Origin: an uncultured Alphaproteobacteria bacterium
Lineage (GTDB): Bacteria > Pseudomonadota > Alphaproteobacteria > Geminicoccales > Geminicoccaceae
Assembly (NCBI GenBank): GCA_937995535.1
Contig: CALKJU010000005.1
Location: forward strand, 1 to 64,000
Direction of reading: 5' to 3'
Length of the DNA: 64,000 nucleotides
Both the position numbers and the translations under genes were made by a program. Under the pieces are notes generated by a model, which worked only from the letters and a program-made list of their open reading frames with translations, searched no databases and was not told the origin of the DNA. Of this stretch, positions 1 to 64,000 are shown piece by piece (position 1 is the first letter of the stretch; the number at the start of each line of letters is the position of its first letter).

Positions 1-487
1 CTGGGCCCGCTCGCAGCCGGCGGCGAGGAGGGAATCGTGCTCTCGCCGAGGCTCCGGGCGAGCCCAAGGGTCGCCTTGATGATCGCCTCGCCGTCCAGAT
101 CCCGCCCGACCTCGCCGATGAACGAGCGGCCGATCTTGATCGCGTCGACCGGCAGCCGCTCGAGGTTGGTCAGCGACGAGTAGGCGGTGCGAAATCGTCG
201 ATGGCGATGCTGCCGCCCATCTGCGACAGGCGGCGGAGCAGGCCGCCGACCCCGTCGCGGTCGGGGTCGATGAACAGGCTCTGGGTGAGCGCAACGCAGA
301 GCGCGGCAAGGTCGTGATCTTCGGCCGTGCCGCGTGGCGCTCGAAGATCGAATGACCGACGGCCGCGTCTCGGGCGATACCGAGCGGCTCCAGTGCTCGG
401 CGCATGCAGCAGCAGCGCCTCGAGCCGTGCCGACGGCTCCCGCTGCCGGCGACTGACCACGGACCGGAGCCGGCGGTTGCCCTTCAC
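1..487 (-). pseudogene. Decayed EAL-domain (c-di-GMP phosphodiesterase-like) gene remnant
   Basis: Read on the minus strand, one frame gives an EAL-domain segment with LTQSLFIDPDRDGVGGLLRR followed by GGSIAIDDF. The frame then stops near 170, while the expected continuation YSSLTNLERLPVDAIKIGRS is found in the next frame, so a frameshift lies near 175-185. Further on, SLGES is followed out of frame by LLAAGCERAQ, which matches the end of EAL domains, while the usual VVAEGVET stretch between them is missing. The upstream part (about 330-487) is also scrambled. These lesions show a dead gene. It may run on beyond position 1. Bases 488-601 hold nothing recognisable. Confidence 0.7.
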
Positions 488-601
488 CTCACCCCAGCGA
501 AGGTTGAACGGTTCGCTGCCCGAGCGACCTCATGCGTTCATCTGCCAGCCCGCAACCCGGCTCGACCGCACCGCGACGGAGGCGGGCGCGGTGACCCGCT
601 A

Positions 602-1510
602 CTAGGGAGATCCGCCCGGCGCCGGAGCGAGCCAATCGGCGACGATGGCGATCTGGTCCTGCGCCATCAGCGCCGGGGCATGGCCGACCGCGGGGATCGT
701 CACGCCCGCGGCGCATGGCCCGCGCCGCTGCATCGCGGCGAACGTCTCCGGCGTGAGCAGCTCGCTCTGCGCCCCGCGCAGCACGAGCACCGGACATCGT
801 ATCCGCTCCCACTGCTCCCACAGGTCGACATCCGCGTCGGCCAGTTCGGCGAAGGCCTGCGCGATGCGCGGATCGTAGTGCAGCCGCAGGCGCCCGCCGT
901 CGGCGCGCACGCTGTGTTCGGCGAGGTGGCGCCACTGCGCGTCGGTCAGCGGGCCGAATGGCGCGTGGATGCGGCGCAAGTACGCCTCGGCCTCGGCGAG
1001 GCTCGCGAACCCGGGATCGAGCCCGACATAGCCCTGGATCGTGCGCACCGCCTGACGCGGCAGGAACGGCCCTATGTCGTTCAGCACAAGGCGGCGGATC
1101 GGCGACTCCTGACCCGCGGCGATCGCCATCCCGATGAGCCCGCCCATCGAGGTGCCGACCCAGTCGACCGACTCGAGCCCGAGCAGGGCGAGCGCGCGAG
1201 CGAGCTGACGGGCGTAGACCGCGGCCCGGTAGTCGTTCGCATCGGCCAGCCACGAGCTGCGCCCGCGTCCGGCGACATCGAAGGCGAGCACGCGCGCGCC
1301 ACGCGCGGCCAACGCCTCGGCGAGCATGTCGAAGTCGTGTGCGTTGCGGGTCAGGCCGTGGACGCAGACGACCGTCCATGCCGGATTGGGCGCCCCCCAG
1401 TCGAGGTAGGCGAGGACCGTGTCCGCGTCCGGGCCGTCCAAGGCCACAGCATCTCGGCGGCAAACCTCGGAGCGGACGACAGAGCTGTCCTCAACCATGC
1501 CGCGGAGCAT
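602..1510 (-). CDS. Alpha/beta hydrolase
   Basis: The 302-residue product has the alpha/beta hydrolase fold signatures: the oxyanion motif VCVHGLTRNAHDF (about 48-60), the nucleophile elbow GTSMGG with Ser121 as probable nucleophile, and a late catalytic His in VGHAP near the C-terminus. A RGAQS segment near 245 probably precedes the acid residue. There is no signal peptide, so it is cytosolic. The substrate cannot be told from sequence. A second Met at residue 5 is an alternative start. It is transcribed away from the denitrification genes and has no evident partner. Confidence 0.85.
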   Translation of the reverse strand: MLRGMVEDSSVVRSEVCRRDAVALDGPDADTVLAYLDWGAPNPAWTVVCVHGLTRNAHDFDMLAEALAARGARVLAFDVAGRGRSSWLADANDYRAAVYARQLARALALLGLESVDWVGTSMGGLIGMAIAAGQESPIRRLVLNDIGPFLPRQAVRTIQGYVGLDPGFASLAEAEAYLRRIHAPFGPLTDAQWRHLAEHSVRADGGRLRLHYDPRIAQAFAELADADVDLWEQWERIRCPVLVLRGAQSELLTPETFAAMQRRGPCAAGVTIPAVGHAPALMAQDQIAIVADWLAPAPGGSP

Positions 1511-1602
1511 AGGTGTCGGCCACGTCGGCGTCGACGCGGCAACGGCGAGCAGTAGGCTGGCGCCCAGAATCGAGCTCAGTCAGCCATCACAGGCCCGGCC
1601 CG

Positions 1603-2388
1603 ATGCCCTTCCCACCGGAACGTATCGTCTGCCTCACCGAGGAGACCGTCGAGACCCTCTATCTCCTGGGCGAGGACCGACGGATCGTGGGGGTCTCCGG
1701 CTATGCGGTGCGGCCGCCACGGGTGCGGCGCGAGAAGCCGCGGGTCGCCGCGTTCGTCTCCGCCGACATCCCTAAGATCCTGGCGCTCCGGCCCGACCTC
1801 GTGCTGACCTTCTCGGATCTCCAGGCCGACATCGCCGCCGACTTGGTCCGCGCCGGCGTCGCCCTCCACGCCTTCAACCAGCGCGACGTGGCTGGCATCC
1901 TCGCCATGGTCCGGACGGTCGGCGCACTGGTCGACGCGCGCGAGAAGGGCGAACGGCTCGCCCGCGATCTCGAGCGGCGGCTGGAGGCCGTGCGGAACCG
2001 CCGCGTGGGGCGGCCGCGGCCGCGGGTCTACTTCGAGGAATGGGACGATCCGCTGATCGCCGGCATCGGCTGGGTCTCGGAGCTGATCGAGATCGCCGGC
2101 GGGATCGACGTGTTCACGGAGCTGCGCGGGGCGGCAGCGGCCAAGGATCGGATCGTCAGTCCGGACGCGGTGCTGGCGGCGCGTCCCGAGGTCATTCTGG
2201 CGTCCTGGTGCGGCAAGAAGGTGCGGCCCGAGCGCATCGCCCGGCGGCCGGGCTGGGCGGACCTGCCGGCGGTGGTCGCCGGGCGTGTCCACGAGATCAA
2301 GTCGCCGCTGATCCTGCAACCCGGCCCGGCGGCGTTGACCGACGGGCTGGACGCGATCGTCCGCGCGCTCGACAGCCTCTCACCCTAG
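1603..2388 (+). CDS. BtuF/FecB-type substrate-binding domain protein, no signal peptide
   Basis: The protein (261 residues from the Met at 1603) matches the periplasmic-binding fold of cobalamin and iron-siderophore ABC transporters. It opens with PERIVCLTEETVETLYLLG, continues with ADIPKILALRPDLVLTFSDLQ and ends with ALTDGLDAIVRAL. An upstream in-frame start at 1513 would add a low-complexity tail without a signal sequence, so 1603 is preferred. Without an export signal and without transporter genes nearby it is probably a cytosolic cobalamin/corrinoid-binding relative, though that is inference. Its 3' end overlaps the convergent apbE end by 9 bases. Confidence 0.75.
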   Translation: MPFPPERIVCLTEETVETLYLLGEDRRIVGVSGYAVRPPRVRREKPRVAAFVSADIPKILALRPDLVLTFSDLQADIAADLVRAGVALHAFNQRDVAGILAMVRTVGALVDAREKGERLARDLERRLEAVRNRRVGRPRPRVYFEEWDDPLIAGIGWVSELIEIAGGIDVFTELRGAAAAKDRIVSPDAVLAARPEVILASWCGKKVRPERIARRPGWADLPAVVAGRVHEIKSPLILQPGPAALTDGLDAIVRALDSLSP

Positions 2389-3294
2389 CCATGCACGCAC
2401 TCCGAGGCTCGGCAGGACGGCGAGGATCGACTCGCGCGCGGTGTCGTCCGCTACGACCAGCGCGGTCGACAGGGCGTCGGCGACGGCGGCGCGGGGCGCG
2501 CGTACGACCGCGTTCGGCGGTGCGGCAAGAGACACCGCCGCACGCGGATCGATCAGGTTGGGCCGTGCCGGATTGCCTCCGAGCGGAGGCGGCCCGGAGA
2601 CGGCGACGGCCTCGTCGCACAGCTCGAGCGGTCCCGCGGCAGTCGCCACCCGCCAGTGCCCGCTGGCTGGGTTCGACCCGATCGCGCGCGTCTCGCCGAG
2701 GCTGACGAGCGCGTGGTCGAGCCCGCCGTCGCGCAGCAGATCCGCCACCCGGTCGGTGATGTAGCCCTGCGCGATGCCGTTGAGCGTGATCGCCATGCCG
2801 GGCCGGGCCAGAACCACTGCGGCGCGCGCCACGTCGACCGCACGCCAGTCGATCAGCGCCGCGGCACGGGCCACCTCGCGGCGGTCCGGTGCACCGTCGC
2901 GCGCTGTCTCGGCGAGCACGCGCCACAGCGGCTGAACCGTCACGTCGAACGCCCCCCCGCTGAGCCCCGAGACCCGTGCCGCCAGCTCGAGGACCGCGAC
3001 CAGGTCCGCCGGTGGTCGGGCGAGACGCCCGTCGCGGTTGAGACGGCTGACGCTGCTGTCGCGTCGCTGCAGGCTGAAGATCCGGTCGAGACGATCGATC
3101 TCCGCCAGCGCCAGCGCGAGCAGCCGCCGCGCGCGAGCCGCATCGGGGTGATCGAGGGTCAGCGAGGCCTGCGCCCCGAGCGCCGAGCCCACCCAACGGA
3201 GCACCGGACGCTCGGTGCGCGATCCGGACAGGCCGACGCAGGCCGCGGCCGCCGCGGTGATCTGCAGGACGCGACGGCGGCGGAGGTACGACAT
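2380..3294 (-). CDS. apbE: FAD:protein FMN transferase ApbE
   Basis: ApbE attaches FMN covalently to a Thr or Ser of exported flavoproteins, using FAD as donor. The sequence shows the family core: LNRDGRLARPPADL, SGGAFDVTVQPLW, NGIAQGYITDRVADLL and a C-terminal ADALSTALVVA stretch. The N-terminus RRRRVLQITAAAAA is a twin-arginine-like signal, so it is exported. A GTG at 3318, one base after the cytochrome c stop, is an alternative start. It lies directly downstream of the cytochrome c gene and shares its promoter. Its likely client is the FMN-binding domain of NirI (22046-24082), because NosR/NirI proteins need this modification. Confidence 0.9.
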   Translation of the reverse strand: MSYLRRRRVLQITAAAAACVGLSGSRTERPVLRWVGSALGAQASLTLDHPDAARARRLLALALAEIDRLDRIFSLQRRDSSVSRLNRDGRLARPPADLVAVLELAARVSGLSGGAFDVTVQPLWRVLAETARDGAPDRREVARAAALIDWRAVDVARAAVVLARPGMAITLNGIAQGYITDRVADLLRDGGLDHALVSLGETRAIGSNPASGHWRVATAAGPLELCDEAVAVSGPPPLGGNPARPNLIDPRAAVSLAAPPNAVVRAPRAAVADALSTALVVADDTARESILAVLPSLGVRAWLG

Positions 3295-3319
3295 CCCCAC
3301 CGCGGGCCGCCCGCTCACC

Positions 3320-3694
3320 TCACGAGCAGCACTTGCTCTCGATGAAGGCGATCAGGTCCTCGACCTCGTCGTCCTTCTTGAGACCGCCGAAGACCATCTT
3401 GTTGCCGGGGATGAACTCCTTCGGCCGTCGCGAGTACTCGGCGATCGTCTCGGCGTCCCAGACCACGCCTGAGCCCAACATCGCCTCGGAGTATTTGAAG
3501 CCGGGAACAGTACCTGCCTTCCGGCCGATCACGCCCTGCAGGGTCGGCCCGACCTTGTTCTTGTCCGAGGCGATCTCGTGACAGGTCTTGCACTTGGCGA
3601 AGACCTTCTCGCCCTTGACCGGATCTCCGTCGGCGCGGGCCTCTGGCCCGAGCGCGAGAATTACAGCGGCGGACAGCGTCGCTAGCGTGCGCAT
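3320..3694 (-). CDS. Class I cytochrome c (cytochrome c2/c550 type)
   Basis: The 124-residue precursor has a signal peptide (MRTLATLSAAVILALGPEARA), a single heme-binding CKTCH (C35, C38, H39) and a probable axial Met100 in PGNKMVFGG. It should be a soluble periplasmic electron carrier. The gene is divergent from the NO reductase genes across a shared Dnr-type box at 3755-3768. It is therefore a good candidate electron donor to the CuA subunit of that reductase or to NirS. A Cys pair at the very C-terminus (KCCS) is unusual for this family. A longer in-frame start at 3769 would overlap the regulatory box and put residues before the signal peptide. Confidence 0.9.
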   Translation of the reverse strand: MRTLATLSAAVILALGPEARADGDPVKGEKVFAKCKTCHEIASDKNKVGPTLQGVIGRKAGTVPGFKYSEAMLGSGVVWDAETIAEYSRRPKEFIPGNKMVFGGLKKDDEVEDLIAFIESKCCS

Positions 3695-3754
3695 CGGACC
3701 TCCCGGGGCGGCATCTCTGCGGCGACCCAGAGTAGGGCCGCCGCCGCCCTTTCC

Positions 3755-3768
3755 CTTGACCGCGATCA
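3755..3768. promoter_or_regulatory. Dnr/FNR-family binding box
   Basis: TTGACCGCGATCAA is a 14-bp near-palindrome of the FNR/DNR/NNR type (TTGAN-N4-NTCAA). It lies between the divergent cytochrome c (start 3694) and NO reductase operon (start 3832). Its centre is 70 bp from the plus-strand start codon and 67 bp from the minus-strand one, so it can drive both. The regulator encoded at 24152-24907 is the obvious candidate. Confidence 0.8.
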
Positions 3769-3831
3769 AGGCGGACAGGCCGCGGCCGGCCCAAGCATGG
3801 AGCCGTGCCTAGACCGACGGGAGCCGGACCC

Positions 3832-3996
3832 ATGGCCGAACCGACCGCCGCGCCGACCGCCCGCGAGCGGGTGCCGTTCATGCAGCGCCTGCTCGACAAT
3901 CCCTTCCTGCTCTTGTTCCTCGGCGTGACCTCCCCGGCGGTGTTGTACCTGCTGTGGGGCGTCATGGAGCTGAGCCAGATCCCGATCGCCCGCTAG
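3832..3996 (+). CDS. Small single-span membrane subunit of the NO reductase operon
   Basis: This 54-residue protein has one transmembrane helix (LLLFLGVTSPAVLYLLWGVM) after a short polar N-terminus. The ATG at 3832 is preceded by GGGAG at a suitable distance; a GTG at 3805 is possible but lacks a clear ribosome site. It ends 10 bases before the CuA subunit gene, and a strong AGGGAGG lies between them. Small single-helix subunits are common in heme-copper oxidase operons. I do not recognise a named family. It is the first gene after the Dnr box. Confidence 0.7.
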   Translation: MAEPTAAPTARERVPFMQRLLDNPFLLLFLGVTSPAVLYLLWGVMELSQIPIAR

Positions 3997-4006
3997 GGAG
4001 GACGCC

Positions 4007-4561
4007 ATGGCCATCCAGCCACCCGAGACACGGATCTGGTGGAACGAGCCGGTCGCCCGCGGCGAGCTCGTCTGGATCGTGATCGCGTTCCTCTGGGGCG
4101 TCATCATGTTCTTCATGATGATCTGGTGGCACCTGGAGGGCCGGCAGAACCTCTCGACGGAGGTCTACCGCATCGCCCCCGACGTGTTCGTCAGTCGCAC
4201 CGAGGCGTTCACCGAGACTTACCAGGTCGGCGAGGAAGGCGAGAGTGGCGTGCCGCTGGTCCGGCCGCCCCCCGGCAGCGATGTCTACCTGCTGGGGCGC
4301 CTGTGGGAGTGGTGGCCGGTGCTCGAGCTCGAGCGCGGCCAGACCTACCGCCTGCACCTGTCGTCGGCGGACTGGCAGCACGGCCTGTCGCTGCAACCCG
4401 TGAACATCAACGTGCAGGTCCACCCGGGAATCGAGCACGTGCTGACCATCACGCCGACGACGAGCGGGGTGTTCGGCATCGTCTGCAACGAGTTCTGCGG
4501 CGCCGGTCACCATCAGATGACCGGGCGCATCCGCGTCGTCGACGCGGCAGCGGGAGGCTGA
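4007..4561 (+). CDS. Heme-copper oxidoreductase subunit II with CuA site (alternative NO reductase)
   Basis: The 184-residue protein has an N-terminal membrane helix (about 20-42) followed by a periplasmic cupredoxin domain. All CuA ligands are visible: His125 in DWQHGL, then C160-NEF-C164-GAG-H168-HQ-M171, with Glu162 also in place. It therefore accepts electrons from a cytochrome c, unlike the cytochrome c subunit of classical cNOR. The preceding small gene and following subunit I gene are close and co-directional. The strong ribosome site AGGGAGG precedes the ATG. CuA is also found in terminal oxidases; the assignment to NO reduction rests on subunit I and the gene context. Confidence 0.9.
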   Translation: MAIQPPETRIWWNEPVARGELVWIVIAFLWGVIMFFMMIWWHLEGRQNLSTEVYRIAPDVFVSRTEAFTETYQVGEEGESGVPLVRPPPGSDVYLLGRLWEWWPVLELERGQTYRLHLSSADWQHGLSLQPVNINVQVHPGIEHVLTITPTTSGVFGIVCNEFCGAGHHQMTGRIRVVDAAAGG

Positions 4562-4564
4562 GCC

Positions 4565-6304
4565 ATGGCCACGAGCGCAGCCCAGGCGGGGATGATCGGC
4601 GCCCTCGCGGCGCGATTCCGCTCCTGCCCGGTGACCGGTCTGCAGATCGACCTCGCGGCGGAGCGCTTGATCAAGGCGAACGCGATCGCGGCGGTCGTCT
4701 TCCTGGCGATCGGCGGCGTCTTCGGCCTGCTCGTCGCGCTGACCCGCTGGCCGGCCGTACACCTCCTTTCCTCGGACATGTTCTACCTCGTGCTCACCGC
4801 GCACGGCCTCGACGTGCTGCTCTTGTGGATCATCTTCTTCGAAATTGCCGTCCTCTACTTCGCCTCGGCGATCCTGCTGAACAGCCGCCTCGCCGCGCCG
4901 CGCCTCGGCTGGGTCGCCTTCGCGCTGATGCTGATCGGCGGGCTGCTCACCAACGTCGCCGTGCTCCAGGGCGACTCCAGCGTGATGTTCACCTCCTATG
5001 TGCCGATGCAGGCGTCGCCGAACTTCTATCTCGGCCTGATCCTGTTCGCCGTCGGCGCCCTGATCGGCTGCTGCATCTTCCTCGGCACGCTGGTCATCGC
5101 CAAGGACGAGCAGACCTATGAGGGCTCGATCCCGCTCGTCACCTTCGGCGCGCTCACCGCCTGCATCATCGCCTTCTTCACCCTCGCCTCCGGCGCGGTG
5201 ATCCTGATTCCGACCTGGCTCTGGTCGCTCGGCTACATCAGCCACATCGACACGGTGATGTACAAGCTGGTGTGGTGGGGGATGGGCCACAGTTCGCAGC
5301 AGATCAACGTCTCGGCCCATGTCGCGATCTGGTACCTGATCGCTGCCGTCACGGTCGGCGCCAAGCCGCTCTCGGAGAAGGTCAGCCGCGGCGCGTTCCT
5401 GATGTACATCCTGTTCCTGCAGCTCGCCTCGGCGCACCACATGCTGGTCGAGCCCGGGCTGAGCTCCGAGTGGAAGGTGTTCAACACCTCCTACGCCATG
5501 TACCTCGCCGTGCTCGGCAGCATGATCCACGGCATGACCGTGCCGGGTGCCATCGAGGCGGCGCAGCGCAAGAACGGCTACGTCAACGGCGCCTTCGAAT
5601 GGCTGCGCAAGGCGCCGTGGAACAATCCGGCCTTCGCCGGAATGTTCCTGTCGCTGGTGCTGTTCGGCTTCCTCGGCGGCATCTCGGGGGTCGTGCTCGG
5701 CACCGAGCAGATCAACATCATGATGCACAACACGCTGTACGTACCCGGGCATTTCCACGCCACCGTGGTCACCGGCACGACGCTCGCCTTCATGGCCGTC
5801 ACCTACCTGGTGCTGCCGCTGATCTTCCAGCGCGAAGTGGCGTTCCCCAAGCTGGCCCGGATCCAGCCCTACCTGTTCGCGATCGGCGCCGGCGGGATCT
5901 CGCTGTTCATGATGGGTGCGGGGACCCTCGGCGTGTCACGCCGTCACTGGGACATCACCTTCAGCGACGCGACGCTCGCCTTCGACTACCCGGCCGCCGC
6001 CTTCCTGATGCTCGGGCTCAACGGGCTGTTCGCGATCCTCGCCACCGTCGGCGGTGCGCTCTACGTCATCATCGCCGTCTGGACGATCCTGTTCGGCCGC
6101 CGGGTGACCGCCGAGAACGCGCTCGCGGCGCTCGGGCCGATGCCACCGCGCCTGCAGGTGCACACCGCGGTGGCCGAGTACGGCAGCGCGGGAACCTGGC
6201 ACCTGCCCGGGACCTACATCCTGATCTCGGTCTTCTTCGTCAGCTTCGTGCTGTACTACTTCGTCAACTGGAAGTACCTCTCCGAGCTGTGGCCGATGGG
6301 CTGA
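4565..6304 (+). CDS. Heme-copper subunit I, eNOR-like NO reductase (Gln in place of cross-linked Tyr)
   Basis: This 579-residue, about 14-helix protein has the heme-copper ligand set. His80 (TAHGLD) and His398 bind the low-spin heme, His396 in GHFHAT binds the high-spin heme, and His242, His291 and His292 would bind CuB. The residue four after His242, which is Tyr in B- and A-type oxygen reductases (HxxxY), is Gln246 here (HSSQQ). Loss of that Tyr argues against O2 reduction. A Gln there, with a CuA subunit, fits the B-family-derived alternative NO reductases (eNOR and relatives). Co-location with nirS, nnrU, hemerythrin and a Dnr box supports the NO role. The exact subfamily needs a tree. 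Confidence 0.85.
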   Translation: MATSAAQAGMIGALAARFRSCPVTGLQIDLAAERLIKANAIAAVVFLAIGGVFGLLVALTRWPAVHLLSSDMFYLVLTAHGLDVLLLWIIFFEIAVLYFASAILLNSRLAAPRLGWVAFALMLIGGLLTNVAVLQGDSSVMFTSYVPMQASPNFYLGLILFAVGALIGCCIFLGTLVIAKDEQTYEGSIPLVTFGALTACIIAFFTLASGAVILIPTWLWSLGYISHIDTVMYKLVWWGMGHSSQQINVSAHVAIWYLIAAVTVGAKPLSEKVSRGAFLMYILFLQLASAHHMLVEPGLSSEWKVFNTSYAMYLAVLGSMIHGMTVPGAIEAAQRKNGYVNGAFEWLRKAPWNNPAFAGMFLSLVLFGFLGGISGVVLGTEQINIMMHNTLYVPGHFHATVVTGTTLAFMAVTYLVLPLIFQREVAFPKLARIQPYLFAIGAGGISLFMMGAGTLGVSRRHWDITFSDATLAFDYPAAAFLMLGLNGLFAILATVGGALYVIIAVWTILFGRRVTAENALAALGPMPPRLQVHTAVAEYGSAGTWHLPGTYILISVFFVSFVLYYFVNWKYLSELWPMG

Positions 6305-6316
6305 GGACCTCGACCC

Positions 6317-7192
6317 GTGACCACACGCGCCGCCACTTTTCTCGACGTCTTCAAGCCGCGGATCGGCATCGTCATCATGCTCGCCGCGCTCGGCGGGGTG
6401 GCGGTCAGTCCTGGTGCCCTCCCCGACACCTGGCGGATCGCCGCCGTGGCGCTCGCCGTGTTCGTCGCCTCGCTCAGCTCTGGTGCCTTCAACCAATGGG
6501 CCGAGCGTGACCTCGACGCGCGGATGCGGCGGACCGCGCGTCGGCCCTTCGCCAGCGGCCGCTACAAGGCGGGGCCCGGCTGGCTCGCGATCATCGCCGC
6601 GCTGCTCGCCGCTGCCGTGGCTCTCGCCGCGCTCGCCGGCAATGCCTGGGCGGCCCTCTACACCTTCCTCGGCGCGTTCACCTACGGTGTGATCTACACC
6701 TTGTGGCTGAAGCGGCGGAGCTGGACCAACATCGTCGTCGGCGGGCTCGCCGGCAGCTTCGCCGTGCTCGCCGGAGCCGCCGCGGTCGACCCGGCGCCGA
6801 GCGTCGCCCCGATCCTGCTGGCCGTCGTCCTGTTCCTGTGGACGCCGCCGCATTTCTGGAGCCTCGCCATGGCTGCCCGCGAGGACTATGCTCGCGCCGG
6901 CGTGCCGATGCTCCCGGTCGTCGCCGGTGACGCGACGTGCGCCAAGGTGATCCTCGCGCACACCGTGGCACTGTCGTTGGTCGCGCTGCTCCCCGCCCTC
7001 TACGGCATGGGTATGATCTATCTCGCGGCGGCGCTGGTCGGCGGCGCCTGGTTCACCCAGGCGAGCATCGCGCTGGTCCGCGAACCGTCGCGCGTCCAGG
7101 CGATGCGCACCTTCGGCGCCTCGCTGGCGCAACTGGCCCTCCTGCTCAGCGGTGCCATGCTCGACCGCTGGCTGCTCGGCGCGACTGCATGA
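6317..7192 (+). CDS. ctaB: Protoheme IX farnesyltransferase (heme O synthase)
   Basis: The 291-residue membrane protein is a UbiA-superfamily prenyltransferase that converts heme B to heme O. The first Asp-rich motif is clear in NQWAERDLDARMRRTARRP (about residues 57-75), followed by multiple membrane helices and PPHFWSLAMAAREDYARAGV, typical of CtaB/CyoE. It lies in the NO reductase operon, 12 bases after subunit I, and its stop overlaps the sco start (ATGA). This suggests that subunit I carries an O- or A-type heme, since no CtaA homologue is seen here. Confidence 0.93.
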   Translation: MTTRAATFLDVFKPRIGIVIMLAALGGVAVSPGALPDTWRIAAVALAVFVASLSSGAFNQWAERDLDARMRRTARRPFASGRYKAGPGWLAIIAALLAAAVALAALAGNAWAALYTFLGAFTYGVIYTLWLKRRSWTNIVVGGLAGSFAVLAGAAAVDPAPSVAPILLAVVLFLWTPPHFWSLAMAAREDYARAGVPMLPVVAGDATCAKVILAHTVALSLVALLPALYGMGMIYLAAALVGGAWFTQASIALVREPSRVQAMRTFGASLAQLALLLSGAMLDRWLLGATA

Positions 7193-7983
7193 GCCTGCGG
7201 TGGGTCGTCCTGCTCGCCGCGCTGCTGGTCTCGGCCGAACCGGCCGCGGCCCGCGCGCCGCTCAGCGAGGAAGAGGCCCTGGCCATCTCGGAGGCTGCGC
7301 TCGGCGGCACCCTGCCCGACCTGACGCTCGTCGACGACACGGGCCGCAGCGTCGCGCTCGCCGAGTTCCGTGACCGCCCGCTCCTCGTGAACCTGGTCTA
7401 CACCGGCTGCACGGACGTCTGCCCGACCATCGTCGCGAGTCTCCATCCGGCCGTGGAGGTGGCACAGGCGGCGCTCGGCCGGGACAGCTTCGCCGTGATC
7501 ACGGTCGGTTTCGACGCTCGCGGCGACAGCCCCAGCCGGATGCGCAGCTTCGCCCGGGCGCAGGGAGTGAGCCTGCCCAACTGGCATTTCCTCTCGGGCT
7601 CCGCCGAGACCGTCCAGGCTCTCAGCCGCGCCGTCGGCTTCACCTTCTACCCGTCGCCCGCCGGATTCGACCACATGGCCCAGGTGAGCGTCGTCGACGC
7701 GCAGGGCCGTGTCTACCAGCAGGTCTATGGCGGCGTGTTCGAGCCGCCGGCGATCGTCGAACCGCTCAAGGATCTGGTGCTGGGCCGCGAGCGCTCGATC
7801 TGGTCGGCGCAAGGACTGGTCGACCGCGTCCGCCTCATCTGCACGGTCTACAACCCCAACACCGGCCGGTACTATTTCAGCTACGCGATCTTCATCGGGA
7901 TCGCGGTCGGCGGTGCCAGCCTGCTCCTTGTCCTGGGCTTCCTGATCCACGAGTGGCGGCGCGCCCGACCCGGCCCGGCCTGA
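7189..7983 (+). CDS. SCO1/SenC copper chaperone with extra C-terminal membrane helix
   Basis: The 264-residue protein has a signal peptide (about 1-21), a thioredoxin-like SCO domain with the copper-binding CTDVC and the distal His in FDHMAQ, and then a C-terminal transmembrane helix (ISCO domain ends near 220, helix about 230-253). SCO proteins load CuA, so it should metallate the subunit II encoded at 4007-4561. Its ATG overlaps the ctaB stop and its own stop overlaps the next start, so translation is probably coupled. A C-terminal membrane anchor is less usual than the N-terminal anchor of most SCO proteins. Confidence 0.88.
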   Translation: MSLRWVVLLAALLVSAEPAAARAPLSEEEALAISEAALGGTLPDLTLVDDTGRSVALAEFRDRPLLVNLVYTGCTDVCPTIVASLHPAVEVAQAALGRDSFAVITVGFDARGDSPSRMRSFARAQGVSLPNWHFLSGSAETVQALSRAVGFTFYPSPAGFDHMAQVSVVDAQGRVYQQVYGGVFEPPAIVEPLKDLVLGRERSIWSAQGLVDRVRLICTVYNPNTGRYYFSYAIFIGIAVGGASLLLVLGFLIHEWRRARPGPA

Positions 7984-9545
7984 TGGATCACGCCCGTCGT
8001 CCGCTGCGCTGGCTGTTCGACCGCGCCGAGGCGGCGCTCGGCACGATCTTCCCGCCGGCGTGGAACCCGCTGGTCAATCTCGGCGCGCTCGGCTTCTTCT
8101 TCTATTGGATCATCACGGCGAGCGGGATCTACGTCTACATCTTCTTCGACACCGGCGTGCATCAAGCGTTCGACAGCGTCGAGTACATGACGCACGAGCA
8201 ATGGTACCTCGCCGGGGTCATGCGCAGCCTGCACCGCTACGCGTCGGACGGTCTCGTCGTGGTCATGCTGCTCCATCTGCTGCGCGAATGGTCGCTCGAC
8301 CGTTATCGCGGGGTGCGCTGGTTCAGCTGGATCATCGGCGTGCCGATCCTGGTGCTGGTCTACGTCGCCGGGATCACCGGCTACTGGCTGGTGTGGGACC
8401 GCCTCGCCCAGTACGTCGCCATCGTCTCCACCGAGTGGCTCGACCAGCTACCGTTCTTCGCCGAACCAGTGGCCCGCAACTTCCTCGCCCCCGACGCCCT
8501 CGAGAGCCGCTTCTTCACGCTGATGATCTTCATGCACATCGCCGTGCCGCTGATCACGCTGGTGCTGCTCTGGGTGCATCTGCAGCGGATCACCAAGCCG
8601 CGGATCAACCCGCCACGCGGCCTGATGGTCGGCGCGTTCCTCTCGCTCCTCGCGCTGTCGCTGGTCCATCCGGCGCTGAGCCAAGGTCCCGCCGACTTGG
8701 CACGGGTTCCGGGCACGCTGCAGCTCGACTGGTTCTATCTCGGCCTCTACCCGCTGCTCGAGCATCTGCCGGGGCCGCTCACCTGGGGCGCGGCGGCCAC
8801 CCTGCTGATCATCCTCTTGGCGATGCCCTGGCTGCCGCCCCTGCGCAAGCCGGCGGTGGCGCGGGTCGACCTCGGCAACTGCAACGGCTGCGCCCGCTGC
8901 GCCGCCGACTGCCCCTACGCCGCCATCGCCATGGTCGGGCGCAGCGACGGCCTGCCCTTCTCCGCTGAGGCCCAGGTCGACCCGAGCCTGTGCGTGGCAT
9001 GCGGCATCTGTGCCGGTGCCTGCCCGACCGCGATGCCGTTCCGCCGCGCCTCCGCCCTGGTGCCGGGGATCGATCTTCCGGAGCTCACCATCGCCGCTCT
9101 GCGCGAGGAGGTCGAGCGCGTCGGACGGGCGCTGCCGCGCGACGCGCCGCGCGTCCTGGTGTTCGGCTGCCGCCACGGCGTGCCGCTCGACGGTCTGCGC
9201 GGCGCCGTGGCGCTCGCCTGCACCGGCCAGCTGCCGCCGAGCTTCATCGACTACGTGCTGAGCAAGGATCTGGCCGAGGGCGTGCTCCTGACCGGCTGCC
9301 GCGAGGCAGCCTGCTACAACCGCTTCGGGATCGACTGGACCAAGGCGCGCCTCGCCGGCTCGCGCGATCCGCAGCTCCGCCGCCGCGTGCCGCGCGAGCG
9401 GGTCCGCACGATCTGGGCGGGGCGGCTCGGCGCCGCGCGCCTCGCCGCCGCCGTGGCCGAGTTCCAGCGGGACCTCGCTACCGCCGCCCCGCTCCCGCGC
9501 CCGGCGGCGCCGGCACCGCATCATCTCGCCGCGTCCGATGCGTGA
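7983..9545 (+). CDS. Diheme cytochrome b - 2x[4Fe-4S] ferredoxin - MvhD-like fusion
   Basis: The 520-residue protein joins three modules. Residues 1-290 are a cytochrome b/b6: His84 and His98 in one helix and His185 and His199 in another, each pair 14 apart as in bc1 complexes, plus GYWLVWDRLAQYV. A degenerate Qo-type motif LDWFYLGLYPLL stands where PEWY normally is. Residues 300-347 hold two ferredoxin motifs (C300, C303, C306, C310 and C337, C340, C343, C347). Residues about 380-500 resemble the MvhD/FlpD hydrogenase-delta domain (VFGCRHG, LACTGQL, TGCREAACYNRFG). No Rieske protein is encoded nearby. It sits inside the NO reductase operon, so it probably passes electrons between quinones and that pathway, but the direction is unknown. 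Confidence 0.85.
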   Translation: MDHARRPLRWLFDRAEAALGTIFPPAWNPLVNLGALGFFFYWIITASGIYVYIFFDTGVHQAFDSVEYMTHEQWYLAGVMRSLHRYASDGLVVVMLLHLLREWSLDRYRGVRWFSWIIGVPILVLVYVAGITGYWLVWDRLAQYVAIVSTEWLDQLPFFAEPVARNFLAPDALESRFFTLMIFMHIAVPLITLVLLWVHLQRITKPRINPPRGLMVGAFLSLLALSLVHPALSQGPADLARVPGTLQLDWFYLGLYPLLEHLPGPLTWGAAATLLIILLAMPWLPPLRKPAVARVDLGNCNGCARCAADCPYAAIAMVGRSDGLPFSAEAQVDPSLCVACGICAGACPTAMPFRRASALVPGIDLPELTIAALREEVERVGRALPRDAPRVLVFGCRHGVPLDGLRGAVALACTGQLPPSFIDYVLSKDLAEGVLLTGCREAACYNRFGIDWTKARLAGSRDPQLRRRVPRERVRTIWAGRLGAARLAAAVAEFQRDLATAAPLPRPAAPAPHHLAASDA

Positions 9546-10041
9546 GCCGCTGCGCTGGGCCGGCCAGACGGTCTTCTTCGTCGCCATCGCGGCGATGGTG
9601 GGCCTCTTCGCGAGCTGGCCGAGCTACCGCCAGTTCCCCGAGGATCAGGCGCAGATCAAGCTCAGCCTGAGCCACGGCGCGCAGCGGGTGGAAGCCTGCC
9701 GGAGGCTCTCGGCCGAGGAGATCGCCAAGCTGCCGCCCGCCGAGCGCCGCCCGAACACCTGTGCGCGCGAGCGGCTGCCGGTCCACGTCCAGCTCCTGGT
9801 TGACGGCGACCTGGTGTTCGACGAGGTGGTGGCACCGGGCGGCCTCGCCGGCGACGGCCCGGCCCGCATCTATCGCAAGCTCATCGTCGAGCCGGGGCAG
9901 CGGGAGCTGGTGGCGCGGCTCAAGGACAGTGACCGGCCGGGCGCGTTCGATTACGAGATGCGGGCGGAGGTGAGCTTGGCGCCGCAGCAGAGCCTGGCGG
10001 TCGATTTCCGCGCCGACGCCGGCGGCTTCGTGTTGCGCTAG
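9538..10041 (+). CDS. Membrane-anchored periplasmic protein of unknown function
   Basis: The 167-residue protein has an N-terminal membrane anchor (TVFFVAIAAMVGLFASW) and a periplasmic domain with two Cys (in VEACRRLS and NTCARERL) that could form a disulfide. The C-terminal half looks beta-rich (LLVDGDLVFDEVVAPGG, YRKLIVEPGQRELVARL). I do not recognise a family. It overlaps the cytochrome b fusion gene by 8 bases, so the two are probably translated together and may work together. Its location suggests an assembly or accessory role in NO reduction. Confidence 0.75.
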   Translation: MREPLRWAGQTVFFVAIAAMVGLFASWPSYRQFPEDQAQIKLSLSHGAQRVEACRRLSAEEIAKLPPAERRPNTCARERLPVHVQLLVDGDLVFDEVVAPGGLAGDGPARIYRKLIVEPGQRELVARLKDSDRPGAFDYEMRAEVSLAPQQSLAVDFRADAGGFVLR

Positions 10042-10052
10042 GAGCCTAGCCC

Positions 10053-10451
10053 TTGCCCCTGATCGAGTGGCGTCGCGAGTTCGAGACCGGGATCCCGGAC
10101 GTCGACCACGAGCATCGCGAGCTGGTCGACCTCATCAACGCGCTGCACGAGCGGCTCGGCGCGGATGCGGACCATGACGAGATCGCCCGCTTCCTGGGCG
10201 AGGTGTTCGCCCGCATCTCGGCCCACTTCGCGCTCGAGGAGACGATCATGCGCAAGCATCGCTACGACGAGTACGAGGTGCACAAGGCCGACCACGAGCG
10301 CCTCCTCGACGAGATCCGCGATATCATGGACGCGCACGAGGCCGGTTCCTACGCCGACTACCGGGGCGCGCTTGCCGGCGCCGTGCGCGACTGGTTCGTG
10401 AATCACTTCAAGACCCGCGATGCGCGCCTGCACCGGCGGCTGGGCGTCTGA
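10053..10451 (+). CDS. Bacteriohemerythrin
   Basis: The 132-residue protein is a single-domain hemerythrin that binds a diiron site able to bind O2 or NO. The ligand pattern is clear: VDHEHRELV, then HFALEETIMRKHRYDEY-VHKADHERL, then NHFKTRDARLH. The start appears to be TTG at 10053, preceded by GGAG eight bases upstream; no ATG precedes the conserved IEWRREFETGIPDVDHEH region. Within a NO reductase operon it may scavenge or deliver NO, or protect iron-sulfur centres, but this is inferred from context. Confidence 0.9.
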   Translation: MPLIEWRREFETGIPDVDHEHRELVDLINALHERLGADADHDEIARFLGEVFARISAHFALEETIMRKHRYDEYEVHKADHERLLDEIRDIMDAHEAGSYADYRGALAGAVRDWFVNHFKTRDARLHRRLGV

Positions 10452-10461
10452 GGTCCGGTCG

Positions 10462-11454
10462 ATGAGCGGGCTCGCCCCCTTCCTGCGCATCGTCGCCCGC
10501 GGGCCGACCGTGTCGCGGTCGCTCACGGCGGACGAGGCCGAGGCCGCGATGGGCGTCATCCTCGACGGCGCCGCCGCGCCCGAGCAACTCGGTGCCTTCC
10601 TGCTCGTGCTGCGCAATCGTGGCGAGACGGTCGAGGAGCTGGGCGGGATGGTCCGCGCGGCGCGGGCGCGGCTAAAGGTCGGCGCTCTCCCGGCGGCCGA
10701 CCTCGACTGGCCGTCCTACGCCGACGCGCACCGCCAGCTCCCTTACTTCCTCCTCGCCGCGCGGCTGGTCGCCGACGTCGGGGTCCGCGTCCTCCTGCAC
10801 GGCTGCGCCGGGGCCGGCCCGGCGACCACGCGGCACGGCCTCGCGGCCCTCGGGCTGCCGATCGCGCGCAGCGCGAGCGAGGCCGCGGAACAGCTCGAGA
10901 CCAGGCGCCTCGCCTATCTGCCGCTCGAGCTCCTTCATGCGCGGCTCGCGGAGCTGTTCGCGCTCAAGCCGGTCCTCGGGGTGCGCACCGGGATCAACAG
11001 CATCGCCCGCGAGCTCAATCCGGCGGGTGCCCCGGCGATGCTCCAGGGCGTGTTCCATCCCCCCTACATCCCGCTCCATGTCGGCGCGCAGCGGATGCTG
11101 GGCCAGCCACGGGCGCTGACCTTCAAGGGCGGTGGCGGTGAGGGCCAGCGCAATCCGGACAAGCCCTGCCGCAGCGTCGCCCTGATGGCCGTCGGGGAGC
11201 AGGAGATCGTCTGGCCGCGCCTCGCTGACGGGGCCCCCTGGCCGTGGCGCGACGAGCCGCTCGAGCCGAGCCGGCTGACGGCGCTGTGGCGTGGTGACTG
11301 GGAGGCTCCCGGGCCGGTGGCGGCCGTGATCGGGACGGCCGCCATGGCCTTGTGGCTGACCGGGCGCGCCGTCGATCCGGCGGCCGCCGATACACTCGCC
11401 GGCGAGTTGTGGTCGCGGCGCGATCGGCTCCGGCCCCAGCCGTTGGCGGCATGA
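10462..11454 (+). CDS. TrpD2/YbiB-like anthranilate phosphoribosyltransferase-fold protein
   Basis: The 330-residue protein has the glycosyltransferase family 3 fold: an N-terminal helical domain (SRSLTADEAEAAMGVILDGA, about 16-36) and a C-terminal domain with VLLHGCAGAG, GVRTGINSIARELNP and TFKGGGGEGQRNPD. It resembles the YbiB/TrpD2 group, which in E. coli binds nucleic acid and is not a true tryptophan enzyme. The LETRRLAYLPLELLHARLAEL segment is typical. Similar genes often lie in nitrate and nitrite respiration clusters; the reason is unknown. Its stop overlaps the nnrU start by four bases. Confidence 0.75.
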   Translation: MSGLAPFLRIVARGPTVSRSLTADEAEAAMGVILDGAAAPEQLGAFLLVLRNRGETVEELGGMVRAARARLKVGALPAADLDWPSYADAHRQLPYFLLAARLVADVGVRVLLHGCAGAGPATTRHGLAALGLPIARSASEAAEQLETRRLAYLPLELLHARLAELFALKPVLGVRTGINSIARELNPAGAPAMLQGVFHPPYIPLHVGAQRMLGQPRALTFKGGGGEGQRNPDKPCRSVALMAVGEQEIVWPRLADGAPWPWRDEPLEPSRLTALWRGDWEAPGPVAAVIGTAAMALWLTGRAVDPAAADTLAGELWSRRDRLRPQPLAA

Positions 11455-12116
11455 CCGGCGGCTGGGGCGAGCTCGCGCTGGTCTTCCTCGTCTTCGTCGC
11501 CGCGCATATCGGGCCGACGCGGCCGGGCCCGCGCCGCCACCTTACCGCGCTGCTCGGCGAGCGCCTCTATCTCCTGCTCTACAGCGCGCTGTCGATAGGG
11601 CTGCTGACGTGGCTGATCGTCGCCGCCGGACGAGCGCCCTTCGTGCCGCTGTGGGATCCCGCGCCCTGGCGGGCCTGGGCGGCCATCGCGCTGATGGCGC
11701 CGGCTTGCCTGCTCGTCGCGTTCGGGCTCGGCGCGCCCAACCCGTTCTCGATCGGTGGCGGGGATCCGACGCGCTTCGACCCGACACGTCCCGGGATCGT
11801 CGGCATCACGCGGCACCCGATCCTCTGGGCGGTGGCGCTCTGGGCCGCCGCGCATCTCCTTGCCAACGGCGACCTCGCCCACGCCCTGCTGTTCGGCAGC
11901 TTCCTCGGCATGGCGGGGCTCGGCATCCGCGTGCTCGACCGGCGCGCGCGACGCCGCCTTGGCGACGCCGCCTGGGCAACGCTCACCGCGCGGCGCCGGC
12001 CCGGCTGGCGTCCCATCGAAGGATGGCTGCGCCTTGTCGCGGCGCTGCTCCTCTACCTCGGTCTCCTCCACGCGCACGAGCCCGTCATCGGCGTCGATCC
12101 GATGGCCTGGCTGTAG
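11451..12116 (+). CDS. nnrU: NnrU family membrane protein
   Basis: The 221-residue integral membrane protein matches NnrU, which is needed for NO reductase activity in several denitrifying alphaproteobacteria. Seen in the sequence are LVFLVFVAAHIGPTRPGPR, a central membrane pair, then GIVGITRHPILWAVALWAAAH, the conserved TRHP-type segment, and WLRLVAALLLYLGLLHAHEPVIGV at the end. The ATG overlaps the stop of the preceding gene. Its presence supports NO reduction as the function of this operon. Its molecular activity is not established. Confidence 0.88.
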   Translation: MTGGWGELALVFLVFVAAHIGPTRPGPRRHLTALLGERLYLLLYSALSIGLLTWLIVAAGRAPFVPLWDPAPWRAWAAIALMAPACLLVAFGLGAPNPFSIGGGDPTRFDPTRPGIVGITRHPILWAVALWAAAHLLANGDLAHALLFGSFLGMAGLGIRVLDRRARRRLGDAAWATLTARRRPGWRPIEGWLRLVAALLLYLGLLHAHEPVIGVDPMAWL

Positions 12117-12129
12117 CGGACAGCGCAGG

Positions 12130-12606
12130 ATGGACGACCTCGCCATCGCCCGGGCCCTGCACGTCCTGGCCATCGTCCACTGGATCGGTGGCGTGGCCAT
12201 GGTGACCTGGGTGATCCTGCCCGCCGTCGCCCGGCTCGCCGAGCCCGGCCGGCGGCTCGACCTGTTCGAGGCGGTCGAGGGACGCTTCGGCCGGCAGGCG
12301 CGCTGGTCCGTCACGATTGCCGGAGCCACCGGCCTCTACCTCACCCATCGCCTCGACGCCTGGGACCGATTTCTCGACCCGGCCTATTGGTGGATGCACG
12401 CGATGCTCGCGCTGTGGGCGGTCTTTACGGTGATCCTGTTCGTCGCCGAGCCGCTCTTCCTACACGACTGGTTCCGCCGCGAGGCGCGCGTCGCGCCGGA
12501 GCGCATCATGCGCCGGGTGCAGCGCGCCCACCATGTGCTGCTGACCCTCGCGCTGGTGACGATCGCCGGCGCGGTTCTCGGAGCACACGGGGCCTTGCTC
12601 TGGTGA
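12130..12606 (+). CDS. Four-helix membrane protein, CopD/DUF-type, end of NO reductase operon
   Basis: The 158-residue protein has about four membrane helices with His residues in the first (RALHVLAIVHWIGGVAMV) and later ones (YWWMHAMLAL, RAHHVLLTLAL), a pattern of heme- or metal-binding small membrane proteins such as the CopD-like group. It starts 13 bases after nnrU and is the last plus-strand gene of the operon. Its last 147 bases are covered by the convergent CbiX-like frame on the other strand. Function is unknown; a role in heme or copper handling for NO reductase is a guess. Confidence 0.75.
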   Translation: MDDLAIARALHVLAIVHWIGGVAMVTWVILPAVARLAEPGRRLDLFEAVEGRFGRQARWSVTIAGATGLYLTHRLDAWDRFLDPAYWWMHAMLALWAVFTVILFVAEPLFLHDWFRREARVAPERIMRRVQRAHHVLLTLALVTIAGAVLGAHGALLW

Positions 12607-13290
12607 GCACGCGGTCGCGAGGGCGAGGATGAGCGGCACGAGCCCCCGATCGGCGCCGACGACGCCGGTGTAGACGAAGGGCCGGTCGATCTCCGCCAGC
12701 GCCGCCCGGACATCGCCGTCGCCGTGCGGGCCGTTGTCGAGGAACAGCCCGACGGCGACGATGCGCTCACCCGACAACGCCGCAGCGGCCCGCGCCGGCG
12801 TCGGTGCCTCCTCCAGAAGGGCGCAGCCGACATCCGAGAACCCGCGCCCCGCGAGCGCCGCGGCGATCCGCCGGGCGTGGGCGGCGCTGGCCGCGGCGCG
12901 CGGGGTCCCGTGACCGACCAGCAGGAGTGCCGTGCCGGCGGCGGACCAGCCGGCGTCACGACAGGCGGCCGCGGCACGGGCGAGCACGAGCGCCGGCAGG
13001 TCCGGGCTCGCGCCCACCGGCCGGGTCAGGCGCCAGGTGGGCGACGGCGCCACCCGCTCCAAAGCGGCGCGCAGACGGCCGTAGATATAGCCCTCGCTCA
13101 TGAGCATGGGCACGACGGTCAGCGGTGGTGGCGCGCCCACCAGCGCCGCCGCCACGGACGGCTCGGCCTTGAGGCAGCCGACCCGGACCTCGTTCCAGGC
13201 ACCCAGCGTCCGGATCGCCCGCGCATGGTCCGCGGCGCTGCCCGGCCCGCCGTCGACACCGTGGGTGGCGAGGATCAGCGTGCCCGTCAT
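12460..13290 (-). CDS. CbiX/SirB-like sirohydrochlorin chelatase, with long antisense C-terminal tail
   Basis: The frame from the ATG at 13290 shows a two-half CbiX-type chelatase: MTGTLILATHGVDGG at the start and LLLVGHGTPRAAASAAHARR near residue 135, each with a candidate metal-binding His. The recognisable domain ends near LVPLILALATAC (about residue 230). The remaining 47 residues lie fully antisense to the convergent membrane-protein gene. It is last in the nir operon, two bases after nirN. Because nirE makes precorrin-2 and heme d1 is built from siroheme, this protein could insert Fe into sirohydrochlorin. A separate precorrin-2 dehydrogenase is not seen here. Confidence 0.75.
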   Translation of the reverse strand: MTGTLILATHGVDGGPGSAADHARAIRTLGAWNEVRVGCLKAEPSVAAALVGAPPPLTVVPMLMSEGYIYGRLRAALERVAPSPTWRLTRPVGASPDLPALVLARAAAACRDAGWSAAGTALLLVGHGTPRAAASAAHARRIAAALAGRGFSDVGCALLEEAPTPARAAAALSGERIVAVGLFLDNGPHGDGDVRAALAEIDRPFVYTGVVGADRGLVPLILALATACSPEQGPVCSENRAGDRHQREGQQHMVGALHPAHDALRRDARLAAEPVV

Positions 13291-13291
13291 C

Positions 13292-14845
13292 TCAGTGGCT
13301 CGTGCCCGGGGAGCGGCTGATCTTGTTGCCGACATTGTACTTGCCGACCGGTTTGACCATCGGCAGCCGCTTGACCACCGCGAAGGTGGCGGTGTCGTAG
13401 ACGACCAGCTCGCCGTCCATCTCGGAGACCGAGACGAGCGCGAACCGCCCGTCGCGCGTCAGCTCGACATGGCCGGTGATCTTGCCCGGTGCCGGCTGCA
13501 ATGTCGCCACCAGCTCGAGCGTGCGGGTGTCGAGGATCTGGAGCTTGTCCTTCTCGGGGCCGAGTGAGACATCGATCCAGGCGTAGGGGCTCGCCTCGTG
13601 GCCGCGGATGAAGAAGCCCGGTCCGAGCGTCGCGACCCGCTCGACCACCTGCCAGCTCTTCAGGTCGATCACGCTGAGCGCGGCCTCGCCGAGATGCGGC
13701 GTCGCGAGCACCGGCCTGCCCTGCCAACTGAAGGCGATGCCCGAGCCGAGATGCGGCAGGCCCGGGAGCGGCAGCTCGGCGATCTCGCGACGCACATCGA
13801 GGTTGACGACGACGCCCTTGCCGCCGTCGCGGCTGGAACCGATCAGGTTGGTGTAGGTCGGGTCGAAGAAGAAATCGTCGAGCGGCGCCGTCAGGGGGAT
13901 GCGCCGGACCGGGAACGGGCTCGTTTCGGCCAGCCCTTCGACCATCCCCGGCTCGTAGTTGTGGACGAGGCCGGCGAACACCGCCGGCGGCTCGGGCGCG
14001 TAGGAGACCTCCCAGATCTCCGGCAGGTCCTTGAGTGCCAGGATGAAGCTCCGGCGCGGCGCGGCCTGATAGACGGCGCTGACCCGCGAGGTCCGTTTGT
14101 GGAACGGATCGTCCACGGTCTTGACCTCGAGCGGCGCCAGCGTGGCGGCGTCGAGGATCACGAGGCTGTGTGGCAGATAGTTGGCCACCGCAATCACCCG
14201 GCCGTCGTCGGAGATGGCGATGTTGCGGCTGTTGATCCCGGCGCGGACCTCAGCGACCGGCTGCAAGCTCCACAGATCGTAGCGGGTCACCCAGCCGTCC
14301 CGCGACATCAGGTGGACGAAGCGCCCGTCGGGACTGAACTTGGGCCCGCCGTGGAGCGCGAAGTGCGTCGGGAAGCGGGCCAGCGGCTCGAACCGGTCGC
14401 CGTCGAGAATGGTGACGTGCTGGTCGCCGGCCTCGACCACGACGAACAGGTTCAGTGGATCGGTGTGCCACTGCGGCCGGTCCGGCAGCGCCTCCGGCGC
14501 CACGAGCACGACCCGCGACGCCTCGATCTCCTCGACCCCCCAGCGTGGCATCTCAGCCAGCGGGGTGCGCACCAACTCGGCCAGCGCCGCGATCTCGGCT
14601 TCGTCGAGCCGATCGGCGAAGCCGGGCATCTGCGTCGCCGGCCGGCCGTCACGAATCACGGCCTCGAGCGCCGGGGGCTTGAGCCGGCCGAGGCTCTCAG
14701 GGAGCAGCGCCGGGCCCATCCGGCCAAGACGGTCCTCGCCGTGGCAGGAGGCGCAATGCTCGCGGTACAGCTCCGGCGCCGGCATCGCCGAGGCCGGCGC
14801 CGCCAGCGCCATGAGCAGGGCGAGGCTAGGCCACCGCGCGGGCAT
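13292..14845 (-). CDS. nirN: NirN, dihydro-heme d1 dehydrogenase (cytochrome c / d1 domain)
   Basis: The 517-residue precursor has a signal peptide (ending near PASA), a cytochrome c domain with CASCH (C31, C34, H35) and a heme d1-type beta-propeller. NirN performs the last step of heme d1 synthesis in the periplasm. It is distinguished from NirS by its divergent propeller and by the C-terminus GKYNVGNK in place of the NirS GKFNVYNT. It overlaps nirJ by 20 bases and is followed by the chelatase gene. Confidence 0.88.
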   Translation of the reverse strand: MPARWPSLALLMALAAPASAMPAPELYREHCASCHGEDRLGRMGPALLPESLGRLKPPALEAVIRDGRPATQMPGFADRLDEAEIAALAELVRTPLAEMPRWGVEEIEASRVVLVAPEALPDRPQWHTDPLNLFVVVEAGDQHVTILDGDRFEPLARFPTHFALHGGPKFSPDGRFVHLMSRDGWVTRYDLWSLQPVAEVRAGINSRNIAISDDGRVIAVANYLPHSLVILDAATLAPLEVKTVDDPFHKRTSRVSAVYQAAPRRSFILALKDLPEIWEVSYAPEPPAVFAGLVHNYEPGMVEGLAETSPFPVRRIPLTAPLDDFFFDPTYTNLIGSSRDGGKGVVVNLDVRREIAELPLPGLPHLGSGIAFSWQGRPVLATPHLGEAALSVIDLKSWQVVERVATLGPGFFIRGHEASPYAWIDVSLGPEKDKLQILDTRTLELVATLQPAPGKITGHVELTRDGRFALVSVSEMDGELVVYDTATFAVVKRLPMVKPVGKYNVGNKISRSPGTSH

Positions 14846-15989
14846 CGCCGGCCTCCAGCCCGAGCTCGGCGTCGGTCAGATAGCAGGCGGGGTCCTCGGC
14901 CCAGGGATCGCCGTGGATGCGCATCGCCCGCACGCGCGTGTTGCCGCCGCAAATCGCCCGCTCGGGACAGATGCCGCAGCGACCGCCGAGCAGGCGCGGC
15001 CGCCGCTTGAGGCCGGCCATGATCGGGTCGCTGACGTCCGCCCAGATCTCGCCGAACGGCCGCCTGCGCACGTTGCCCAGCGAATAGTGCCACCAGAAGG
15101 TGTCGGGGTGGACCTCGCCGAGATTGTCGATGTTGGCGACGTTCACCCCGCTGGCGTTGCCGCCCCAGGCCTCGAGCTTGGCGCGCAGATGCGCCGCCCG
15201 CTCCGGGAAGCGCCGCTCGACCCAGCGCAGTAGATAGACGCCGTCGGCGTCGTTGTTACCGGTCACGAACTCGGTGGCATGTCCCGCGCGGAGATGCGCC
15301 CAGCAGCGCTCGAAAAGCAGGTCCATCACAGCCCGGGTGGTGCGGTGATGCGCGTCGGCGTCACGGTAGCGGTCGCCGCGGCCGGAATAGACCAGATGCG
15401 ACAGGTAGAACTTGTCGAGCTGCTCGGCCTCGAGCAGATCGAGCATCGCGGGCAGGCTCTCGACGTTGCGCTCGGTGACGGTGAAGCGCAGGCCGACCTT
15501 GATCCCGCGCGCGCGGCAGTGGCGGATCCCGGCCAGCGAGGCGGCAAAGGCGCCGGGGACGCGGCGGAAGCGGTCGTGCACCGCGCCGATCCCGTCGAGG
15601 CTGACGCCGACATAGTCATAGCCGACGGCGGCGATGCGGTCGGCCATCGGCTCGTCGATCAGCGCGCCGTTGGTCGACAGGCCGACGTAGAAGCCGAGCG
15701 CCTTGGCGCGGCTGGAGACGGCGAAGATGTCCGGGCGCAGGAGCGGCTCGCCGCCGGAAAGGATCAGCACCGGCACGCGCGCCGCCTTGAGGTCGTCCAT
15801 CACCCGGAAGACCTCCGCGGTGGTCAGCTCGCCCGGAAAATCGACGTCGGTGGACAGCGAGTAGCAGTGGATGCAGTTGAGATTGCAGCGGCGGATCAGG
15901 TTCCAGATCACCACCGGCCCGGGCGGCTGCGCCCGGCGCACCGGGCTCGGCGCGATCAGTTCACGCATGAACTGGCTCAGACGGAACAT
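14826..15989 (-). CDS. nirJ: NirJ, radical SAM heme d1 biosynthesis protein
   Basis: The 387-residue protein carries the radical-SAM cluster motif CNLNCIHC (C35, C39, C42), the SAM-binding LSGGEPLLRPD, and a C-terminal SPASM-like Cys cluster (CGICPERAICGGN, then CYL). NirJ replaces propionate side chains of the heme d1 precursor with keto groups. Start choice: the ATG at 15989 gives the family N-terminus MFRLSQFMRELI; longer frames upstream are antisense noise. It lies between nirH and nirN in the nir operon. Confidence 0.93.
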   Translation of the reverse strand: MFRLSQFMRELIAPSPVRRAQPPGPVVIWNLIRRCNLNCIHCYSLSTDVDFPGELTTAEVFRVMDDLKAARVPVLILSGGEPLLRPDIFAVSSRAKALGFYVGLSTNGALIDEPMADRIAAVGYDYVGVSLDGIGAVHDRFRRVPGAFAASLAGIRHCRARGIKVGLRFTVTERNVESLPAMLDLLEAEQLDKFYLSHLVYSGRGDRYRDADAHHRTTRAVMDLLFERCWAHLRAGHATEFVTGNNDADGVYLLRWVERRFPERAAHLRAKLEAWGGNASGVNVANIDNLGEVHPDTFWWHYSLGNVRRRPFGEIWADVSDPIMAGLKRRPRLLGGRCGICPERAICGGNTRVRAMRIHGDPWAEDPACYLTDAELGLEAGDARAVA

Positions 15990-15996
15990 GCTCGCC

Positions 15997-16485
15997 TCAC
16001 CCGCCCAGCCGGAGGCCGGTCTTCTTGAGGATCGCGGTGCTGTAGAGGACCTCGTGTGCGCGACAGGCGGGCCCGAGGAGCGCCGCGATGCGCGCCACCT
16101 CGGCCTCGACCTCGTCGCGGCTATGGCCGTGGACCATGGCGAAGAGGTTGTACGGCCAGTCCGGCGGCCGACGGGGCCGGCGGTAGCAGTGGCTGACGCT
16201 CGGCAGGGCGCCCACGGCCGGCCCGAGCTCGGCCAGGCGCGCATCCTCGACGTCCCACACACTCATCCCGTTGGCCGTGTAGCCCAGCGCATAGTGATTG
16301 GGCACGGCGGCGATGCGGCGGATCACGCCGCGCTCCAGCATCCGCCGCATGCGCTCCATGACGTCGGTGGCGGCGAGGCCGAGCTGCTCGGCCACGACCT
16401 GGTAGGGCTCGCGACAGAGCGGCAGCCCGGCCTGCGTGGCGCGGACGATCGCGCGATCGGTCGCGTCGAGGGCCGAGGCGGTCAT
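15997..16485 (-). CDS. nirH: NirH, siroheme decarboxylase subunit (AsnC/Lrp-like)
   Basis: The 162-residue protein has an N-terminal winged helix-turn-helix-like part and a C-terminal AsnC-like fold containing CYRRPRRPPDWPYNLF, the signature of the AhbB/NirL/NirH type. The nirDLGH proteins together decarboxylate siroheme to didecarboxysiroheme. The assignment to nirH rests on order and size in the run D-L-G-H (152, 163, 148, 162 residues), which copies the Pseudomonas arrangement. Its start overlaps the nirG stop (ATGA). Confidence 0.85.
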   Translation of the reverse strand: MTASALDATDRAIVRATQAGLPLCREPYQVVAEQLGLAATDVMERMRRMLERGVIRRIAAVPNHYALGYTANGMSVWDVEDARLAELGPAVGALPSVSHCYRRPRRPPDWPYNLFAMVHGHSRDEVEAEVARIAALLGPACRAHEVLYSTAILKKTGLRLGG

Positions 16486-16928
16486 GCCTGCAGCCTCAGC
16501 GCGAGGAAGTACTCCTCGAGCTTCGGCAGGTCGAGCACCGGCAGGCCGGTCGCCGCCTCGATGCGGGCGATGGTCGCCGCAATGGCCGCGGGCCGCTCCG
16601 TGGCCAGCACGAACCACATGTTGAAGCGATGCGCGCGGCGGTAGTTGTGCGCGACCTCGGGAAAAGCGTTGACCGTCTCCGTGACCGCGGCGAAGCGCTC
16701 CTCCGGGACGGCCATGGCGCACAGGGTGAAGGCACCGCCCAACGCCTCGGCGTCGTACATCGGGCCGAAGCGACTGAGCACACCGTCCTCGCGCAGCCGC
16801 GTGACCGTCGCGATCAGTTCGTCCTCGCCCATCCCGAGCTTCGGCGCCACAGCGGCGAACGGCCGGGCGACGATCGGGAACCCAGTCTGGAGGACGTCGA
16901 TCACACGCCGGTCGGTGTCGCTCAGCAT
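16482..16928 (-). CDS. nirG: NirG, siroheme decarboxylase subunit (AsnC/Lrp-like)
   Basis: The 148-residue protein has the short AhbA/NirD/NirG form, with HNYRRAHRFNMWFV (about residues 93-106) in the AsnC-like domain and LSDTDRRVIDVLQTGFP at the N-terminus. It acts with NirD, NirL and NirH on siroheme in heme d1 synthesis. Its start overlaps the end of nirL by 7 bases and its stop overlaps nirH. The four-gene split, rather than fused nirDL, is kept here. Confidence 0.85.
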   Translation of the reverse strand: MLSDTDRRVIDVLQTGFPIVARPFAAVAPKLGMGEDELIATVTRLREDGVLSRFGPMYDAEALGGAFTLCAMAVPEERFAAVTETVNAFPEVAHNYRRAHRFNMWFVLATERPAAIAATIARIEAATGLPVLDLPKLEEYFLALRLQA

Positions 16929-17413
16929 GGCAGCAGCGGCGCGTCGTAGCGGGCACCGCGCTGCTTGAACCGGCGCCGGCTGAACAGGACCGCGCGCGGC
17001 AGGCCCTGCAGATTCGCGGCCGCCGTCGCCTGCTCGATCTGCGCCAGCACCACCCTGCGGTCGCGGCCGTGGACCATGCAGAAAAGGTTGTACGGCCAGA
17101 CCGGCGGGCGGCGCGGCCGGCGGTAGCAGAGTGTCACCCAGTCGAGCGCGCCGAGCCGAGCGCCCGCCGCAGCGACCTGCCCGTCGGGGACATCCCAGAC
17201 GACCATCGCATTGGCCACGTAGCCGAGCTCGTGGTGGCGCACGACGACGCCCAGGCGCTTGATCACGCCGGTGCTGAGCAGGCGGCGCAGCCGCTCCAGC
17301 ACCTCACCCTCGGCCATCCCGAGCTCGGCGCCGAGGGCGGCGTAGGGCCTCATGACCAGCGGCAGGCCCCGGGCGACGGCCGCGACCAAAGCTCGATCGG
17401 CCTCGGCCAGCAT
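16922..17413 (-). CDS. nirL: NirL, siroheme decarboxylase subunit (AsnC/Lrp-like)
   Basis: The 163-residue protein shows the long-form signature CYRRPRRPPVWPYNLF, nearly identical to that in NirH, which points to an old gene duplication. The N-terminus MLAEADRALVAAVARGLPLV matches the family. It is the AhbB-like partner for the NirD-type subunit. Its ATG overlaps the nirD stop. The name is assigned by position (second of four) and size; swapping L and H cannot be fully excluded. Confidence 0.83.
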   Translation of the reverse strand: MLAEADRALVAAVARGLPLVMRPYAALGAELGMAEGEVLERLRRLLSTGVIKRLGVVVRHHELGYVANAMVVWDVPDGQVAAAGARLGALDWVTLCYRRPRRPPVWPYNLFCMVHGRDRRVVLAQIEQATAAANLQGLPRAVLFSRRRFKQRGARYDAPLLPC

Positions 17414-17871
17414 CACGACAGCGGGAACCCGAGATCGAGGCGGAACGCCTCCACCAAGGGCAGGTCGATGACCGCGAGCCCGGTGCGGTACTCGATCTCG
17501 CGCAGGACCTGATCGACGCGCCACGCACTCGGCGCGGTGACCACGAACCACAGGTTCAGGCGATGCTCGCGCTCGTAATTGTGATTGACCTCCTCGAAGC
17601 CGCTGACGAACTCGGCGACGGCCGGCAGGATCTCCGCCGGGACCTGCATCGCCGCCAGCGTGCTCCAGCCGGCCCGGTGCGGCGCCACGACGGCGCCGAC
17701 GCGAGAGACGACGCCGAGCTCGCTGAGCCGCCGCAGACCCTCCAGAACGTCCTCCTCCTCGACGCCAAGCCGGGCGGCGAGGGCCGCGAAGGGCCGCGGC
17801 TCGAGCGGCAGGTCGCGCTGGCACTCGTCGACCAGCCGACGCTCGAGGGGTGCCAGGGCCAGCGCCGTCAT
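17413..17871 (-). CDS. nirD: NirD, siroheme decarboxylase subunit (AsnC/Lrp-like)
   Basis: The 152-residue protein is the first of four related subunits and has the short-form motif HNYEREHRLNLWFV. The first half (LERRLVDECQRDLPLEPRPF) is a winged-helix-like domain, which explains frequent misannotation as a transcription regulator. It overlaps nirF by four bases upstream and nirL downstream, so the block is translationally coupled. Function: siroheme decarboxylation for heme d1. Confidence 0.85.
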   Translation of the reverse strand: MTALALAPLERRLVDECQRDLPLEPRPFAALAARLGVEEEDVLEGLRRLSELGVVSRVGAVVAPHRAGWSTLAAMQVPAEILPAVAEFVSGFEEVNHNYEREHRLNLWFVVTAPSAWRVDQVLREIEYRTGLAVIDLPLVEAFRLDLGFPLS

Positions 17872-19037
17872 TGGCCGATCCGGTTGGCGCGCGCGGCGAG
17901 GAAGATCCCCGACGGCTTGTGCGCGGGGATGGTCGCGATCCGGGCGAGGCTCCAGGGGTCCAGCACGATGACGGCGTCGTCGTCGCGGGCCGAGAGCCAG
18001 AGCTGCTCGCCGCGCGGGGTGAATTCCATGTGCAGCACGGCTCGGCCCGGCTCCAGGGTGGCGATCACCGCGCGCGACGGCACGTCGATCACTTGCACCA
18101 CCCCGTTGGTCGGGTGGGCGAAGTTGACCCACACTTGGCGCCCGTCCGGCCGGGCCACAGCGAACACGGGCTGGCCGGCCACCGGGATGCGCGCGACTTC
18201 CGCCCAGCGCCGCCGGTCGACGACCAGCAGCTCGTGCCGGCCGACCGCGGGCAGGAACAGCTCGTCGCCGGCGGCAGCCCAGCCACCGAGATGCGGCATC
18301 TTGAAGACCGGCAACGGCTCCTCGCCGCGGCCATAACCGTCGAGGATCCGCCGCGGGCCGGCGTCGGGGTCCCAAAGGTCGACCAGCGCGACCCCGTCCT
18401 CGCCGAACAGCCCCGCCAGATAGAAGCGCCCGTCCGCGGTGATGTTGCCGTCGTAGGGCAGCCGGCCGACGTTCGGGTAGCGGCGGAGCGCCGGCCGCGC
18501 CGGATCGTCGAACCGACCGACCCAGATCTCGCCTGCGTCGTAGAGCGACCAGGCGAAGCCGCGCCCGGGGATGTCGACGAGGCCCACGGTCTTCGACAGG
18601 CGGCCGTCGTCGGCCCAGCGCGCCGGCACGTCGCCGACCTGCTGCAAGGTGCCGGCGTCGAACAGCCGCACGCCACCCGGTTCGTAGTTTGACACCGCGA
18701 TCAGCCGGCCGTCGTCGCTGATGGCCCCACCGATGGCGTTGCCTGCCTGGACCACCCGCCGGGTCAGGCGCTGCTCGAGCAGGTCGACCTTCGAGAGCGC
18801 GCCGTCGCGACCGAACACGTAGGCATGGCGCCCGTCGCGGCCGAACACGACCGAGGCATGGCTCAGATCGCCCAGCCCCTCGACCCGGCCGAGCGCGGTC
18901 CGTCCCGTGGTCTCGACCACGAGCAGCGAGCCCGTCGCCCGCTCGACGACGACACCGAGATCGCCCGTTCCACGCAGCTCGCCCGCACTGGCCGCCCAGG
19001 ACAAGAGAACGGCGAGGACGAGCAGGAGCGCCCTCAC
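17868..19037 (-). CDS. nirF: NirF, heme d1 biosynthesis protein
   Basis: The 389-residue protein has a signal peptide (MRALLLVLAVLLSWAASA) and an eight-bladed d1-type propeller related to NirS but without the cytochrome c domain. Typical segments are ISDDGRLIAVSNYEPGGVRLFD, LPYDGNITADGRFYLAGLFGEDG and FKMPHLGGWAAAGDELFLPAVG. Start: GTG at 19037 overlapping the nirC stop (GTGA), which gives the signal peptide directly. NirF acts in the periplasm on a late heme d1 precursor. It lies between nirC and nirD. Confidence 0.9.
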   Translation of the reverse strand: MRALLLVLAVLLSWAASAGELRGTGDLGVVVERATGSLLVVETTGRTALGRVEGLGDLSHASVVFGRDGRHAYVFGRDGALSKVDLLEQRLTRRVVQAGNAIGGAISDDGRLIAVSNYEPGGVRLFDAGTLQQVGDVPARWADDGRLSKTVGLVDIPGRGFAWSLYDAGEIWVGRFDDPARPALRRYPNVGRLPYDGNITADGRFYLAGLFGEDGVALVDLWDPDAGPRRILDGYGRGEEPLPVFKMPHLGGWAAAGDELFLPAVGRHELLVVDRRRWAEVARIPVAGQPVFAVARPDGRQVWVNFAHPTNGVVQVIDVPSRAVIATLEPGRAVLHMEFTPRGEQLWLSARDDDAVIVLDPWSLARIATIPAHKPSGIFLAARANRIGQ

Positions 19038-19354
19038 GGCACGTCTCCCTGCTTCAGGCGGGCCGCCAGCCACACCGCATCCTCGTCGGAGAGTTCGCTC
19101 TTCCAGGGCGGCATCGGCGTGCCGTGGACACCTTCGAGGATGACCAGGGCGATGATCGCCACGTCCTTGCCGTCGAGATCGGCCGGCAGCAATGGTGGGC
19201 CGAGCCCACCCTTGCGCGTCAGTCCGTGGCACGAGCCGCAGTCCTGCTCGAGCAGGTGGAGCAGCTCGGCCTGACGGGCCGCGGGCGGCTCCGCCGCAGC
19301 GGCGAGCGCCGGCCCGAGGACCAGCGCGATCGCCAGCGCCGCCGTCCTAGCCAT
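19034..19354 (-). CDS. nirC: NirC, monoheme cytochrome c
   Basis: The 106-residue precursor has a signal peptide ending near ALAAA, one heme site CGSCH (C39, C42, H43) and a probable Met81 ligand in GTPMPPW. NirC accepts electrons in heme d1 maturation and can donate to NirS. Its start lies inside the end of nirE (8-base overlap) and its stop overlaps the GTG of nirF. The size is normal for the family. Confidence 0.88.
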   Translation of the reverse strand: MARTAALAIALVLGPALAAAAEPPAARQAELLHLLEQDCGSCHGLTRKGGLGPPLLPADLDGKDVAIIALVILEGVHGTPMPPWKSELSDEDAVWLAARLKQGDVP

Positions 19355-20129
19355 GGCCCGCGACCTCGAACAGCCGCGGGTCGATCGGCAGCACGCCGAC
19401 CAGTTCCGCCTCGTGGTCGACGACGTCGACGACCCGGCCGATGACGTAGAGCGTCGGCCGTCCCCCCGTCGGAACCGCGGCGACACCGTCGAGCGCGCAG
19501 CGCACGACCCGTTGCGCCGGGCTGCAGCCGTCGCTGATCACCGCCACCGGCGTGGTCGGCGACAGGCCGTGCCCGATCAGCCGGTCGGCGATCTCACCGA
19601 TCTGCGCCGTGCCCATGTAGACGACGAGCGTCGTCTCCGGGTCGGCCAGCCCTTCCCAGTCGAGCTCGAGCGCCTCGTCACCCCGGCAGTGGCCGGTCAC
19701 GAACCGCACCGAGCGGGCGAGGCCGCGGTGGGTGAGCGGGATGCCGACGCTCGCGGCGCAACCCAACGCCGCCGTGATCCCGGGCACGACCTCGACCCGG
19801 ATGCCGTGGCGAAGCAGGTGCACCGCCTCCTCCCCGCCACGGCCGAAGACGAACGGATCGCCGCCCTTGAGACGGACGACGACCCGGTCGGGAGCGGCCA
19901 GCTCGACCAGCAGCTCGTTGATCTGCTGCTGGGCCATGGCGTGCCGCCCGGCGGCCTTGCCGACGTCGATCCGCCGGGCGCGCGGGTTGGCCAGCTCCAG
20001 CACTCCCTGCCCGACCAGCCGGTCGTGCACGAGCACGTCGGCGAGCTGGAGGAGCCGGGCGGCGCGCAGCGTGAGCAGGTCCGGATCGCCCGGACCGGCG
20101 CCCACAAGGTGCACGAGCGGTGGCTGCAT
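19347..20129 (-). CDS. nirE: NirE, uroporphyrinogen-III C-methyltransferase
   Basis: The 260-residue enzyme methylates uroporphyrinogen III twice to give precorrin-2, the entry step to heme d1. It shows the SUMT signatures VGAGPGDPDLLTLRAARLL at the N-terminus, VRLKGGDPFVFGRGGEE and PGITAALGCAASVGIPLTHR, and VVYMGTAQ for SAM binding. There is no CysG-type dehydrogenase/ferrochelatase domain. A GGGGGAG ribosome site precedes the ATG. It lies directly after nirS, an order different from the Pseudomonas operon where nirE is near the end. Confidence 0.93.
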   Translation of the reverse strand: MQPPLVHLVGAGPGDPDLLTLRAARLLQLADVLVHDRLVGQGVLELANPRARRIDVGKAAGRHAMAQQQINELLVELAAPDRVVVRLKGGDPFVFGRGGEEAVHLLRHGIRVEVVPGITAALGCAASVGIPLTHRGLARSVRFVTGHCRGDEALELDWEGLADPETTLVVYMGTAQIGEIADRLIGHGLSPTTPVAVISDGCSPAQRVVRCALDGVAAVPTGGRPTLYVIGRVVDVVDHEAELVGVLPIDPRLFEVAGHG

Positions 20130-20150
20130 CGCCCGGCTCCCCCGCGCGGC

Positions 20151-24082
<3,932 letters not shown>

Positions 24083-24151
24083 CGCGCGCCTTGCCAGGAT
24101 GGCCAGGAGCACGGACTATGCCCGTGGTCGAAGAGCGGCTGCGAGGGGGAC

Positions 24152-24907
24152 GTGGCGACGGCGCACGATCCGCGAGCCGACGACGAGTGGGCGCCGCTCG
24201 CCCGTCGCTGCGGGCTAAGGCTCGAGGAGCTGCACCTCGTCCTCCACTCGCCGGTGTTCGCCGGGCTCTCCGCGGCGGCTGTCGCGCCGCTGCTCGAGGG
24301 CGCGGTGGCGAAGGCCTTCGCGCGCGATGCGATCCTGTTCCTCCAGGGCGAGCCGGCGACGCGCTTCTTCGTCGTGCTTGAGGGCTGGGTGCGGCTCTAC
24401 CGGCAGACGCCGCAGGGCCAGGAGGTCACCATCGCGGTGTTCGGCCGCGGCGACAGCTTCGCCGAGGCGGTCGTGCTCCAGACCATGCCGTTCCCGGTCA
24501 GCGGGCAGGCGATTGCCGCGAGCCGCCTGCTGGTCGTTCCCGCCGACACGGTCATGCGCCATCTCCGCGACAGCACCGAGCTGTGCTTCAAGGTGATGGC
24601 GGCGATGTCGCGGCGTCTGCACGACTTGGTCTTCCAGCTCGAGAACGTGTCGAGCCGCTCGACGGTCCAGCGGCTCGCCCTGTTCCTGCTGCGGCTGTGC
24701 GACGGCTCTCGCGGCGAGTGCCGGATCGAGCTGCCGCTGGACAAGAACCTGATCGCCGCGCGCCTCGGCATGCAGCCGGAGACGCTGTCGCGCTGCCTCG
24801 CCAAGCTGCGCGGCGCCGGGGTCGAGAGCGTCGGCCACCATCTTCACATCGCCGACGTCGCCCGCCTGCGCGCCATCGTCGCGCAGGACGAGGTCGGGCC
24901 GCTCTGA
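24152..24907 (+). CDS. Dnr/NnrR-type CRP/FNR family regulator
   Basis: The 251-residue protein has an N-terminal cyclic-nucleotide-like sensor domain (about 35-150), a dimer helix and a winged HTH with NLIAARLGMQPETLSRCLAKLR; the Glu and Ser-Arg of the recognition helix are those that read TTGA-type half sites. It has no N-terminal Cys cluster as in FNR, so it belongs with the heme/NO-sensing Dnr, NnrR and NarR types. The start is GTG at 24152 after a GAGGGGGA ribosome site. It follows nirI by 69 bases. It probably activates the two boxes found here. Confidence 0.88.
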   Translation: MATAHDPRADDEWAPLARRCGLRLEELHLVLHSPVFAGLSAAAVAPLLEGAVAKAFARDAILFLQGEPATRFFVVLEGWVRLYRQTPQGQEVTIAVFGRGDSFAEAVVLQTMPFPVSGQAIAASRLLVVPADTVMRHLRDSTELCFKVMAAMSRRLHDLVFQLENVSSRSTVQRLALFLLRLCDGSRGECRIELPLDKNLIAARLGMQPETLSRCLAKLRGAGVESVGHHLHIADVARLRAIVAQDEVGPL

Positions 24908-24932
24908 GGCACCACGAGCCCGGGAGCTACCG

Positions 24933-25361
24933 CTGCGCCTGCGCATCCTCGCCGTCGGCCGCTGCCGTGATGCGGCGATCGACGAACTGACGCGCCGCTA
25001 CCTCGAGCGGCTCTCACCGCCCGGCGAGCTGGTCGAGATCGAACGGGAGCGGGATCTGCCGGCCGCGCTCGGATCCGGGCGCGATCTCGGGCCGCTCGTC
25101 GCCCTCGACGAGGCCGGGCGCAACCTGCGCAGCGCCGAACTGGCGGAGCGGCTGCGGGGCTGGCGGGACAGCGGGCGGCGCGCTGCGACCTTCCTGATCG
25201 GTGGCGCGGATGGCCTGCCGGAGGAGCTTCTCGCGCGCGCCGAACTGCGGCTCGCCTTCGGCCGGGCCACATGGCCGCACCGCTTGGTCCGGGTGATGCT
25301 CGCCGAGCAGCTCTACCGCGCCTCGACGATCCTCTCCGGCCACCCCTACCATCGCGCCTAG
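24933..25361 (+). CDS. rlmH: RlmH, 23S rRNA (pseudouridine1915-N3)-methyltransferase, apparent CTG start
   Basis: The 142-codon frame has the SPOUT knot of RlmH: LRILAVGRCRDAAIDELTRR at the start, LDEAGRNLRSAELAERL, FLIGGADGLPEELL, and the C-terminal WPHRLVRVMLAEQLYRA and SGHPYHRA. No ATG, GTG or TTG occurs in frame before the conserved N-terminus. CTG at 24933, giving LRLRILAVGR, is preceded by GGGAG with a 6-base spacer and is the most likely start. That makes the gene easy to miss. It starts 25 bases after the regulator gene and precedes ggt. RlmH methylates helix 69 of the 50S subunit. Confidence 0.88.
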   Translation: MRLRILAVGRCRDAAIDELTRRYLERLSPPGELVEIERERDLPAALGSGRDLGPLVALDEAGRNLRSAELAERLRGWRDSGRRAATFLIGGADGLPEELLARAELRLAFGRATWPHRLVRVMLAEQLYRASTILSGHPYHRA

Positions 25362-25412
25362 GCGGCTTGGCCGCATCGCCGCTGGCGCCTAGAAGCGGCG
25401 CAGGAGGGGACG

Positions 25413-26999
25413 ATGCGCGACTTCCAGCTGCCGGGGCGCTCGACGGCCTATGCCGAGAACGGCATGGCGGCGACGTCACACCCGCTGGCGACGCTGACGG
25501 CGCTGGACGTGCTGCGCGAGGGCGGCAATGCCGTCGACGCGGCGATCGCGGCCGTGGCGGTGCAGTGCGTGGTCGACCCGCACATGACCGGGATCGGCGG
25601 CGACTGCTTCGCGCTCTTCGCCCCGGCGACCGGTGGCGTGATCGCCGTCAACGGCTCCGGCCGCGCACCGCGCGCGGCCTCGCCGGAGGCGCTGCAGGCC
25701 CAAGGGCTGCGGCAGATCCCGGCGACCAGCCCGCACGCCGTCACGGTGCCCGGTGCCATCCGCGCGTGGCAGCTCCTCGCCGACGGCCACGGCAGCATCG
25801 GGCTCGACAGGCTGCTCGCCCCGGCAATCCGCTACGCCGAGGAAGGCTTCATCGTCACACCCCGGGTCGCCTGGGACTGGACCCGGCATGGCGAGCGCCT
25901 GACGGCGAGCCCGGCGGCCCGTGCCTTCTACCTGCCGGGTGGTCGGCCGCCCGAGGAGGGGCGCAGCATCCGCCTGCCGGTGCTGGCACGGACGCTGCGG
26001 CGGATCGCGGCCGACGGCGCCACGGCCTTCTACGAGGGCGAGCTGGCCGAGCGGATGGTGGCGACGCTGCGCGAGCTGGGCGGCGTCCACGACGTCGCCG
26101 ACTTCGCGGCGCAGACCGCCGAGACGGTCGAGCCGATCCACACCCGCTACCGGGACGTCGAGGTCTACGAGTGTCCGCCCAATGGGCAGGGCGTCGTGGC
26201 GCTGCTCCTGCTCAACATCCTGGAAGGCTTCGATGTCGCCCGGCTCGACCCGGTCGGCGCCGAGCGGCTTCATCTCGAGGCCGAGGCGACCAAGCTCGCC
26301 TTCGCCGAGCGCGACCAGCACCTCGCCGACCCGGCTCAGGTCGAGGTTCCGACCCAGCGCCTGCTCGACAAGAGCTTCGCCAAGTCGCTGGCCGATCGGA
26401 TCGACCCCGATGCGGCCGCGACGCAACCCCTCGCCGGGGATGTGGAGCCGCACCCCGACACGGTCTACCTGACCGTGGTCGACCGCGACCGGAACGCCGT
26501 CTCGCTGATCAACTCGATCTACGACGCGTTCGGCTCGGGCCTGTGCTGCCCGGACACGGGCGTGCTGTTCCATTGCCGCGGGCGGGCCTTCCGCCTGAGC
26601 GACGGCCACCCGAACCGCCTCGCCCCGGGCAAGCGGCCGCTGCACACGATCATCCCGGCGATGGCCTTCCGCGGCGGCCGCCTGTGGCTGAGCTTCGGCG
26701 TCATGGGTGGCGACTACCAGCCGGTCGGCCACGCCCATGTGCTGGGCAACCTGGTCGACCACGGGATGGACCCGCAGGCCGCCCTCGATGCACCGCGGGT
26801 GATGGCCTATCCGAGCGACCTCGAGGTCGAGCGCGGCGTTCCGATCACCGCCCGGCGCGGACTGGTCGAGCGCGGGCACCGGGTCGTCGAGGCCGCGAGC
26901 CCGCTCGGCGGTGGGCAGGCGATCCTGGTCGATGAGCGGCGGAGCGTGCTGGTCGGTGGCTCCGACCCGCGCAAGGACGGCCTGGCGCTGGGGCTCTGA
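25413..26999 (+). CDS. ggt: Gamma-glutamyltransferase family protein
   Basis: The 528-residue protein matches the Ntn-hydrolase GGT family: ATSHPLATLTALDVLREGGNAVDAAIA at the N-terminus, TGIGGDCFALF, and the autocleavage/nucleophile Thr350 in HPDTVYLTVVDRDRNAVSLI. This splits it into a large N-terminal and a small C-terminal subunit. No signal peptide is evident, so it is probably cytoplasmic, unlike E. coli Ggt. It may act on glutathione or related gamma-glutamyl compounds or be a cephalosporin-acylase-like relative. It lies between rlmH and the mrp operon, 7 bases before mrpA. Confidence 0.88.
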   Translation: MRDFQLPGRSTAYAENGMAATSHPLATLTALDVLREGGNAVDAAIAAVAVQCVVDPHMTGIGGDCFALFAPATGGVIAVNGSGRAPRAASPEALQAQGLRQIPATSPHAVTVPGAIRAWQLLADGHGSIGLDRLLAPAIRYAEEGFIVTPRVAWDWTRHGERLTASPAARAFYLPGGRPPEEGRSIRLPVLARTLRRIAADGATAFYEGELAERMVATLRELGGVHDVADFAAQTAETVEPIHTRYRDVEVYECPPNGQGVVALLLLNILEGFDVARLDPVGAERLHLEAEATKLAFAERDQHLADPAQVEVPTQRLLDKSFAKSLADRIDPDAAATQPLAGDVEPHPDTVYLTVVDRDRNAVSLINSIYDAFGSGLCCPDTGVLFHCRGRAFRLSDGHPNRLAPGKRPLHTIIPAMAFRGGRLWLSFGVMGGDYQPVGHAHVLGNLVDHGMDPQAALDAPRVMAYPSDLEVERGVPITARRGLVERGHRVVEAASPLGGGQAILVDERRSVLVGGSDPRKDGLALGL

Positions 27000-27006
27000 G
27001 GCGACC

Positions 27007-29865
27007 ATGAGCTTGGCCCTGGTCGTCCTGCTGCCGTTCATCGGCGCGATCCTGCCGCCGCTGATGATCCGCAGCGGGCGCACCGTCTGTGCGACGGTGA
27101 CCGGTAGCGTCACGCTGAGCTCGCTGGTCCTCCTGCTGATCCACGCGCCGGCCGTCTATCGCGGCGAGGTGCCGGTCGTCGCCTACGAGTGGCTGCCCTC
27201 GCTCGGCCTGCGCTTCAGCTTCTTCGCCGACGGCTTCGGCTTGTTCTTCGCCGCCCTGATCCTGGCGATCGGCCTGCTGATCATCATCTACGCCCGCTTC
27301 TATCTCGGCCGCGACGATCCGATGGGGCGGTTCTACTGCTACCTGCTCCTCTTCCAGGGCGCGATGCTGGGCATCGTCCTGTCCGACAACGTCCTGCTCC
27401 TGCTGATCTTCTGGGAGCTGACCAGCCTGTCCTCGTTCCTCCTGATCGGCTACTGGCGGCACCTGCCCGAAGGCCGGCAGGGTGCAAGGATGGCGCTCGC
27501 GGTCACCGGCGGCGGCGGGCTCGCCATGCTCGCCGGCATGCTGCTCCTCGGCCAGATCACCGGCTCCTACGAGCTGACCGAGATCCTCGGCCAAGGCGAA
27601 CTGGTGCGCGCCTCGCCGCTCTATCTGCCGGCGCTGCTGCTGATCCTGCTCGGCGCCTTCACCAAGTCGGCGCAGTTCCCGTTCCACTTCTGGCTGCCGC
27701 ACGCGATGGCGGCACCCACCCCCGTCTCCGCCTACCTGCACTCGGCGACCATGGTGAAGGCCGGGATCTTCCTGCTCGGCCGGCTCTGGCCGGTGCTGGC
27801 CGGCACCGAGGCGTGGTTCCTGATCGTCGGCGGGACCGGCCTCGTCACCATGGTGATCGCCGCCTGGATCGCGCTGTTCAAGGACGATCTCAAGGCGCTG
27901 CTTGCCTTCTCGACGGTCAGCCATCTCGGCCTGGTGACCATGCTGTGGGGCTTCGCGACGCCGTTCGCCGCGGTCGCCGCGGTGTTCCACATCCTCAACC
28001 ACGCGACCTTCAAATGCGCCCTGTTCATGACGGCCGGGATCGTCGACCACGAAGTCCACAGCCGCGACGCGCGCCGCCTCGGCGGCCTGCTCCATCTGAT
28101 GCCGATCACCGGCACGCTGGCGCTCGTCGCCAGCGCCTCGATGGCCGGTCTGCCGCCGCTCAACGGATTCCTGTCCAAGGAGATGATGCTGGAAGCGGCC
28201 GGGCACGCGCGCCCGCCGGCCTATCCCTGGCTCGTTCCCGGCCTTGCCACGTTCGGCGCGCTGCTGTCGGTCGCCTACTCCGCGCGCTACGCGGTCCACG
28301 TCTTCCTCGGCCCGGTGCGCGACGACTATCCCCAGCACCCACACGATCCGCCAGCCGGCATGTGGCTGCCGGTGGCCGTCCTCGTCGCCCTGGTCGTGCT
28401 GATCGGCCTGTTCCCGGCGGCCATCGCCGGGCCGATCGTCGCCGGGGCCAGTGACGCGATCCTCGGCGGCGCCCTGCCGGACTACAAGCTGGCGCTGTGG
28501 CACGGCATCACGCCGGCCCTGCTGATGAGCGCCGTGGCGACCGCGGGTGGCTTGGTCCTGCTCGCACTGTTCTGGCCGGTCCGTGCGGTTCGGGACGCCA
28601 TGCCGCGGCCCGAGGCGAAGCGGATCTTCGACGCCATCGTGCTCGGCGCGGCCAACGCGGCGCGCCGGGCCAGCTACGGCCTCCACAACGGCCAGCTGCA
28701 GCGCTACGTCATGTTCTTCGTCGTCAGCGTGCTGGTGCTGATCCTGGTCGGGTGGCAGACGGGCCGGCTGGATGCCGGAACGCGCGAGCCCCTGGCCGCC
28801 GGCTACCTCGCCGGCATCGCCTGGCTGCTTCTGCTGGCCGGCTGCATCGGAATCGTCGCCTACCACCGGCAGCGCTTCCTCGCGCTGATCCTGACCAGCC
28901 TCGTCGGTCTGATCGTGTCGCTCGCCTTCCTCTATCTGTCCGCCCCGGATCTCGCCCTGACGCAGATCTCGGTCGAGGTCGTGACGACCATCCTGATGCT
29001 GCTCGCGCTCAACTTCCTGCCCAAGGAGACGGTTGCCGAGAGCAGCGTCGCGCGGCGCTTGCGCGATGGCGCTCTGGCGCTGGGCTCCGGGGCCGCGTTC
29101 GCCGCGATCGTGCATGACGTGCTGACCCGCGACTTCACCTCCATCTCGGCCTACCACCTGGAGCAGTCGAAGCCGGGCGGCGGCGGGACGAACGTCGTCA
29201 ACGTCATCCTCGTCGATTTCCGCGGCTACGACACCTATGGCGAGATCATCGTGCTGGGCATCGCCGGGCTCGCGATCTTCGCCCTGCTCGACGGAGCCTT
29301 GCGCGGCCCGGCCGCGCGCCGGCTGGCGCGCTGGGCACCGGATCAGCCCCGCGCCGCCGACCTCCACCCGCTGATCCCGGTGGTCGCGACGCGGGTGATG
29401 CTGCCCTTGGCGTTGATGGTCGGCGTCTACATTTTCCTGCGCGGTCACAACCTGCCGGGCGGCGGCTTCATCTCGGCGCTGGTGGTCGCGATCGCGCTGC
29501 TGATGCAGTACATGGCGAGTGGCTTCGGCTGGGCCGAGCAGCGCATCCGCTTCGACTACCACGTGCTGATCGGCTGGGGCGTGCTGATCGCCGGGCTGAC
29601 CGGCCTCGGGGCGTGGCTGTTCGGGCTGCCCTTCCTCACCAGCGGCTTCGATTACTTCCACTTCCCGGTGGTCGGCGAGGTCGAGCTCGCCACCGCCGCG
29701 ATCTTCGACCTCGGCGTGTTCCTGACCGTGGTCGGCGCGGTGATGGTGGCGCTTGCCAATCTCTCGCGGATCGCGCGGCGCGCGGAGCCGATCCCGGTCC
29801 CGCAGGAGCCGATGGACTACACCGCCCCGGTCCCGGAGCCGGCGACCACGGCGGAGGGCCGCTGA
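27007..29865 (+). CDS. mrpA: Fused MrpA-MrpB subunit of Na+/H+ antiporter
   Basis: The 952-residue membrane protein joins MrpA (a NuoL-like antiporter, about 1-760) and MrpB (about 780-920, with VYIFLRGHNLPGGGFISALV). The NuoL-like core shows FFADGFGLFFAALILAIGLL, FWELTSLSSFLLIGYW and AAPTPVSAYLHSATMVKAG, the typical Lys/His-bearing helices. Mrp complexes exchange cytoplasmic Na+ for protons. The AB fusion is typical of group 2 operons such as rhizobial phaAB. It is the first of six tightly packed genes. Confidence 0.92.
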   Translation: MSLALVVLLPFIGAILPPLMIRSGRTVCATVTGSVTLSSLVLLLIHAPAVYRGEVPVVAYEWLPSLGLRFSFFADGFGLFFAALILAIGLLIIIYARFYLGRDDPMGRFYCYLLLFQGAMLGIVLSDNVLLLLIFWELTSLSSFLLIGYWRHLPEGRQGARMALAVTGGGGLAMLAGMLLLGQITGSYELTEILGQGELVRASPLYLPALLLILLGAFTKSAQFPFHFWLPHAMAAPTPVSAYLHSATMVKAGIFLLGRLWPVLAGTEAWFLIVGGTGLVTMVIAAWIALFKDDLKALLAFSTVSHLGLVTMLWGFATPFAAVAAVFHILNHATFKCALFMTAGIVDHEVHSRDARRLGGLLHLMPITGTLALVASASMAGLPPLNGFLSKEMMLEAAGHARPPAYPWLVPGLATFGALLSVAYSARYAVHVFLGPVRDDYPQHPHDPPAGMWLPVAVLVALVVLIGLFPAAIAGPIVAGASDAILGGALPDYKLALWHGITPALLMSAVATAGGLVLLALFWPVRAVRDAMPRPEAKRIFDAIVLGAANAARRASYGLHNGQLQRYVMFFVVSVLVLILVGWQTGRLDAGTREPLAAGYLAGIAWLLLLAGCIGIVAYHRQRFLALILTSLVGLIVSLAFLYLSAPDLALTQISVEVVTTILMLLALNFLPKETVAESSVARRLRDGALALGSGAAFAAIVHDVLTRDFTSISAYHLEQSKPGGGGTNVVNVILVDFRGYDTYGEIIVLGIAGLAIFALLDGALRGPAARRLARWAPDQPRAADLHPLIPVVATRVMLPLALMVGVYIFLRGHNLPGGGFISALVVAIALLMQYMASGFGWAEQRIRFDYHVLIGWGVLIAGLTGLGAWLFGLPFLTSGFDYFHFPVVGEVELATAAIFDLGVFLTVVGAVMVALANLSRIARRAEPIPVPQEPMDYTAPVPEPATTAEGR

Positions 29866-29866
29866 G

Positions 29867-30217
29867 ATGGAGTTTCTGGTCGCCACCGGCGTCGGCGCGT
29901 TGACGGCGAGCGGGGTCTACCTGCTCCTGCGCGGGCGGACCTTCGCCGTGATCCTCGGCCTCGCGCTCCTCTCCTACGCCGTCAATGTCTATCTCTTCGC
30001 GATGGGCCGGCTCGCCGTCGGCGTACCGCCGATCATCCGCGACGGCGTGACCGCGTACACCGATCCGCTGCCACAGGCGCTCGTGCTGACCGCGATCGTG
30101 ATCTCGTTCGGCATGACCTCGCTGATCGTGATCCTCGCGCTGCGCGCCTATCTCGAGACCGGCGACGACCACGTCTCGGCCGAGCCCCTGGCCGAGCCCG
30201 ACGACGAGCTGGCGTGA
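29867..30217 (+). CDS. mrpC: MrpC subunit (NuoK-like)
   Basis: The 116-residue protein has three membrane helices and is homologous to NuoK: GVYLLLRGRTFAVILGLALLSYAVNVYLF and PLPQALVLTAIVISFGMTSLIVILAL are typical. It starts one base after the mrpAB stop and its end overlaps mrpD (ATGA), so the subunits are probably made in step. It is part of the Mrp Na+/H+ antiporter in the cytoplasmic membrane. Confidence 0.92.
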   Translation: MEFLVATGVGALTASGVYLLLRGRTFAVILGLALLSYAVNVYLFAMGRLAVGVPPIIRDGVTAYTDPLPQALVLTAIVISFGMTSLIVILALRAYLETGDDHVSAEPLAEPDDELA

Positions 30218-31749
30218 TGGGGCACTGGATCGTCGTCCCCGTGATTCTCCCGGCGCTGCTGGCACCGTTCATCATCCTCGCCGCGCGCTTCGACATCGTC
30301 GTCCAGCGCACCCTGTCGATGGCCGGGGCGGTGGCGCTGCTCGCCGTCGCCGTGACGCTCTGGGTCGGTGCCGGCGCCGGCCCGGAGGCCTATCGCCTCG
30401 GCGATTGGCCGGCGCCGTTCGGGATCGTGCTCGTCCTCGACCACCTGTCCGCACTGATGCTGGTGCTGACCGGACTCCTCGCCGTGGCCGTCCTGCTGCA
30501 CGCGATCGACGGCTTCGACGCCCGCGGCCGCCACTTCCACGCCCTGTTCCAGTTCCAGCTCATGGGGCTGAACGGCGCGTTCCTGACCGGCGACGTTTTC
30601 AACCTGTTCGTCTTCTTCGAGGTGCTGCTGATCGCCTCGTACGGCCTGATGCTGCACGGTGCCCAGGAGAAGGCGCTGCGCGCCGGCGTGCAGTATGTGG
30701 CGATCAACCTCGCCGGCTCGACCCTGTTCCTGTTCGCCGTCGGCCTGCTCTACGGGGTCACCGGCACGCTCAACATGGCCGACCTCGCGGTGAAGGTGCC
30801 GCTCGTCGCCGAGGGCGACCGCCCGCTGATCCACATCGCGGGGCTGCTCCTCTTCGCCGTGTTCGCGGTGAAGGCGGCGCTCGTCCCACTCCACTTCTGG
30901 CTGCCCGGCACCTACGCCGCCGCCGGGCCCCCGGTGGCCGCGCTCTTCGCCATCATGACCAAGGTCGGGGCCTATGCGATCCTGCGCATGTCGACCCTGG
31001 TCTTCGGTGCCAACGCCGGCGGGGCCGAGACCTGGCTCGCGGCACCTTGGCTCGTGCCGTTCGGCCTGCTGACGATCGCCGTAGGTGCCGTAGGCGTGCT
31101 CGGCGCCCGCCGGCTGCGCGACCAGACCTGCTTCGCGGTCATCGGCTCGATGGGAACCCTGCTCGCGACGCTGGGCCTCGTCACCCCACAGGGCACCCTT
31201 GCGGCACTCTATTATCTGATCAGCAGCACGCTCGCCGGTGCCAGCCTGTTCCTGGTCTGCGATCTGGTCGAGCGCGGCCGGGCGAGCGGCGACGCCGACA
31301 CGATCGTGCCGACCCCGCCCTTTCGCGGCCAGGAGGTGGTCGCCGGGCTGTTCATGCTGGCGGCGATCTTGATGGCGGGCATGCCGCCCTTGAGCGGCTT
31401 CCTCGGCAAGCTGCTGATCCTGGACGCCGCCGCCACCCATCCCTGGCAGGGCTGGATCTGGGCGGTGATCCTGTCCATGAGCCTGATCGTGATCGTCGGC
31501 TTCGGGCGCGCCGGCAGCACCGTGTTCTGGAAGAGCGCCGCCCTGCCGGCTGCGGTCGGCCCGCACCGGCCCGCGGCCTGCGGCGTCGCCGCGGCGGGCA
31601 CCCTGATCGCGGCCGGGGCGGCCTTGGCGGCCTTCGCCGCGCCCGCGGATGCGGTGCTCTCGCTCATCGCTGCCGAGCTGCACACGCCAGCCGCGTACAT
31701 TCAGGCAGTACTCGGTTCTTCGCCGACGATCCTCGGGGCCGCGCCGTGA
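30214..31749 (+). CDS. mrpD: MrpD subunit (NuoN/M-like antiporter)
   Basis: The 511-residue membrane protein is the second antiporter-like subunit. Seen are FNLFVFFEVLLIASYGLML, VKAALVPLHFWLPGTYAAAGPPVAALFAIMTKVGAY and AGMPPLSGFLGKLLIL, all from the conserved NuoM/N core with its proton-path residues. It overlaps mrpC at the start and mrpE at the end (GTGA). Confidence 0.92.
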   Translation: MMGHWIVVPVILPALLAPFIILAARFDIVVQRTLSMAGAVALLAVAVTLWVGAGAGPEAYRLGDWPAPFGIVLVLDHLSALMLVLTGLLAVAVLLHAIDGFDARGRHFHALFQFQLMGLNGAFLTGDVFNLFVFFEVLLIASYGLMLHGAQEKALRAGVQYVAINLAGSTLFLFAVGLLYGVTGTLNMADLAVKVPLVAEGDRPLIHIAGLLLFAVFAVKAALVPLHFWLPGTYAAAGPPVAALFAIMTKVGAYAILRMSTLVFGANAGGAETWLAAPWLVPFGLLTIAVGAVGVLGARRLRDQTCFAVIGSMGTLLATLGLVTPQGTLAALYYLISSTLAGASLFLVCDLVERGRASGDADTIVPTPPFRGQEVVAGLFMLAAILMAGMPPLSGFLGKLLILDAAATHPWQGWIWAVILSMSLIVIVGFGRAGSTVFWKSAALPAAVGPHRPAACGVAAAGTLIAAGAALAAFAAPADAVLSLIAAELHTPAAYIQAVLGSSPTILGAAP

Positions 31750-32243
31750 GCCTCGTCGGCCGGCTCCTGCCGCATCCACTCCTGAGCCTGACGCTGACCC
31801 TCGTCTGGGTGCTGCTGGCGAACGGCCTCGACGCCGGAACGTTGCTCCTCGGGATCGTCCTCGGGATCGCCATTCCCCTGCTCACGAGACGCTTCTGGCC
31901 GGATCGGCCGAAGCTGCGCAACCCGCTGCGCATGGCGGAGTATGGTCTGGTCGTGCTGTGGGACATCTGCGTCGCGAACGTCCAGGTCGCCTGGATCATC
32001 CTGACCAAGCGCAACGCCGACCTGCGCCCGACCTTCATCGTCATCCCGCTGCAGCTCACCGCACCTGAGGCGATCGCGATGCTGGCCGGGACCATCACGA
32101 TGACCCCCGGTACGGTCTCCTCGGATCTCTCCGACGACGGCGGCAGCCTGCTCGTCCACTGCCTGCATACCGAAGATCCGGCCGGCGTGGTGGCGAACAT
32201 CAAGCGACGCTACGAGGCTCGGCTGCGGGAGATCTTCCCATGA
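31746..32243 (+). CDS. mrpE: MrpE subunit
   Basis: The 165-residue protein begins with a GTG that overlaps the mrpD stop. It has two to three N-terminal membrane helices and the typical ECF-like tail ITMTPGTVSSDLSDDGGSLLVHCL. MrpE is a small subunit of the antiporter. It overlaps mrpF by four bases. Confidence 0.9.
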   Translation: MSLVGRLLPHPLLSLTLTLVWVLLANGLDAGTLLLGIVLGIAIPLLTRRFWPDRPKLRNPLRMAEYGLVVLWDICVANVQVAWIILTKRNADLRPTFIVIPLQLTAPEAIAMLAGTITMTPGTVSSDLSDDGGSLLVHCLHTEDPAGVVANIKRRYEARLREIFP

Positions 32244-32509
32244 TCGAACTGGCGCTGACGATCACCTACGCCGCCGTCGGCGTGTCCCTGCTGTTGAACC
32301 TCGTGCGGCTCGCCCGTGGCCCCGATCCGACCGACCGGATCCTCGCCCTCGACACCATGGTCATCAACGCCATCGCGCTGATCATGCTGCTCGGCATCGC
32401 GCAGCACACCACGCTGCTGTTCGAGGCGGCGATGCTGTTCGCGATGGTCGGGTTCGTGACCACGGTGGCGTTCTGCCGCTTCCTCCTGCGCGGCGACGTG
32501 ATCGAATGA
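32240..32509 (+). CDS. mrpF: MrpF subunit
   Basis: The 89-residue protein has three membrane helices with the family signature RLARGPDPTDRILALDTMVIN and an end AMVGFVTTVAFCRFLLRGDVIE. It is a subunit of the Mrp antiporter; bile-salt sensitivity has been linked to MrpF in some species. It overlaps mrpE by four bases and precedes mrpG by 10 bases. Confidence 0.9.
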   Translation: MIELALTITYAAVGVSLLLNLVRLARGPDPTDRILALDTMVINAIALIMLLGIAQHTTLLFEAAMLFAMVGFVTTVAFCRFLLRGDVIE

Positions 32510-32519
32510 GGGCCTGCCC

Positions 32520-32909
32520 ATGCTGATCGCCGAGGCGGTCGTCGCAGCGCTGCTGCTCACCGGCAGCTTCTTCCTGCTGGTCGGCTCGGTGGGGCTGCTC
32601 AAGCTGCCGGACCTGATGACGCGCCTCCACGCCCCGACCAAGGCCACCACCCTGGGCATCGGCTCGGTCCTGATCGCCTCGGTGGTCTATTTCGCCGCCA
32701 TCGAAGGCCGCGTGTCGATCCATGAGCTGCTGATCACGCTGTTCCTGTTCCTCACCGCACCGGTGACCGCGCACATGGTCGCCAAGGCGCATCTCCACCG
32801 CGACCGCGCCACCGCCGAGCGCCTGCCGCCTGCGGCCGGCGGTGGCGGGTGGGCGACGCTCGACGACGACCCCGAGCCCGGAGCCCGCAGCGAGCCATCG
32901 GGACCATAG
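32520..32909 (+). CDS. mrpG: MrpG subunit
   Basis: The 129-residue protein has three membrane helices and the MrpG core GSVGLLKLPDLMTRLHAPTKATTLGIG. The C-terminal 30 residues are a hydrophilic tail specific to this lineage. It is the last gene of the mrp operon; the arsR-like gene begins 50 bases later. Confidence 0.9.
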   Translation: MLIAEAVVAALLLTGSFFLLVGSVGLLKLPDLMTRLHAPTKATTLGIGSVLIASVVYFAAIEGRVSIHELLITLFLFLTAPVTAHMVAKAHLHRDRATAERLPPAAGGGGWATLDDDPEPGARSEPSGP

Positions 32910-32958
32910 AACCAGAAGACTCGTTGCATGCCGCGTGCGCATCGGCTAGCTCACCCTC

Positions 32959-33282
32959 ATGGATCTCGATACCGCCGCGCGTGTCCTCGCCGAACTCGGC
33001 AACCGCACCCGCCTCGAGGTGCTGCGGCTGCTCGTCCGCGCCGGACCGGGCGGGCTGAGCGTCGGCGAGATCCAAGCCCATCTCGACCTGCCGGCGTCGA
33101 CCCTCGCGTTCCACCTGCGCGGTCTCGTCCAGTCCGGACTGGTGACGCAGGAGCGGCAGAGCCGCCTCGTCCTGTGCCGCCCGTGCCTCGCCGTCCTCGA
33201 CGAGGTGATGGCGTTCCTCCGCGCGGAGTGCTGCCTCGGCGTACCGACGGCGCGCGCCTGCGAGCCCGGACACGCGGCATGA
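32959..33282 (+). CDS. arsR: ArsR-family metalloregulator
   Basis: The 107-residue protein is a winged-helix repressor: ALARVLAELGNRTRLEVLRLL-like dimer helix, then LSVGEIQAHLDLPASTLAFHLRGLV as the DNA-reading part. A C-terminal Cys set (ECC, then a Cys nine residues later) resembles the As(III)-binding C-terminal Cys of the Acidithiobacillus type rather than the helix-4 type. It precedes and probably represses the permease at 33328. Arsenic as inducer is inferred. Confidence 0.85.
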   Translation: MDLDTAARVLAELGNRTRLEVLRLLVRAGPGGLSVGEIQAHLDLPASTLAFHLRGLVQSGLVTQERQSRLVLCRPCLAVLDEVMAFLRAECCLGVPTARACEPGHAA

Positions 33283-33300
33283 CCTTTCGTGCGCCCGACA

Positions 33301-33318
33301 CAACCATATAACCGGTTG
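33301..33318. promoter_or_regulatory. Possible ArsR operator upstream of the permease gene
   Basis: CAACC-N8-GGTTG is an inverted repeat 10 bases before the permease ATG. The same words ACCATA, AACC and GTTGCAT also occur in the arsR upstream region (32903-32929) with a longer middle part. Two related copies before the regulator and its target gene suggest operator sites. Spacing differs, so this is tentative. Confidence 0.4.
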
Positions 33319-33327
33319 CATCACTTC

Positions 33328-34395
33328 ATGGCCACCAACCCCTCGACCTCCCCCGACGCGCTGCCAAGGCAACCTCTTCGCGTTGCCGGACCGTGGCGCG
33401 CCCTGACCCGCGACCGGGTGCTCGTCGCCGTGGTTGCGATCGCGGCGACACTGCTGCTGCTCGTGCCGGCACAGCTTCCGGCCAGCCTGCTGTTCGCTGG
33501 CGACGCGCTCGCCCGGGTGGCGCCCTGGCTCGCCCTCTCGGTGCTGATCGCGGCCGCCGCGAAGGCGACCGGCGCGGACCAGCAGGTCGCGCGCGCCTTT
33601 GCCGGCCGCGAGGCCCAAGCCGTTGTCGCCGCGGCGCTGTTCGGCGCCTTGTCGCCCTTCTGCTCGTGCGGGGTGATCCCGCTGATCGCGGCGCTCCTCG
33701 CTGCCGGCGTGCCGCTGGCACCGGTGATGGCCTTCTGGCTCGCCTCACCGATCATGGATCCGAGCATGTTCGTGCTCACCGCGGCGCAGCTCGGCATGGA
33801 GCTCGCGGTGGCGAAGACGCTCGCGGCAGTGGCCATCGGGCTGCTCGGCGGACTTGTGACGATGCTCGTGACACGTGGCGGCATGCTCGATGGCGCGCTG
33901 AAGGTCGTGGCACTGCCACGCTGCGCCGCCAGGAAGCAGCTCGCGCCAGCGGCGCCGGTGTGGCGGTTCTGGAGCGAGCCGGAGCGGGCGCAGACCTTCG
34001 TTGTGACCGCCGGCGCGACGGCGTGGTTCCTGCTCCGCTGGCTAACGCTGGCGTTCCTGTTGGAGAGCCTGATGGTGGCCTATGTGCCGGCCGAGCTGAT
34101 CGCCGGCTGGCTGGGGCAGGACAGCTCGACGGCGGTGCCGCTCGCCGTGCTCCTCGGCGTTCCGGCCTATCTCAACGGTTTCGCTGCGATCCCGCTGGTC
34201 GGCGGGCTGATCGCCCTCGGCATGAGCCCGGCCGCGGGCCTGGGTTTCATGGTCGCCGGCGGCGTCACCTCGATCCCCGCGGCGGTCGCCGTATGGGCAC
34301 TGGTCCGCCCGAAGGTGTTCGCTCTCTATCTCGGCTTGGCGCTCGCCGGCGCGCTGTCCACCGCGCTGCTCTATGCCCTGTGGCTCGTGCTCTGA
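33328..34395 (+). CDS. Permease of the DUF318 (YraQ/ArsP) family
   Basis: The 355-residue protein has about 8-10 membrane helices in two halves, with the family motif SPFCSCGVIPLIAALLAAGVP (three helix-entry Cys/Ser residues, about 107-127) and a second half with VPLAVLLGVPAYLNGFAAIPLV. ArsP members export trivalent organoarsenicals; YraQ members are less well defined. The preceding arsR supports an arsenic-related role. The start at 33328 follows the possible operator closely; a start at 33289 would run through that operator. Confidence 0.82.
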   Translation: MATNPSTSPDALPRQPLRVAGPWRALTRDRVLVAVVAIAATLLLLVPAQLPASLLFAGDALARVAPWLALSVLIAAAAKATGADQQVARAFAGREAQAVVAAALFGALSPFCSCGVIPLIAALLAAGVPLAPVMAFWLASPIMDPSMFVLTAAQLGMELAVAKTLAAVAIGLLGGLVTMLVTRGGMLDGALKVVALPRCAARKQLAPAAPVWRFWSEPERAQTFVVTAGATAWFLLRWLTLAFLLESLMVAYVPAELIAGWLGQDSSTAVPLAVLLGVPAYLNGFAAIPLVGGLIALGMSPAAGLGFMVAGGVTSIPAAVAVWALVRPKVFALYLGLALAGALSTALLYALWLVL

Positions 34396-34402
34396 ATCGA
34401 AC

Positions 34403-34426
34403 GGGAGGCGGCATCCGCCGCCTCCC
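34403..34426. terminator. Perfect 10-bp hairpin between convergent genes
   Basis: GGGAGGCGGC, a loop of ATCC, and GCCGCCTCCC form a perfect 10-bp stem. It lies eight bases after the permease stop and 30 bases from the convergent phoX stop, so it can end transcripts from both sides. It lacks a U tract, as is common in very GC-rich genomes. Confidence 0.6.
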
Positions 34427-34455
34427 TGGCCGATGGTCGGCCGACCCGAAGCGGG

Positions 34456-36438
34456 TCAGCTCCCGATGATCCCACCGTCTTCCTTGGTGATGACCACCAC
34501 GGAGGGGCGAGGCGGCATGCCGTCCTTGAAGTCCGGCCAGCGCGTCGCCGGATCCTCGAAGGTCGAGACGCGGCCGAACCCAGCCCACTGGTCGCTGTCG
34601 TCGGACGGATGCTGCACGGCCACGAACAGCGCGCGGTCGTCAGCGGTGAAGATCGGGCCGCACAGCTCCGCGCCGACCGGGCAACGGAAGAAGTGCTTCG
34701 AGCTGCCGCGGCTTTCGCCATCGGTCTCGAGCGCCCAGACGCCGTCCGACCGTCCGGTCGCCTTGTCGCTGTTGCCGTCGGTCGCGATCCACAGGCGTCC
34801 CTGATGGTCGACGGCGCAGTTGTCCGGCATGCCGAACCACCCGTCCTTGCTCGTGCCCGGCCCCCACACGGCACCGACCTCGGCGATCGACGGGTCGCCG
34901 CACTTCACCAGGATATCCCAAGTGAACTTCGTCGCCGCATGATCGCCGTCGGGCGGCGTCATCTCGACGATGTGCCCGAAGCGGTTCTCGGCCCGCGGAT
35001 TGGCGGCGTCGATCTGCTCCGCCTTGCGCCGGCTGTTGTTGGTCAACAAGACGAAGACCTTGTTGGTCTTGGGATGCGGCTCGACATCCTCGGGGCGGTC
35101 CATCTTCGTGGCCCCGAGCGCGTCGGCGGCGAGGCGGGCATTGATCAGCACGGTCGCCTGGTCGGGGAAGCCGTTCTCCGCCGTGAGCGGCCCGTGGCCG
35201 TGGACCAGCGGCAGCCACTCGACGGTACCGTCGGCGTCGTAGCGGGCGGCGTACAGCACGCCATCGTCCAGGAGCGCGCTGTTAGCCTTGCCCGCCGCCG
35301 GATCGAAGGTGCCGTTGGACACGTACTTGTAGACGTAGTCGAACCGTTCGTCGTCACCCATGTAGATGACGAGACGCCCATCCTTGTTGACGATGTTCTC
35401 GGCGCCCTCGTGCTTGAAGCGGCCGAGCGCGGTGCGCTTCACCGGGACCGAGTTCGGGTCACTGGGGTCGATCTCGACGATCCAGCCGTGCCGGTTGGCC
35501 TCGTTCGGCTCCTTCGTCACGTCGAACCGGTCGTGATGGGCGCCCCAGCTGTACCAGTTGCCAGGGATCCCGTAGCGCTTGAACGCGGCCGCGTTCGGGT
35601 GGCCCTCGCCGGCCTCGCCCCAGAAATAGCCGTGAAAGTTCTCCTCGCCGCTGAGCCACGTCCCCCACGGCGTGATGCCGCCGGCGCAGTTGTTGAGCAT
35701 GCCGAGAACCTGCGTCCCCGTGGGATCGGCGCTGGTCTTCATCAGGTCGTGCCCGGTGGCGGGGCCGCCGATCGCCATCGGCGTGTCGGCGGTGATGCGC
35801 CGATTGAGCGGGCTGTCCTTGACCACCTGCCAGCGGCCATCGACCTTGCGGATCTCCAGCACCGTGCCGCCATGCGCGGCCATCTCGATGTCGACGAGCT
35901 CCTTGGTCATGTTCTTGAACATGACCTCCTTGGCACTCTGCTCCGCGCCGATGCCGGGGAACATCAGCTCCTCGTTGGTGTACTCGTGGTTGACCACGAG
36001 CAGCGCATGGTCGTCGGCACCGTCGATCGGAACGAGGCCCAGATAGTCGTTGTTGTACCCGAACTGCAGTCTCTGCTTCTCGGCGGTCTGCGCCATCGGG
36101 TCGAACTCGGGCGCACCGGCCACGACCGGATCGCCCCAACGGATCAGAACGTCGGCACGATAGCCCGGCGCGACGTGGTGGTTCTCGTCGACGCCGGCGG
36201 GAATCTCATCGAACCCGAACGACGGCGTCGCGGCCTTGGCGACGCCGGAGGCGGCCAGCAGCGCCGGGCCGAACGTGGCGGAGATCGCCGTCACCGCGAG
36301 CGCGCCGCGCATCAGATCGCGCCGGCTGTAGCGCGCGGCGATGACCTCGCCCATGGTCGGGTTGGGCGTGTCGTTCCGCCCGATGTTCTCCGACTCCTCG
36401 AACTGTTGCGCACGCGTCATTGCAAGGCTTCCAGTCAC
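34456..36438 (-). CDS. phoX: PhoX-family alkaline phosphatase (DUF839)
   Basis: The protein (660 residues) is a Ca2+/Fe-dependent PhoX phosphatase exported by the Tat system: the signal SRRDLMRGALAVTAISATFG is clear. Family segments include LLVVNHEYTNEELMFPG, NNCAGGITPWGTWLSGEENF, MGDDERFDYVYKY and DNCAVDHQGRLWIATDG. The GTG at 36438 is chosen because AGGAGG lies 7 bases before it; an ATG at 36471 and another at 36420 are alternatives. PhoX releases phosphate from esters in the periplasm. No clear Pho box was seen upstream. Confidence 0.92.
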   Translation of the reverse strand: MTGSLAMTRAQQFEESENIGRNDTPNPTMGEVIAARYSRRDLMRGALAVTAISATFGPALLAASGVAKAATPSFGFDEIPAGVDENHHVAPGYRADVLIRWGDPVVAGAPEFDPMAQTAEKQRLQFGYNNDYLGLVPIDGADDHALLVVNHEYTNEELMFPGIGAEQSAKEVMFKNMTKELVDIEMAAHGGTVLEIRKVDGRWQVVKDSPLNRRITADTPMAIGGPATGHDLMKTSADPTGTQVLGMLNNCAGGITPWGTWLSGEENFHGYFWGEAGEGHPNAAAFKRYGIPGNWYSWGAHHDRFDVTKEPNEANRHGWIVEIDPSDPNSVPVKRTALGRFKHEGAENIVNKDGRLVIYMGDDERFDYVYKYVSNGTFDPAAGKANSALLDDGVLYAARYDADGTVEWLPLVHGHGPLTAENGFPDQATVLINARLAADALGATKMDRPEDVEPHPKTNKVFVLLTNNSRRKAEQIDAANPRAENRFGHIVEMTPPDGDHAATKFTWDILVKCGDPSIAEVGAVWGPGTSKDGWFGMPDNCAVDHQGRLWIATDGNSDKATGRSDGVWALETDGESRGSSKHFFRCPVGAELCGPIFTADDRALFVAVQHPSDDSDQWAGFGRVSTFEDPATRWPDFKDGMPPRPSVVVITKEDGGIIGS

Positions 36439-36522
36439 GGCGTTGCCTCCTGGGTGAACGCTGTCATCCACTGCACATCATCGATTGACCGGGTACTATG
36501 GGCGCGTTGCGCGGGCGTGACA

Positions 36523-36553
36523 AACTGGAGTCATTCTTGTTGCTGCTCCAGTT
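36523..36553. promoter_or_regulatory. Inverted repeat upstream of MFS transporter gene
   Basis: AACTGGAG and CTCCAGTT form an 8-bp inverted repeat with a 15-base spacer, 33 bases before the MFS start codon. It may be an operator or an RNA hairpin in the leader. No regulator gene lies next to it. Confidence 0.35.
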
Positions 36554-36586
36554 CGCCGCCGGCGGGGGAATAGTGAGAGGGAACGG

Positions 36587-37933
36587 ATGCCCGGGGTCAC
36601 GGTCGACGAAGCCTTGAGCCGGATCGGCGTCGGCAGGTTCCACTGGCGGCTGCTCGCGATCTTCGGCCTCGTCTGGGCCGCGGACGCGATGCAGGTCCTG
36701 GCGATCGGCTTCGCCGCCCCTTCGATCGCCGCGACCTTCGATCTCTCGATCCCGGGAGCGATCCAGGCCGGGACCGCGTTCTTCGTCGGCATGCTGCTCG
36801 GGGCGTGGGGCTTCGGCCGGCTCGCCGACCGGATCGGCCGCCGGCGCGTGCTGATCGCGACCGTGCTGATCGACGCCGCGTTCGGGATCGCCTCGGCCTT
36901 CGCGCCGAGCTTCACGACCCTGCTGGCGCTCCGCCTGCTCACCGGGATCGGTGTCGGCGGCACGCTCCCGGTCGACTACGCGATGATGGCGGAGTTCCTG
37001 CCGCCGGAGCGGCGCGGCCGCTGGCTCGTGGCGCTCGAGGGTTTCTGGGCGGTGGGCACGGTGGCGGTGGCACTCGCCGCCTGGGTGGCGGCGAGCTGGG
37101 CCGGTACGGATGCCTGGCGCTGGCTGTTCGCGGTCACCTCCCTGCCGGCCCTGATCGGCTTCTGGCTGCGCCTGTGGCTGCCGGAATCGCCCCACTATCT
37201 CGCGCGGTCGGGGGAGGTCGAGCCGGCCCGGCGCGTGCTCGACCGCGTCGCCGCCAGCAACGGCCAGCCGCCGCTCGAGGGTCCGCTGATCGCGGCCCCA
37301 CAGCGACACGGCCGCGCGCGCGAGCTGCTCTCGGCCGGGCTGCGCCGGCGGAGCATCCTGATCCTGACGACCTGGCTGCTCGTCTCCACCGCCTATTACG
37401 GGGTCTTCATCTGGCTGCCGGGGCGGCTGGTGACCGAGGGGCACGGCTTCGTGCGCGGCTACGGGTTCCTGGTCCTGCTCGCCCTGGCCCAGATCCCCGG
37501 CTACGTGCTGGCGGCGGTGGGAATCGAGACGGTCGGCCGGCGGCCCACCCTGGTCGCCTTCCTGCTCGCCAGCGCCACCGGCTGCCTCGCCTTCGTCGTC
37601 GCCACCGAGCCGGCATGGATCGCCGCGTCGCTGCTCGCGATGAGCTTCGCCCTGCTCGGCACCTGGGGTGCCCTCTACGCCTACACGCCCGAGCTCTATC
37701 CCACCGAGCTGCGCGCCACCGGGATGGGCGTCGCCGGGGCGATGGCGCGGGTCGGCGGCCTCCTCGCGCCATCGGCGATCGCCCTCGTCGTCGCTGTCGG
37801 CTTCAACCTCGCGATCGCGCTGTTCGCCGGCTTGCTCGGGATCGCGGCGCTGGCGGTGAGCCGCATCGAGGTCGAGACCAAAGGACGGCCGCTCGGCATC
37901 GATCCGCGGGCGGCCGGCGCGACCAGCCGCTGA
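36587..37933 (+). CDS. MFS transporter, metabolite/H+ symporter type
   Basis: The 448-residue protein has 12 membrane helices in the sugar-porter/SV2-like MFS group. Seen are ADAMQVLAIGFAAPSIAATF, GFGRLADRIGRRRVLIATV (the loop 2-3 motif), LLTGIGVGGTLPVDYAMMAEFLP and a C-terminal ELYPTELRATGMGVAGAMARVGG. Related proteins import aromatic acids or nicotinate, but the substrate cannot be fixed. It ends convergently with the P450 gene, leaving 10 bases. Confidence 0.85.
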   Translation: MPGVTVDEALSRIGVGRFHWRLLAIFGLVWAADAMQVLAIGFAAPSIAATFDLSIPGAIQAGTAFFVGMLLGAWGFGRLADRIGRRRVLIATVLIDAAFGIASAFAPSFTTLLALRLLTGIGVGGTLPVDYAMMAEFLPPERRGRWLVALEGFWAVGTVAVALAAWVAASWAGTDAWRWLFAVTSLPALIGFWLRLWLPESPHYLARSGEVEPARRVLDRVAASNGQPPLEGPLIAAPQRHGRARELLSAGLRRRSILILTTWLLVSTAYYGVFIWLPGRLVTEGHGFVRGYGFLVLLALAQIPGYVLAAVGIETVGRRPTLVAFLLASATGCLAFVVATEPAWIAASLLAMSFALLGTWGALYAYTPELYPTELRATGMGVAGAMARVGGLLAPSAIALVVAVGFNLAIALFAGLLGIAALAVSRIEVETKGRPLGIDPRAAGATSR

Positions 37934-37943
37934 TGCCGCGCGG

Positions 37944-39365
37944 TCAGCGGCGCGGCACCAGCCGGAAGGCCGGGTTGCGCTCGGGATAGACGGTGACCAC
38001 GCCGACCGGCAGCACCGGCCGACGGTCGACCGGCTCGACGCGGAAGCGGGCAAGCATCCGGGACAGTACCAGCGTCGCCTCGACGAGCGCGAATTGCGCG
38101 CCGATGCAGACCCGCGGGCCGATGCCGAAGGGCAGCCAGGCGTAGCGGTCGACCGGTGGCGCGCCGGGCATGAAGCGGCCCGGATCGAACGCGGCCGGCT
38201 CCGCCCACAGCTTGCGGTGCCGATGCAGGACCCACGGCGCCACGACCATCAGGGCCCCGGCCGGCACCGGCTTGCCCATCACGACGTCGTCGCGGAGCGC
38301 CACACGGACGATGGTGAAGGCCGGCGGATAGAGGCGCAGCGCCTCCTTGACGACGGCGAGCGCCACGGGCCGGCTCGCCAAGACCTCCGCGGCGGTGGGC
38401 GTCGCGCCACCGACCTCGTCCGCTTCCGCCGCGACCAGCGCTTGGACCTGCGGGGCCGACGCCAGCAGGTGGAACGACCAGAACAGCGAGAGTGCCGTCG
38501 TCTCGTGACCGGCGAGGAGCAGCGTCGCGATCTGGTCGGCGAGCTGGGCTTCCGTGAACGGCGCGTCGCCGTCGCCCGCGGCACTGCGCAGCACGTCGAA
38601 CAGGTCCGCCGGCGGGTCGCTCGGCGGGACCGCGGCGCGCTCGGCAATGATCCGGGCCAGCGTCCGGCGCCATTTCTGCGCACCGGCGCGGCGCAGCCAG
38701 TCCTGCGGCGCGGGCCAACCGTCGGGCAGGAAGAAGTCCAGAGCACCCGGCCGCGCCCAGCGCTCGCCGTAGGCCGCGATGCCCTCGCGCACCGCCTCGC
38801 GGTGCGCCGTCATCGCCTGGGAGAACAGGGTGCGCCCCGCGATCTCGAGCGCGAGGCGCTGGACGAACCCCAGCAGATCGACCGCTCCGAGGCCGCCGCG
38901 GCGCAGGCCGTCGATCGCGCGCTCCGTCTCACGGTCGGTGACCCGCGCCAAGAGATCGAGCGCGCGTGGGGCGAAGGCCGGGGCCACCAGCCGCCGTTGC
39001 CGGCGCCACGCCTCGCCGGTGGCGAGGAACAATCCGTCGCCGATCATCGGCGCGAGGATGCGGATCGTCGCCGGCGTACGGCCATAGGCCTCGGCGTTGT
39101 CGACCAGCACGCGCCGGATCCCTTCCGGGGCGTTGATCAGGAAGCTCGTCCGGCCGAGGAACGGCCGCTCGACGATGTCGAGCTCGTAGGCCGGCTCGGC
39201 CCAGGTCGGCAGCGCGTTGATGCGGAGCTGGCGCAGCAGGCGCAGCATCGGCAGCGGTCCCGTCACGGGCCGCGGCACCGGGGGGACCAGCGCATCGGCG
39301 GCGACGGCGATGCGTAGCTCGGTGAGCGGGTCGTGGAGGCGATGCGCGAGGGTGGCGGTGCTCAT
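37944..39365 (-). CDS. Cytochrome P450
   Basis: The 473-residue protein has the complete P450 signature: the I-helix AGHETTALS, the K-helix ExxR in KEALRLYPP, the PERF-like segment in FDPGRFMP, and the heme loop FGIGPRVCIG with the Cys thiolate. It resembles the CYP102-like/CYP4-like fatty acid or alkane hydroxylases by its general sequence, but the substrate is not known. An ATG at 39377 is an equally possible start. No ferredoxin or reductase gene is adjacent. Confidence 0.9.
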   Translation of the reverse strand: MSTATLAHRLHDPLTELRIAVAADALVPPVPRPVTGPLPMLRLLRQLRINALPTWAEPAYELDIVERPFLGRTSFLINAPEGIRRVLVDNAEAYGRTPATIRILAPMIGDGLFLATGEAWRRQRRLVAPAFAPRALDLLARVTDRETERAIDGLRRGGLGAVDLLGFVQRLALEIAGRTLFSQAMTAHREAVREGIAAYGERWARPGALDFFLPDGWPAPQDWLRRAGAQKWRRTLARIIAERAAVPPSDPPADLFDVLRSAAGDGDAPFTEAQLADQIATLLLAGHETTALSLFWSFHLLASAPQVQALVAAEADEVGGATPTAAEVLASRPVALAVVKEALRLYPPAFTIVRVALRDDVVMGKPVPAGALMVVAPWVLHRHRKLWAEPAAFDPGRFMPGAPPVDRYAWLPFGIGPRVCIGAQFALVEATLVLSRMLARFRVEPVDRRPVLPVGVVTVYPERNPAFRLVPRR

Positions 39366-39403
39366 GCCCAGCAACATAGGCCGCCCGCCCACGGTCGAGG
39401 AGG

Positions 39404-39640
39404 TCAGCGTGCGCCGACCGGCCGCTCCTCCACCCCGCGCCGGCAGGCGACGAACGCCGGCAGCGACTCGCAGGCGTCGCTGAGACGCTCGAGCGTCGGG
39501 TAGCCCGCTGTGGGCAGGGTGTCGGACCACGCGCGGCGCAGGAAGCCGTCCGTGCAGGCGACGGTGATGTCGGGCTGGGTCATGCGCTCGTCGAGCAGCC
39601 CAGGTGCGAGCGCTGCGCGGCCGACCGCCTCATTCGTCCT
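39404..39640 (-). pseudogene. Glutathione S-transferase C-terminal remnant
   Basis: The frame reads LLDERMTQPDITVACTDGF followed by LRRAWSDTLPTAGYPTLERL and a C-terminal LPAFVACR. This is the end of a GST helical domain, where the TQ(A/P)DITVA motif is diagnostic. The N-terminal thioredoxin domain and most helices are missing; upstream sequence (39641-39773) shows no homology and leads into the metal ATPase start. It is a truncated remnant with no start and is unlikely to be functional. Confidence 0.65.
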
Positions 39641-39773
39641 GGCCGAAGAATAACATGGAAGGCCCCCGGGGGCGCCCGACCACTGTGCAACCGGCCCCGG
39701 GCGCGCGGCTTTGTGACGGCCGCGCGGGCTGCTAGCAAGCGCTCCGAGCGACCTCCCGGCGCGACGCGAGGCC

Positions 39774-42092
39774 ATGGTGCATCGGCTCGATCCCTATCGC
39801 GTGACCCTGGTGCTGGCGCTGGCCGCGATCCTCGCCGGCGCGGCCGCCTGGCTGGCCGATGACATCGTGCTGGCGGAGCGGATCTGGGCCGCGGGCGTCG
39901 TGCCGACCCTCGCCCTGCTGACCGTCGAGGTCGCACGCAGCCTGTGGCGGCGCGAGGCCGGCGTCGACCTGATCGCCCTCGTCGCCATGGGCGCCGCCCT
40001 GGCGCTCGGCGAGGCACTGGCCGGCGTCGTCATCGCGACCATGCTCAGCGGCGGCAATGCGCTCGAGGACTTCGCCCGGCGCCGGGCGACGCGCGAGCTG
40101 CGCGCGCTGCTCGGCCGTGCCCCGACGACGGCGCACCGCGAGCGCGCCGGCCGGCTCGAGGATATCCCGATCGATGCTGTCGGTCGCGACGACGTGCTGC
40201 TCGTCAAGGCCGGCGAGATCGTCCCGGTCGACGGCACCGTCGAGGACGACACGGCGGTGCTCGACGAGGCGGCACTGACCGGCGAGTCGCTCCCCGTCAC
40301 GCGGCGGAGCGGCGAGCGCGTGCGCAGTGGCACGGTCAATGTCGGAGGACCGTTCCGCCTGCGTGCCGTGGGGACGGCGGCCGAGAGCACCTATGCGGCG
40401 ATCGTCCGCCTCGTGCAGACCGCGCAGGCCGACAAGGCGCCGTTCGTTCGCCTCGCTGACCGCTACGCGCTCGTCTTCCTGGCCGTGACCGCGACGCTCG
40501 CCGGCGCCGCCTGGCTGCTTTCCGGCGACCCGGTGCGCGCGCTCGCGGTGCTCGTGGTGGCCACACCCTGCCCGCTGATCCTGGCGGCACCGGTGGCGTT
40601 GATCGCCGGCGTGTCGGCGGCGGCGCGCCGCGGCGTGCTGATCAAGGGCGGCGGCCCGCTCGAGGCGCTGGCCCAGGCCCGCACGTTGGTCCTCGACAAG
40701 ACCGGCACGCTCACCACCGGCATCGCGCGACTGAGCGGGATCGAGCCCCAGCCCGGCTGGTCGGCCGACGAGCTGCTGCGCCTCGCCGCAGCCCTCGACC
40801 AGACCTCGCAGCATGTGCTGGCCGAGGCGATCGTCGCGGCGGCGCGCGCCCGCGGCCTCACCCTGCCGCTCCCCGAGGAGGCCCTCGAAGAGCCCGGCGC
40901 CGGCATCAGCGGGCGGGTCGAGGGACACCGCGTGCGCCTCGGCAGCCTCGCCTACGTCGACGGGGTCGCCCCCCGGGCAGCGTGGTGCGCCGTGGGCCTC
41001 AACCCCGACGGCCAGTCCCGCGTGTTCGTCAGCGTCGACGGGCAGCCGGCGGGAATCCTTCTGCTCGCGGACGAGATCCGCCCCGACACGCCGCGCGCAT
41101 TGCGCGCCCTGCGCCGCGCCGGCCTCGACCGGATCATCATGCTGTCCGGGGACCGCCACGACGTCGCCGAGACGATCGCCGAGGCGGTCGGCGTCGACAC
41201 CGTCCTCGCCGAGCGGTCGCCGCAGGACAAGGTCGACGCGGTCGCCGCCGAGAGTGCCGAGGCCGTGACGGTGATGGTCGGCGACGGCATCAACGACGCG
41301 CCGGCGCTGGCGGCCGCCACCGTCGGCGTGGCGATGGGCGCGCGGGGTGCCAGCGCGGCCAGCGAGGCGGCCGACGTGGTGCTGCTCGTCGACCGTCTCG
41401 ACCGGCTCGCCGACGGCATCGCGACCGCGCGGCGCGCGCGGCGGATCGCGCTCGAGAGCGTGCTCGCCGGCATGGCGCTGTCGGGAGCCGCCATGATCGT
41501 GGCCGCCTTGGGCTACCTGCCGCCGGTCGCCGGGGCGCTGCTCCAGGAGTTGATCGACGTGGCGGTGATCCTCAACGCACTGCGCGCGTTGGGCGGCGGC
41601 GGGCGCGAGGCGCCGACCCTGGATCCGGCGGAGGTGCGGCGGCTGACCGAGGCGCATGAGGCGCTCTGGCCACTGCTCGACCGCCTGCGGCACCTGGCGG
41701 ACGGGCTGGGCCGGATCGACGACGCCGTCGCCCTGCGCGAACTGCGCGCCGTCGAGGGGCTGGTGCGCACCGAAATCCTGCCACACGAGCGGGCCGACGA
41801 GAGCAGGCTGCATCCGCGCCTCGCGGTCATGCTCGGCGGCCGCGACCCGATGGCGCCGATCAGCCGCACGCATCGCGAGATCGCGCATCTGGCGCGGCGG
41901 CTGACACGGCTCGCCGCCACCGCCGAGGCCACCGGGCTCGGCGAGACGCTGCTGCCCGAGCTGCGCCGCGCGCTCTACGCGCTCGACGCCGTCCTCCGCC
42001 TCCACTTCGTGCAGGAGAACGAGATCTACGACAGCGTCGCCGAGGATCGCGCGGCGCGTCCAGTCGGCAGACCTCAGGCCGTCGGAAGCTGA
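39774..42092 (+). CDS. P1B-5-type metal ATPase with C-terminal hemerythrin domain
   Basis: The 772-residue protein is a heavy-metal P-type ATPase: TGES (about 170), TPCP in the metal-binding helix (Cys266), the phosphorylation site Asp308 in DKTGTLT, and [10 protein letters not shown]. No N-terminal metal domain is present. Two features place it in subgroup P1B-5: TPCP in helix 4 and QELID (Gln591-Asp595) in the last helix. Residues about 620-760 form a hemerythrin-like domain ([45 protein letters not shown]), as in the rhizobial Nia protein that exports Ni and Fe. It is probably an Fe/Ni exporter regulated by its diiron domain. Confidence 0.9.
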
Positions 42093-42361
42093 CGGAAGCC
42101 GGGGGCGACCGGGCCTGTCTCCTCGACCGCCTCGACCGCGCGCACACGGGCCGCCGGCGGCCCGATCTCGCACCGACGGAGCATCTCCGCGACGGCATCG
42201 GCAGGGCCATGGAGCACCGCCTCGACCGTCCCGTCGCGCCGGTTGCGCACCCAGCCGTCGAGACCGAGGCCCTGCGCCTCGTCGACCATCCACCAGCGAA
42301 AGCCGACGCCCTGCACGCGGCCGCGGACGACCACGCGCCTCGTCACCGGCGCTTCGGTCAT
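42074..42361 (-). CDS. acyP: Acylphosphatase
   Basis: The 95-residue protein has the acylphosphatase core [20 protein letters not shown] with the phosphate-binding Arg, and [17 protein letters not shown] with the catalytic Asn. It hydrolyses acyl phosphates. It begins three bases after the ABC permease stop and shares that transcript. It overlaps the convergent ATPase by 19 bases. Confidence 0.92.
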
Positions 42362-42364
42362 GAG

Positions 42365-43192
42365 CTAGCCCTTCACCGCTCCGAGCGAGATGCCGCGGAC
42401 GATGAAACGCTGCAAGGTCGCGACGACGATGAAGATCGGCACCGTGCCGAGCGCGCTCATCGCCGCGATCTTCGCCCAGAAGTTCGATTGGCCGCCGAAA
42501 TAATGCGTGACCTGGACCGGGAAGGTGGTCACCGCGTTGCGCGTCAGGACCAACGCGAAGACGAAGTCGTTCCAGGCGAAGACGAAGGTGAACACGGCGG
42601 TGGCAAAGAGCCCGCCGCGCGCCACCGGCAGGACGATGCGGGTGAACACCTGCCACCGTGAGCAGCCGTCGACCAGCGCCGACTCCTCGAGCTCCAGTGG
42701 CACGTCCTGGATGTAGCCGCGCATCATCCAGATCACGTAGGGCAGCGAGAAGGCGGTGTAGAGAACGATCAGGCCGACATAGGTGTCGACCCAACCGAGT
42801 CTGACGTAGAGGAGGAACACCGGGAACACGATGACGATCGGCGGGATCATCCGGTTGCTGATGATCCACAGCGCGAAATCGTCGCCGCCGGTGCGGAAGC
42901 GCGCGATGCTGTAGGCGCACATCGTGCCGAGCGTCATCGCCAGCACGGTGCTGATCCCGGCGACGACGAGGCTGTTGACCACCGTGACGTAGTCGCCGTC
43001 CTTGAACAGGACCTGGTAGTTGGAAAGCTGCAGGCTGCCGGGCACCCAGACCGGCGGGTAGGCAAAGATCTCGTCCGGCGTCTTGAACGAGATCGCCAGT
43101 AGCCAATAGATCGGGAAGAGGAAGAAGGCGGTGACGAGCACCGCCGCGAGGTAGCGGAGCGCCAGTCCCAGGCCCCGATCAGCGCGCATCAT
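42365..43192 (-). CDS. ABC sugar transporter permease, MalG type
   Basis: The 275-residue membrane protein has six helices and the EAA loop EESALVDGCSRWQVFTRIVLP-like sequence that docks to the ATPase, with the MalG-type C-terminus. It works with the MalF-type partner encoded next to it. The start ATGATG overlaps the stop of that partner, so they are translationally coupled. The substrate is unknown. Confidence 0.9.
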   Translation of the reverse strand: MMRADRGLGLALRYLAAVLVTAFFLFPIYWLLAISFKTPDEIFAYPPVWVPGSLQLSNYQVLFKDGDYVTVVNSLVVAGISTVLAMTLGTMCAYSIARFRTGGDDFALWIISNRMIPPIVIVFPVFLLYVRLGWVDTYVGLIVLYTAFSLPYVIWMMRGYIQDVPLELEESALVDGCSRWQVFTRIVLPVARGGLFATAVFTFVFAWNDFVFALVLTRNAVTTFPVQVTHYFGGQSNFWAKIAAMSALGTVPIFIVVATLQRFIVRGISLGAVKG

Positions 43193-44112
43193 CGCGCGAT
43201 CTCGACCCGCCGCAACGCCCACATCACCGCGGCCGACAGGAGCACGATGATCACGACGGCGAGCGCCGCCGCGTAGGACGTCTCGAACTGCTTGAACGCC
43301 AGGACGTAAGCGTAGATCGAGACGGTCTCGGTCATGGTCCCGGGGCCGCCCTGGGTGAGGCCCCAGACGACGTCGAAGAGCCGGAACAGGTCGAGGCCGC
43401 GGATCAGCAGCGCGATCCACACCACCGGCTTGATGATCGGCAAGGTGACGCGGAAGAAGGTCGTCCAGAACCCGGCGCCGTCGAGCTTGGCCGCCTCCGT
43501 CAGCGACTGGTCGACGCTGGCCAGGGCCGCGAGCAGCAGCAGGAACATGAACGGCGTCCACTGCCAGATCTCGGCGATCAGGATCGCCGGGTAGACGAAG
43601 CCGGGATTGACCGTCCAGAGGATCGTCACCTCGCCGCCGACCAGCCACGACAGGATCTGGTTGATCGGGCCGAAGCGGTTGTCGAACAGGAGCCGCCACA
43701 GCGCGCCGGCGATGATCGGCGAGGTCACCACCGGCAGGACGAGGAGCGCGACGAAGACCTGCTTGCCGGGCATCCGTTCGAGGAACAGCAGCGCCAGCAG
43801 GAGGCCGAGCACGAGCTGCGCCGGCAGTGCGATCACGAGGAACAGGAGGGTGTGCAGGACCGCCTGCCAGAACCGCGTGTCGGCCAGAAGCGCCCGGTAG
43901 TGCATCAGCCCATGGAAGGAGGTGTCCTCCTCCATCATGGTGATGTTCTGGGCGCTGACGATGAGCGTGTAGACCAGCGGGAACAGGCCGATCAGCAGGA
44001 TGACCACGACCGCCGGCGCGATCATGGCGTAGCGAAAGCCACGATCGCCGACACCCCGGCTCCGTGGCGGGGCGTGCGCGACCTCCACGCGCGGGGCCGA
44101 TGTCACCGCCAT
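43189..44112 (-). CDS. ABC sugar transporter permease, MalF type
   Basis: The 307-residue membrane protein has six predicted helices, an N-terminal cytoplasmic segment and the EAA motif TEAAKLDGAGFWTTFFRVTLP-like at about 200-220. It is the first permease of the operon and follows a large hairpin after the binding-protein gene. It pairs with the MalG-type permease. Confidence 0.9.
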   Translation of the reverse strand: MAVTSAPRVEVAHAPPRSRGVGDRGFRYAMIAPAVVVILLIGLFPLVYTLIVSAQNITMMEEDTSFHGLMHYRALLADTRFWQAVLHTLLFLVIALPAQLVLGLLLALLFLERMPGKQVFVALLVLPVVTSPIIAGALWRLLFDNRFGPINQILSWLVGGEVTILWTVNPGFVYPAILIAEIWQWTPFMFLLLLAALASVDQSLTEAAKLDGAGFWTTFFRVTLPIIKPVVWIALLIRGLDLFRLFDVVWGLTQGGPGTMTETVSIYAYVLAFKQFETSYAAALAVVIIVLLSAAVMWALRRVEIAR

Positions 44113-44133
44113 GCTGCGCTACCGCCGACGCGC

Positions 44134-44175
44134 GCGGGACTGCGGGCCGCGTGTCATCGCGGCCCGCAGTCCCGC
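44134..44175 (-). terminator. Perfect 18-bp intercistronic hairpin between binding protein and permease genes
   Basis: GCGGGACTGCGGGCCGCG, a 6-base loop, and its exact complement form an 18-bp GC-rich stem, about 10 bases after the binding-protein stop and about 20 bases before the permease start. No U tract follows, so it is likely an RNA-stabilising or partial termination element that gives more binding protein than permease, as in the malEFG operon. Confidence 0.7.
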
Positions 44176-44185
44176 CGCCCGCGCC

Positions 44186-45634
44186 TCAGGCCGGATAGGC
44201 GTTCGGCTTCGACGCCCACTCCTCGTAGGCGGCGCGCTGCTTGTCCACTCCGATGCGCTCGGTGATCGAATCCCATTGCGCCGCGATCTCGTCGAGGATG
44301 CCTTGCGGGTCGCCGCCGGCCCACAGCTTGCTGATGCCCTGGCGCAGCGCCTCCTCGTAGCGGTCGGTCTGGATCAGCGACAGATCGAGCAGGCCGTTGA
44401 CCGCGCCGGCCTGCAGCGCGGCGAGGTATTGCGGCGCCTCGGGCCAACGGTTGCGATACTCCTCGCTCGCGAAGTGGCTGTCGCGGAACGGATCGCGCAG
44501 CGCGAACGGAAGTTGCACCCGCTGCAGGCTGACCTCCTGGCTGTTGAGCCACTGGATGAACAGATACGCCGCCTCCTTCTTCTTCGAGGAGGACGACACG
44601 CACAGCGAGAATCCGGCAGCGAGCTGCGGGTGGCCGCCCGGCGGCATCGCGTAGCCGACCTTGCCGGCGATCTGCGAGCGCGGCACCCAGGCGAGCGCCG
44701 CCTCGTCGGTCCCGTAACCGGCCGCCCAGCGTCCGTAGGGGGGCCAGGAGACCGTCATCGCCGTGTCGCCCTGCAGGAAGGCGGCGAGGTTCTCGACGAA
44801 CCCCCAGGTCTCGACGCCCTTCGGCATAACCTTGTTCTCGGCCAGCCAGCCCTGAAAGGTCTTCAGGCCGGCCGGTCCGTTGACGGTCGCCTTCATCGTC
44901 TGCGGATCGAAGAAGCGGCCGCCCTCGTTGCGGAACCGCTCCTGGAACATGAACTGCATGTACGGCGCCTCGCGGAACTGACCGGCACCGAACGGCTTGC
45001 CGCCGGTCGTCTCGGTGATCACCGAGGCGACGTCGTAGAACTGCTCCCAGGTCGTCGGCGGGACCGGCAGGTCGTAGCCCTTGGCGGCCTTGAACGCCGC
45101 TTGGATCGCCGGATCGCCGAGCACGTCGGTGCGGTAGTAGAGCACGAACACGTCGCCGTCGTCCGGGAAGCCGTAGATCGTGCCGCCGACGGTCATCTGG
45201 TTGTCGCGGTAGACCGGGGCGATCTCCTGCAGCTCCTCGCGATAGCCGTACTTGTCGACGAACGGGTCGAGCGGCTCGAGGGCCCCGGCGCGGACCAGGT
45301 CGGGCATCCAGGCCGGGATCACGTTGAGCGCGTCGTAGGCCCCGCTGCCGGCGCGGTGCTCCTGGAGGATCTTCGTGAACATCTCGGCGGTCGCGACCTC
45401 GATCACCTTGACCGAGATGCCGGTCGCCTCCTTCCACTTCGGCCCGGAGAAGTTGAGCGGGTCGAGCGACTGCAGCCCGGCTTCCCAGACGATCGTGATC
45501 TCCTCGCCCGAGTACTGCTTGGCCGCCTCGACCGCCGTCGCGGCCGCGGAAGCGGCGAGGGCACGCCGGCTCAGTAAAGCCGTCGCGCTGGCGCCCATGG
45601 CCAGCGCGTGAAAGTCGCGACGCCTCAGCAGCAT
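44186..45634 (-). CDS. ABC transporter sugar-type substrate-binding protein
   Basis: The 482-residue protein has a Tat-like signal RRRDFHALAMGASATALLS followed by a bacterial extracellular solute-binding domain (family 1 type): EITIVWEAGLQSLDPLNFSG, FTKILQEHRAGSGAYDALNV and TTWEQFYDVASVITE. It should deliver a sugar or oligosaccharide to the permeases downstream. A GGGAGG ribosome site precedes the ATG. No ABC ATPase gene is in the cluster, so it must use a shared ATPase encoded elsewhere. Confidence 0.9.
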   Translation of the reverse strand: MLLRRRDFHALAMGASATALLSRRALAASAAATAVEAAKQYSGEEITIVWEAGLQSLDPLNFSGPKWKEATGISVKVIEVATAEMFTKILQEHRAGSGAYDALNVIPAWMPDLVRAGALEPLDPFVDKYGYREELQEIAPVYRDNQMTVGGTIYGFPDDGDVFVLYYRTDVLGDPAIQAAFKAAKGYDLPVPPTTWEQFYDVASVITETTGGKPFGAGQFREAPYMQFMFQERFRNEGGRFFDPQTMKATVNGPAGLKTFQGWLAENKVMPKGVETWGFVENLAAFLQGDTAMTVSWPPYGRWAAGYGTDEAALAWVPRSQIAGKVGYAMPPGGHPQLAAGFSLCVSSSSKKKEAAYLFIQWLNSQEVSLQRVQLPFALRDPFRDSHFASEEYRNRWPEAPQYLAALQAGAVNGLLDLSLIQTDRYEEALRQGISKLWAGGDPQGILDEIAAQWDSITERIGVDKQRAAYEEWASKPNAYPA

Positions 45635-45768
45635 GCCTGCCTCCCCTGCTCGCGCACGTCCTCGTAACGGGACGCCGACGCGGGGGACCATAGCCGAGCC
45701 CGATACGGTCGGGAAGGCTCTGGTCCGACAGGTCTAACGCAGCCGCAGCCGGACCGCCGCTGGGCGCC

Positions 45769-45972
45769 TCAAGCGGCGCTGGCGCGCGGCTTCTTGCGCG
45801 CCGCCGCCTTGGCCGCCTTGCGCGTCGCGATTTCGGCATCGATCAGAGGCAGGAGCTCGGCCGCACTGCGCCGCTGCGCCGCCGAGCCCTCTTGCTCCAG
45901 CCGGCGCGCGTTGTCGTGCAACGTCTTCAGCTCGTTGTCGGCGAACCCGGGGATCTTGTCGGCAATAGTCAT
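45769..45972 (-). CDS. Small basic hypothetical protein
   Basis: The 67-residue protein begins MTIADKIPGFADNELKTLHD and ends with an Ala/Lys/Arg-rich tail (TRKAAKAAARKKPRASAA). The N-terminal half is predicted helical with many Glu and Arg. It resembles small conserved alphaproteobacterial proteins with a basic tail that may bind nucleic acid, but I cannot name a family. The upstream 250 bases (45973-46221) are lower in GC and probably hold its promoter. Confidence 0.6.
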   Translation of the reverse strand: MTIADKIPGFADNELKTLHDNARRLEQEGSAAQRRSAAELLPLIDAEIATRKAAKAAARKKPRASAA

Positions 45973-46221
45973 GGGGTCCGCAATTGATCCGGTGTTCGGG
46001 CGAGCATCGTGCTGCGCACCTCTCTTACTTGGGCACGACGCGACGAATAACAAGGGATGCTCGGCAAGTCGGCAGGAAAGCGTCCCGCAGAGGCGAATCG
46101 CATTGCGGACGACGCCAATACGTGAGCCCATGGCTTGGCCGGGCATAGTCAGGCCGCGTTTGGCCGGGGCAGGCCGCCGGTCCATGCACCGTCCGGCCCG
46201 GGAATGAAAGGACCGAGATCG

Positions 46222-46320
46222 ATGCCGTCGTGGCCGAAACTCAACGCTGGCAACCTCACCCTGCTGGCCCTCGGGCTCGCCCTCCTGGCTGTGATCGCGC
46301 TGGCCATCACGGTGCTGTGA
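46222..46320 (+). CDS. Possible 32-residue membrane peptide
   Basis: The frame MPSWPKLNAGNLTLLALGLA continues into LLAVIALAITVL, one strongly hydrophobic helix ending right at the stop. AAAGGA lies about 10 bases upstream. A longer start at 46204 exists. It is small and unsupported by homology, so the coding status is uncertain. Bases 46321-46456 hold nothing recognised. Confidence 0.35.
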   Translation: MPSWPKLNAGNLTLLALGLALLAVIALAITVL

Positions 46321-46456
46321 GCCGCGCCGAGGGTGCACCGGGGGGCCGGCCACCACCACCAACCTGCTGGCCGCTCGGGCATTGCCCGCGCGGGCGTGCC
46401 TCGCCACGATCGATGCCGCCATGCGCTGGGGCTGCCGCTCGACGCGTGAGCGGACC

Positions 46457-47635
46457 TCAAGCGGCGCCTTGCCGGCGCTCGCGGCGATGCACGAAGTACG
46501 CCGCGAGTGCCGCGAGCCCGAGCCCGGAGGTCACGAAGACCGGCGGATAGCCGATCGCGTCGACGAGCCGGCCGCCCGCCCACGCTCCGGCCGCCTGGCC
46601 GAGGAAGAATCCGCTGGCGAAGGCGGAGACGGCGAGCCCGCGCGCCTCGGGCGCCATCTGCGTGGCGTTCACCTGCAGCGTATTGTGCAGCATGTAGAAG
46701 CCGAGCCCGAGGAGCAGCAGGGCTAGCGTGACGAAGCCGGCGGCCGGGGCCAGCGCGATGGCGACGAAACCGGCGAGGATCAAGGCACCGCCCGACAGGG
46801 CGAGCCCGCGTTCGCCGAGCGCCGCGACGAGCCGCCCGGCGAGCAGCGCGAAGGCCATGCCGCCCGCACCGAAGCCGATCAGCATCACCCCGACGCGGGT
46901 GTAGGACAGCCCGAACCGCTCGTGCAGATAGGCGCCGATGTAGGCGAAGGCACCGAAGAACAGGCCCCCCTCGAGGAGCACGACCAGCAGCACGGTGCGG
47001 GCCCAGGGCCGGCGCAGCAACGCTCGGACCCCGGTCAGGAGCGAGGTGCGTCCGGCCGCAAGCTGTGGCGCCGGCAGGCGGCCGGAGCGAAGCTCGAGCA
47101 GCAGCAGCAGGCCGACGAGGAGGTAGAGTCCGCCCAGGACGAGGAAGACCGCCCGCCAGCCGAGCGCATCACCGATGATGCCGCCGAGGACCTGCCCGCT
47201 CACCAGACCCAGGATCTGCCCGGTGAGGAAGCGCGCGATGGTCGCCTGGCGCTCGGCGTAGGGCACGTGGTCGCCGATGAAGGCCATGGCCAGCGGGATC
47301 AGCCCCGCGGCCGTGGCCCCGCCGGCGAGCCGCGCCGCCGCCAGCGCGCCGAGCGAGGCGGTGAGGCCAGCCAGCCCGACGGTCGCCGCCGAGGCCAGTG
47401 TCAGCAGGGCCACGAGGCGGAACTTGCCGAGCCGGTCACCGAGCCCGCCCCAGAGGAGCTGGCAGAGACCGTAGGCGAGCGCGAAGGCAGTGACGACGAT
47501 GCCGGCGGCGCCCGCGGTCACGCCGAACTCGCCCGCGAGCTGCGGTACCAGCGGATCGGCCACGCGCATCGTCGCGGCCGAGACGAACGCCGCGGCCGAG
47601 AGCAGCGCGATGGCGCGGGCGAGCGCCGTGCTCAG
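46457..47635 (-). CDS. MFS transporter with probable CTG start overlapping upstream stop
   Basis: The 392-codon frame is a 12-helix MFS transporter: RVADPLVPQLAGEFGVTAGA in the first helix region, GGLGDRLGKFRLV as the loop motif, and GFYMLHNTLQVNATQMAPEA later. The first membrane helix begins before any ATG. The only start-like codon in the right place is CTG at 47635, which shares bases with the stop of the upstream dehydrogenase gene (CTGA). GGGAG lies just upstream. The ATG at residue 23 would lose helix 1. The substrate is unknown; it may move the acid metabolised by the two genes before it. Confidence 0.82.
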   Translation of the reverse strand: MSTALARAIALLSAAAFVSAATMRVADPLVPQLAGEFGVTAGAAGIVVTAFALAYGLCQLLWGGLGDRLGKFRLVALLTLASAATVGLAGLTASLGALAAARLAGGATAAGLIPLAMAFIGDHVPYAERQATIARFLTGQILGLVSGQVLGGIIGDALGWRAVFLVLGGLYLLVGLLLLLELRSGRLPAPQLAAGRTSLLTGVRALLRRPWARTVLLVVLLEGGLFFGAFAYIGAYLHERFGLSYTRVGVMLIGFGAGGMAFALLAGRLVAALGERGLALSGGALILAGFVAIALAPAAGFVTLALLLLGLGFYMLHNTLQVNATQMAPEARGLAVSAFASGFFLGQAAGAWAGGRLVDAIGYPPVFVTSGLGLAALAAYFVHRRERRQGAA

Positions 47636-48687
47636 GCGCTCCCGAAGCGCGCCCTGTAGTCGTCCAGCTTCTTGCGCCAGACCGGGTTCTCGGTGATCGC
47701 CCGATTGACGATCCCGCGCGGGACCTCGCCGCGCATCACGGCCTGGACAGCGGCGACGTCGGCCGCGCCGATGCCGGCGAAGCATTCGTCGGTCCAACAC
47801 AGCGCGTGCGGCGTGCAGATCACGTTGTCGAGCTTGAACAAGGGCTCGTCGGCCGGGGCCGGCTCGACTTCGAAGACATCGAGCCCAGCCCCCTGGATCC
47901 GGCCGGCGACCAGCGCCTCGTAGAGCGCCTTCTGGTCGACGGTCGGGCCGCGCGAGGTGTTGATCAGCCACGCGGTCGGCTTCATCAAGGCGAGCCGCTC
48001 GGCGTTGACGATGTGCCGGGTCGCCTCGGACAGCGGCACCGACACCGAGAGGAAGTCGGCACGGCGGAACAGCTCCTCGAGGCCGACCAGTTCGACGCCG
48101 AGCTCCCGAGCGAGGGCCGGATCGACATAGGGGTCGTGGGCGATGAAGCGCAGCCCGAACGGCTTCGCCAAGCGGAACACCTCGGCGCCGATATTGCCGA
48201 TACCCAGCTGCCCCAGCGTCTTGCCGATCAATCCCTCGCCCATGTAGTCGCTGCGCTTGGCCCAGCCCGCCGGTCCCTCGCGGCAGATGCGGTCCTTGAT
48301 CAGCAGTCGCTGCGAGAGCGCGAGGACGAAGGTCAGGATCGAGACGGCGACCGGCCGGCGCACACCATCCGGGGTGATGCACAAGGCGATGCCGTTGTCG
48401 CTGCAGGCCTCGACATCGACGCTGTCGTAGCCGACGCCGAAGCGCGCCACGAGGGCGAGGCGACCGTCCGCCGGCACGCTCGCCCGGGCGAACCGCGGGA
48501 CGAGGAGGATCAGCGCGTCCTGGCCGGCGAGCCCCGCGGCGGGGATCACCCCGTCCACGGGCTGGACGTAGCTCAGCTCGATCCGCGGGTCGTCGCGGAG
48601 CGGTGCGAGATCGAAGCTCGGATAGGCGGGGCTCCCGTCGGGACGACGAAAGTCGCCACTCAGCGCGACCTTGAAGGTCTCGGCCAT
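47632..48687 (-). CDS. D-isomer specific 2-hydroxyacid dehydrogenase
   Basis: The 351-residue protein has the NAD-binding LGIGNIGAEVFRLAKPFG, and catalytic Arg (NTSRGPTVDQ), Glu (LDVFEVEP) and His (TPHALCWTDE) at the expected distances. It oxidises or reduces a 2-hydroxyacid using NAD(P). A GGAGGTG ribosome site precedes the ATG at 48687. It lies in one operon with an HpaI-like aldolase and an MFS transporter, which suggests catabolism of a sugar acid. Confidence 0.9.
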   Translation of the reverse strand: MAETFKVALSGDFRRPDGSPAYPSFDLAPLRDDPRIELSYVQPVDGVIPAAGLAGQDALILLVPRFARASVPADGRLALVARFGVGYDSVDVEACSDNGIALCITPDGVRRPVAVSILTFVLALSQRLLIKDRICREGPAGWAKRSDYMGEGLIGKTLGQLGIGNIGAEVFRLAKPFGLRFIAHDPYVDPALARELGVELVGLEELFRRADFLSVSVPLSEATRHIVNAERLALMKPTAWLINTSRGPTVDQKALYEALVAGRIQGAGLDVFEVEPAPADEPLFKLDNVICTPHALCWTDECFAGIGAADVAAVQAVMRGEVPRGIVNRAITENPVWRKKLDDYRARFGSA

Positions 48688-48700
48688 CACCACCTCCCCG

Positions 48701-49504
48701 TCAGTTCTTCTTGGCCTTCGGCGCGGTCCCGCGGCAGGCCTCGCGCAGGCCGTCGACGCCCGTCTTGAGCGCCACCTGCAGGAGCCAGACGTCGCCTGAA
48801 TAGCACAGGAAATCGAACCCCTTGGACCAGTAGTCGAGCCCGGTGGGGATGTCCGGGACCAGCCGGCCGAGCGCCTTGTTGTGCTTGCGGCAGGCTTTCG
48901 CGACCGTGGCGATGGCGTCGAGGAAGGTCGGATGGGTGAACTCGCCGGGGATGCCGAGCGACGCCGAGAGGTCGAAATGGCCGACCCAGAGGCAGTCGAC
49001 ACCCTCGACCGCAGCGATCTCGTCGGCGTTCTTCACGCCGGTCTTGGTCTCGATCTGGGCGAACAGCGCGGTCCGGGCATTGGCGGCGGCGAGCTTCTCG
49101 AGGACTGGCCCGGCGCGATAGGCGTCGTGGGCGATGCCCAGCGCCACGCCGCGGTGTCCCAGGGGCGTGTACTTCAGGCAGTCCAGAATTCCCTTGGCTT
49201 CCTTGGCATCGTTGACCATCGGCAGCATCACACCCTCGGCCCCCATGTCAGCGGCGCGGGCGATGTGGTGGTACTCCTTGGACGGCACGCGGACGATCGT
49301 CGGCAGCCGCGCCGCCTCGAAATAGCGCACCGCACTCTTGATCGTCTCGTTGTGGAAGCCGGAATGCTCGGTGTCGAACAGGACGAAATCGCAGCCGGCG
49401 GCCTTGCAGAGATGCCCGATCCCGGGCGTCGCGAACTCGACGATGAAGGTGCCGAGCTTGGCCTCGCGCGTCCCGCACATGGCCCGGAGGCCGTTCTCGC
49501 CCAT
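48701..49504 (-). CDS. HpcH/HpaI-family aldolase
   Basis: The 267-residue protein is a class II pyruvate aldolase: FATPGIGHLCKAAGCDFVLF, DTEHSGF with the catalytic base His, RVPSKEYHHIARAADMGAEG and AQIETKTGVKNADEIAAVEG with the metal-binding Glu. It cleaves 2-keto-3-deoxy acids or 4-hydroxy-2-oxo acids to pyruvate and an aldehyde. A GGGGAGG ribosome site precedes the ATG. It is the first gene of the minus-strand operon. Confidence 0.9.
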   Translation of the reverse strand: MGENGLRAMCGTREAKLGTFIVEFATPGIGHLCKAAGCDFVLFDTEHSGFHNETIKSAVRYFEAARLPTIVRVPSKEYHHIARAADMGAEGVMLPMVNDAKEAKGILDCLKYTPLGHRGVALGIAHDAYRAGPVLEKLAAANARTALFAQIETKTGVKNADEIAAVEGVDCLWVGHFDLSASLGIPGEFTHPTFLDAIATVAKACRKHNKALGRLVPDIPTGLDYWSKGFDFLCYSGDVWLLQVALKTGVDGLREACRGTAPKAKKN

Positions 49505-49680
49505 GGCTGCCGCCTCCCCTGCTGCGTTGCCGCGGTGGTCTAACAGCCGGATCGCGACCCTGTCCAGCGCTCGGCCGTGCCGGCAAGGTGCTGTTCCCGC
49601 GCCCGCGGGCGGCGGCTATAGAGCCGGGCAACGACGCGCCCGGGCACGGGCGAGGGCCATCGTTCCAAGGGAAGAGACCG

Positions 49681-50973
49681 ATGCTCAAGAACACCGACCT
49701 GCAGGCGCGGCGCGAGGCCGCCGTGCCGCGGGGCGTCGGCACCGCGATGCAGGTCTACGCGCAGCGGGCGAGCAACGCCGAGGTCTGGGACGTCGAGGGC
49801 CGGCGCTACATCGACTTCGCCGGCGGGATCGCCGTGCTCAACACCGGCCACGGGCATCCGAAGGTCATGGCGGCCGTGGCGGAGCAGGCGCAGCGCTTCG
49901 CGCACACCTGCTTCCAGGTCATGCCCTACGAGCCTTACGTGCGGCTCGCGGAGCGCCTGAACGCCCTCGCCCCCGGCGCGATGCCGAAGAAGACCATCTT
50001 CTTCTCGACGGGTGCGGAGGCGGTCGAGAACGCGGTGAAGATCGCCCGCGCGGCGACCCGCCGGCCGGGCATCATCGCGTTCTCGGGGGCGTTCCACGGG
50101 CGCACGTTGATGGCCATGGCCCTGACCGGCAAGGTCGTGCCCTACAAGGTCGGCTTCGGGCCGTTCCCCAACGAGGTCTATCACCTGCCCTTCCCCAACG
50201 CCTATCACGGGGTGAGCGTGCAGGACTCGCTGAATGCCCTGGCGACCCTGCTCAAGGCCGACATCGAGGCCGAGCGGGTCGCGGCGATCATCGTCGAGCC
50301 GGTCCAGGGCGAAGGCGGATTCTACATCGCCCCCTTCGACTTCCTGCAGGAGCTGCGGCGGATCTGCGACCGCCACGGGATCCTGCTGATCTCGGACGAG
50401 ATCCAGGCCGGGATGGCGCGCACCGGCAAGTGGTTCGCGATCGAGCATTCCGGCGTCGTCCCGGACCTGATCACCGCGGCCAAGAGCCTCGCCGGCGGCT
50501 TCCCGCTGTCCGCGGTGATCGGCAAGGCGGAGATCATGGACGCAGTGGCCCCGGGCGGGCTCGGCGGCACCTATGCCGGCAACCCGGTCGCGTGCGCCGC
50601 CGCCAATGCCGTCCTCGACGTCATCGAGGAGGAGAAGCTGCTCGCTCGGGCCGAGGAGCTGGGTGAGCGCATCCGGACGCGCCTGGAGGCGATGCAGCGG
50701 CGTAACGACATGCCCTTCATCGGCGAGGTCCGTGGCCTCGGCGCGATGGTCGCGGTGGAGCTTGTCAAGGACCGCATCAGCCGCGAGCCGCACGCCGAGC
50801 TGACCAAGGCGCTGACCGCCAGGGCGCACGCGAAGGGGCTGATGCTGCTGTCCTGCGGCACCGGCGCCAACGTGATCCGCATCCTGGTGCCGCTCACCGC
50901 GTCGAACGACCTCGTCGACGAGGGCCTCGACATCATCGAGCAGAGCCTCGAGGAGCTGGCCCAGGCGGCGTGA
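49681..50973 (+). CDS. gabT: 4-aminobutyrate aminotransferase
   Basis: The 430-residue PLP enzyme converts GABA and 2-oxoglutarate to succinate semialdehyde and glutamate. Seen are STGAEAVENAVKIARAATRR (phosphate binding), FSGAFHGRTLMAMALTG, LLISDEIQAGMARTGKW with the cofactor Asp, and the Schiff-base Lys in ITAAKSLAGGFPLS. GabD is not nearby. It is divergent from the HpaI operon across a 176-base gap (49505-49680) holding no recognised site. Confidence 0.9.
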   Translation: MLKNTDLQARREAAVPRGVGTAMQVYAQRASNAEVWDVEGRRYIDFAGGIAVLNTGHGHPKVMAAVAEQAQRFAHTCFQVMPYEPYVRLAERLNALAPGAMPKKTIFFSTGAEAVENAVKIARAATRRPGIIAFSGAFHGRTLMAMALTGKVVPYKVGFGPFPNEVYHLPFPNAYHGVSVQDSLNALATLLKADIEAERVAAIIVEPVQGEGGFYIAPFDFLQELRRICDRHGILLISDEIQAGMARTGKWFAIEHSGVVPDLITAAKSLAGGFPLSAVIGKAEIMDAVAPGGLGGTYAGNPVACAAANAVLDVIEEEKLLARAEELGERIRTRLEAMQRRNDMPFIGEVRGLGAMVAVELVKDRISREPHAELTKALTARAHAKGLMLLSCGTGANVIRILVPLTASNDLVDEGLDIIEQSLEELAQAA

Positions 50974-51009
50974 GCGGGGGGCGCGACGGCGCCCAGCGAG
51001 GTGGCGGCG

Positions 51010-52014
51010 TCAGTCCGCGAGCGTCGCGACCAGGAGCGCCTTGATCGTGTGCATCCGGTTCTCGGCCTGCACGAAGGCGATGTTCGTGGCGCTCTCGAAC
51101 ACCTCGTCGGTCACCTCGAGACCGTCGGCGAGGCCGAACCGCTCCGCGATCTTCTTGCCGACGACCGTCCTCGCGTCGTGGAAGGCCGGCAGGCAGTGCA
51201 TCAGCTTCGCCTGCCGGCTTCCAGCCGCCTGGAGCAGCGCGGCATTGACCTGGTAGGGCCTGAGGAGGTCGATCCGCTCGCTCCAGACCGCCTCGGGCTC
51301 ACCCATCGACACCCAGACGTCGGTGTGCACGAAGTCGGCACCGGCGACGGCCGTGTGCGGATCCTCGGTGATCGTCAGTCGCGCTCCGGAGTGCTGCGCG
51401 AGCTCCTGCGCGACCCGCGTGTAGCCATCGCCGGGCCAGAGCGGACGCGGGCCGCAGATCCGCACATCCATGCCCATCAGGCAGCCGACGATCATCAGCG
51501 AGTGGCCCATGTTGGAGCGGGTGTCGCCGACGTAGGCGTAAGCGATCTCGCCGAGCGGCTTGTCGCTGTGCTCGCGCATCGTCATGACGTCGGCGAGCAT
51601 CTGCGTAGGGTGGTATTCGTTGGTGAGCGCGTTGTAGACGGGCACACCCGCGTACCTCGCCAGTTCCTCCACCGTTTCCTGCAGCGCGCCGCGGAACGCG
51701 ATCGCGTCGAACATCCGGCCGAGCACGCGCGCGGTGTCGGCGACCGACTCCTTGTGGCCCATCTGCGAGGACTGCGGATCCAGCGAGGTGACGTGCGCGC
51801 CCTGATCGGCGGCGGCGACCTCGAAGGCACAGCGCGTGCGCGTGCTGGTCTTCTCGAAGATCAGACAGATGTTCCGTCCCTTGAGGCTCGGCTGCTCGCT
51901 GCGACTGCGCTTGGCGCGCTTGAGGTCGAGCGCCAAGTCGATCAGGTAGACAAGCTCGCGCTGCGTCAGGTCCTGCACCTTGAGCAGGCTGCGCCTGCGC
52001 AGATCGAACGCCAT
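51010..52014 (-). CDS. Ornithine carbamoyltransferase, ArcB-like
   Basis: The 334-residue protein has the carbamoyl-phosphate site [14 protein letters not shown], the ornithine-site HCLPAFHD, and [13 protein letters not shown]. Length and segments such as [28 protein letters not shown] and [10 protein letters not shown] are closest to catabolic ArcB (arginine deiminase pathway) and to E. coli ArgF, rather than to the shorter alphaproteobacterial ArgF. No arcA or arcC is adjacent. It would release or use citrulline depending on direction. Confidence 0.88.
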
Positions 52015-52157
52015 CGCCGGCCTACCTCCCTCGTCGTCCGCGCGCAGCTTGATCGCGCAATGGACGTCAGGGCAAGGCCCGGGCACCTTCCCGAATTGCT
52101 GCGAGGCCGGCGCCGCGCCGGACGCCGGACACCTGCGCAGCCGGCCCGGACGCATGA

Positions 52158-52233
52158 TGGCGTCCCCAACGGGAATCGAACCCGTGTTTCGGCCTTGAGA
52201 GGGCCGCGTCCTAGACCGCTAGACGATGGGGAC
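52158..52233 (-). tRNA. tRNA-Glu (CTC)
   Basis: Read on the minus strand, the cloverleaf closes with acceptor GTCCCCA/TGGGGAC, D arm TCTAGCGGTCTAGGA, anticodon stem GGCC-CTCTCAA-GGCC and T arm ACGGGTTCGATTCCCGT. The loop CTCTCAA gives anticodon CTC for Glu codon GAG. The 3' CCA is encoded (discriminator G). The ending is adjacent to the ornithine carbamoyltransferase leader, on the same strand. Confidence 0.95.
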
Positions 52234-52272
52234 TCGCGGACCGCCGCGATGTAGACGTGCGTGGCCGGCGAA

Positions 52273-53556
52273 TCAAGCCCGCCGGCCGGACCGCCGCTCC
52301 GGCCGCGCCAGCGCCGCCACCAGCTCGACCTCGGCCGAGCCGACGAACTGGTCGATCGGCTGGACCGGCCCGAGCGCGTAGCCCCGAGCCACCAGCGTCG
52401 CCACGTCGCGCGCGAAGCTCTCCGGATCGCAGGAGGCATAGACGATCCGGGCCGGCCCGGACGGCACCAGCTCGGCGACCTGCGCCGTCGCGCCGGCGCG
52501 TGGCGGATCGAGGATCGCGAGATCGAACCGCGCGAGCTCATCGCTGGTCAGCGGCCGGCGCGCGAGGTCGCGGCGCTCGACCGTCAGGGAGGGGACACGC
52601 GCGGCACGCAGCGCGGCCACAGCGGCTGCATCCCCCTCGACGGCATGGACGGCGCCGGCGCCCACACGAAGCGCCGCGAGACCGAGCCCACCGAGGCCGG
52701 CGAACAGGTCGACGACCCGGTCCCCGCGCCGCGTCGCCGCGGCGACCGCACCGACCAGGGCCCGCTCACCCTCGGCGGTGGCTTGCAGAAAAACGCCGAG
52801 CGGCAGTGTGACCGACACGCCGGACATGGCCAGGGTCGGCGGCCGTCGGACCGCCACCGGCTCGCCACCGACCGAAAGCCGTGCGAGGCCGCGCGCCACC
52901 GCATGGTCGGCGAGGGCCGCCCGGGCCGCCGGATCGAGCTGGATCGGGCCGTCGGGGAGCAGAGCCAAGTCGACGCCAACCTCGGTCGCCGTCAGCAGCG
53001 CCTCCCCGGCCGGACCGAGCTCTGGCGTGCCAGCGATCCGCTCGCGCAGCGGCGCGATCTCGGCGACCAGCGGCGCAGCGGCCACCGGACATTCCCTGAG
53101 GTCGACCAGCGCCTGCGACCGGCGCTGACGCAGGCCCAGCACCACCCGTCGGCCGGCTCGCGCCCAGGCGACACGCAAACGACGGCGCGATCCGAGCGGG
53201 CAAGGCAGGACCGGAAGGACCTCGGCTTCGCGCAGCCCACGTCGCGCCAGCGCGTCGGCGACGCGGCGGCGTTTGTGCGCGAGATAGGCCTCCGCCGGCA
53301 GGTGCTGCAGCCGGCAGCCGCCACAGACCGGGTAGTGCCGGCAGAAGGGCTCGGCGCGCTCGGCCGCGTCGAGCACGGCGACGGGCTCGCTGTCCCAGCC
53401 GTCGCGGCGGCGTGCGACAAGCCGCACCCGCCAGCGTTCGCCGGGCAAGGCCAGGTGGACCCTGACGGCGACCCCGCCGACGCGCCCGATGCCGTCGCCC
53501 TGCGCGCCCAGCCGTTCGATCACCAGCTCGACGAGCGCCCCCGGCTGCAGGGTCAC
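52273..53556 (-). CDS. Class I SAM-dependent RNA uracil methyltransferase (RlmD/TrmA-like)
   Basis: The 427-residue protein has an N-terminal TRAM-like strand region, a Fe-S Cys set (CRHYPVCGGC), the SAM-binding VVDLFAGLGGLGLAALR and the catalytic YASCDPESFARD with its Cys. The RlmD/TrmA group makes 5-methyluridine in rRNA or tRNA. The Fe-S motif favours rRNA enzymes such as RlmD or RlmC. It overlaps DUF6476 at its start by four bases (ATGA). Confidence 0.88.
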   Translation of the reverse strand: MTLQPGALVELVIERLGAQGDGIGRVGGVAVRVHLALPGERWRVRLVARRRDGWDSEPVAVLDAAERAEPFCRHYPVCGGCRLQHLPAEAYLAHKRRRVADALARRGLREAEVLPVLPCPLGSRRRLRVAWARAGRRVVLGLRQRRSQALVDLRECPVAAAPLVAEIAPLRERIAGTPELGPAGEALLTATEVGVDLALLPDGPIQLDPAARAALADHAVARGLARLSVGGEPVAVRRPPTLAMSGVSVTLPLGVFLQATAEGERALVGAVAAATRRGDRVVDLFAGLGGLGLAALRVGAGAVHAVEGDAAAVAALRAARVPSLTVERRDLARRPLTSDELARFDLAILDPPRAGATAQVAELVPSGPARIVYASCDPESFARDVATLVARGYALGPVQPIDQFVGSAEVELVAALARPERRSGRRA

Positions 53557-53888
53557 GGCGTCTCGGGCAGGATGCGCAGCCGCCCCAGCCGCTCGCCGGT
53601 CGCCAAGTCGACCAGCAGGAGATGCTGGGCGCCGTCGCCGTCGATCAGCAGGAGGAGGACCCGATCGCCGTCGAGCTGCGCGCTGGCTACACGCATGCCT
53701 GCGGGAACTGACAACTTCCCGTCCGCGGGAACGGTGGCGGTCGCCGGCCGGGCCGTCCTATCCTTGGGCAGGCCGCGCTGGACGACCAGCCAGATCAGCG
53801 TCGCCGTGCCCAGCACGATCAGGATGCCGGCGACCACGACGAAGACCTTGAGCGCTTTGAGCCACGTCTCCACCGACGCCCCCAACAT
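53553..53888 (-). CDS. DUF6476-type small membrane protein
   Basis: The 111-residue protein has one N-terminal membrane helix (KVFVVVAGILIVLGTATLIWLVV, about 14-36) and a hydrophilic, beta-rich domain (VLLLLIDGDGAQHLLLVDLATGERL). Such proteins are often found beside rluA in alphaproteobacteria. Its start codon shares two bases with the divergent rluA start: CATG on the plus strand. Function is unknown. Confidence 0.75.
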   Translation of the reverse strand: MLGASVETWLKALKVFVVVAGILIVLGTATLIWLVVQRGLPKDRTARPATATVPADGKLSVPAGMRVASAQLDGDRVLLLLIDGDGAQHLLLVDLATGERLGRLRILPETP

Positions 53889-54846
53889 GCCGGTCGCACC
53901 CGCGCGGCGCGCCGTCCGCGTCGCCGCCGGGCAGGCCGGCCAGCGCCTCGACGCCTTCCTCGCCGCGGTCCTCCCCGAGCTTTCCAGGGCGCGGCTACAG
54001 GCGCTCGTCCGCGAGGGGCAGGTGCGCGTCAGCGGCGCGGCGATAGCGGACCCCGCCCGGCGGGTAAAGCCGGGCGAGGAGATCGAGGTCGCGGTACCGG
54101 CGCCGGTCGACGCCGCGCCGCGCCCGCAGGCCCTGGCGCTGGACATCCTGTTCGAGGACGAGCACCTCGTGGTGCTGGAGAAGCCGGCCGGACTCGTGGT
54201 CCATCCGGCGGCCGGGCACGACGACGGCACGCTCGTCAATGCCCTGCTCGCGCATTGCGGCGACAGCCTGTCGGGGGTCGGTGGGGTCCGACGGCCGGGC
54301 ATCGTCCACCGGCTCGACAAGGACGTGTCGGGCGTGCTCGTGGTCGCCAAGCACGACCGCGCGCACATCGGGCTCGCCGCACAGTTCAGCGTGCACGCCG
54401 TGGACCGGGTCTACGAGGGGATCGTCTGGGGCCTGCCGCAGGCGGCTGGGCGCATCGACCGGCCGATCGGCCGCGATCCGGGTGAGCGCAAGCGGATGGC
54501 GGTCGTGCCGGGCGGCAAGCGGGCCGTAACGCACTGGCGCCTGCTCGCCGCCGCCGGGACACGCGCGGCGCGGCTCGCCGTCGAGCTGGAGACCGGGCGG
54601 ACCCACCAGATCCGTGTGCATCTCGCCAGCATCGGGCATCCGCTCGTCGGCGACCGGCTCTACGGCCGGGCGCTGCCAAAAGGCGTGCCCGAGGCGATCC
54701 GCGCCGAGCTGCGCCGTCTCGACCGGATCCTCCTGCATGCCCGCGAGCTCGGCTTCGCCCACCCGATCACCGGCGAGCGCTTGCGGTTCTCGCGGCCGGC
54801 GCCGGAGCTGTTCGACCGGATCATGGAACGGCTGCGCAGCGACTGA
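53887..54846 (+). CDS. rluA: RluA-family 23S rRNA/tRNA pseudouridine synthase
   Basis: The 319-residue protein has an N-terminal S4 RNA-binding domain (about 18-70), then the catalytic HRLDKDVSG with Asp144, and GRTHQIRVHLASIGHPLVGDRLY. It is an RluD-like pseudouridine synthase; RluA, RluC and RluD are hard to separate. The ATG at 53887 overlaps the divergent DUF6476 start. It precedes rpoH by 87 bases. Confidence 0.9.
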   Translation: MPVAPARRAVRVAAGQAGQRLDAFLAAVLPELSRARLQALVREGQVRVSGAAIADPARRVKPGEEIEVAVPAPVDAAPRPQALALDILFEDEHLVVLEKPAGLVVHPAAGHDDGTLVNALLAHCGDSLSGVGGVRRPGIVHRLDKDVSGVLVVAKHDRAHIGLAAQFSVHAVDRVYEGIVWGLPQAAGRIDRPIGRDPGERKRMAVVPGGKRAVTHWRLLAAAGTRAARLAVELETGRTHQIRVHLASIGHPLVGDRLYGRALPKGVPEAIRAELRRLDRILLHARELGFAHPITGERLRFSRPAPELFDRIMERLRSD

Positions 54847-54933
54847 CTTGTCTGGTAGGCTCGTTCGGAGCATGAGCGAGGCGGGGGGTCGTGGCCATGA
54901 CCGGTCGCCGTCCCGTCCGCAGCGAGGAGTCGT

Positions 54934-55836
54934 ATGGCCAGCCTGCCGATCGTACCGACCGAGGGAACGGGACTTGCGCGCTATCTCGACGAGATCCGCC
55001 GCTTCCCGATGCTCGAGCCGGACGAGGAGTACATGCTGGCGAAGCGCTGGCGCGAGCACGAGGACGTCGAGGCGGCGCACAAGCTGGTCACCAGCCATCT
55101 GCGGCTCGTCGCCAAGATCGCCATGGGCTATCGCGGCTACGGCCTGCCGATGAACGAGATCATCTCGGAAGGCAATGTCGGCCTGATGCAGGCCGTCAAG
55201 CGCTTCGAGCCCGACCGCGGGTTCCGGCTCGCCACCTACGCCATGTGGTGGATCCGCGCGGCGATCCAGGAGTACATCCTGCATTCCTGGTCGCTCGTGA
55301 AGCTCGGCACCACCGCCGCGCAGAAGAAGCTCTTCTTCAACCTCCGGCGCCTCAAGAGCCAGATGCAGGCGATCGAGGAAGGCGATCTCAGCCCGGAGAC
55401 CGTCAAGCAAATCGCCGATCACCTCGCCGTCACCGAGCAGGAGGTGATCGAGATGAACCGGCGCCTGGAAGGCCCGGACCACTCGCTCAACGCCCAGCTC
55501 CGCGCCGACGGCGACAGCGAGTGGCAGGACTGGCTGGTCGACGACAGTGCCAGCCAGGAGACGGTGCTGGTCGAGGAGGACGAGCTGAGCCACCGGCGGC
55601 GCCTCCTCACCCAGGCGATGGCGGTCCTGAACCCGCGCGAGCGGCACATCCTGCACGAGCGGCGGCTGCGCGACGATCCGACCACGCTCGAGGAGCTCAG
55701 CGCCGAGTATGGGATCAGCCGCGAGCGGGTGCGGCAGATCGAGGTCCGCGCCTTCGAGAAGTTGCAGAAGGCGGTCCGCAGCCTGGAGATGCAGGCGGCC
55801 CAGGAGGCGGCGCAGAAAGCCCTGCCGCCGAGCTAG
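54934..55836 (+). CDS. rpoH: RNA polymerase heat-shock sigma factor RpoH (sigma-32)
   Basis: The 300-residue sigma factor has region 2 (HLRLVAKIAMGYRGYGLPMNE, AMWWIRAAIQEYIL), the RpoH box QKKLFFNLRRLK that is diagnostic, and region 4 with SAEYGISRERVRQIEVRAFEKL. It starts with MASLPIVPTEGTGLARYLDE, preceded by GAGGAG. It controls heat-shock genes. It follows rluA in the same orientation, an alphaproteobacterial arrangement. Its 3' end overlaps the convergent squalene-synthase-like gene by four bases. Confidence 0.95.
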   Translation: MASLPIVPTEGTGLARYLDEIRRFPMLEPDEEYMLAKRWREHEDVEAAHKLVTSHLRLVAKIAMGYRGYGLPMNEIISEGNVGLMQAVKRFEPDRGFRLATYAMWWIRAAIQEYILHSWSLVKLGTTAAQKKLFFNLRRLKSQMQAIEEGDLSPETVKQIADHLAVTEQEVIEMNRRLEGPDHSLNAQLRADGDSEWQDWLVDDSASQETVLVEEDELSHRRRLLTQAMAVLNPRERHILHERRLRDDPTTLEELSAEYGISRERVRQIEVRAFEKLQKAVRSLEMQAAQEAAQKALPPS

Positions 55837-56672
55837 ATCCGTCCGCGCCGCATTGCCCACCACAGGCGCAGCGGCGCGTCCGGCGGCCGCGTCACGACGG
55901 CCGCGGCCGCGGGCACGAACCCGGCCCGGTGCAGGCGCCGGCTGTAGAGGCGGGCGAGCGTCGCCGGTAGCAGCGCTGCGCGGCCGCGGTCGCGGCGTGC
56001 GCACGGCCGGCCGAGGATCGCATCCGCCCGGGCGGTGATCGCGCGCAGCACCGGGGCGAGTTCGCGGCGCAGTTCGTCGCTCGGCTGAACCGCAGCAACA
56101 CCCTGAGACGGCAGCAGGTCGCGCGGCAGCGGTGAGCGCCCCCGCGCGAGATCGTAAAGGCAGGCGCGCACCACCCCGATCAGGCCGAAGGCGGTGCCCA
56201 CCTGCAGGGCGGCCGTGGCGGCCTCCTCGTCCGCGCCGTCCAGCCGAGCGATCAACGCCTGCACCCGACCGGCGGTCGCCGCGAGGTAGCGCTCCAGCTC
56301 GGGCAGGCTTTGCGGTGCGAGCGCCTCCAGCGACGCCTCCCGCGCATCGATCAGCGCGCCCAGCTCGCCCAGCGGCACCGAACCCGAGCGGAGGGCAGCG
56401 CCGAGCGGGGCCAGCACAGGATAGGCAGGCCGCGTCCCGCGAGCCAGCCGCTCCAGCTCCTCGCGCCACCACTGGTAGCGGATCGCGCCGAGCATCGGCT
56501 GCGAGGCGAGCTCGGGGATCCGTGCGAGCTCCTGGTTGAGGACCAGCAACGCCATCGCCGCGTCGCGAACCGTCGCCGGCAGGAACAGCGCGCACAGCCA
56601 GCGGTCGGGATCGAGGCGCCGGGCCTCTGCGGCAGCATCGCCGCCCGGCACGGATAGGGTCCCATCCGTCAC
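55833..56672 (-). CDS. Squalene/phytoene synthase family protein (NDUFAF6-like)
   Basis: The 279-residue protein has the trans-isoprenyl diphosphate synthase fold of the squalene/phytoene synthase family. YQWWREELERLARG and VGTAFGLIGVVRACLYDLARG match the family, but the usual DxxxD motifs are weak, as in mitochondrial NDUFAF6 and its bacterial relatives linked to complex I assembly. In alphaproteobacteria it is often near yajC-secDF and Mth938; here sodB and a TraT-like gene lie between. True synthase activity is doubtful. Confidence 0.8.
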   Translation of the reverse strand: MTDGTLSVPGGDAAAEARRLDPDRWLCALFLPATVRDAAMALLVLNQELARIPELASQPMLGAIRYQWWREELERLARGTRPAYPVLAPLGAALRSGSVPLGELGALIDAREASLEALAPQSLPELERYLAATAGRVQALIARLDGADEEAATAALQVGTAFGLIGVVRACLYDLARGRSPLPRDLLPSQGVAAVQPSDELRRELAPVLRAITARADAILGRPCARRDRGRAALLPATLARLYSRRLHRAGFVPAAAAVVTRPPDAPLRLWWAMRRGRI

Positions 56673-56788
56673 TGCCGAGACCGCCCCGCCGTTGCCGGCG
56701 GCGCAGCTTCCCTTGGGCCGGTGATGCGCCTATCTACCCGCTGCAAACGCGGCCTGCCCCAACAACCGTGTCACAGGCGAGGAAACCG

Positions 56789-57394
56789 ATGGCCTTCACC
56801 CTGCCCGACCTTCCTTACGCGCACGACGCCCTGGTTCCCTACATGGGGGAGGAGACGCTCCAGCTCCACCACGGCAAGCACCACCAGACCTACGTCACCA
56901 ACCTAAACAATCTCATCGAGGGTACCGAGCTCGCCGGCAAGACGCTGGAGGAGATCGTCGTCGCCAGCGCCAACGACAGCGCCAAGGCCGGCATCTTCAA
57001 CAACGCCGGCCAGCACTGGAACCACAACCTGTTCTGGCGGGTGATGAAGAAGGGCGGCGGCGGCAAGCCCGGCGGCGAGCTGGCCAAGCGCATCGAGCAC
57101 GATTTCGGCTCGTTCGAGGCCTTCGCCGAGCAGTTCAAGCAGGCCGGGATCACCCAGTTCGGCTCCGGCTGGGCCTGGCTCTCGCTGGACGGCGACAAGC
57201 TCAAGGTCAGCAAGACGCCGAACGGCGCCAACCCGCTGGTCGACGGGATGCGTCCGATCCTCGGCATCGACGTCTGGGAGCACGCCTACTATCTCGACTA
57301 CCGCAACCGCCGGCCCGACTACATTGCGGCGTTCCTCAATCATCTGGTAAACTGGGAGGAGGTCGAGGCCGAGCTGCACAAGGCGCTCGGCTGA
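56789..57394 (+). CDS. sodB: Iron superoxide dismutase
   Basis: The 201-residue enzyme has the Fe/Mn-SOD ligands His27 (LHHGKHH), the His in AGQHWNHNLFW, and Asp and His in DVWEHAYYLDYRN. The sequence GSGWAWLSLDGDKLKV and the Gln-bearing segments favour the Fe type. It removes superoxide in the cytoplasm. A GAGGAAA ribosome site precedes the ATG. A strong hairpin follows the stop. Confidence 0.93.
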   Translation: MAFTLPDLPYAHDALVPYMGEETLQLHHGKHHQTYVTNLNNLIEGTELAGKTLEEIVVASANDSAKAGIFNNAGQHWNHNLFWRVMKKGGGGKPGGELAKRIEHDFGSFEAFAEQFKQAGITQFGSGWAWLSLDGDKLKVSKTPNGANPLVDGMRPILGIDVWEHAYYLDYRNRRPDYIAAFLNHLVNWEEVEAELHKALG

Positions 57395-57403
57395 GTTCAT
57401 GAC

Positions 57404-57430
57404 GCGGGACTCCGCGCGGCGGAGTCCCGC
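57404..57430. terminator. Perfect 12-bp hairpin after sodB
   Basis: GCGGGACTCCGC, a 3-base loop GCG, and GCGGAGTCCCGC form a perfect 12-bp stem, nine bases after the sodB stop and 21 bases before the next gene. No U tract follows. It is likely a terminator or a 3'-end protecting hairpin. Confidence 0.65.
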
Positions 57431-57451
57431 CCGGCGGATGGCGTCACAACC

Positions 57452-58210
57452 ATGCAACGGATCCGCGTGCTCCCGATCCTCCCGGTCCTGCTCGCGCTCA
57501 CGCTCGGCGGGTGCGCGGCGACGACGACGGCCGTCGCCAAGCGCCAGCTCGACGTGCAGTCGCGCATGTCGGACAGCATCTTCCTCGACCCGGTCGCGCC
57601 CGCCGAGCGCACGGTGTACGTCGAGGTCAAGAACACCAGCGACAAGGCCGATCTCGACCTGGCCACGCCGATCCGCCAGCGAATTGCCGAGCGCGGCTTC
57701 GTCATCGTCGAGGACCCGCGCGACGCGCATTTCCTGTTCCAGGTCAACGTGCTCCAGGCCGGCCGCAGCTCCGAGACGGCGACCGAGGCGACCTACAAGG
57801 GCGGCTTCGGTGGCACGCTGGTCGGCGGCGCCGTGGGCGGCGGGGTCGGCTACGCGATCGGCCGCGCCGGCGGCGGCAACGACGTGCTGCTCGCCGCCGG
57901 AGGCGCGCTGCTTGGCGCGGCGATCGAGAGCGTCGCCGGCGCACTCGTCCAGGACGTCACCTACACCATCGTCAGCGACCTGCAGGTGTCGGAGCGGGTG
58001 CCCGCGGGCGAGATCGTCACCCGCACCGAGAGCGCCAGCCTCGCCCAGGGGAGTGCCGGGACGCGGGCGTTGTCCTCGACCGGCACGACCGACCTGCGCG
58101 CGCATCGCACGCGGGTCGTCTCGACGGCGAACAAGGTCAATCTCGACTGGCCCGAGGCGGCGCCGTCGCTGATCGACGGCCTGACGCGGAGCATCGCCGG
58201 GGTTCTCTGA
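57452..58210 (+). CDS. TraT-like outer-membrane lipoprotein
   Basis: The 252-residue protein has a lipoprotein signal with lipobox LGGCA (Cys21), so it is lipid-anchored. The body matches the TraT complement-resistance/surface-exclusion family: DPVAPAERTVYVEVKNTSDK, a glycine-rich stretch GGTLVGGAVGGGVGYAIGRA and TYTIVSDLQVSERV. Plasmid TraT blocks mating pairs; this chromosomal copy has no transfer genes near it. It may be an outer-membrane homologue of another role. Confidence 0.85.
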   Translation: MQRIRVLPILPVLLALTLGGCAATTTAVAKRQLDVQSRMSDSIFLDPVAPAERTVYVEVKNTSDKADLDLATPIRQRIAERGFVIVEDPRDAHFLFQVNVLQAGRSSETATEATYKGGFGGTLVGGAVGGGVGYAIGRAGGGNDVLLAAGGALLGAAIESVAGALVQDVTYTIVSDLQVSERVPAGEIVTRTESASLAQGSAGTRALSSTGTTDLRAHRTRVVSTANKVNLDWPEAAPSLIDGLTRSIAGVL

Positions 58211-58236
58211 CCAGCCGGCGCCGCGCGTCAGCGGGC

Positions 58237-58617
58237 TCAGGTCAACGCGATCAGTGCCGCCGCGACCCGCCGACCCTCGGCGACGAGCAGATTGTAGGTC
58301 CGGCAGGCGGCCGGCGTGGCCATGGACTCGACCACGATCCCCCAGCCGCGCAGCCCCTCGCGCACAGCCGCCGGGGGCAAGATGAAGGCGGCGCCGGTGC
58401 CGAGCAGCAGGAGTTCCACCGGCGGCTCGGCGGTGCGCAGCGGCGCCAGCCCGTCGAGCGTCACCTCGCCCAACGCGCTCGCCGCCCAGGCCACGGCGCG
58501 GTCGGGCAGGACCAGCACCGAGCCGGAGAGGGCGACGCCGCCGATGGTGAAGCCACCGACCCGGTAGCGCTGGATGAGCGGGCGGCCCTCGGGAACCGAT
58601 GGCGTCTCGAAGTTCAC
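58237..58617 (-). CDS. Mth938-like (DUF498) domain protein
   Basis: The 126-residue protein has the Mth938/DUF498 fold: YRVGGFTIGGVALSGSVLVLP, VELLLLGTGAAFILPPAAVRE and AACRTYNLLVAEGRRVAAALI. The start is GTG at 58617 (MNFETPSVPEG after initiation). It lies 11 bases after secF in the same direction, a conserved alphaproteobacterial neighbourhood. The relative in mitochondria, NDUFAF3, helps complex I assembly, which may link it to the NDUFAF6-like gene nearby. Confidence 0.85.
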   Translation of the reverse strand: MNFETPSVPEGRPLIQRYRVGGFTIGGVALSGSVLVLPDRAVAWAASALGEVTLDGLAPLRTAEPPVELLLLGTGAAFILPPAAVREGLRGWGIVVESMATPAACRTYNLLVAEGRRVAAALIALT

Positions 58618-58628
58618 CCCCGCCCGCC

Positions 58629-59570
58629 TCAGCCGGGGACCGGCTTGGCTTCGGGCTCGTCGGCGTTCGCCCTGAGGTTCAGGTAGATCAGGATCGGTGC
58701 CCCGATGTAGATGGTCGAATAGGTGCCGATCACCACACCCCAGATCATCGCGATGGTGAAGCCGCGGATCACCTCGCCGCCGAGGATGACGAGCGCCAGC
58801 AGCGCGAGGAACGTCGTGAAGCCGGTCATGATGGTCCGCGGCAGGGTCTCGTTGATCGAGCGGTCGAGCAGCTCCTCGAGCGGCATCTTGCGGTAGCGGC
58901 GCAGGTTCTCGCGCACCCGGTCGAACACCACCACGGTGTCGTTGAGCGAGTAGCCGATGATCGTGAGAATCGCGGCGACCGTGCTGAGGTTGAACTCGAG
59001 CCCGGTGAGCGAGAACAGGCCGATCGTCGCGGCGACGTCGTGGACCAGGGTCACGACCGCGCCGACGCCGTATTGCCACTCGAACCGGAACCAGAGGTAG
59101 AGCAGCACCAGCCCGACGGCGATCAGCGTGGCCAGGATGCCGTCGCGCAGGAGTTCCGCGCTGACCTTGGGTCCCACGAACTCGCTGCGGCGGTACTCGA
59201 TCGCGCCGCCGAACTGCTGATCGAGCGCGGAACGCGCGACGGCGATCGCCTGCTGCTGCGCCGCCTCGTCGCCCGGCTGCCGGGCGATGCGGATCAGCAC
59301 GTCGTTCTCGTCGCCGACGCTCTGCAGCGCGACCTCGCCGAGGCCGAGCCCGCCGAGCAGCGAGCGCATCGCGGCGAGATCGGGCGCGGAGGTCGTCCGC
59401 ACCTCGAGGAGCGTGCCGCCGCGGAAATCGATGCCGAGGTTCAACCCTTGAACGAGCACGAGGACGATCGAGGCGAGGACCACCACGATCGAGCCGGCGA
59501 GCGCCCAGAGCCGAAAGCGCAGGAACGGGATCTTGGTGTCGTCCGGGACGAGACGCGGCAGGCGACGCAT
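58629..59570 (-). CDS. secF: Protein translocase subunit SecF
   Basis: The 313-residue membrane protein has six helices: N-terminal helix, periplasmic loop with GIDFRGGTLLEVRTT, then FRFEWQYGVGAVVTLVHDVAATIG and GYSLNDTVVVFDRVRENLRR, all canonical SecF. With SecD and YajC it aids SecYEG using the proton gradient. It follows secD by 10 bases. Confidence 0.95.
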   Translation of the reverse strand: MRRLPRLVPDDTKIPFLRFRLWALAGSIVVVLASIVLVLVQGLNLGIDFRGGTLLEVRTTSAPDLAAMRSLLGGLGLGEVALQSVGDENDVLIRIARQPGDEAAQQQAIAVARSALDQQFGGAIEYRRSEFVGPKVSAELLRDGILATLIAVGLVLLYLWFRFEWQYGVGAVVTLVHDVAATIGLFSLTGLEFNLSTVAAILTIIGYSLNDTVVVFDRVRENLRRYRKMPLEELLDRSINETLPRTIMTGFTTFLALLALVILGGEVIRGFTIAMIWGVVIGTYSTIYIGAPILIYLNLRANADEPEAKPVPG

Positions 59571-59580
59571 GCGCGAACCT

Positions 59581-61188
59581 TCAGAGGGGAACCGCCGCCG
59601 GGCGTGCCCGCCGGTACCAGATGGCGATGATCAGCCGCGTCACGGTGATCGCCGTGAACATCGTCGTCACCACGCCGATCGACAGGGTCACGGCGAAGCC
59701 CTTGACCGGGCCGGTCCCGAACTCGAACAGCACCAGCCCGGCGATGAGCGTCGTGACGTTGGCGTCGACGATCGCGCTCATGGCCTGCGAAAAGCCGGCG
59801 TCGAGCGCGGCCAGCGGCGAGCGCCCGGCGCGTACCTCCTCGCGCATCCGCTCGAAGATCAGCACGTTCGAGTCGACCGCCATGCCGATCGTCAGCACGA
59901 TCCCGGCGATGCCCGGCAAGGTGAGCGTCGCACCCAGTGCCGAGAGAATGCCGAACAGCAAGGTGACGTTGATGCCCAGGGCGAGGCAGGCGAACACCCC
60001 GAACAAGCCGTAATAGACGATCATGAACACCACCACGAGCACGACCGCCACGACACTGGCGATCGCCCCGGCGCGAATCGAGTCGGCGCCGAGATCGGGG
60101 CCGACCGAACGCTCCTCGATGACGGTCATCGGTGCCGGCAGCGCCCCGGCGCGCAGCAGCACGGCCAGCTCATTCGCCGATTCGACGGTGAAGTTGCCCG
60201 AGATGATCCCCGAGCCCTGGGTGATCGGCTCGCGGATGCGCGGGGCCGAGATCACCTTGCCGTCCAGCACGATGGCGAACAGCTGGCCGACATTCTCGGT
60301 GGTCACCTTGCCGAACTTGCGCGCCCCGGAGGCATCGAAGCGGAAGCTCACGACGGGCTGGCCGTCCTGGAAGGTCGGCTGCGCGTCCACCAGATCCTCG
60401 CCGCTGACCTCGATCCGCCGCCGCAACACATATTCCTGCATGCCATCGGACGGGTCGGCCGCTTCGACCACCATCGAGCCCGGCACGCGGCCGGCTCGGA
60501 CCTCGTCGGGAGAAGCGTCGAGATCCACCATGTGAAAGGTGAGACGCGCGGTCTTGCCGAGCAGGCTCTTGACGTTCTCAGGGTTCCGCTCGCCCGGGAC
60601 CTGGATCAGGATGCGGTCCTGACCCTGCCGCTGCACGCTCGCCTCGCGCGTCCCGAGCTCGTCGATGCGTCGCCGCACCACCTCGAGCGCCTGGGCGAGC
60701 GCGGCCGAACGGCGTGCTTCGAGCCCCGCGTCGGTGAGCCGGATGGTCACCTGGCCCGCGCTGTCAGCGGCGATCTCAAGCTCGGAGACGGTCCCGCCGA
60801 AGCCGAGCGCGGCACTCTGCACCGGCGTGTCGAGCTTGCGCAGCGCGGTCAGCGCCACGTCGCGAGTCGTCGGATCGGTCAGGGTCAGGCGGACCGCGCC
60901 GCCCTGCACCCCGAGATCGCGGTAACCGATGCGCTCCGCCCGGAGCGCGGCGCGGGCCTCGTTGACGAGCGCGTCGAGCCGCTCGCGGAACAGCGAATCC
61001 ACGTCGACCTCGAGCAGGAGCTGCGCCCCGCCCTGGAGGTCGAGGCCGAGGTTGATCCGCGGCTTCGGTATCCAGTCCGGCCACGTCTCGACCGTGTCGC
61101 GCGCGACGAAGTTCGGCAGCACGGCGAGCAGGCCGGAGAGGCAGACGAGGACGACGAGCCAGAGCTTCCAGCGCGGCTGGTTGAGCAT
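59581..61188 (-). CDS. secD: Protein translocase subunit SecD
   Basis: The 535-residue membrane protein has LGLDLQGGAQLLLEVDVD after the first helix, a large periplasmic domain, and C-terminal helices with GMAVDSNVLIFERMREEVRAG and NVTTLIAGLVLFEFGTGPVKGFA. It is the larger partner of SecF. The ATG lies 12 bases after yajC. Confidence 0.95.
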   Translation of the reverse strand: MLNQPRWKLWLVVLVCLSGLLAVLPNFVARDTVETWPDWIPKPRINLGLDLQGGAQLLLEVDVDSLFRERLDALVNEARAALRAERIGYRDLGVQGGAVRLTLTDPTTRDVALTALRKLDTPVQSAALGFGGTVSELEIAADSAGQVTIRLTDAGLEARRSAALAQALEVVRRRIDELGTREASVQRQGQDRILIQVPGERNPENVKSLLGKTARLTFHMVDLDASPDEVRAGRVPGSMVVEAADPSDGMQEYVLRRRIEVSGEDLVDAQPTFQDGQPVVSFRFDASGARKFGKVTTENVGQLFAIVLDGKVISAPRIREPITQGSGIISGNFTVESANELAVLLRAGALPAPMTVIEERSVGPDLGADSIRAGAIASVVAVVLVVVFMIVYYGLFGVFACLALGINVTLLFGILSALGATLTLPGIAGIVLTIGMAVDSNVLIFERMREEVRAGRSPLAALDAGFSQAMSAIVDANVTTLIAGLVLFEFGTGPVKGFAVTLSIGVVTTMFTAITVTRLIIAIWYRRARPAAVPL

Positions 61189-61200
61189 CGCGTCACGCGG

Positions 61201-61596
61201 CTACTTCTTGAACAGGCGCGACAGCAAGCCGCCGCTCGCCGCGGACGAGGCCGCCGGCGCGTTCTCGTTGCTCGCCGCCGGCGCCGGCTTGGTCAGCACG
61301 TCGGAGATCGTGTGCCGCGCGACGCGGACCTGCACGTTCGGCGCGATCTCGACCTGCACCGCGTTCTCCGCAGCGTCGACCTTCGTGACGCGGCCGTAGA
61401 TGCCACCGCCGGTGACGACCTGATCGCCCTTCTTGATCGCCTCGATCATCGCCCGATGCGCGCGCATCTTCTGCTGCTGCGGACGGATCAGCAGGAAATA
61501 GAACACGACGAAGATCAGCACCAAGGGCAGCAGCGAGATGATGTCGAAAGCGCCGGGCGCGCCTGCCGCCTGCGCGTAGGCCGGAGAGATCAGCAT
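61201..61596 (-). CDS. yajC: Preprotein translocase subunit YajC
   Basis: The 131-residue protein has one membrane helix (LPLVLIFVVFYFLLIRPQQQK) followed by the YajC domain AIKKGDQVVTGGGIYGRVTKV. The C-terminal tail (PAPAASNENAPAASSAASGG) is Ala-rich and specific to this lineage. It is first in the yajC-secD-secF operon. The 149-base gap to the divergent DUF815 gene holds its promoter. Confidence 0.93.
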   Translation of the reverse strand: MLISPAYAQAAGAPGAFDIISLLPLVLIFVVFYFLLIRPQQQKMRAHRAMIEAIKKGDQVVTGGGIYGRVTKVDAAENAVQVEIAPNVQVRVARHTISDVLTKPAPAASNENAPAASSAASGGLLSRLFKK

Positions 61597-61745
61597 GAGG
61601 TCCTCGAGAGCACCGGGGGCGGGACGGGCGCGGACTATAGCGACGAAGCCGGGGAAAGCAATTCGCCCACCGGCGCGCGCTTTGCCCCGCCCCCCGCCGC
61701 TGCTAGGTCGGGGCGACCCTCGCAATCGCAGACCGTGAACCCCGC

Positions 61746-62606
61746 ATGAACGCCGACCTCGCGCTCGACCTGCTCGCCCGGATCGCCGATGCGCTCGACC
61801 GCCAGGCGCCGCTGCCGGCCCGCGACGCCGATCTCGCCGAAGGCGATGCGTTCGTCTGGGAAGCCGGCGGACGGCTACGCCGGGTGCCACGCGTCGCCGG
61901 GGTCGAGCTGGGGCTGCTCCGCGGCATCGACCGCGCCGCCGACACGTTGCTCGAGAACACGCGGCGTTTCGCTGCCGGCCTCCCGGCGAACAACGCGCTC
62001 CTCTGGGGGGCGCGCGGCATGGGCAAGAGCTCGCTCGTCAAGGCGGTTCACGGCGCGCTCAACGCCGAGCACCCTGGCTGCCTCGTCCTGATCGAGATCC
62101 ACCGCGAGGACATCGAGAGCCTGCCGCGCCTGCTGCAGCGCGTCGGCGGCAACGCGCGGCGCTGCCTGCTGTTCTGCGACGATCTCAGCTTCGACAGCGG
62201 TGAGACCAGCTACAAGTCGCTCAAGGCGGTCCTCGAGGGCGGCATCGAGGGCAAGCCGGACAACGTGCTGTTCTACGCGACCTCGAACCGCCGCCACCTG
62301 ATGCCGCGGCAGATGATCGAGAACGAGCGCGGGACCGCGATCCATCCCGGCGAAGCGGTCGAGGAGAAGGTCTCCTTGTCGGACCGGTTCGGCCTCTGGC
62401 TGGGCTTCCATCCCTGCAGCCAGGACGTCTACCTGGAGATGGTCGAGGGCTATGTCCGCCATTTCGGGCTCGGGCCCGATCCCGCGACCTTGCGCACCGA
62501 GGCGCTCGAATGGGCCAAGACCCGCGGCAGCCGCTCCGGCCGGGTAGCCTGGCAGTTCGTCAACGACCTCGCCGGCCGCCTCGGCCGGCGCCTCGCACCC
62601 GGCTAG
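61746..62606 (+). CDS. DUF815-type AAA ATPase
   Basis: The 286-residue protein is an AAA-like ATPase with Walker A GARGMGKSSLVK (about 88-99) and Walker B CLLFCDDLSFD, then ATSNRRHLMPRQM, all typical of the DUF815/YcaJ-like group next to secDF in alphaproteobacteria. The function is unknown. Divergent from yajC. Its 3' end overlaps the convergent LysM/M23 gene by four bases. Confidence 0.87.
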   Translation: MNADLALDLLARIADALDRQAPLPARDADLAEGDAFVWEAGGRLRRVPRVAGVELGLLRGIDRAADTLLENTRRFAAGLPANNALLWGARGMGKSSLVKAVHGALNAEHPGCLVLIEIHREDIESLPRLLQRVGGNARRCLLFCDDLSFDSGETSYKSLKAVLEGGIEGKPDNVLFYATSNRRHLMPRQMIENERGTAIHPGEAVEEKVSLSDRFGLWLGFHPCSQDVYLEMVEGYVRHFGLGPDPATLRTEALEWAKTRGSRSGRVAWQFVNDLAGRLGRRLAPG

Positions 62607-63505
62607 GAGGTCGGCCCGCTCGGCGCCGAGCCCGCCTCGCGGTCGACCAGGTGCCGCGCCGGATCGACCGCCTTGGCGCCCAGCCGCAGCTCGAAGTGGA
62701 GCTGCGGCGCGGTCACGTCACCGCTGGTGCCGACGGTGGCGATCGTCTGCCCGCGGCGCACCCGGTCGCCCACCGCGACCAGCAGCCGCTCGTTGTGCGC
62801 GTATGCCGTGGTGAAGCCGTCAGCGTGCCGGATCAGCAGCATGTTGCCGAAGCCGGGGATGGTGCCGCCCGCGTAGACGACCACGCCGTGCTCGGCCGCG
62901 CGCACCGGCGTGCCGGAAGCGGCCCCGATATTGATCCCGTCGTTGCGCATGCCGTTCGGCTTGTCGCCGAAGCCGTCGAGCACCTCGCCGGCGACCGGCC
63001 AGAGGAAGCCGTCGCCGGACAACGGCGCCGGCTGCATCTCGGCAGCCCGGCGGGTCGCCTCGCGTCCGGCCTCGTCCTGCACCTCCTCCGTGGCGGGCGG
63101 CGCGACGGCGAGCTGCGGCTCGCTCGCCGGGCGCGGCGCCGGCACGACGTTGAGCCGCGGCGGTTCGGGCCGCGCCGCCGCGGCCTGCCGCGACGGACCT
63201 TGCCCTGGCACGGTCAGGACCTGCCCGACATAGATCCGGTAGGGGGGGCGGATCCGGTTGAGCTTGGCGAGGTCGCCCATCCGCACGCGATAGCGCTGGG
63301 CGATCCCGGAGAGGGTTTCGCCCTCGAGCACGAGATGGCGACGGGCGGCGCTCGCCGTGCGGGGTGCCTGGGCGCCGGCGGACGGCCGGCCCAGCGCCGT
63401 CCCGTCGGGACGCTGCTGATAGTCGGTGCACGCGCTGGCGGCACCGAAGGCCAGGAGCAGCGCCGCGACGCGGGCAAGGACGATCCGGCCCCGGCTCAGG
63501 CGCAT
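62603..63505 (-). CDS. LysM and M23 peptidase domain lipoprotein (NlpD/EnvC-like)
   Basis: The 300-residue protein has an N-terminal signal with a Cys (AFGAASACTDY) that fits a lipoprotein, a LysM domain (HLVLEGETLSGIAQRYRVRMG, about 58-100) and a C-terminal M23 domain (DGINIGAASGTPVRAAEHGVV, RHADGFTTAYAHNERLLV). The catalytic His of the usual HxH is replaced in part, as in NlpD-type amidase activators. It sits by surE, as in many alphaproteobacteria. Confidence 0.9.
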   Translation of the reverse strand: MRLSRGRIVLARVAALLLAFGAASACTDYQQRPDGTALGRPSAGAQAPRTASAARRHLVLEGETLSGIAQRYRVRMGDLAKLNRIRPPYRIYVGQVLTVPGQGPSRQAAAARPEPPRLNVVPAPRPASEPQLAVAPPATEEVQDEAGREATRRAAEMQPAPLSGDGFLWPVAGEVLDGFGDKPNGMRNDGINIGAASGTPVRAAEHGVVVYAGGTIPGFGNMLLIRHADGFTTAYAHNERLLVAVGDRVRRGQTIATVGTSGDVTAPQLHFELRLGAKAVDPARHLVDREAGSAPSGPTS

Positions 63506-63562
63506 CGCCGCGCGCGCTAGGCGGTGGGCGGCGGGCCACAGCTCAAGGCCGTGACCATCCGC

Positions 63563-64000
63563 TCACGGGCTGACCCCCAGCGCCTGGTGCAGCGCCGAGA
63601 AGCTCGGCCGGTGGGTCATATCCATGTGCAACGGGGTCACCGACACCCAGCCGGCGTTCGTCGCGGCGATGTCGGTGCCCTCGCGCGGCGACCCGTCCTC
63701 ACGCAGGGCGCCGATCCAGACATAGGGCTCGCCGCGCGGGTCGAGCCGCTCGACGAGGTCGTCGCCGAGCTTGCGCCGGCCCTGGGAGGTGACCCGGACG
63801 CCGCGCACCGCATCCGGCGGGCAGTCGGGGAAGTTCACGTTGATCAGCACGTCCTCGGGCCACGGCATGGTGAGCACCTGACGGACGATGTCCGGACCGA
63901 ACCGCTCCGCCGTGGCCCAGTGCACCGGCTCGCCGCTGGTCAGCAGCTGGCTCATCGCGACCGCACGGATCTTGAACAGGGTCGCCTCCATCGCCGCCGC
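63563..64000 (-). CDS. surE: SurE 5'/3'-nucleotidase, N-terminus cut by window edge
   Basis: The C-terminal 145 or so residues are present. The visible part has MEATLFKIRAVAMSQLL, PWPEDVLINVNFPDCPPDAVRG, ALREDGSPREGTDIAATNAGWVSVTPLHMDMT, all canonical SurE. The metal-binding N-terminal motif lies beyond base 64000. SurE is a survival protein phosphatase acting on nucleotides. Confidence 0.92.
   Translation of the reverse strand, partial: AAAMEATLFKIRAVAMSQLLTSGEPVHWATAERFGPDIVRQVLTMPWPEDVLINVNFPDCPPDAVRGVRVTSQGRRKLGDDLVERLDPRGEPYVWIGALREDGSPREGTDIAATNAGWVSVTPLHMDMTHRPSFSALHQALGVSP

Follow-up and report, generated by a model that had tools for sequence, protein, structure and literature searches.

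A cytochrome b–ferredoxin–MvhD fusion protein inherited with eNOR across Proteobacteria

The Operon and Its Heme-Copper Enzyme

In the window analyzed here (the whole stretch of DNA, 64 kb of contig C5 from an uncultured alphaproteobacterium), the genes of a heme-copper enzyme stand in an operon with cyoE, sco, a gene for a 520-residue fusion of cytochrome b, ferredoxin, and MvhD domains, a gene for a 167-residue protein, and a hemerythrin gene. The features are as follows.

3756..3769, plus strand: FNR/DNR-type box TTGACCGCGATCAA, one mismatch to TTGATN4ATCAA, 62 bases ahead of the operon's first gene
3832..3996, plus strand: 54-residue protein with a single transmembrane helix, probable small eNOR subunit (similar small open reading frames elsewhere)
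4007..4561, plus strand: eNOR subunit II, CuA cupredoxin (PF00116 just below the cut-off)
4565..6304, plus strand: eNOR subunit I, with Gln246 for the active-site Tyr (PF00115, 218 bits)
6317..7192, plus strand: cyoE, heme o synthase (PF01040, 172 bits)
7189..7983, plus strand: sco, copper chaperone (PF02630)
7983..9545, plus strand: cytochrome b–2x[4Fe-4S]–MvhD fusion, 520 residues (open frame, Pfam, AlphaFold2, family profile)
8052..8591, plus strand: cytochrome b N-terminal domain of the fusion, His84/98 and His185/199 (PF00033 at residues 24–203; Foldseek)
8724..8735, plus strand: LDWF at the PEWY position of the fusion, Asp249–Trp250 invariant (homologue alignment)
8856..9032, plus strand: two [4Fe-4S] motifs of the fusion, ferredoxin of HdrA2/QmoB type (Fer4 at residues 292–350, NF040770, QmoB-like match)
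9144..9515, plus strand: MvhD/FlpD domain of the fusion, Cys396, 413, 439, and 444 (PF02662 at residues 409–498; family profile)
9538..10041, plus strand: 167-residue putative partner, N-terminal transmembrane helix and Ig-like beta domain, with His46, Cys54, and Cys75 (alignment, AlphaFold2)
10053..10451, plus strand: bacteriohemerythrin (NF033749 above its cut-off)

The start of the fusion gene abuts sco and its end is overlapped by 8 bases by the gene for the 167-residue protein, the arrangement given in a preliminary description of this DNA (flanked by sco, overlapping a gene for a periplasmic protein). Small open reading frames resembling the 54-residue protein precede subunit II in other loci, those of Thermus and Thermomicrobium included, and an FNR/DNR box with zero or one mismatch lies upstream of subunit II in 22 of 67 loci, compared with 9 of 1340 shuffles. 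A Defluviimonas plasmid bears the same operon as the window. Elsewhere the window holds nirS, nnrU, and further heme d1 genes. A NosR/NirI-type protein (FMN_bind, Fer4_5; 22046–24082) is encoded divergently from nirS (20154–22178), with a Crp/Fnr regulator downstream, and a minus-strand heme d1 biosynthesis set (13295–20129) comprises two cytochrome d1-type proteins, a radical SAM nirJ, nirE/cobA, and, judged by eye, nirD/L/G/H-like regulators.

Aligned with ba3 oxidase, subunit I places Q246 (H242+4) where the oxidase has Y237 (H233+4), and Q246 is present in all 73 loci sequences covering the site, with the Thermus and Thermomicrobium sequences also carrying Gln. The heme and CuB ligands (H80, H242, H291, H292, H396, and H398) occur in every sequence that covers them. 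Subunit II matches the CoxB and NosZ CuA domain models of NCBIfam, and its CuA motif, CNEFCGAGHHQM, was read from the sequence. In the excerpts available of the papers concerned, Gln replacing the cross-linked Tyr is the criterion for eNOR (PMC8756737), an already known enzyme (PMC8756737, PMC8879329, PMC4653789) described as a ba3-a1 type heme-copper NO reductase (Hemp and Gennis, 2008, as cited in PMC8756737; PMC8879329), and sco within the operon has been noted for the ba3-a1 type (PMC6431628). Because Gln occupies this position in all of the covering sequences, the window's enzyme is taken to be eNOR, a putative NO reductase, which it also resembles in its CuA subunit II and in the presence of sco in the operon. 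The operon differs from the eNOR of those excerpts in containing the fusion and the Ig-like protein, neither of which they mention. A further heme-copper subunit I in the window's genome (G000:C63:7169-8479, L207) reads GHVFIN, with Asn where oxygen reductases carry the cross-linked Tyr, and may be another non-canonical NO reductase.

Architecture and Invariant Residues of the Fusion

The frame and coordinates of the fusion (7983–9545) had been given correctly; a GTG at 7953 is a possible longer start, with homology beginning at about residue 5 of the version that starts at ATG 7983. The four-His diheme cytochrome b proposed in the preliminary description holds, as PF00033 scores 67 bits and His84, His98, His185, and His199, together with Asp249, Trp250, and all eight ferredoxin cysteines, are invariant among the fusion homologues (n = 82). 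The four MvhD cysteines are kept in all but one of these, the exception having Gly at C439. LDWF had also been put forward as the counterpart of PEWY at Asp249, and it does align, weakly (E about 0.006), with the part of b6f subunit IV that holds PEWY; PEWY itself is absent, LDWF or close variants standing in 82 of 82 homologues with the acid and Trp alone retained. Selenocysteine at in-frame TGA or TAA codons of several homologues was considered and rejected, these being normal C-terminal stops that the alignment had read through.

A domain search, the check proposed at the outset, found cytochrome b, Fer4, and FlpD, and a C-terminus of unrelated family was not borne out. FlpD (PF02662) scores 37.1 bits in the Pfam search against a curated cut-off of 22.3, and lies above the cut-off in 52 of 52 genomes searched. 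A family profile built from 64 relatives and run against solved structures matches MvhD over its full length (residues 388–511 to 6–136, E 9e-12), the ferredoxin domain of HdrA, and cytochrome b of the b6 and bc1 types, so that the claim of two [4Fe-4S] motifs and an MvhD/FlpD-like domain stands. An AlphaFold2 model built from the family alignment (pLDDT 88) has bc1 cytochrome b as its best Foldseek matches, and the best NCBIfam matches of the front half are cytochrome b6 and the b-type cytochrome ExtP, a likeness that scores 104 bits, under the ExtP cut-off of 290. Positions 568–770 of the HdrA2 model NF040770 match residues 289–500 of the fusion, and a QmoB-like protein aligns with its C-terminal half (27% identity, E 3e-13); by these alignments the ferredoxin and MvhD regions together resemble the tail of HdrA2 and that of a QmoB-like protein. 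The cytochrome b fold, positive loop charges, and helix count suggest that this iron-sulfur half is cytoplasmic, and the invariant di-heme sites and Qo-like acidic DW motif are consistent with a putative quinone linkage. A comparison of the fusion with eNOR subunit I showed no homology.

The fusion can be compared with several known systems. It resembles the cytochrome b of bc1 and b6f complexes in its four His, their X13 spacing, the cd and ef regions, and the acid and Trp at the PEWY site, but differs in reading LDWF, in missing helices G and H, and in bearing a predicted cytoplasmic Fe-S tail. As in the C-terminal module of HdrA2, QmoB, and MvhD, a four-Cys MvhD domain comes after two [4Fe-4S] motifs; unlike those proteins, the fusion has no flavin domain and is joined to cytochrome b. 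The Qmo complex (QmoABC) couples quinone and heme b to an MvhD-containing soluble module, and the fusion similarly combines a heme b and putative quinone side with such a module, but as a single chain without FAD subunits and with another cytochrome b family. Moreover, the fusion is tied to NO reduction and Qmo to APS reductase.

Distribution and Co-occurrence With eNOR

Two draws of genomes gave the full-length fusion in 19 of 289 and in 33 of 299, and relatives are encoded by 561 candidate stretches of GTDB genomes; the fusion is therefore not a chance assembly. One cultured, non-pathogenic carrier is Roseovarius amoyensis (L113). In the class draw of 289 genomes, 18 encode both the fusion and eNOR, 1 the fusion without eNOR, 0 eNOR without the fusion, and 270 neither, the corresponding counts for the phylum draw of 299 being 28, 5, 1, and 265. 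Fisher p values of about 1e-27 (289 genomes) and 4e-33 (299 genomes) are descriptive only, because relatedness is ignored and the draws overlap. The preliminary description had linked the fusion to a Gln-type NO reductase and proposed a survey of genomes; eNOR is present in 18 of 19 and 28 of 33 fusion carriers, so homologues occur mostly with NO reductase rather than in genomes lacking it. As to the exceptions, in G276 (fusion without eNOR) a 9.8-kb contig bears the fusion close to its end, the MAG being 86% complete, and in G346 (eNOR without fusion) the contig stops just past sco. The five fusion-only genomes of the 299 draw are incomplete or contaminated MAGs, and four of their loci are on short contigs or near a contig end on the expected eNOR side, the fifth being that of G408.

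Across the 81 loci read (80 from GTDB genomes and one plasmid), the order SUII-SUI-cyoE-sco-fusion-167-residue protein-hemerythrin recurs in nearly all; subunit I is present in 75, the 167-residue protein gene in 79, and hemerythrin in 76, with absences mostly at contig ends. Divergence of the fusion and of subunit I is correlated (r = 0.82), which plain joint inheritance predicts likewise. Synteny by itself could yield co-occurrence, and the fusion might then be a passenger, carried along by a long-lived operon but not interacting functionally with eNOR. We consider this quite unlikely, since the co-occurrence persists where the fusion and eNOR are on separate contigs or far apart on one, and the ligands are near-perfectly conserved across deep divergence. 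In family f180 the fusion and the 167-residue protein gene often lie apart from eNOR, three times near a nirS-like gene, with both systems still in the genome, and the two remain together even where unlinked from eNOR. The fusion is inherited together with eNOR across Proteobacteria.

Two further arrangements were observed. In L184, L186, and L197, where the fusion and its Ig-like partner are away from eNOR, a nirS-like gene (identified by eye from a product with cytochrome c and d1-type parts) lies within a few kilobases. Lineage f171 (L189, L194) has a tandem pair of cytochrome b-Fd-MvhD genes; after them comes a distant heme-copper-like subunit I sharing about 25% identity with its eNOR counterpart.

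The link has limits. Thermus and Thermomicrobium, whose eNOR subunit I is 45–48% identical, showed no fusion in a search that covered their eNOR loci and their plasmids; the Ig-like partner is likewise missing at those loci. On Thermus thermophilus plasmids (L120, L122) the eNOR subunits are labelled cytochrome oxidase and stand beside Rrf2 and DUF542 genes, with nitrite reductase-type genes nearby. Cytochrome c1 of the bc1 complex is encoded in 32 of 32 good-quality carrier genomes, which rules out the fusion as a bc1 replacement. Given the Thermus and Thermomicrobium loci without it and c1 in all 32 carriers, the fusion is neither generally required for eNOR nor a substitute for bc1, and the dependence of NO reduction on the fusion that had been suggested is weakened.

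Candidate Partners on Both Sides of the Membrane

A Rieske gene had been reported missing nearby, and none was found in the window; three Rieske matches in the same genome lie on other contigs (C13, C16, and C29), with c1 on C29. No Rieske or c1/f partner gene stands beside the fusion locus, a further difference from bc1 and b6f. The 167-residue protein, modeled with high confidence (pLDDT 94.4), gave no significant match in a PDB fold search and none in Pfam or NCBIfam, and it is probably the fusion's periplasmic partner. It was rejected as a Rieske substitute, having just one invariant His and two Cys; both Cys are lost jointly in lineage f171, and this joint loss makes a disulfide more likely than a cofactor.

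These features bear on whether quinol could be bifurcated at LDWF, one electron passing to the CuA of eNOR or cytochrome c and the other to bL, bH, the Fe-S clusters, and a cytoplasmic acceptor. The invariant Asp-Trp at the PEWY position, the conservation of both heme sites, and the co-inheritance of a high-potential acceptor would suit such a reaction. We nevertheless hold it to be very unlikely, as a Rieske or cytochrome c1 partner is missing from the locus and the periplasmic protein has no cofactor motif, its Cys pair behaving like a disulfide. Most unlikely of all is its extension to a Rieske-free, quinone-based bifurcating module serving eNOR or cytochrome c and an MvhD-docked acceptor, with NO respiration driving cytoplasmic reduction; if true, bifurcation of this kind would join the Q-cycle and the flavin-based type as a third arrangement.

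On the cytoplasmic side, HdrA was rejected as the docking partner of MvhD. Of the systems with which MvhD/FlpD is associated (HdrA, hydrogenase, and formate dehydrogenase), HdrA was the one searched for. Of 16 alphaproteobacterial carriers, 13 have no HdrA core, and the genome of the window is one of these, so that the usual partner of MvhD is absent in most and the fusion differs from HdrA-linked MvhD. No FlpD besides the fusion was found in alphaproteobacterial carriers, G044 excepted; the second FlpD gene of G324, a carrier outside that group, encodes an HdrA-FlpD, QmoB-like protein. Genes for FAD-binding QmoA/QmoB were found neither in the window operon nor among recurrent neighbors. The co-encoded bacteriohemerythrin is one putative acceptor, with quinol electrons then passing through the MvhD tail to cytoplasmic NO detoxification. 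This fits the predicted cytoplasmic tail and the frequency of the hemerythrin gene in the loci, and Thermus eNOR clusters hold a DUF542 protein instead; but no hemerythrin was found near unlinked fusion copies (the window's hemerythrin being the only query) and we know of no MvhD domain that reduces hemerythrins, leaving this reading unlikely.

Proposed Function

The fusion is very probably a missing electron-transfer or activation part of eNOR. With slightly less than even confidence, we favor a role as the dedicated quinone-reactive transmembrane electron adaptor of the proteobacterial eNOR system. We hypothesize that a cytoplasmic reductase would dock on the MvhD domain and pass electrons first to the [2Fe-2S] cluster of that domain, then along the pair of [4Fe-4S] clusters, and on to hemes bH and bL. 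Their next stop would be quinone, bound at the Qo-like LDWF motif, or else directly the periplasmic side, where the 167-residue Ig-like protein would act as a docking or assembly partner. The result would be more electron supply or better redox poise for eNOR, beside the bc1–cytochrome c route. Reverse flow, from quinol to the cytoplasm, appears less likely. HdrA2/QmoB and MvhD domains pass electrons, and the adaptor role draws support from homology to them, from the near-invariant redox ligands and cytochrome b fold, from the conserved operon, the co-occurrence in both draws, and the pairing with the partner when unlinked, and from the conserved FNR/DNR box and the nir genes of the window. 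Against it, no cytoplasmic donor gene travels with the fusion, the HdrA core is lacking in most alphaproteobacterial carriers tested, the Thermus and Thermomicrobium eNOR loci do without the fusion, and bc1 in all good-quality carriers implies that a donor route to eNOR exists already.

The main rival is an activation or assembly role, possible though doubtful in our judgment, like that of NosR for N2O reductase or CcoG for cbb3 oxidase. On this view the fusion would stand apart from bulk respiration and would move electrons from the cytoplasm to the far side of the membrane, where they would reduce copper or Sco or hold the eNOR metals in active form. NosR/NirI and CcoG are membrane Fe-S proteins each tied to one copper or heme reductase, as the fusion appears to be; unlike NosR/NirI, it lacks FMN_bind and Fer4_5, both present in the protein at 22046–24082, and has a cytochrome b core instead. 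Activation would explain the place of the fusion after sco and its dispensability in other phyla: it directly follows cyoE and sco and precedes a small membrane-anchored Ig-like protein, an order that we take to resemble ccoGHIS, and non-proteobacterial eNOR manages without it, with bc1 always present in carriers. A NosR-type protein also adjoins nirS in the window. However, the Qo-like Asp-Trp and two heme b sites exceed the needs of a simple reductase, and in some genomes the fusion is away from cyoE and sco.

Implications

The MvhD/ferredoxin type of tail is known from enzymes of methanogens and sulfate reducers. In acetogens, a link of MvhD to membranes and cytochrome b has been discussed, as separate proteins (PMC9430772). 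With eNOR, sco in its operon, and MvhD near cytochrome b as separate proteins already known, the fusion itself may be new, there being no description of a cytochrome b-Fd-MvhD fusion in the literature searched, which did not include the main eNOR characterization (Murali et al., PNAS).

The product of eNOR is N2O, a greenhouse gas, and energy conservation by the enzyme has been proposed; we know of no account of how it is supplied with electrons or assembled in Proteobacteria. The present analysis names a conserved, testable protein pair for proteobacterial eNOR and finds an HdrA/Qmo-type module, with a putative electron role, in a denitrification setting. In databases such systems go under the names of cytochrome oxidase and "cytochrome b N-terminal domain" protein, and the cytochrome b-Fd-MvhD gene with its Ig-like partner provides a genetic marker by which proteobacterial eNOR systems may be found.
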